From assembly GCA_002104905.1 (NCBI GenBank), contig MCFE01000880.1, positions 1 through 28,632 of the forward strand: a stretch of 28,632 nt of DNA. The letters are read 5' to 3'. Both the position numbers and the translations under genes were made by a program. The notes beneath the pieces are model-generated. The model was given only the letters and a program-made list of their open reading frames with translations, searched no databases and was not told the origin of the DNA. This stretch comes from Basidiobolus meristosporus CBS 931.73 (taxonomy: Eukaryota > Basidiobolomycota > Basidiobolomycetes > Basidiobolales > Basidiobolaceae). The first letter of the stretch is position 1. Every line of letters begins with the position of its first letter. Positions 1 to 28,632 of this stretch are shown here, in pieces.

Positions 1-39
1 ACACGGACAAGGTCCTCGGTTCGAACCCGAGCGAAAGCA
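1..39 (+). tRNA. 3' part of tRNA-Val (anticodon NAC), cut by the window edge
   Basis: The T arm is perfect: stem CTCGG (15-19), loop TTCGAAC (20-26), stem CCGAG (27-31). It is followed by the 3' acceptor strand CGAAAGC (32-38) and discriminator A39. Bases 10-14 (AGGTC) fit the variable region and 5-9 the 3' anticodon stem. That places A1-C2 at tRNA positions 35-36, so the anticodon is NAC, which reads valine codons. The acceptor strand and the ACAC step resemble fungal tRNA-Val. A T-run at 41-44 can serve as the Pol III terminator. The 5' half lies outside the window, so the wobble base is unknown. Confidence 0.85.
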
Positions 40-564
40 ATTTTACATTTTCTCAAACTCTTTTCTGGAACTATTTTATATGCACACTTAAATGAATAAT
101 TAAATAGTAATGGGGCAGGCGCAAGGAATAATTCATTTTAGGATGGAATGACATATATAGAATGGAAGATTGTGTTTCCTGAGTAGAAATGAGTAAGCTG
201 GGCAGGGCTCTTTAAAAAGGTGATACCAACAATGTATTACGTATGCAGAAACGCACCCACACATATAAATATGTAGACAGATAGGTGCGCACCTACATAT
301 AGCAATCTAGTTCAAGCACAAAATCAATAATTAGAATATTATGGGTCCACAATGACCAATCTCATAATCAGATCACCTCTATATACACGCAAGGAGTAGT
401 CACAAGAAAATAGGATAGACAAAGAGTTAGAGAAGATACACCACCAGTAAACAGTAAAAGCACATAAACACCACAAACAAGAGGCTGAACAAAAGCCAAT
501 AAATGCCGCGGCCCCCATCTCCACTTTTGATAAACCTGCTACAAAATGACCGGTAAAAAGGATA
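40..564. other. AT-rich spacer without recognised gene
   Basis: This stretch lies between two tRNA-derived sequences and shows no coding similarity I recognise. The minus-strand open stretch at 339-758 runs through the tRNA-like sequence and the Copia integrase fragment in the antisense direction, so I treat it as a shadow. A perfect 14-bp palindrome (TAGGTGCGCACCTA, 281-294) is the only structural feature seen. Confidence 0.5.
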
Positions 565-617
565 GCCTGTATAGCACAGTGGTAGTGCGTCTGTCTTGTA
601 AACTGAAGCTTGATTCC
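565..617 (+). pseudogene. tRNA-Thr(UGU)-like 5' half joined to Copia sequence
   Basis: The 5' half of a tRNA can be folded. It has acceptor strand GCCTGTA (565-571), D stem GCAC/GTGC around AGTGGTA (74-77/85-88 of the 500s), anticodon stem TCTGT/ACTGA with one mismatch, and loop CTTGTAA with anticodon TGT at 597-599. A box A-like TAGCACAGTGG is present. The 3' half does not fold: only a weak B-box-like CTTGATTCC (609-617) remains and no 3' acceptor strand matches. Copia integrase coding similarity begins at once downstream. It may be a tRNA gene truncated by the retroelement, or a tRNA-derived SINE head. Confidence 0.55.
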
Positions 618-3600
618 ATAATGGAGAGAGATACTGGTGAAAATACCAAGAAAATATGCAATTACACTGATGGAGAATATAACTCCAAACTTTGCACCCA
701 CTTCTACAAAACGTATGGGATAAAGCAAGAGATTACTATACCATACTCCCCACAGCAATATTCAGAATGAGCAAACTGACCCATCTTCAATATGGCAAGA
801 CCAGTGATCCACAATCAAAGATTCTCCTAAGATTTTGAGTGAAATCAGTTGCCACAGCCATATATCTCAATAATTGCAGTTATAGCTGAACACTTGATGA
901 TTCCACTGCATTTGAGGCATTGTATGGATACAGACCAAGTGCAGAACATCTCAGAATATTTGGGTGCACAGCATAAGCCAAGAAACTGCTCAGATATCAG
1001 TCAATATCTGAGCCAAAAAGTCTGTAATGCATATTTTTGGATTATGGCAATGAGAGCAAGATATACAGACTGTACAATATTAAAGTAAAGATGCTGATTG
1101 TTGTATTCAGGAGGAAAATGTAATAAAACTCTTGAATGGTTTAACTAAACCTAAGGGACAACTAAGTGCAGAATCTTAGAATTGTCAGCAAGTGGCAGTA
1201 ATAATAGTGGACTGATTCTAATCAAATATTGGTCTTGTATACAGCTGGGTTTGGCTGTAAGGCAACAGGGTTGGTTTGCTTTACAGGCTAGACTTAGTGT
1301 TCATGGGAGTGCTAGATATGCTAGGCTTGGGTAGAGGCTTTAACAGAATTGTTGAGTTCTTAAGTTTTCTCAGACACAATCTTAGTTTTGTTGTGACACA
1401 TCCCAAAGCAAAAGGTTCAGTAGACTTTATTTATACTTCTCTGATCAAATTGAATTAGTAAGCACCAAGTGATTGCATTAATTGAAATGTGCTTAGGTGT
1501 TGATATGCACATAAGATAAATGAAAACTGCATCATAATCTACTGATCTGTTGACAACTGCTAAGTAGTTAGATAGATTTCAGATGACTAATCACTTGGAA
1601 AGGCTTAGCAGATCAATTGAGAACATAATGACCACATGAAAATTGATCAGGTATGACAGCTAACAATAGATTCTGAGAAAAGATAAGATAAACTATTACT
1701 GGTATTAGTGATGTTGGGGTTAGGGAAAATCTGTCAAGGTACTAGATTCTACAACATAGTAAAATTGGCTAAGCTTTAAATGTTGATGCATAACACTGAT
1801 CAACTCTAGGGATGTGTTGTTTGATGAAAATAAAAATTAGCAAAAAAAATGACATCAGATAACAACACAAATCTGATCTCAAGTCTACCAACAGTCAGGA
1901 TCAAATCAGAGTATAACATTGAGAATTGTTACACTACAGGGGACTCTGCAACCATGGCTCAGCCCAAATCAGAGCCTAGGAATATTTTAGAAGTAATCAA
2001 TTCAGTATTTTGGAGCTGGAGACCCAACTGGACCATAAATAGCACAAATAACTGTATCAATGAGGGTACAAATCTAGCCTATGCCTATTCAATCCATACT
2101 GGTGAGCCTAAGACTATAAAAAAGGCTCTAAATGGCCCTCAAACAAGGTTGTGGAGATCTACAACAACTGAGGAGTATCAGTCCTGGATGGAAACCCAAA
2201 CTTAGGACTTAGTCAAATTATTGACCAACTAAAAATCAATTGGATGCAGATGGGTCTTCAAGACAATACATATAGTTGATGGTACAATTGAAAGCTAAAG
2301 AGCAAAACTTGTGGCCAGCAGATAATGTCAAACAGACTTACTTGACTATACTGAGACCTTTGCATTGGTAGTCAAGTTTAATTCTAATAGAGTAATATTG
2401 GCTATTGCAGCCCAATATAGGTTTTTACTCATCATATAGGGTAAAGACTGCAGTTTTAATGGAGAACTTGTTGAGGACATGTATATGTACCAGCCTGATT
2501 AGTTTGCTGCCCAAGAAAACCCCCATCCAATCTACAAGCTCAAAAAATCTCTTTATGATATCAAAAGCTCACCAACAGCCTGGAGTTGCAAGATTAATTT
2601 GTACTTGGAATCATTAAGTTACCAAAGGAGTACTGTCCACTATTGTATCCACTGTAAGCCAGATAGAGCAAGTCCAGTTCTTTTAGCTCTAATGTGGATG
2701 ATTTATAATTGCTACCAATAACTGTGAAACATTGGAAGAGACTAAAACAGCCAATCTGAGGAGTTCAAGATGTCTGATCTAGGAGAACCCAGTTACTACT
2801 TAGGGATGAGGTTCTCTATGGCTAGAAGTACTCAGAATATCACCCTAGGTAAGTCCAAGTGTATTCTAGATATACTCAAGAAGTTCCAAATGGAAGTCTG
2901 TAAACTGGTAGCTACCCCAATGGAAACAAACCTCAACCTGGTCAAAACTCAACCAAATCAAGAGAGCTTAATGCCATATGAAAGCCCTGACTTTCCTTAT
3001 AAATCAGTAATTGGCAGTCTCATATATATCATGCTAAGAACATGTCCAAGTATTTCATGTTCAGTGGGAGTTTTTAGTCAGCATAATGAGGACTACCAAT
3101 CTAATCATATTACAGCTGTCAAGTGGATTTTGAGATACCTAAAAGGAGCTGCTGATATCTGCTTATGATATACCAATAAGGACTCAGAACAGGATCTTTG
3201 GGATACTCTAATGCTGACTGGGGACAAAACATTAAAGACAGAACATGTATCACAGGATACACTTATATTTACTGTAAAGGAGCAATTTCTTGGAATTCAA
3301 GAAAGTCACCCTGTGTGGCACTTCTTACCACAGCAGCAGAGTATGTGGCAGCCTGTGAATCTACAAAAGAGGCAATGCAGCTATGAAAGCTTTTTGAAGA
3401 CTTAGGCTTATGTCAAAAAAGGCCAATTGCATTATTTCAAGATAACAAAGCATGCAACAAATCAGGTAGAAGCTCAACTTTTCATGCTAGAGCTTGTTGC
3501 AATATTCTGAGGAGTATTAAAAGTGATGTGGAGAATTAGAGGATTTACATGTTATTCACTTGTAGATTTATTGATCAAATGTATGATATTTATTACTAAA

Positions 3601-4027
3601 GTAGAGCACACCAACATGTAGAGTTTGTTAAGGAAAGTCCCAAGAATATGTGTGCAAAGTATGGGAGCTTTTGGACAACTTTGAGATGGATCATAATCTG
3701 GATACCTGATAATTTGGTGAAAATATTCTAAGTAAATCCCAACAAGAATTTGGTCATGACAGAATGCTAATCAGAGAATAAGATCTATGTGACTAAGCTA
3801 GCATGAATATTTAGGTGACAACTTAATAATTACAATAGAACCAAGCACACAGATATTAGACATCATTGAATATGTGAAGCTATAGAGAATAACTTAGTTA
3901 ACTTGGTTTACTGTCCTACAGATGAAAGGATTGCCAACATAATTACCAAACCATAAGCCAGAGACAAATTTGTACATCTTAGGTCAAAATTAGGATTAGT
4001 CTGAATCAGCATTTAGTTAAGTGGGAG
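615..4027 (+). pseudogene. Decayed Ty1/Copia polyprotein (integrase, RT, RNase H)
   Basis: Pieces of a Copia pol occur in correct order on the plus strand, broken by stops and frameshifts. Integrase core (about 630-770) has a TDGEYNSKL-like segment and IPYSPQQ. The integrase C-terminal part (about 900-980) reads GYRPSAEHLRIFGC. The RT start (about 2100-2330) has EPKTIKKALNGP and EEYQSWME, then GCRWVFKT in another frame. RT palm and thumb remnants run to 3168 (LGEPSYYLGMRF, VATPMETNL, YKSVIGSLIY). RNase H (3198-3480) has SNADWGQN, KSPCVALLTTAAEYVA and FQDNKAC. The end (about 3920-4000) resembles the IADIFTKPLARDK block of the sister copy. A purine run (about 4018-4027) precedes the LTR. Gag, protease and a 5' LTR are not seen. 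The stretch 1091-1848 shows no recognisable coding sequence. Confidence 0.85.
3600..3835 (-). repeat. Antisense Copia LTR fragment nested in the element
   Basis: This stretch matches, in reverse orientation, the middle of the LTRs found at 4028-4437 and 19350-19699. Shared blocks include GAAAGTCCCAAGAATATG, GACAACTTTGAGA and GAAAATATTCTAAGTAAATC. It interrupts the RNase H region of the plus-strand element, so it is a later insertion or rearrangement. Boundaries are approximate. Confidence 0.65.
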
Positions 4028-4437
4028 TGTTGTTAAAATTTGTAATACCACCTAAATATTCACCTCACTTAGTCACTTGGACTATTGCCTACAAATCTTA
4101 GAGAATACTATCCAGGTTCCTTGTTGGGGTTTACCTGGAATATATTCACTAGAACATTAGGTACTCACAACATGAAACTCTTTGTTTGGATTTACTTACA
4201 ATATTTTCACCAGAATATCAGGTATCCAACATATGAAAATCCTCAAAGTTGTCCAAACAGCCCCAAACCTTGTACATATGCTCTTGGGACCTTCCTAAAC
4301 ATATTCTATGTGCTTGTTATGCCAAGGCCATGTAACCAAAGAAATACTACTTTTTCATTTGATAAATCTTTAAGTAAAAGCCACGTAATCTACTTGCTCT
4401 CCCAATCACTTCTAATATCTCCAAGACTCTTGCAACA
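4028..4437 (+). repeat. 3' LTR of the plus-strand Copia element
   Basis: It starts TGTTGTTAAAATTTG directly after a purine-rich tract (AAGTGGGAG) and ends CTTGCAACA, giving TG...CA termini. It aligns along its length with the LTRs on the right side of the gene block. It is longer (about 410 bp against about 350 bp) because a segment resembling TTTACTTACAATATTTTCACC appears twice in tandem (about 4120-4160 and 4185-4225). A TATA-like region and AATAAA-like sequence seen in the other copies are mutated here. Confidence 0.8.
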
Positions 4438-4469
4438 TGTAGTTAGGAGCATACCACTTCCACATATAT

Positions 4470-4810
4470 TTTGCAACCATATTTGATTCCACATAAATAC
4501 TCACCTAACTTGGTCACTTAGCTCATCATCTACAGAACTTAGAGAATAATGCCCAAGCTCCTTGTATGGACTTGCAATAATTTTGCCAAATTATCAGGTA
4601 CCCAGAACACAAAATTTTTCAAGCTTAGCCAAACAACACCAAACTTTGCACACATGTTTTTGTGGTTGTCCTTAAAATTTTCTTTTTCTTTCTCCTAAGA
4701 CCATATAAAGTATCAATACTACTCTTGTATTGGATAAATCATGATGTGAAACCACATAATCTACTTGTTCTACAAATCACTTGCAGTTTTCCCAAAACTC
4801 TTAAAGCATA
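4470..4810 (+). repeat. Diverged solo Copia LTR
   Basis: This is a second LTR-like unit in the same orientation, about 35 bp after the previous one. It keeps ACTCACCTAACTTGGTCACTTAG, split around ATCAGGTACCCAGAACA, CTTTGCACACATG and GATAAATCATGATGTG. No internal coding region is attached, so it looks like a solo or fragmentary LTR. Ends are uncertain by about 10 bp. Confidence 0.65.
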
Positions 4811-5119
4811 TACCACTAGCATAAGCTTAGTGCACTACTCACTGCAGGCAAGGGCCAAGTTAAAGTGAGCAAAAGATATAGTTTTTTATTAACACTTGTG
4901 ACAAATCTGTTGCACAATTCATATAGCAAAGGAGAGTTGATGCATCTTCACAGCAAGATACCTTGTTGTATAGGCTTTAAATTGGTAGCCCAAGCTTGTG
5001 AGTAGATAAGCATTTCCTTGCTGAACCCCCATCAGCCACATATCATGACTGAGCATGCTGGCCCTTGGAAATCAATTAAACAAATTTGACAAAATATCAA
5101 CAAAATATCAGGTTGTTCA
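4811..5119. other. Unassigned AT-rich sequence
   Basis: I recognise no coding sequence, RNA gene or repeat here. It is flanked by Copia LTR fragments on both sides and may be diverged element sequence. Confidence 0.4.
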
Positions 5120-5262
5120 TGTTGTAAATATTTGTAATTCCCCCTAAATACTCACCTAACTAAGTCACTTTGATCATTTAATACTACAAATCTTTACAAC
5201 AAGTGGTGCTTACACTTTCACCTGGTCTTGGCAAAACAAGCACAGGCAGTATGCCTTGGAAG
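5120..5262. repeat. Two opposed Copia LTR fragments
   Basis: Bases 5120-5202 are a plus-oriented LTR start (TGTTGTAAATATTTGTAATT) that jumps to a CTTTACAACA end, an internally deleted LTR of about 83 bp with TG...CA ends. Bases 5208-5262 resemble an antisense LTR middle (ACCTGGTCTTGGCAAAACA and TTGGAAGGTCC). The same head-to-head disorder is seen at 19700-20052. Confidence 0.55.
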
Positions 5263-6264
5263 GTCCAAAGTGCACATGTGTAAATGTTGGGGATATACAA
5301 CAACTGGTGAGAATTTACCTAGATTATGTCACCAAAGCATCTGATCTGCAGGACATATAGACTTGCAATGAAAATAATGGGCAAGATATTTCAAGATTCA
5401 TAGACTACATTCTAATGGAATAAGCTGCTACAATAATTAGGTGTTACAGCTACACTGTCAACAAGTGCTATTGTATCTATATCTTCAGCCCAGCACTGCT
5501 GCTATCTTTGAAGGTCTGCAGAAATATGAGGTTGAGCAATGGACAGCAAAGTAAAAACACAATACAGGAGTAACTTGGGAATCCAAATGATACTTGCATC
5601 CTGTACCCATCCAAGATATCTGTATCATCAATTTTGCAAAGTTCCCCTAGATGCACAAGCACCCATCATTGAGCTTGACTGACCAGCAGGTGAGTATCCC
5701 TACAATTGTCCAACAAAAACCAGGCTTTTCCCCATCCTGCCCTATCGAATGAGTTGTAGTAGTATGAGAGGTCATGGAAAACCCACCTTCACAAATGACC
5801 AGTCAGATGCCATCACATCACTGTTTGCACTGGAAGGATTGCATCATGTGCAACCAGTGCCATATCTCTGTTGCTCACCTGGCCATAACCTTACCAGGTT
5901 CCATTTCAGGCCGGAGTCACCTGAGCCAGGAAATGATACCTAATAAGTAAGCCAGTGGTCGAAACTGAGCCTAACCACTCCCCCACTCGCCAGCTGTGAG
6001 CATCCCACGCAGGCCGATATTCCATTGCTGGTATACAGGATGCTTACTCCCACTGATGTGCATGAATGTACCCCCCTCCCCCATGAGATAGGATCGGGAT
6101 GATTTGTGACATGCGGAATTTTGATGGAGTTCATTCAGTAACACTTGCCATGGGGTAGCGTTGCCAGGTATGGCCGGCACATCAGTTTGCGCTGTTGGTC
6201 GCTCCTGCTAGACTTGACCGAGTTCTGACCGCATGTGGAGGGGAAAAGTGGCCAACAATCGGAT
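5263..6264. other. Unassigned sequence at the edge of the repeat zone
   Basis: No gene is supported. Open stretches on both strands (for example 5477-5662 minus, 5749-5943 plus, 5940-6180 minus) lack recognised motifs. Composition shifts here from AT-rich repeat sequence to the more balanced sequence of the gene desert, at about 5.8 kb. Confidence 0.4.
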
Positions 6265-6960
6265 TTATTTCAGTGAGCGGGTAACACGGGCCAAGAGGTG
6301 CGCGTCTAGTGTAATTACCGGGAAGATGCTCTGGAAAGCCAGGTCGACATGGGTGGAGTCCAGAGCGGAGGGTTCCACAATGTATAGGCCGCTCTCAGCT
6401 AGGGAGGACCTGGTGAGCAGCTGCAGCTGGGGATCGATCGCTGGAAAGCCATTTACTCGCCAACCGCATGGCCATCTCGGTGGAAACCTTCCAGCGGGGA
6501 TCCAGGTCGTATGTGTGGGCGATTAGCATGACGAGGGTGATGCGGCTGGAATGGTCACGGATCTTGTTGAGCCAACTGCAGACGCTCTCGAAGGAGCTAC
6601 GCTTGGTGATGTCGTACACCAAGGGGACCCCCACCGCGCCGTTGAAGTCCCTAGTCGGCCAACCGTTACTCTACGTTCACCCAGGACAGGGAATCCACTT
6701 ACGTGCTAGATACCGCTCGGTAGCGCTCCCGCCCCCCCCCCCTGAAAAGCAGTCAGCTACATGAATCAGTCCAAGAACAGTAAGAACCTTCCAGTGTTTG
6801 GTGGAGGCCTCTCGTAGTGGGCAAACTTGTGGGAGACCTCCACGCCGATGGTGAGTTGAAAGTCGGGGTTGAAATCGTCCAAGGCGAAGCGCAGGATAAG
6901 GCAGGATTTCCCGATCAAAACCACTGTGGCAAGAATCTTCAAGGTCGGCTACGGATGAGC
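6265..6960 (-). pseudogene. Rab11/Ypt31-like GTPase relic with eroded nucleotide-binding motifs
   Basis: Rab GTPases are membrane-traffic switches, and Rab11/Ypt31 acts at the trans-Golgi and recycling endosomes. On the minus strand I read VVLIGKSCL then FNPDFQLTIGVEV (about 6855-6950), ERYRAVSST (about 6703-6733), GAVGVPLVYDITKRSSFESV (6575-6640), MLIAHTYDLD, and EPSALDSTHVDLAFQSIF (about 6305-6385). SALD followed by this helix is typical of Rab11. Two introns still have splice consensus and restore frame: 6651-6702 (GTAAGT...CTAG) and 6399-6456 (GTAAAT...CCCTAG). The P-loop has lost about four residues, the WDTAG block is replaced by a G-run (6731-6741 region), NKxD reads AHTYD, and no C-terminal prenyl cysteines precede the TAA at 6265-6267. 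It is most likely a pseudogene. A pseudo-GTPase is possible but less likely, because the part linking LTIGVEV to ERYRA is also disrupted. Confidence 0.75.
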
Positions 6961-7441
6961 CGGCATCGTCAACTTTGAGAGGGCATTGCTTTCGTCGTCA
7001 CTGGTCGTTTCACTTGGCGAGAGGGGAACTGCTCAGGTGGCTTATGTCAGTGCTCACATGATGAGCGAGTTGTGATTCGGATGGGACGGTCACCTGACTC
7101 CAGGAACCAGCTGCACAGAGCCGAATGATGGTCGATCCAGGATAGAGCGAGCACTTTATCCAATTTAGATCCAGCGTTGATGGCATAGCATGACACACGG
7201 TATGCTCACCTGGTTTGTAGCTTGTGGACGTGACTGGCACAAGATGGATTTGTGGAACCGGTCAACAGAGTGATGATGGTTCGATCTGGTTCCATATCAC
7301 CAACACCTGCCTTCGTGCTTGATGTACCTGACTTGGTTGTGGCGTACCTCGAATGATGTGCATGGTGATGGCAGTCGGGGTGATTTGAAGTATGGGTGCG
7401 AGGGTGTGTGTTGAGGTGAGCATGTACGTGCGTATGTGTGA

Positions 7442-7491
7442 GTGCGGGTGCGGGTGCGGGTGCGGGTGCGGGTGCGGGTGCGGGTGCGGGT
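7442..7491 (+). repeat. (GTGCGG)n hexanucleotide array
   Basis: About eight near-perfect copies of GTGCGG lie inside a longer GT-rich stretch (about 7395-7530). A related array on the other strand (CCGCAC)n is at 7837-7862. Confidence 0.9.
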
Positions 7492-7836
7492 GTGAGTGTA
7501 TGTGTATGTGTGTTGTGAGTGTATGGGTGAGCAGGAGATGTGGCCAGTGCGGAGGAGAATTCTGACGAGAGTGCAAATGCGCCAGGCTAGGGAGTAATGG
7601 GAATGCGAAACTAGTTGATGAGCCTCAGGGCTTGGTCATGTGTCAGACCAATTTCTATGATGCAAACGGTCCGACATTCATTGATCACAAATGGACTGGC
7701 AACTCGTGGTCACATCGGTATCTGCAGTCACCAACCACCGGGATGAAACCAAGGAATTGCCAATTTATTGCCACTAATGGCTGCATAATGTCCACCACCA
7801 TCATGCTTAACCCATTTCCACCTCCATTACCCTTTC

Positions 7837-7862
7837 CGCACCCGCACCCGCACCCGCACCCA
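7837..7862 (+). repeat. Short (CCGCAC)n array
   Basis: About four copies of the reverse complement of the GTGCGG unit found at 7442-7491, embedded in C-rich sequence. Confidence 0.8.
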
Positions 7863-8483
7863 CTCCCACCTCCCGCTTCTGCTCCAAGGTCGCTCCCGTC
7901 ATATCCGAATCATCACCATATCGGCCATACGCATCACCATTTCGACTATATTGGCATCAACCTTGCTGCACACTTTGACCATCAGGCAGCGCAATGATTC
8001 CTTTTCGAATGGAAATTTTTCTGCCCTCAATAAATGGGGTCGAGGCTGGTGGGGATCTGATTGGTTGGTGGGATTTCTTGCCATCAAGAATCCAAGACGG
8101 TTTCTGGATTGTGAAGCACAGTGGGAGAATGGCCTTGCTGCTTGGTCTCAACGATGGCCGCCACTAACTGTGAACACCACCACAACCATGCTGGTTTAGC
8201 ATTTATGGACGGCCGCCTGATTGGCAAGGTTTGAGAGGCCAGGGATCGGATCCTGCGATGATTGGGATCACACTGGGCCTCGTCACCATTGGCTCAGTGG
8301 GGAAAGGGTGACTAAGCATCCGTAAGGTGTGCTCACCATGAACAATTCAACAATCTGATGGATTTTGCGACATGCGACAAATGGGGCTAGGACGAAATTG
8401 GTCCGAATCATCCCCATGATTACTAACCAAAACGATCCCGATCAATGACCGCAATCGAAATATGCACCATTGACAGGGTCGGG

Positions 8484-8561
8484 AAATAAGCAATATTACC
8501 GGAATCAGCAAATAAGCAATATTACCGAAATCAGCAAAACGATGATATTACCGAAATCGGC
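8484..8561 (+). repeat. 26-bp tandem repeat, three copies
   Basis: Copies at 8484-8509, 8510-8535 and 8536-8561. The first two differ at one base, and the third is diverged in its first third. The core shared by all is ATATTACCGRAATC. Confidence 0.85.
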
Positions 8562-9222
8562 CAACGTGCGCTGTTGAAAGAGTTTAGGAGCGATATGCCC
8601 CTTATGGTGCGATTAGTGAGCAATTTACTCCATTGCACTTGGCATTGTTGCTTCTCAAGACACTCCGGATGGTCTTGATTACAAACCCGTCTATGCGGGA
8701 CCGGGTTGGTAGCCAAGGGAAGATAAAGCTGAAGCGACCTCAATTCTTCCTAGCAATGACGGACATCCAAACAACGATGAGGTGGCGTGGCGGATGGAGT
8801 AGGATGAAGGCTGGGGAGGATGATTGGGCGACGGATGGCGGGTTGGTGGCCGAGGATAAGGAGGGTCGACACTGCGATTTCTTCTAGCGCTTTCGAGCAA
8901 CTCCCGCACCATGCAAGGTGCGATCTACCCTACAAGAGGCCAATCAGAGGCGAGAGGCAGGGTAGACCCTGTGGACCCTCGAAATCAGCAGGTCCTTCTA
9001 AACCCAAATTGCTGGCATCCGCCTCAGAAACCTGCTTCAGCAATCATGGGATAAATGAATGTGTATTCACAACAAACTGAGACATGCATCTATGCAGAGC
9101 TGACTTCACGGAATCGAGGTCAAACAGAGCCACGGCAGCAACTCAGACACACAACACAGATCATGCATGTAGCAACCGTCCCAAGCCCGCGCTGTGGCTG
9201 GGTGCCAGCAAGGATCAAGCAT

Positions 9223-9275
9223 GAGTCTGAGCCTGAGTCTGAGCCGGAGCCGGAGCCGGAGCCAGAGCCAAAGCC
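9223..9275 (+). repeat. 6-bp-period array (GAGCCG/GAGTCT)n
   Basis: An imperfect hexamer array, GAGTCT then GAGCCG then GAGCCA, is followed by an AAACAC/AAACCC-like tract to about 9345. It is open in several frames on both strands because of its period, which explains the overlapping low-complexity reading frames. Confidence 0.8.
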
Positions 9276-9790
9276 TGGGTCCGAGCCCACACATCAACGT
9301 AAACACAAACACTAACACAAACCCAAATCAAAGCCCAAACCCAAGCGAGCCGGCGGATGGAAGTGCGCTTGGCCAAGTAGGGAAGAGAGCGGACTGCGCC
9401 AATCACCCGGGCTCGTCCAATGCGAAGCTGCCAAGCTTACTAATTGGCCTCGAAATTGGCGATATTAAGAATCATCAGGATCGGGCGGTGATTGGCCGAG
9501 GGCAATCTGGACGCATCTCGAGCCTTCGCAGATAAAGTTCATTAGACAGGGTCGCACCGTGATCAATGAAAGGACCCAGAGGGCGAGGTGTGACCAAGCG
9601 AGGTGCGGACAGGTGGCTTTGGACGAGGCGGGCCACGATCAGCACAGCAAAAATAGAAGCCACGGTGGAGCGAGTAAAATTAGAAGCATTCACCCAATTC
9701 CGGAACCAATGCTGCCCGTTTCAAGTAGGCCACTGGGAGGATTTCTGTGTGCAGCGGATTAGGCAGGCAGTCAGCTTGAGCACTGGTTTT

Positions 9791-9861
9791 GTCATAATTA
9801 CTCGGATCGAGAAACTCCATCGCCACTCGTATGGTCATAATTGCTCGGATCGAGAAATCCC
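9791..9861 (+). repeat. Direct repeat of a 28-bp motif, 43-bp period
   Basis: GTCATAATTACTCGGATCGA at 9791 recurs with one G-for-A change at 9834, and both are followed by GAAA. The two copies are about 400 bp upstream of the kinase TATA box. They might be a regulatory element, but nothing in the sequence shows it. Confidence 0.7.
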
Positions 9862-10223
9862 ATGTTATCCAATTGCAGCCGGTGGCTATTTCTCGGTTTG
9901 ATTGAGTAAACAAAGAGCCTGATTGTGAGCATTGTCGCATTCGCTCTGAAACGTGGTGCCGCCCGGTCATTGGCTACAGGGGTAGGAGATTAGTTCCGCC
10001 GGTACATTCTCTCACTTCATTACCGGAAACTAATCAGACGGGCCTTTGGATGCACCAAGTCTCTCCTTCCATTTCGAGCAGCCGCCCCTAAATAGATTCG
10101 TGACTCTGATCGTTCATTGATGGAGCTGGTGATGATGAGAAATCCTAAAATATTAATGCATCATCCCATCGAATCATCCTTGCGCAAGCTCGTCATCCGG
10201 CGGTCAGCTGATCCGGCTACGGA

Positions 10224-10231
10224 TATAAGAG
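10224..10231 (+). promoter_or_regulatory. TATA box of the kinase gene
   Basis: TATAAGAG lies in a GC-richer context upstream of a C/T-rich leader. From here to 10865 there is no ATG on the plus strand, as expected for a transcribed leader. The transcription start is inferred to lie a few tens of bases downstream (about 10255-10290). Confidence 0.6.
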
Positions 10232-10891
10232 GCGCAGACGCCCCACTGGCGACCCATTCAGTTTCCTTCTCGTAAGGCCCCCACTAACGCACGCTACCTT
10301 TAAGAGCTTCTGGCTTCTGCCACTTCCCTACACCCCGCAAAGCCAACCACAGCAACTGAATTCTTGTTCTGCGCCACCACCACCACCCACCTACTCCACC
10401 AGCAATTAACTATACTCTGCGACTCTTGTCGTCTCCAATCGCTACCACTACCAAGGCTTTCCAAGCGCCCTCTCTAGCAGCTAAACCTACGCCTCGTCTG
10501 ATCAACACTTCGCGAGCGAAAGTCCTCCAACACCATCGTGGGCCTTTGTTTCAGAAGTCTTGACACTCCAGCCGTTAATTATTTAATTTATCTATTATTT
10601 CCTCTCACCTCCTGCATACCCGTACATCTGCTGTATCCAGACCCTTTTCCTGCGTTGCGATTACGAAGCCCACCCTCGGTGTTATCCTCGCACACGCACA
10701 CGCACACGCACATCCACTGCATCTTTGAAGGGACAGACAGCACGCTGCCCATCCGCCGCATCCACCACACTCTTAATTAATCTGAAGCCTAATCGTCCTT
10801 GGACAGCATTTTAAATATTTCTTCTTGTACAACAACTTTCACCCCGTATTCAATTTTTGCCCAGCATGGAGTTGTAAACCCAGCCTCAACT

Positions 10892-11047
10892 ATGCCTGTT
10901 GACGTGTATATACCTACGAAACCAATTGAAACCCACCCACTGCTACTGCAACCGCAAACGCACCATTTCCAGCAACAAAAAAGAACCGCAAGACCGCCGC
11001 TACTAAAGAAGCCCACAGTAAACAACAAACCACTACCCCAGCTATGA
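10892..11047 (+). CDS. Upstream ORF (51 codons) overlapping the kinase start
   Basis: An ATG at 10892 opens 51 codons and ends at TGA 11045-11047. It overlaps the kinase ATG at 11044 as ATGA, the geometry used for termination-reinitiation. A 3-codon uORF (ATG 10866, stop at 10875-10877) precedes it. These are the first two ATGs after about 600 nt of ATG-free leader, so scanning ribosomes should meet both before the kinase start. The encoded peptide is rich in Pro, Gln, Thr and Lys with no domain I recognise, so a regulatory role is more likely than a product. A 5' UTR intron removing the uORF cannot be excluded. Confidence 0.5.
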   Translation: MPVDVYIPTKPIETHPLLLQPQTHHFQQQKRTARPPLLKKPTVNNKPLPQL

Positions 11048-12324
11048 ACGCAATCGAAGCCAATTTTTCCCCTGTCAATACCAGCCGCGCCGGTGAGGAG
11101 CCGGTCGCCGACGAATTCCCACTTCCCTTCGAATTTGGAACCGTGCTTGAGGATCCTACCTCCGGACACTTGTACACCCTCCTTGACTTCCTTGGCAGCG
11201 GATCCTATGCCGTTGTCTACCTGGCCAGGGACGAGACCACCGGTGCCGAGCACGCCATCAAATGCCTCTCCAAGCGCTCTCTCTCCGAGGAGATGCTTGA
11301 ACTCCAGCAGATCGAAGTTGATCTCCACCTCTCCCTTAGCCACCACAAGAACATCGTCAAGATGGAGTCTTCCTTCTCCGAGGGTGACTGGCTCTTCTTG
11401 GTGATGGAGTACTGCGATGGGGAGGATCTATTCAGCTGGATTTCACGTGACGCGGACTACGAGATCGAGGGCAACTTCGAGAACCCTGAGGTCGAGCGCA
11501 TCCGCATCATCAAGAACGTGTTTGATCAGGTGCTTGATGCGGTGATGTTCTGTCATCAGAACGGAGTCTACCACCGTGACCTGAAGCCAGAAAACTTCAT
11601 GGTCACCTACGATGGCATCGTGAAGCTGACCGACTTTGGCCTCGCGACCACCGAGGACTACTCCACCGACTACGAGTGTGGGAGCAAACCCTATCTCAGC
11701 TACGAGAGCCGCAACTTCTACCGTGCCCCTTACTCCTCGCGTCAAGCAGATATCTGGTCTCTAGGAATCATCTTCTTGAATCTTCTGTACCACCAGTGCC
11801 CCTGGGCCGACCCTAGCGCCGGCGAGTGTGAGGCGTTTGCCTCGTTCATGAAGGACAAAACGGGCTTCTTGAAGCAGAAGTTCGATTGTCCTAATGAGGT
11901 AGCCGAGTTCCTCGCCACCCAGGTCTTTTGTTTGGAGAGCGATCACGGTCGCAAGGGTAGAATAAACCTGCTCCAATGGAAGTGCTGGTGTTCGGATTTG
12001 GAGAGAAACTACTCCTTGGAATCTGAGGCTTCCGGCTACGATGGATGCATCGAGATCCCCGGCCAAAAGGCCCGTCTCGAAATCCCCGGCTACTCTTTTG
12101 GCGACTCTCACCAGTCCTCATGGTCGGAGGTGTTCGATGAGGAGGAGGAGATGGATTTCAATGAGCCGGTCCACTTCGAGGACGAGCCTGAGGATTCCGA
12201 GGCGGAGGACCTTGTCAACGACTACGATTCCGCCTACGGGTCCTTCTCAGTCAAAGGGGCTTTCTCCCACGAGGATGACATTGCCGCTGCTCTGGAGGAC
12301 GAGTTTGGTACATTGATGATTTAG
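11044..12324 (+). CDS. Ran1/Ksp1-like serine/threonine protein kinase
   Basis: Single-exon gene of 426 aa. The kinase domain spans roughly residues 44-320. It has G-loop GSGSYAVVY (51-59), VAIK-type lysine K73 in HAIKCLSK, hinge MEYCDGEDLF (121-130), catalytic HRDLKPEN (177-184, Asp179) and DFG (197-199). ATTEDYSTDYECGS (201-214) and DIWSLGIIFLNLLYHQCPW (236-254) are typical of the fungal Ran1/Pat1, Ksp1, Sks1 and Vhs1 group, which couples nutrient state to growth and meiosis. The usual activation-segment SPE is replaced by SYES (219-222). Residues 355-426 are a very acidic, Ser-rich tail. The ATG at 11044 begins the open frame and lies directly behind a uORF. An AATAAA is at 12498. No intron is needed. 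The kinase assignment is firm, the subfamily fairly so, and the substrate is unknown. Confidence 0.88.
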   Translation: MNAIEANFSPVNTSRAGEEPVADEFPLPFEFGTVLEDPTSGHLYTLLDFLGSGSYAVVYLARDETTGAEHAIKCLSKRSLSEEMLELQQIEVDLHLSLSHHKNIVKMESSFSEGDWLFLVMEYCDGEDLFSWISRDADYEIEGNFENPEVERIRIIKNVFDQVLDAVMFCHQNGVYHRDLKPENFMVTYDGIVKLTDFGLATTEDYSTDYECGSKPYLSYESRNFYRAPYSSRQADIWSLGIIFLNLLYHQCPWADPSAGECEAFASFMKDKTGFLKQKFDCPNEVAEFLATQVFCLESDHGRKGRINLLQWKCWCSDLERNYSLESEASGYDGCIEIPGQKARLEIPGYSFGDSHQSSWSEVFDEEEEMDFNEPVHFEDEPEDSEAEDLVNDYDSAYGSFSVKGAFSHEDDIAAALEDEFGTLMI

Positions 12325-12931
12325 ACGTAACCAAAATGGCCTTTGTTAAATTATCTGCCTTGTTCGGATCACCTGAGCAGTTCGCCCCTTGAAGGGTGTT
12401 CATGTGATTTCGCTCATTTCGTGTGCTGAATGTTTCTTTTGCATTTGTCCACTGTTCCTCTAGACTTCGAGCAGCAGCCACTGTCTCGTTGTTTGCAAAT
12501 AAAATCAGTAGAACCCCATTTAACCCCGAGTCATCTTGTTCTATAGTGTAGTGTGTTCGCCAGTTGCGGGTATGTGTGTGTGTGAGGGTGCGAGTGTTGG
12601 TTTGCAAGCCCGCGTGTGTGATTGTGGGCGCACTGCCACTCGCCGAGCGATGGCTGGACACGCAGTGTTTTGAGAGCTGGGCGTGTCACGTGACGGGGAT
12701 GGAATAGATCAATTTTTAGTAGTCAGCAGCGATGAAACTTGCCAGACAGTCAGTAGCAAAGCACACGTTACAATCCGCTCCGCGAGTTCGTCATTGCAGG
12801 TAAGGCCCAACGATTAGCGTAGTAGAGCGCAGACGGAAGCTCGCACGGCAACCCAGACAACTGACCCTCGTTTTACAGTCGAGAGAAAAACTTTTTCCTA
12901 GCCCATCTCAACTGCCCATCCAACTGCAACC
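12325..12931 (+). other. Kinase 3' UTR and CK2 alpha promoter/leader
   Basis: The kinase 3' UTR carries AATAAA at 12498-12503. GT-rich sequence (12565-12630) follows. A plausible 5' UTR intron of the next gene runs from 12800 (CAG/GTAAGG) to 12878 (TTTTACAG), with CTGAC as possible branch site at about 12861. No ATG lies between that acceptor and the CK2 start. Confidence 0.5.
12498..12503 (+). terminator. AATAAA polyadenylation signal, kinase gene
   Basis: Perfect AATAAA 174 nt after the kinase stop, the first on the strand. Confidence 0.6.
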
Positions 12932-14248
<1,317 letters not shown>

Positions 14249-14259
14249 GGGTGACGGTG

Positions 14260-14291
<32 letters not shown>

Positions 14292-14513
14292 GACAATCCA
14301 GCCTAATCCAACCCAAACCGATTCGATTTCAATTTCGATTCGATTCGACTCGATTCAATTCAATTCAATTCAATTTCCCCCATTCTAATAAACGTTCGAT
14401 TCAAACCATCCCTGAGCCAACCTGCCCATCAATTAATCCATGAATGAATCGGTAGCGGCCGCCTCATAAAAACCATTCCTCTGCGACACCGTGGTTGTCC
14501 AGAAACGAGTGCC
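14249..14513 (+). repeat. CK2 3' UTR with (CAAT)n and GATTC/AATTC arrays
   Basis: A (CAAT)n array of about seven units at 14262-14291 is followed by a 5-bp-period GATTC-to-AATTC tract at about 14319-14376 and AATAAA at 14387-14392. Only 265 bp separate the CK2 stop from the next start codon, so this short stretch must hold both the 3' end of one gene and the promoter of the next. Confidence 0.8.
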
Positions 14514-16078
14514 ATGTCGTTATACGACGATCTACCTGCCCCCGCCACCAATGAGGAGAACGAAACCACGGTGATCAGCACGAAGCCGGAGAGTGGTGAG
14601 TGTGCCGCTTTTTTCTCTCCCCCCTCGACCCCTCCAGAGCCACGCTGACCCCGTCTAGTTGGATGGAAGCCCAGATCCTTGCAGCCCATCCTTCGACGGC
14701 CTCAACCCAACAAGGCCAAGGTAAGCAGAAGCACGACCGGCCCCGTCTCCACCAAGGAGGCCACAACGATCCACCCGCTGTTCAAGCCGCTCGTCCAGAG
14801 CCAACCCGCGGAAACCACCCCCGCGAGCGCCGCCGGCACCTGGAGCCAACTCGAATACGGACAGGTGGGTTGGGTTCGCCCGCTGCTCCCCGAACCAACA
14901 CTAACCCTTGTCGTAGAAAAAACCCCCCCGGAAGAGGGGAGGTCCCTCGTGGGACGACGAGTACGAGCCACACTTCCCGAACGACTACGACCACTGGAAG
15001 GCGGAGAGAAGGAGACAGCGCGAGGAGCGGGAGCTAAGCGAGGAGATGGTGGTGGAGCCATGTAGACTAGCGTTCCTAAGTTCATTCCCTCGAACCTTCT
15101 TCCGGACCATTTTCTCACTCCGGCCGCGGGGTTTCTTCGTGTTTGCATCTAGATGAGTCCTCGTCCAGCGCCCCGGTCACCGAGCACATCCCACCCGCCC
15201 CGAACCCCAACCTCAACCTGAACCTCACCGGAGAGGAGGCCTACCTGCAGCGGGCGAAGTTGTCCCAGGCCGCCGCCGCCGCCACCACCACCACTACCGT
15301 TACCCCACCCAAGCGTGAAGAGTAGGTCCATCTGATGCGCCGCATCTACTTGCTGGTTGCTAACATTCCGTTCCCTACCACCATCCAGAGAGCCCCAGGG
15401 GTCGGGCGAGAAGTTCGCCTACAAAATGCTGAAGCAGTACGGGTGGACCGAAGGCCAAGGCCTGGGGAAGAACGGACAGGGGATCAACGCCCCGCTGTCC
15501 GTGGAGAGGACCGGGCTTGGGTTTGGAGTGATCGTGAACACGGCGACCAACCAAGGTAAACGTCCACCCGACCCATCGTGGGCGAGGGTGTTTGCGAAAT
15601 GCGACTTGTCTCTTGCGTCCACTAACCCGCCACGTTGTCCCTCCCCCTGAAGCGACCGAGCCGAAGCCAGCGACAGAGAGCGAGCGGGCGTCCACGGTGG
15701 TGCTGCTGACGAATATGGTCCACCAAGCTTTCCTTCATCTCGACCCACCCCCACACATCACTAACCGACGGAACGTATTGACAGGTCAGGCCAGGCGAGG
15801 TGGACGACTCGCTGCAGGAGGAGACGGCGGAGGAGTGCGCGCGATTCGGAGCGGTCCGTAGATGCGTGATCCACGAGGTGAACAGCGGGAAGGTGGCGAA
15901 GGAGGAGGCGGTCCGGATCTTCGTCCAGTTCGAGGCCCTCCACTCCGCCCAACGGGCCCTGCGCGAGCTGAACGGTCGATTCTTCGCCGGTAGAAAGGTG
16001 ACCGCACGGTTCTTCGATCCCGACCGATTCGACCGGTTGGAGTTGGCCCCGACCGAAGCCGAGCTGGGGGGACATTGA
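14514..16078 (+). CDS. SPF45/RBM17-type splicing factor (G-patch, UHM)
   Basis: SPF45 acts in 3' splice-site recognition through a UHM that binds ULM peptides of SF3B1 and U2AF. Seven exons: 14514-14595, 14659-14864, 14917-15061, 15153-15321, 15389-15555, 15653-15717 and 15785-16078, total 375 aa. The N-terminus MSLYDDL and the WKPRSLQPILRRPQP motif (29-43) are conserved in the family. DDEYEPHFPNDYDHW (109-123) is followed by an Arg/Glu helix. The G-patch (about 205-255) has YGWTEGQGLGKNGQGI. The UHM spans about 270-375, with VVLLTNMVRPGEVDDSL and the RxF signature RFF (343-345) in LNGRFFAGRKV. The donor at 15062 (GTAGAC) is weak but joins frames exactly. An alternative start is unlikely given the conserved N-terminus. 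It is the third gene in a same-strand row. Confidence 0.92.
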
Positions 16079-16315
16079 GTGCGCCGCGCTGATTACCGCC
16101 TGCCTGGCCGAGGTGCCTTGACCACGACCCAGATCCATGCTGCTAGCCGTATTCCGTCAGCCTCAGCGCAACGGTGGTGTAGGGTTGGGCCGTGTGCTCA
16201 TCGCAATCGCAATCGCAATCGCCATCACCATCACCACCTCTACCTCCATCTCCATCCCTACCCTTATCACCACCACTTTCCAATAAAATTCCCTCGGAAC
16301 AACATAAATGAATGA

Positions 16316-16321
16316 TTTATT
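16316..16321 (-). terminator. AATAAA polyadenylation signal, WASP gene
   Basis: TTTATT on the plus strand reads AATAAA on the minus strand, 164 nt after the WASP stop. Confidence 0.6.
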
Positions 16322-16359
16322 CGGAGTATACAGCGGGGGTTAAGTATAATACAGATATT

Positions 16360-16364
<5 letters not shown>

Positions 16365-16405
<41 letters not shown>
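16365..16405 (+). repeat. (GA)n microsatellite plus G-tract
   Basis: About sixteen GA units followed by nine or ten G. It lies between the stop of the minus-strand WASP gene and the end of the SPF45 transcript. Confidence 0.95.
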
Positions 16406-16484
16406 AGGTAGGGAATTCTGGGATGCAATGCGAGCTACACTGACCACGCTTGGTCCACGTCCGCTTCCAATTCATCTCGACGGA

Positions 16485-18391
16485 CTAGTCCCAGTCGGAC
16501 TCGTCGCTCTCCTCCGGTTCGGCCTCGGAATCTAAACGCAAGGTTAGGACTGGTGCTTACGGGGATGAGGGGATGAGGGGAGGATGCCACCCCACAACGG
16601 GAAACGAACTCACCACTGAGCGCGAGGACTCGGCTGCGCTGGGAAAGTGCGCTCGCCAACGCTTCCGCGAGTTCCCCTCGGTTCTGCACCGCGGGACGAC
16701 GGAGTTTCGATCGGTCCACCTGAGGGTTGGGGTGGTCAGTGGAGGGGCGTGAGGGAGGGGAGGGGTGCCAAGTCGGGCCACGGTTCGGATCAACCACTTA
16801 CCTTGCGTAGGGAGGCCACGCCCCCGGCGTTGCGGATGTTCGAGAGAAGGGTGTCCCGTAGGTTCGGGTCTGACGCCGTCACCCGGACCTCGTTCTGCTG
16901 AAGTTCGATGTGTCGTAGTCCCTTCACCCCGCCGACACCGCGGATACTGCTGAGCAGATCGGACGAGGACACCGAGCCTCGGATCCCCGTAAGTCGCCCA
17001 GGGACCGCGGACAATGGCTTGTCGGTGACGGGGACGGTGGTCGGGAGGTCCGCGGGCGGCTCCGGGGTCGGGGTGAGGGCAGGGGTTGGCAGAGAGGGCA
17101 TCGGTGGTGGCGGCGGAGGCGGAGGTGGCAACGCCGCTTGGGACGGGGAGCCAGGCGGGGATAAAGGATCAGCCATCACCTTCGCCGTGACCTCCGCAGG
17201 GTTCCCTTCGCCGGTGGGACCACCGTGGGCCTCGACGAAGTCGTAGATGAACCGTCGGGTCTGCTTCGTGTTCAGTCGATCCATGGTCAATCCGTACTTC
17301 CCCAACTCCTCAAAGAGCTGGCTCCACTCGGGGTCCACGTTTTGAACCTGTCGTATACGGAGGGGAGGGAGAAGGTTGGTGAGCCTGGGAATGAGGTGGG
17401 GATCGAGAGGGACCGGGTACTTGCATCGAATCCGAGCTCCGGGTTGAATCCAACATGGCCAACGTGTCTGCACGGGAAACATCCGGGTGAGTGGGGGGGG
17501 GTGCGGAAACATGGTGGGTGCACGGGCTGGTTACCTGAAATTCGACGGGGTTCCGATCATAGACTTGTCCAGCTTCGGCTTTGAAGGGCCGACCAGCAAC
17601 GAGGCGAGACCGACCGGATTCCCTAACGAGAAGATGAACCCTGGGCAGTAGTTCATCAGCGAAGGGCCCTCCACCGGGGATTTCTTCTCCTGGAGCGACC
17701 TGGATTCTGGGTGGAATGGGGATGGTGAGTTATCAGCTGACCTGGCCGGCGGGCGGGGGGGGTACGATCACTTACTCTTCAACCGCTGTCGGTTGCCTAG
17801 CCTCTCCCTGGAAAGAACCTTCTGATAGAAGACGTGGGCCTCGTGCTCCTCCGCAAAGGAGAACGCCATCAGCTTGCCCTTGAAATAGGTTAACTCGAGT
17901 TGCGTCAACGTGGGGTGGGCCAAGGTACGCTACCTCCAGATGAAACGAGTGGAAGTAGGCTCGCTCCTGCACGTACTCAAAACCCGGCTCAAGCTCCATC
18001 TCCCATAGGATCCCTTCCTCGTCCTGGTAACAGAAGGTCAGGCTCGTTTCTCGCAACCACCAACCCAACCCACCGCTATGCGCTTACCTTCAAACCGACC
18101 AGCCGGAAGTGGAACTTGTCCACCAGCTGGTCCCTTACGAGGGCCAGCGCCCCGCATTTCCCCGTCACCTCCCAACTCGACTTGCCATCCACCTCGGAGG
18201 CGACGTACAGCTCCGCCACGGTGGCGGTCAGGATCTTCTACTCAACCTGGGTTACTACACTCCCGACCAGACGTACAAACAAACCCCGGTTGGAGGCGGG
18301 GGGGGGGTAGGAGACTTACGTTGGTTCCGGAGCCCACGCATCGCTTCACCCGGGCCTTGTCCTCCACGTTCGCTAAGGTTAAAGAGGGCAT
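16485..18391 (-). CDS. WASP/Las17-family Arp2/3 activator (WH1-CRIB/GBD-polyPro-WH2x2-CA)
   Basis: WASP proteins activate Arp2/3 actin nucleation at endocytic sites and protrusions. Nine exons on the minus strand: 18391-18320, 18237-18088, 18023-17934, 17893-17776, 17706-17535, 17467-17425, 17347-16802, 16719-16614 and 16531-16485, total 447 aa. WH1 covers about 20-140: VAELYVAS, GALALV, GILWEMEL and ERAYFHSF match Las17. A full CRIB reads I194-G-T-P-S-N-F-R-H202-V-G-H205-V-G207, followed by a GBD helix ending FIYDFVEAHGG (248-258). Poly-Pro is at 289-298. Two WH2 motifs follow (345-362 LLSSIRGVGGVKGL; 380-398 LLSNIRNAGG). A central helix spans about 411-431. The acidic end DESDWD has Trp446. 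One intron (17348-17424) is GC-AG. The intron at 17894-17933 is only 40 nt and is the least certain. Confidence 0.9.
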
Positions 18392-18979
18392 ACTGTGGTT
18401 ATGATTGGTATCAGTGGTTAGGTAGAGCGGTTAGTGGGTAGATTATGTGCGGTGCGGTGAATGAATTGGATGAAATATAAGGTTGCGACAGCCATTGGAT
18501 GAACCCCGCCATTTCCTTATTATTTATTCCATTTCTATTGTGACCGGCGACATCATCCCCCCCGATTCACGTGATCTGGCCATTGTACCATCACAATCGC
18601 ATCCATTCACTCGTTACAATGATCCACCGTATGTTGGCCACATTCACTAACCAAGTTGGCGGACTGATGGAATCTGGCTTTGCATCATCGCCTGCCACCT
18701 TGATTGAGGTTATCTGATAATGTGTAACTGCGGATGTATGTCACTCCTGATGCACTAGCCCACATGGCAAGTAGGATCACTTGGACTACCCATCAATGGA
18801 TCCAAACATATGTCCATAAATCTGGCTGGTGCAAGTGATATTCTAATGGAAAGTACAGTGTGAAAGTCATCAGATATCCAACTGGTTAAGAGTGGTATAT
18901 AGGGTGCTTATAGAAGCATTTTGCCACATACAATGGACCAAGTTGGACATTGTGCAAATGTGAAGATTTTATCATATTG
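18392..18979. other. WASP upstream region grading into AT-rich repeat zone
   Basis: No gene is recognised. The first about 150 bp presumably hold the WASP promoter. From about 18.7 kb the sequence turns AT-rich and CpG-poor like the flanking retroelements. Confidence 0.5.
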
Positions 18980-19280
18980 ACTAAGCCTAATTGTGGTATA
19001 TGATATTTAGATTTGTCTCTAGCCAATGGTTTGATGAATATATATATCTGCAATCATCTCTTCTGTAGGACAGTAAGCAAGTCTAACCAATTTATTCTCT
19101 ATTGCCTCTACTATGAGATGATGTCCAATGTTCAAATGCTGAGCTCAGCCAAGGAAAGTTGGATTTCTACCCAGTTTATACATCCTTGATTATCTTAAAT
19201 ATTGTAGTAACTGTTTTTTGACAGAAGCCAGTATCCTTAAAGAGTCCTCTTGGCCACATTGACTCTTTTATAGCCTCACA
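18980..19280 (-). pseudogene. Copia RNase H fragment, minus strand
   Basis: On the minus strand, in shifting frames, I read LFKDTGFCQKTVTTIFKDNQ, then HLNIGHHLI-EAIENKLVRL, YCPTEEMIADI and a decayed end. This is the RNase H C-terminus of a Copia pol, equivalent to the block at 20085-20175 of the next copy. Stops and frameshifts are frequent. It lies beyond the LTR at 19350-19699, so it is either the remnant of a separate element or rearranged. Confidence 0.7.
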
Positions 19281-19349
19281 AAATGGATTGTGTGCCTATC
19301 TCCCCTCAAAACTGCATGAGAATGGCAAAATCCCAATGTGTGATGTTAC

Positions 19350-19699
19350 AGTTGTAAGAGTCATGGAGATATTGAAAGTGATTGAAAGAAGGAGTAGATT
19401 ATGAGGTTTTCACATAAGGATCTATTGAATGTAAAAGTAGTAGTTATACTTTTACATGGTCTTGGCATTAAAAACATGTAGAATATATTAAGAAAGGTCC
19501 CAAGAACATGTATGCAAAGTTTGTGGTTGTTTGGACAACTTTGAGAATTTTCATGTTCTGGGTACCTGGTATTTTGGTGAAAATATTTTAAGTAAATCCC
19601 AACAAGGAACTTGGGTCAGTATTCTCTAGGATATGAAGGTAATGATCTAAGTGACTAAGTTAGGTGAATATCTAGGTGGAAATACAAATTTTTACAACA
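19350..19699 (-). repeat. Complete Copia LTR, minus orientation
   Basis: Read on the minus strand it starts TGTTGTAAAAATTTGTA at 19699 and runs about 350 bp to CTCTTACAAC. It keeps CAGGTACCCAGAACATG, a TATA-like GTATAACTACT, and a mutated AATAAA-like sequence. It serves as the uninverted reference for the neighbour at 19700-20052. Confidence 0.8.
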
Positions 19700-20052
19700 A
19701 ATATCAGGTACCCAGAACATGAAAATTCTCAAAATTGTTCAAACAACGCAAGCTTTGCACACATGTTCTTGGGACCTTTCTTAACCTATTATACATGTTT
19801 GTAATGCCAAGACCAGGTAAAAGTATAAATACTACTTTTACATTCAATAAATCATGATGTGAAAACCTCATAATCTACTTCTTCTCTCAATCACTTTCAA
19901 TATCTCCATGACTCTAACAACAATATTTAGGTAAGATATTCAAAGTAAATCCCAACAAGGAATATAGGTCAGTATTCTCTAAGATCTGTAGGTAATGATC
20001 TAAGTGATTAAGTTTGGTGAATATTTAGGTGGAATTACAAATTTATACAACA
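19700..20052 (-). repeat. Copia 3' LTR with its distal 223 bp inverted
   Basis: The minus-strand LTR starts TGTTGTATAAATTTG at 20052, next to a purine tract (20053-20062, minus GGGTGGGAG). It proceeds normally to about 19923. The remainder (19700-19922) is in the opposite orientation, from ATCAGGTACCCAGAACATG to CTCTAACAACA. The two parts meet at the equivalent LTR position, so together they equal one LTR length (353 bp against about 350). Confidence 0.7.
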
Positions 20053-20063
20053 CTCCCACCCAA

Positions 20064-22147
20064 CTAGATGTTCATACAGACCAGTGCTAATTGTGACCAA
20101 AGATATTCAATTTTGTCTCTAGCTAATGGTTTGGTAAATGTGTCTGCAATCATTTCATCTATAAGACAGTAAACTAAGTTAGATGGCACCAAGCTCTCTT
20201 GACTTGGTAGGGTTTTGACCAAGCTAAGGTTTGTCTCCATTGGGGTAGCTGCTGGTTTGCAGTCTTCCATTTAGTACTTCTTGAGTATATCTTGAACATA
20301 CTTGGATTGGCCTAGGGTGATGGTCTGGGTACTTCTGGCTATGGAGAGCTTTATCCCTAGGTGGTAACTGAGTTCTCCTAGATTGGACACCTTGAACTCC
20401 TTAGATAGGCTGGATTTAGTCTCTTCCAAAGTTGCTAGGTTATTGGTGGCTATAATAAGATCATCCACATACAGAGCTAATAGAACTGGATATACTCTAT
20501 CTGGCTTATAGTATACACTTGAGTCAGCAGCATTCCTTTTGAAACTCAAAGATCCCAAATAAGAATCTATCTTGCAATTACCAACTTTCAGTGATTGCTT
20601 GAGTCTATATAGAGATTTAGTACACAAAATATTCTATTATAACTCCTATTTTTAAGGTATACAACTGTGGCATCTGATTCTGCCCAAAAATCATAGGATA
20701 GTTTTTGATCATGGATCATAGAACTAGCCATACCAGTTATTGATCTGTTTGCATGTTCTGCCACTCCATTTTGCTACGGAGAGTATGATACAGTAGTCTC
20801 TTACTTTATCCCATGAATTTTGCAGAAGTGGATACGCAGTTTTGAGGTATATTCTCCCAATTGTCAGAGTATATTTTATTAATTTTTTTGCCAGTTTCTC
20901 TCTCCACCATGACTTTAAGCTCCCTGAACTTAAAAAGAGCTTCTTCCTTTCTCTACATGAAGTAGATCTATGTGTATATTGTGTAATCATCATCAAAAGT
21001 GTTTAAATATTTCATCCCACCTAAGGGTGTATTTTGCATAAGTCCACAGAAATCCAAGTGAAATAAATCTAGTTTTTTCTTAGCTTTGATTAGCCCAAAG
21101 ATCTTGAACAGTTGTCTAGCTTGTTTCCTATATATATTGGCTGCACAGTGCTCCAAATTAGCTGGGGGATCAATTTTTACTCCAGAAATTAGCTGATCTT
21201 TGATCATTTGCACAAATAATCAAGATTGATGGGCCCAAATCTCCTGTGCAAAAGCATTAGAGTTGCTTCATTTAAGCTACTTATGTTGGCTACCAGGGAT
21301 GATGAAATATAAGTTAAACTGCCTAGATTCTGATCTCCAATACCCAGAGCAATATGGGCAGCATTTGATTAGTGATCCTTCATCCAGAATTGTCAATGCT
21401 GAAACTGAGACCTTCTACTGTGGCCTTGCTTACAGATAGTAGGCTCCTGGCAATTACTGGTGCAAAGAGTACTTCTTTGAGGGTAGGTGTGACTTCCTTA
21501 ACTGCTTCTAAGCTTTACCTGGATGGTCCCTTCTCCACTGTATCAATTTACTATGTGATACTTGCACTGCTGCCATATGCCTTTTATTGCTGGTAACATA
21601 TTCATCTGCAAGCATATGCTTGGTAGCCATCACTTTTGCCATGTATACCTCTTGAATATGTAAAAAATACTTTTTGGTTATTGGCCAATACAGTCCTTGT
21701 ACCTGCTGAATTCTAGCCACTGTTGTAGGTGCACTCTGGTACTTGTTTGTGTGAATTCTGCATTGAAAGATGTGATAATCTGTTTGTATCCAGGAGAAAC
21801 CTGGTAAACTCTTGTAAAGCTGTTCCAATTATAATTAGTTGCTTGTTGCATCCAACCCATCCTTGCATTACTAAACTGATTACCCATGCAATGGGGCTAC
21901 TTAGCTTCTAACTGCCAAAGGCATAGGGGTCTCCATGAGGACATCTGTGCTCAGCATTTCCCAGCTCTTCCTGGCTGTCCTTGGTATGGTAACTCATCAT
22001 AGCCATGATGGACTTGAGAACATATTCTTGATGAGATTTGGATATAATAGGGTTAGTTGAAAATCACCAAGTGCACTGCAAAACCCACTTGTTTGCCAAA
22101 CCACTACCAATATCTCCAGCTCTCTAACGGTAGCCAATGCCCAGTAT
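20064..22147 (-). pseudogene. Internally deleted Copia element body, minus strand
   Basis: Minus-strand fragments in pol order. Pre-integrase/integrase lies at 21213-20968 (DQLISGVKIDPPANLEHCAA and LDLFHLDFCGLM). Integrase core decays at 20996-20724. RT palm at 20627-20271 has LYVDDLIIATNN. The thumb is at 20270-20180 (ATPMETNLSLVKT), joined without a gap to the RNase H end (EMIADTFTKPLARDK, about 20090-20140). Most of RNase H and the RT N-terminus are therefore deleted. Upstream (21500-22140) are Gag-like fragments in which I see no zinc knuckle. Flanks are an LTR at each side. Confidence 0.8.
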
Positions 22148-22372
22148 TGTAGTAGGAGGTTTGGAGAAATTGGAAGTAATTGGGAGAACAAGTAGACTAT
22201 GTGATTTTCACCTGATGATTTATTGAATGTAAAAGTGGATTTTTTACCATGACATTGACTTGGCAAAACAGGCACAAAAAACATGATTGGGGAGGTCCCA
22301 AGAGCATATAGGCAAAGTTTGTGGCTGCTTGCACAACTTGTTGAGATTTGATATTCTAGGCACCCAATCTGT
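22148..22372 (-). repeat. Copia 5' LTR, truncated at its outer end
   Basis: The minus strand aligns with the last two thirds of the LTR, from about the GGTACCCAGAACATG position to the U5 end at about 22148. The first third is missing. At 22372 the sequence changes directly to TTAGGGGAGG, the telomere-like joint of the first SINE-like element. Confidence 0.75.
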
Positions 22373-22850
22373 TAGGGGAGGAAAGTCACCAAGTGGTGAA
22401 ATCTTTATTTACTTATGACAAGTTTCTAAAGAAGCCAAGTTAATCTGAAGTTATTCCTAGAAAGCTAGGTCTGAGAGATATCTTCCTGGTAAGCCAGGTC
22501 TGAGAGTTGAGAGGCTGAGTGGTACTGTATTTCCTAGTTAGCTAGGTCTGAGAGAGGTTTCCTGGAAAGCCAGGCCTGAGAAGTGAGAATCTGAATATAT
22601 CTGAGCTAAGTTATACTGGTTTGCGGTAGCTGAATTGTGGCCAGAATGGCCAGTAGACTGGGGGAACTGAGATGAATTTCTGGGCAATCACTGGCCAAAT
22701 TTACTAGGCAAATCTGACCAGTTAGCATTTCAAGGATTTCAGCCAATCAGAGCCTTTACTTTGCCCAATGGTTGATCAAGCCATCTCCCAATGAGCACAC
22801 ATCAATTTATTGATTGAATTTTGCTGGATCCAGGATTTGAACCCACAACC
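22373..22850 (-). mobile_element. SINE-like element copy 1 (5'-truncated), LINE-type 3' tail
   Basis: A non-coding element whose 5' side (near 22850) reads a tRNA B box, GGTTCAAATCC (minus, about 22834-22844), without the A-box half. The body carries four hairpin repeats at 22456-22469, 22485-22498, 22533-22546 and 22561-22574, plus a TGGCCA-GAA-TGGCCA hairpin at 22638-22652. Its 3' end has AATAAA, a TCACC/GGTGA stem-loop (22386-22399) and a C-run, as in the neighbouring LINEs. It is nearly identical to the copy at 25669-26190. The plus strand reads TTAGGG directly outside the 3' end. With no ORF and a LINE-like tail, it is best read as a SINE mobilised by the LINE enzyme. Confidence 0.75.
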
Positions 22851-25664
22851 AGGGGAGGGAAAGTCACCAAGTTAGTGAAATCTTTATTTGAGTTAAGAAC
22901 TAATCTAAGTACAAATAAAGAAGCCAATTCAGAGGTCTAGAGCCTCTCTAATAAGTAATCTAATTTATGTTTTGTTTCATCTCTAATGTTTGCTTCAATA
23001 AAGTAAAGCTCATCAGGGGTAAATATAAAATTCAGGGGTTTTGGGGGAAGTACAAATTGTAGATGTTTCTGATCAATATAATCCAAGACTGGAACCCAGC
23101 CTGGGATTAAGTGCAGTAGGAAAGGTGTGTGGACTTGTAAGTAGCTCTACCACATAGATCTTAGATGGTCCTGAGCCAGTAGTCTTGGTTTCTCAGCTTT
23201 TTGAAGTTTTGAAGCAAGCTCTGTTACTACAGCAGAGCCAACCAGGGTGTGCCAGCAAGAAGATTTCAGGGAGGAGTTAGATTGAAGCCATTGTTTAATG
23301 GAGGGGTTATGTGATTTCTGAAGTTTGACTAGGAAGGAAGCACGGAGATAGATCATTCGGATTTGGTATGGGTAGAACCCAAAGGCTCCATTAGTTGCAT
23401 GGATATAGGGAGATACTGGAAGATAAGGTACCAAGGATCTGATACACTGATGGAGAAATTTATCCAGGCAGTGAAGTTCTCTGGAGGTTAGGGGTATAAT
23501 GTGGAGACCAAATTCAAGTACTGGCAGCACATACTGCTTCAGAAGTATAGGGATCTTTTGAATTGGAGTGTCTGGAGTGACTACTACCAGAAGCTTTTTG
23601 AGAGCCTGTTGGGCAAGACGGATCCTATTATTCAGGTGGAGCTTGGAGTCAATCCCATGTTGACAAAACGGCAGACCTAGATATATTGCAGTTTGTTGTG
23701 GCAGAATGCTAGTGTTTTGTATAGTTGTAGTGCATCCTATTGGGACTGTCTTGGAAATTGAGAGTGAGAGGTTGTTGGCAGCCAAGTACTTCTCAATGAT
23801 GGCAGTGTCTGCTATGGGATTAGGAGTAGCAATCTTGATATCATCCGCATAGAGAGTTAGTAGTGGATAGGGAGAGTCTGGTGAGGGGCCTTTTGGAAAT
23901 AAAGGAAAGTCATGTAGGAATATCACAAATAATAAGGGACCTAGTACAGATCCTTGGACTACTCCATTTGGAACCTCATAAGTCTCTGATGTACAACTTG
24001 GATGCAAAATTTTGGCTGAGTTCTCACAAAATAGAGAACGTACAAGAAGGGTCATTGGTAGTGCGGTAACTGCTAATAGCTTTCTCCAAAGCAGAGCTCT
24101 GTCCACAGAGTCAAAGGCTTTAGTAATGTCAAACAGAATGGTTGGCAATGAGAATTGAAGTGAATGATCATGGCTTAGCACTACAGCCATATCCAAGGAG
24201 AGTTTGGGCAAGAAGCCAAACTGAGAAGGATGGAATGGATATAGTTGAGATTGCAAGGATTTTGCTATTATAAGCTCAAAGATTTTCCGGCAGGTTGGTA
24301 GGAGTGAAACTGGCCGGTAAGAACCTGGGAGTGAGTGTTTCCCCTTCCCTTTGTATAAGGGTATTACATTTGCCTGTGACCAGGCCTTTGGGGTAGTCAA
24401 TTGTTGGGCACAGATAGAGTAGAATGGGATAAGTAAGTGACTCATTTTGGAGTAGCACACCCGGAGTAGATCGTAGGTAATCAAGTCATGTCCAGGTGCA
24501 GTATTTGCAGGAAGCTTCTTTAAAATTTTCTCCAGAAGCTTTGCTGAAACCAAAATTGGAGATGTTGTACTGCTAGATATGTCACCAGTATGGTAGAAAG
24601 GAGGAGTGGGATGCATGGTTGAATCAAAGAATATAGGGGCCAGTTTGTCTGGTGATGGTATACTCCTTGCTTGGGGTCTCATGGCTTTGTATACTCTTGA
24701 TATGGACCTTGTGGTGGCATTCATATTTACTAAGGGCAAGGTATCCATGATATGAGCCCATAATCTAGTATGCTCAGTGATCTGTAGTGACTTGGAGTAG
24801 GAGATTGCGCTTTCCAGGAGGTTGTGTGTTTTTGGGTTAGGGAAACATAGGTAGCTGGAATTTAAGGCAGAAATGATGGATTTCCATTTAAGTTGGTTTG
24901 CAGATGGCTTTTGGTAGGACTTGGTGGGCAGGGCCAGACAGCCAGTGATTATGATGAAATGCTGGTAAAATAGCCATAATGCATTTACATCATCACAAAT
25001 CCATGCGGGTAAGCTGGGAAATGCATATTCTGTAAGCAAGGATAGATAGTTGGCAAAGTCCTGTGTCTGTGATACTGAAGCTTTGGCTGGCAGGATTGTA
25101 AATGGCTGAAGAAGGGTGCCAATTGGTAGGGTTTTTCTGGCAGAAATGATAATATGTATTGGCTTGTGATCAGATTTCTCTAGTGAACCACAGCTGATAT
25201 CCTCTGGCATGCTTGTAACCTGGTGGATGTACTGTAAGGCAGCTGGAGTGGCTGTTACCCAGTCAACACAACGTTGAGCTTGCTGAGTGTTTACAGTGAC
25301 CAGATGGTTTTGTCGGAGGATCTTTGTAAAGTGCTCCTCTTGGGTTCTAAGTCTGGATGAAATAGTGGTGATATTTTCAGGGTGGGGAATATTTATATCT
25401 CCCACTACCATACAAGGGATTGATGAGCTGTTAATGAATTCTGATGTGGCCAAGAAATTGCCAGTGTTATGGAGATAGACAGAGATGGAGGGAGATAGAT
25501 AATAATGGCTACTATAGTTGGAAGTGTTAGAGCATAGCAGTAATACTCATAGATGATGGATACATTTGTTGAGGGTGCAAGCTTAGAAGATGAAAGAGCA
25601 ACAAGTGCCATTGAGTGAGCTGGAAATTTTGGGTGAGCAGATGAATATGCATTCAGTCTAGAGG
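22851..25664 (-). mobile_element. LINE 1, 5'-truncated non-LTR retrotransposon
   Basis: The element runs from about 25664 (5' side, cut inside the endonuclease domain) to about 22851 (3' end). The 3' UTR (23146-22851) carries AAATAAAGATTTCAC, a stem-loop at 22864-22878 with one mismatched pair, and a C-rich terminus (CTTTCCCTCCCC). It abuts the truncated head of SINE copy 1 with no visible target-site duplication. Its 5' side abuts the 3' end of SINE copy 2 through GTTAGGG. There is no poly(A) tail. Confidence 0.85.
23147..25546 (-). CDS. LINE 1 ORF: endonuclease C-terminus and reverse transcriptase
   Basis: This encodes the copying enzyme of a non-LTR retrotransposon. Counting from TTG at 25453 (768 aa to the stop), GDIN (18-21) and SDHKPI (94-99) are the last two motifs of an AP-type endonuclease. 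A linker follows, then RT: YKGKGKHSLPGSYRPVSLLP (367-386), motif A FDITKAFDSVDR (441-452), motif B NGVVQGSVLGP (496-506), and catalytic YADD (535-538). The frame is open upstream to a stop at 25547-25549. Endonuclease similarity then continues in another frame (HPKFPAH, SSKLAPSTNVSIIYE) to about 25660, so there is a frameshift near 25500-25550. The front of the endonuclease is missing. No RNase H domain is seen after the RT. Related to, but clearly diverged from, LINE 2. Confidence 0.88.
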   Translation of the reverse strand, partial: VLLLCSNTSNYSSHYYLSPSISVYLHNTGNFLATSEFINSSSIPCMVVGDINIPHPENITTISSRLRTQEEHFTKILRQNHLVTVNTQQAQRCVDWVTATPAALQYIHQVTSMPEDISCGSLEKSDHKPIHIIISARKTLPIGTLLQPFTILPAKASVSQTQDFANYLSLLTEYAFPSLPAWICDDVNALWLFYQHFIIITGCLALPTKSYQKPSANQLKWKSIISALNSSYLCFPNPKTHNLLESAISYSKSLQITEHTRLWAHIMDTLPLVNMNATTRSISRVYKAMRPQARSIPSPDKLAPIFFDSTMHPTPPFYHTGDISSSTTSPILVSAKLLEKILKKLPANTAPGHDLITYDLLRVCYSKMSHLLIPFYSICAQQLTTPKAWSQANVIPLYKGKGKHSLPGSYRPVSLLPTCRKIFELIIAKSLQSQLYPFHPSQFGFLPKLSLDMAVVLSHDHSLQFSLPTILFDITKAFDSVDRALLWRKLLAVTALPMTLLVRSLFCENSAKILHPSCTSETYEVPNGVVQGSVLGPLLFVIFLHDFPLFPKGPSPDSPYPLLTLYADDIKIATPNPIADTAIIEKYLAANNLSLSISKTVPIGCTTTIQNTSILPQQTAIYLGLPFCQHGIDSKLHLNNRIRLAQQALKKLLVVVTPDTPIQKIPILLKQYVLPVLEFGLHIIPLTSRELHCLDKFLHQCIRSLVPYLPVSPYIHATNGAFGFYPYQIRMIYLRASFLVKLQKSHNPSIKQWLQSNSSLKSSCWHTLVGSAVVTELASKLQKAEKPRLLAQDHLRSMW

Positions 25665-26190
25665 TTAGGGGGGAGGAAAGTCACCAAGTGGTGAAATCTT
25701 TATTTACTTATGACAAGTATTTAAAGAAGCCAAGTTAATCTGAAGTAATTCCTAGAAAGCTAGGTCTGAGAGATATCTTCCTGGTAAGCCAGGTCTGAGA
25801 GTTGAGAAGCTGAGTGGTACTATATTTCCTAGTTAGCTAGGTCTGAGAGAGGTTTCCTGGAAAGCCAGGCCTGAGAAGTGAGAATCTGAGTATATCTGAG
25901 GTGAGTTGTACTGATTTGCGGTAGCTTGTTTGTGGCCAGAATGGCCAGTAGACTGGGGGAACTGAGGGGTATTTCTGGGCGATCACTGGCCAAATTTACT
26001 AGGCAAATTTGACCAATTAGCATTTCAAGGATTTCAGCCAATCAGAGCCTTTACTTTGCCCGATGGCTGATCAAGCCATCTCCCAATGAGCACACATCAA
26101 TTTATTGATCAAATTTTGTTGGATCCAGGATTTGAACCCACAACCATGGGTATGGAAGGGTTAGGGATAACCACAAGGCTAAGTGTTCTT
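25665..26190 (-). mobile_element. SINE-like element copy 2 with tRNA-like head
   Basis: The more complete copy. On the minus strand, TTAGCCTTGTGG (26171-26182) fits an A box and GGTTCAAATCC (26128-26138) a B box. The 32-nt gap between them is normal for a tRNA-type Pol III promoter. The body matches copy 1, including hairpins at 25751-25764, 25780-25793, 25828-25841 and 25856-25869. The 3' tail has AATAAA, a TCACC-AAGT-GGTGA stem-loop (25681-25694 on the plus strand), and a C-run. The plus strand reads GGTTAGGGGGG at the outer 3' joint (25664-25674). Bases 26184-26198 (TGTTCTTGGTTAGGG on plus) lie between its head and LINE 2. Confidence 0.8.
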
Positions 26191-26198
26191 GGTTAGGG

Positions 26199-28399
26199 GG
26201 GGAGACAGTCACCAACAGGTGAAATCTTTATTTCAGTTGAAACAAAGAAGCCAGCGCTACTGTTGTAGCTTTGATACAAGAGTGTGTAGCTGAGGGGAAT
26301 TTGTAGGTAAGTTAATAAGAAGTGATGATAGTTCTTCAGTGCTCAAGACACTGTTCAGTGGGAAGGGGGGTAGCAAGAGAGGTAAGAATGACTTGTGAAC
26401 AACATTAATGAGGGGAATGTGATAAGGATTGATATTCATCATAAAGGGAGTGTGCTGCTGCAGATATTGCTGCCAAAGGTCTGTCAAGTACTTCAGGTAG
26501 GCCAGCTTGGGTTTTTCTGACTGCAGAATATAGTGAGCAAACTTCTTGACTTCAGGATCTCCAAGTATAGTTCTCCAGCAGGAGCCAGGTGTTGTGTGGT
26601 GTGTTCTCTTCCAGGCCTTAATCAGTGGGTTGTTGCAGTTGTGAAGTCTGAGATATAATCTGGTTCTAAGGTAGAGAAGTCTGATCTTATAGGGCATAAA
26701 CCCAAAAGCACCAAGAATAGCATGTCTGTAGGGGCATTCAGGCAAATGAGGCACCAAGGAGGTAATGCACCATACTGCAAACTTGTCAAGCTTAGTGCAG
26801 TCTCTAGAAGTAAGAGAGAGAAGTGGTAAGCCAAATTCCAGGACAGGGAAGACAAACTGCTTGAGTAGAAGGAGGCAGCTGGGAGCTGAAGTTGTAGGAG
26901 GAGTAACAGCCAGTAGCTTGTGGAGTGCCTGTCTTGCCAGGATAATTCTCTTCTTCAGGTGTGCTCCAGAGTCTAGTCCAGTAGGAAGGAAAGGAAAGCC
27001 AAGATATGTAGCAGAAACCTGAGCAGGTATAGTGGAGTTCTCCAAGTTGATGGGAGAGCCCAAAGGTACTGTCTTTGCAATGGAAAGCTGGAGATTATTC
27101 TTCTGCAGATACTGGTGGATGGTCTGGGAGTCTTGTTGCACATTGGAGGAGGATATTCTGATGTCATCAGCAAAGAGAGTAACCAGGCAGTCAGCTGAGA
27201 GTCTTGGGAAATCATTCAGGAAGATGGCAAACAGTATAGGACCAAGCACAGAGCCTTGAACCACTCCATTAGGAACTGAGAACACAGCTGATTGCTCACT
27301 TGGGTGCAGAATTCTTGCTTGTGGATCCAGAAACAGAGACCTGACAAGGAGGGTGAGAGAGGTACTGGAGAAGCATTGCAACTTGGACCAAAGCAGATTT
27401 CTGTCAACTGAATCAAAGGCCTTAGTAATATCAAACAGAACAGAGGGATACTTGCACTGGAGAGAGTGATCTTGGCTAAGTATGACTGCATATTCCAAGG
27501 AGAGGCCAGGAACAAAGCCAAACTGTGCAGGATGAAACTTGAGGGAGTCAGAGTAGAGCTCCTGAGCAAGCAGAAGCTCAAACACCTTTCTGCAGGTGGG
27601 CAGCAGAGATATTGGCCTGTAGGAGCTAGGATCCAGGTGCTTTCCTTTACCCTTGTACAGTGGCAGAACATTTGCAAAGGACCATTCCTCAGGAGTAGAA
27701 AGCTGGGCTGAGCATTGCTGAAACAGTGGAAGCAGAAGTGCAGACATGGCCTTGGTACTAGTCTTCAGAAGCTCATAGGAGATTGTGTCCACACCTGGAG
27801 CAGTAGAGTTGGGAAGCCTCTTGAGCACATTATGGATTCTCCTTTGATCAAGTGCAAGTGGGATGGGCAGAGTCTTGAAGTCAGGATGAAAGCCAGGAGT
27901 TGAGTACTGCTTTGTAGAGAAGAAGATGTTAGCCAGCTGTTCTGTTGAAGGTAACTTCCTGGAAGAGGGCCTCATTGCCCTGTAGAGTCTTGATACTGTT
28001 CTTGTTATAGAGTTGGAAGATTGCAGAGGCAAAGAACTCATAATATGATCCCAGAGCTGAGTATGCAGAGTGTGGTGAATTGCCTTGGAGTGGTGTATTG
28101 CTGTCAGGAGGAGTTTCTCTGTTTTTGGGTTAGGGAAACTCAGGTAGCTTTGTTGCAGGGCTGAAACAATGGATTCCCATTTTCTTGAGGTAACAGCAGT
28201 AGTCTTGCATGGCAGTGAGAGGGAGGCAGACACCAGAATCAGATGCTTCACAAAGAGCCAGGCATAGTTGAGATCATATGGCAGAGAAAGTAGCAAACTG
28301 GCAAGCTTCAAGTAGTTCCCAAAGTCTTTCTTCTGATTCTTGGTAGCTTTGTGGGTGAGCACAGTAAGTTTTGGCAGCTTCTTCTTCACAACTGGTTGC
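26199..28399 (-). mobile_element. LINE 2, 5'-truncated directly into telomere repeats
   Basis: The 3' UTR is very short (about 57 nt). It holds AAATAAAGATTTCAC, a perfect TCACC-AACA-GGTGA stem-loop (plus 26209-26222) and a seven-C end. The plus strand reads GGTTAGGG into the element at its 3' joint (26191-26198). At the 5' side the coding sequence stops within ten bases of the first TTAGGG (28400), so the endonuclease and anything upstream are lost. No target-site duplication or poly(A) is seen. Confidence 0.87.
26257..28389 (-). CDS. LINE 2 reverse transcriptase ORF, intact but lacking endonuclease
   Basis: Counting from GTG at 28389, 710 aa are open without a stop. The frame continues upstream through KQPVV into the telomeric repeat as a Pro-Asn repeat, so no native start is present. 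RT landmarks: YKGKGKHLDPSSYRPISLLP (245-264), motif A FDITKAFDSVDR (319-330), motif B NGVVQGSVLGP (374-384), and catalytic FADD (406-409, at 27163-27174). A thumb and a C-terminal region follow, with no RNase H motif. The first residues align with the region just after SDHKPI in LINE 1, so the truncation removes exactly the endonuclease. I found no CpG in this ORF by eye, and every Arg codon is therefore AGA or AGG. Whether the protein is made is unknown. Clade assignment would need a tree. Confidence 0.9.
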   Translation of the reverse strand: MKKKLPKLTVLTHKATKNQKKDFGNYLKLASLLLSLPYDLNYAWLFVKHLILVSASLSLPCKTTAVTSRKWESIVSALQQSYLSFPNPKTEKLLLTAIHHSKAIHHTLHTQLWDHIMSSLPLQSSNSITRTVSRLYRAMRPSSRKLPSTEQLANIFFSTKQYSTPGFHPDFKTLPIPLALDQRRIHNVLKRLPNSTAPGVDTISYELLKTSTKAMSALLLPLFQQCSAQLSTPEEWSFANVLPLYKGKGKHLDPSSYRPISLLPTCRKVFELLLAQELYSDSLKFHPAQFGFVPGLSLEYAVILSQDHSLQCKYPSVLFDITKAFDSVDRNLLWSKLQCFSSTSLTLLVRSLFLDPQARILHPSEQSAVFSVPNGVVQGSVLGPILFAIFLNDFPRLSADCLVTLFADDIRISSSNVQQDSQTIHQYLQKNNLQLSIAKTVPLGSPINLENSTIPAQVSATYLGFPFLPTGLDSGAHLKKRIILARQALHKLLAVTPPTTSAPSCLLLLKQFVFPVLEFGLPLLSLTSRDCTKLDKFAVWCITSLVPHLPECPYRHAILGAFGFMPYKIRLLYLRTRLYLRLHNCNNPLIKAWKRTHHTTPGSCWRTILGDPEVKKFAHYILQSEKPKLAYLKYLTDLWQQYLQQHTPFMMNINPYHIPLINVVHKSFLPLLLPPFPLNSVLSTEELSSLLINLPTNSPQLHTLVSKLQQ

Positions 28400-28632
28400 T
28401 TAGGGTTAGGGTTAGGGTTAGGGTTAGGGTTAGGGTTAGGGTAGGGTTAGGGTTAGGGTTAGGGTTAGGGTAGGGTTAGGGTTAGGGTTAGGGTTAGGGT
28501 TAGGGTTAGGGTTAGGGTTAGGGTTAGGGTTAGGGTTAGGTTAGGGTTAGGGTTAGGGTTAGGGTTAGGGTTAGGGTTAGGGTTAGGGTTAGGGTTAGGG
28601 TTAGGGTTAGGTTAGGGTTAGGGTTAGGGTTA
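28400..28632 (+). repeat. Telomere (TTAGGG)n, G-rich strand running to the right
   Basis: About 233 bp of TTAGGG repeats, still continuing at the window edge. A few 5-nt variants interrupt them: TAGGG at about 28442-28446 and 28471-28475, and TTAGG at about 28536-28540 and 28608-28612. Orientation shows that the right edge is the chromosome end. Confidence 0.97.

Follow-up and report, generated by a model that had tools for sequence, protein, structure and literature searches.

The outer end of contig C1180 of Basidiobolus meristosporus CBS 931.73 consists of non-LTR retroelements followed by telomere repeats, which raises the question of how a chromosome end made of both was built. The window analysed here (28,632 bp) is this entire contig, within a fragmented assembly of 89.0 Mb in 1,311 contigs. 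A sequence-only reading had described four head-to-tail units with their 3' ends inward and 5' ends outward, followed by telomere repeats, and had placed GTTAGGG at three of the four 3' joints and AGGGG without TTA at the fourth; both descriptions were borne out by direct reading. The parts, from the inner side outward, are as follows.

20271 to 20633: copia reverse transcriptase (RT) fragment, reached through unclassified DNA inward of the joint of SINE copy 1
22371 to 22378, plus strand: 3' joint of SINE copy 1, GTTAGGGG, sequence read directly
22379 to 22850, minus strand: SINE copy 1, 3' end inward, without the 5'-most bases found in longer copies
22851 to 22855, plus strand: 3' joint of LINE 1, AGGGG with no TTA, joined directly to the truncated SINE copy 1 (break point at 22851 judged by eye against SINE copy 2)
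22856 to 25663, minus strand: LINE 1, 5'-truncated, with an RT open reading frame and what looks by eye like the C-terminal portion of an APE-type endonuclease
23147 to 25546, minus strand: open frame of LINE 1, 799 aa, RVT_1
25664 to 25670, plus strand: 3' joint of SINE copy 2, GTTAGGG
25671 to 26192, minus strand: SINE copy 2, full length, reaching the common 5' end CCAAGAACAC (minus strand)
26191 to 26198, plus strand: 3' joint of LINE 2, GGTTAGGG, whose first bases double as the last bases of SINE copy 2
26199 to 28399, minus strand: LINE 2, truncated, lacking the 5' part of the full 4,566-bp element
26257 to 28399, minus strand: RT frame of LINE 2, RVT_1, 5' part absent, the frame continuing into the telomere array
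28400 to 28632, plus strand: terminal TTAGGG array, 233 bp up to the contig end, beginning right after C (GGTTGC, then TTAGGG)

The RVT_1 domain was matched on the minus strand in LINE 1 (E 8e-21) and in LINE 2 (E 1.8e-25). Truncation of the window LINE 2 is evident from a longer copy (L103), which goes on ...GGTTGCATAGAAAG, where the window has TTAGGG after ...GGTTGC. As had been claimed, target-site duplications are not visible, but a duplication made of TTAGGG would be invisible. The window contains 48 TTAGGG motifs, where 15.7 would be expected and the maximum among 100 shuffles was 29; 35 of the 48 sit in the terminal array. Joints elsewhere in the genome provide the stronger test.

A pattern for the shared 3' end matched the assembly 1,521 times (1,398 forward, 123 reverse), and its backward control gave zero matches. 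TTAGGG stood within 14 bases upstream in 1,415 of these matches, a count in which some places figure twice (six such pairs among the matches listed). The position figures cover the matches listed, a minority of the 1,521 places. The nearby contig end was faced by 92 of 100 listed places and the farther end by 8, all of the latter on contigs of about 18-20 kb, where position carries no information; the informative test is therefore that on long contigs, and on the 11 contigs above 100 kb all 37 listed 3' ends faced the nearer contig end at a distance of at most 22.2 kb. Each of the 28 contigs among the listed matches showed a single orientation, and C424 (312,558 bp) carried stacks and TTAGGG at both ends. 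Copies of ORF2 behaved in the same way: the 5' side lay no farther than 7.9 kb from a contig end in 49 of 49 scored copies (of 1,336 candidates), 37 of which were on contigs above 60 kb and all directed toward the nearer end. The copia RT control had no strand bias, with 68 copies on the plus and 82 on the minus strand among the 150 scored out of 3,387 candidates. The search of other ends thus upheld the expectation that the elements lie near contig ends, in one orientation and with telomeric 3' joints. Many interior copies in both orientations, named beforehand as contrary evidence, were represented by 0 of the 37 listed places on contigs above 100 kb. The one orientation and terminal position, as in HeT-A-like elements, have two exceptions, old interior relics 42.6 and 80.7 kb from the contig end, which face the nearer end and have CTTAGGG joints. 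These relics weigh against end addition.

An in-register TTA followed by a G-run was present at 101 of 112 distinct 3' joints in the fetched segments; the length of the G-run ranged from 0 to 11 bases. The stub comprised one repeat at 85 joints and two or more at 16 (at least three at 3 of them), and 11 had no full in-register TTA; exactly one and exactly two repeats were thus found at 85 and 13 joints, respectively. Genome-wide, with slightly looser patterns than in this census, two or more repeats were matched 286 times and three or more 65 times, compared with 1,521 ends, which gives roughly 1,029 with one and 221 with two repeats if about 100 double counts are assumed. Strict counting scores a stub as short where its repeats are imperfect, and the joints C726:67682 and C29:17623 were scored as without TTA yet are preceded by degenerate repeats. 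Joints without TTAGGG after a recognisable element were found at 22851, C748:60838 and C353:156832 (break points by eye). Set beside the fixed insertion site of TRAS/SART elements, the joints were telomeric in the 101 cases, mostly with one repeat, some with none, and with variable G-runs. That they did not arise by insertion inside arrays is a tentative reading of these joint sequences. The short stubs could also be survivors, long interstitial tracts being prone to break according to PMC7367193, a point against end addition. Truncation points of LINE2 differed in 25 of 25 cases while the 3' end was constant (111 joints examined, 39 of them without a reference), the frequent 5' truncation and constant 3' end being those of a LINE.

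Terminal TTAGGG arrays were present at 19 of 24 contig ends examined, with lengths of 140-243 bp and a median of 219; no terminal array was found at the other 5, including the inner end of the window contig, a point against end addition. Where arrays of at least four repeats stood on non-telomeric DNA, a CTTAGGG start prevailed over an ATTAGGG start by 67 to 9, and at joints inside stacks by 182 to 32. The excess of C exceeded base composition in both sets, and the sets were alike (Fisher p 0.57). Twenty C-start arrays were read: among the 13 with a comparison copy, the C pre-existed in the element in 11 and had been added in 2, and the other 7 sat on DNA without a copy among the loci, which in one case was a tRNA-Lys gene. 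The assembly encodes a telomerase RNA-binding domain (PF12009, TERT). The C-start bias at joints is best read as a signature of new telomere formation by telomerase. A supply of TTAGGG from the element RNA at every joint was considered and dropped, as the 7 arrays on copy-less DNA start likewise; the 20 arrays had been picked for their C start, so this is an argument and not a test. Alternation of telomerase with retrotransposition, proposed in the sequence-only reading, is favoured by the C-start bias and the TERT domain; the "bursts" of telomerase activity proposed with it are better described as about one repeat between additions.

A 3'-terminal segment of 43 bp is common to all four window units (63-100% identity; families D1 and D4). 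Over 300 ungapped bp the two window SINE copies show 95% identity. With a length of about 520 bp and a 3' segment in common with the LINEs, these units have the form of a SINE with a partner LINE. Among the SINE matches listed genome-wide, 61 of 63 were on the plus strand and 2 on the minus strand. With regard to a tRNA-derived pol III promoter, A- and B-box-like motifs were seen by eye; in the window ARAGORN found no tRNA, and Rfam gave no match at E<=1 across 22300-26300. Folding of the 3' ends relative to shuffles gave z values of -3.0 for LINE2, -1.8 and -1.7 for two SINEs and 0.1 for the window LINE 1, whose 3' end therefore folds no better than shuffles and counts against the end-addition explanation. 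The 3'-end sequences had been picked with a pattern that itself includes the hairpin stem, so that a conserved stem among them carries no weight.

The full LINE of 4,566 bp has the LINE arrangement, with an RT (RVT_1 matches), an upstream APE-type endonuclease and an ORF1, and the ORF2 reading frame was open in 46 of 49 scored copies. The ORF1 frame of 523 codons gave weak sub-threshold matches only, several of them to coiled-coil families. In Pfam, Exo_endo_phos_2 lay just above the cut-off in the relative P0007 (27.5 against 27.4 bits), and the match of an APE-type endonuclease in the LINE2 ORF2 of C824 was sub-threshold (E 5e-4). The catalytic positions align, and at 7 of 8 positions checked this ORF2 has the residue that is commonest among the aligned homologues. 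The catalytic Glu, present in 68 of 70 ungapped aligned homologues (automatic alignment), is replaced by Asp in this clade, and the Asp carriers P0003 and P0005 are its closest relatives. An AlphaFold model of P0003 from a six-row alignment had a mean pLDDT of 51.7. A PDB sequence search gave matches to LINE-1, R2, group II intron-like and retron-type RTs; at E<=1 none of its matches was to an endonuclease. Since the full LINE2 ORF2 appears to carry an APE-type endonuclease region, the comparison with endonuclease-lacking elements drawn in the sequence-only reading fails. Because most catalytic positions of that region are kept, its retention would be odd if it were never used.

Chromosome ends in this genome are probably built by serial addition of elements at the 3' end of the G strand, in alternation with telomerase. 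The LINE reverse transcriptase would recognise the 3'-terminal segment common to LINE and SINE RNAs, which is hairpin-forming in LINE2 and the SINE; the C-run at the 3' end of the RNA would pair with GGG in a short stub of TTAGGG, a free end would serve as primer, and the RNA would be copied outward. LINE cDNAs would often end early and SINE cDNAs often extend to the 5' end. Telomerase would then seed the new non-telomeric end, preferring a start at a C, pre-existing or added, and add TTAGGG; a telomerase RNA template reading ...CUAACCCUAAG would account for the C start. In the ensuing race between telomerase and elements, the next element would mostly join after about one repeat; otherwise, with capping, the stub would become a telomere of about 220 bp. 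Priming by the 3' end of the G strand, as first proposed, is strongly indicated by the joints, although a free and a nicked end are inseparable by sequence; the earlier observation is confirmed and its interpretation partly supported. A bolder version is more tentative, the balance lying slightly against it: in this early-diverging fungus, telomere-dedicated SINEs and LINEs could form a second telomerase-like end-building system, in which the C-run at the RNA 3' end holds on to GGG much as a template would, one-repeat stubs just seeded are contested between elements and telomerase, and the APE endonuclease with its Glu to Asp change is dispensable.

Among the alternatives, the one to be taken most seriously, though unlikely, is endonuclease-dependent target-primed insertion into TTAGGG arrays in the TRAS/SART mode, in which a nick made by the APE domain in the G strand close to the first repeat allows the element to be copied into the array, whose distal part is then kept on the 5' side of the element or lost and regrown. 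The Exo_endo_phos and Exo_endo_phos_2 matches in ORF2 of relatives, the sub-threshold match in C824 and the largely conventional endonuclease residues there speak for it. Random entry into arrays of about 36 repeats would, however, leave mostly long stubs, whereas stubs of at least three repeats are few; the C-start signature of new telomere formation at joints, the joints without any TTAGGG target and the changed catalytic residue also count against it. If insertion into telomeres were random and long interstitial TTAGGG then broke and healed so that short-stub joints survived, a cut-off at three repeats would be expected, as MoTeR interstitial tracts are stable at two repeats or fewer and break from three (PMC7367193); one- and two-repeat classes would then be about equal, against the strong excess of single repeats in both counts, and this explanation is improbable.

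It is very improbable that most stacks spread from one end to another through recombination or break-induced replication and that true retrotranspositions were few: C22 and C25 are truncated identically before the terminal array and the assembly may contain haplotigs, but no two of the 25 LINE2 truncation points coincide, and both the length of the G-run and the order of neighbours are variable. An assembly artefact, with contigs broken at repeats and repeats thereby put at ends, is hardly credible; the fragmentation of the assembly and the frequency with which contigs end in repeats agree with it, but it leaves the orientation unexplained, including that of all listed places on long contigs, and the TTAGGG at most of the contig ends examined and the absence of bias in the dispersed copia elements argue against it.

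The Drosophila non-LTR elements HeT-A, TART and TAHRE form one-way head-to-tail stacks with 3' ends inward and truncated 5' ends, and grow at the chromosome end, all of which resembles the present case; here, unlike there, telomerase repeats occur at joints and ends, the tail is a C-run instead of poly(A), and a SINE is involved. Eel UnaL2-type LINE/SINE pairs have a 3' tail in common, as do the SINE and LINE here with their hairpin-forming 3'-terminal segment, but the tail here terminates in a C-run that faces the GGG of the telomere, and insertion takes place at the chromosome end. TRAS/SART elements of Bombyx mori have an APE-type endonuclease. They are likewise LINEs at telomeric repeats, inserting at a fixed site in (TTAGG)n, and SART1Bm requires at least three repeats (PMC7265360), unlike the Basidiobolus joints with mostly one repeat and some with none. 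MoTeR of Magnaporthe oryzae and FoTeR of Fusarium oxysporum are likewise non-LTR elements of fungal telomeres made of TTAGGG, and TTAGGG tracts separate their copies, with at most two repeats in stable MoTeR arrays (PMC7367193, PMC12857005); a 5'-outward orientation of FoTeR is suggested by the repeat strand in Table 3 of PMC12857005. The endonuclease of FoTeR and MoTeR1 is restriction-like (REL), these elements group with CRE elements, and FoTeR 3' ends have about 3-7 repeats, whereas the Basidiobolus LINEs have an APE-type region upstream of the RT, mostly one repeat at the joint, a separate ORF1 and a tail in common with a SINE. Athena Penelope-like elements of bdelloid rotifers are also retroelements tied to telomeres (PMC3846280), but are endonuclease-deficient and of a different class. 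Frog subtelomeric SINE-derived minisatellites resemble the present elements in that SINE sequence is enriched near chromosome ends; they consist of a 52-bp piece expanded in tandem, with intact copies genome-wide, and the text examined contains no description of insertion at telomeric repeats (PMC10794172). That paper was the only one found in the open-licence literature to contain "subtelomeric SINE", and among the titles and abstract starts listed none dealt with SINEs at telomeric repeats or with Basidiobolus telomeric elements.

If end addition is correct, telomerase and retrotransposition share the chromosome ends of one genome and leave a stepwise record at more than 1,000 joints, and non-coding SINEs join the list of chromosome-end builders. 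The stub-length distribution would then make the rate of competition between telomerase and elements measurable, and an APE-type LINE with a changed catalytic residue would be a natural case for the origin of endonuclease-free, telomerase-like end addition.

The counts may be too high if haplotigs are present or ends have been copied from one another, as C22 and C25 share their truncation point. Age order within SINE arrays was weak (11 against 7 pairs), which counts against end addition; in its favour, divergence increased with distance from the end for the SINE (rho 0.51, p 3e-4, n=46) and for LINE2 (rho 0.39, p 0.047, n=26).

The whole assembly (89,006,234 bases in 1,311 contigs, the window being all of one of them) was searched with a pattern for the 3' end common to the SINE and the LINEs, which gave 1,398 forward and 123 reverse matches; the pattern reversed as a control had no match in the whole assembly. 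TTAGGG lay at most 14 bases upstream in 1,415 of these matches, with 6 places entered twice among the matches listed. Re-reading of the window bore out the placing of its four units and their joints in the sequence-only reading. Orientation was checked in the first 100 of the 1,521 places, located on 28 contigs, each of which showed a single orientation, and every place faced a contig end no more than 22.2 kb away. Eleven of the contigs exceed 100 kb, and on these 37 of 37 places faced the nearer end; the remainder lay on contigs some 18-20 kb long, too short for position to say much, and 8 of them faced the farther end. The 5' side of ORF2 copies was no more than 7.9 kb from a contig end in all 49 copies scored (of 1,336 candidates), and all 37 scored copies on contigs longer than 60 kb faced the nearer end. 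The copia reverse transcriptase, used as a control, gave 68 plus-strand and 82 minus-strand copies (150 scored of 3,387 candidates). Two copia-type fragments occur in the window:

2746-3168, copia-type retrotransposon fragment, identified by eye
20271-20633, copia-type retrotransposon fragment, with an RVT_2 match

Contig C424 (C424:1-312558; loci L024, L023, L146 and L147), 312,558 bp in length and apparently a complete small chromosome, has stacks and TTAGGG at each of its two ends. The observation of layered LINE/SINE chromosome ends is real and general.

Two interior LINE2 copies came up in the match lists of other patterns. The one at C136:42580 (L105/L157, C136:41400-43000) is separated by 42.6 kb from the closer end of its contig, which is 167,007 bp long; for that at C402:165365 (L155, C402:165100-166300) the distance is 80.7 kb, on a contig of 246,065 bp. 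Each shares about 90-92% identity with LINE2, is oriented towards the closer end and retains a CTTAGGG joint. They are probably relics of chromosome ends that now lie well inside their contigs; a minority of the 1,521 places was inspected, and the rest may include further interior copies. A short interior telomeric tract, CCCTAACCCTAACCCTAACCCTAA, was seen at C583:9000-9400 (L102), with no adjoining element in the stretch read.

The examined segments, mostly chosen for containing a SINE match and otherwise the first places of the 3'-end pattern, held 112 distinct 3' joints (54 SINE, 33 LINE2, 24 LINE1-type and 1 other). In-register TTA preceded the G-run at 101 of these. By a strict count, in which imperfect repeats shorten a tract, the stub of TTAGGG at the joint was one repeat long at 85 joints and two or more at 16 (at least three at 3); the full TTA was absent at 11, at least two of which (C726:67682, C29:17623) are preceded by degenerate repeats. 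Genome-wide, at least two perfect repeats were present in 286 matches and at least three in 65, or approximately 19% and 4% of the 1,521, the tail patterns used being slightly looser. Terminal arrays were found at 19 of 24 contig ends examined (140-243 bp, median 219) and were absent at 5, including the inner end of the window contig. At the right ends of C22 (L054) and C25 (L060) the truncation point before the terminal array is identical, which may be due to haplotigs, to one end having been copied to the other or to healing at a favoured site.

If elements had inserted at random in terminal arrays with a median of 219 bp, mostly long stubs would be expected, whereas 85 of 112 joints have one repeat. 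Random insertion followed by loss of long stubs through breakage, from three repeats on, is improbable, as it predicts one- and two-repeat classes of similar size and the counts are 85 and 13 (p 4e-14 against equal classes). The number of joints instead drops roughly five-fold with each added repeat, as in a race. Joints free of TTAGGG after a recognisable truncated element (window 22851, C748:60838 and C353:156832, break points by eye) are hard to obtain by cutting of TTAGGG repeats; pairing of a C-run with G or GG on a bare end would give them easily, and later deletion is possible. Serial addition at chromosome ends, in turn with telomerase and with a free or nicked 3' end as primer, is the best-supported explanation. 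This part of the sequence-only reading is supported; its likeness to endonuclease-lacking elements is not, as these LINEs carry an endonuclease.

Divergence rose with distance from the end for the SINE (rho 0.51, p 3e-4; 46 of 56 copies long enough) and for LINE2 (rho 0.39, p 0.047; 26 of 35 copies), as a nearest-neighbour measure on copies that are not independent. Within arrays the outer copy was the less diverged in 11 against 7 SINE pairs, a weak test, and in 8 against 1 LINE2 pairs.

Arrays of at least four repeats start with CTTAGGG in 67 cases and ATTAGGG in 9, and one-repeat joints just before an element in 182 and 32, respectively; the counts compare C with A only, G and T starts not being countable by the pattern used. 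The two biases do not differ significantly (p 0.57) and are far from composition, since the element strand is richer in A (29%) than in C (16%). The preceding bases were read at 20 of the 67 C-start arrays, of which 13 had a comparison copy, with the C already in the commonest copy in 11 and absent in 2. The other seven lie on DNA without a copy in the examined loci, and in L068 (C249:12480-12710) a telomere has been healed onto host DNA: its CTTAGGG array starts at about 202, within the 5' end of a tRNA-Lys gene that ARAGORN places at 135-207. On account of these seven arrays, among 20 chosen as C-starting, the signature seems not to be the element's own; it fits telomerase beginning at a template position after a G, or acting on ends that finish with C, CT or CTT.

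A full-length LINE2 on C824 is 4,566 bp, with ORF1 and ORF2 frames of 523 and 922 codons; ORF2 was stop-free in 46 of 49 scored copies (of 1,336 candidates). Two of the closest relatives of the LINE2 protein, both from Basidiobolus meristosporus CBS 931.73, covered 34% of the query at 98% identity and 58% of it at 64% identity, respectively. The C824 ORF2 (L103, C824:190284-193043) matched RVT_1 (E 2.6e-25) and, below the cut-off, Exo_endo_phos_2 (E 5e-4), and the relative P0007 was just over the same cut-off. In an automatic alignment of 78 rows, this clade (C824, P0003 and P0005) has Asp where the APE endonuclease has its catalytic Glu; P0003 and P0005 are the two exceptions among 70 ungapped homologues (Glu in 68), and the other seven positions in C824 agree with the family. 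Three LINE2 copies (L148-L150) share one 5' terminus, which reads ...TTTAAAGAGG in plus-strand orientation and is followed by GTTAGGG. The SINE is about 520 bp, and its copies are young, given a median nearest-neighbour divergence of 0.7% (n=46). Folding against shuffles indicated a possible hairpin at the LINE2 and SINE 3' ends; the 3' end of the LINE1 copy in the window folded no better than shuffles. Telomere-like motifs occur within the SINE (GGGTTAGGG, window 26158-26166) and in the LINE2 5' region (TTAGGGTTAGGG, plus strand, L148). A SINE at C1021:40521 is truncated at its own such motif, the next SINE following directly, and in L150 (C897:50120-50300) the LINE2 5' region forms a tandem repeat at its outer end.

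MoTeR and FoTeR are likewise fungal telomeric LINEs but have another endonuclease (PMC7367193, PMC12857005), and TRAS/SART are described as having a fixed insertion site inside arrays (PMC7265360). No paper on SINEs at telomeric repeats was found in the open-licence literature searched; the closest one, on frogs, deals with a different phenomenon (PMC10794172).

The telomerase RNA-binding domain (PF12009) matched a pair of neighbouring exon-like pieces on C880, each above the cut-off, with one TAG within the second match that may be an intron edge. This TERT match (L061/L062, C880:173109-173423) is some 20 kb away from the end of the 193,232-bp contig, which also bears element 3' ends at C880:186917 and 191598.
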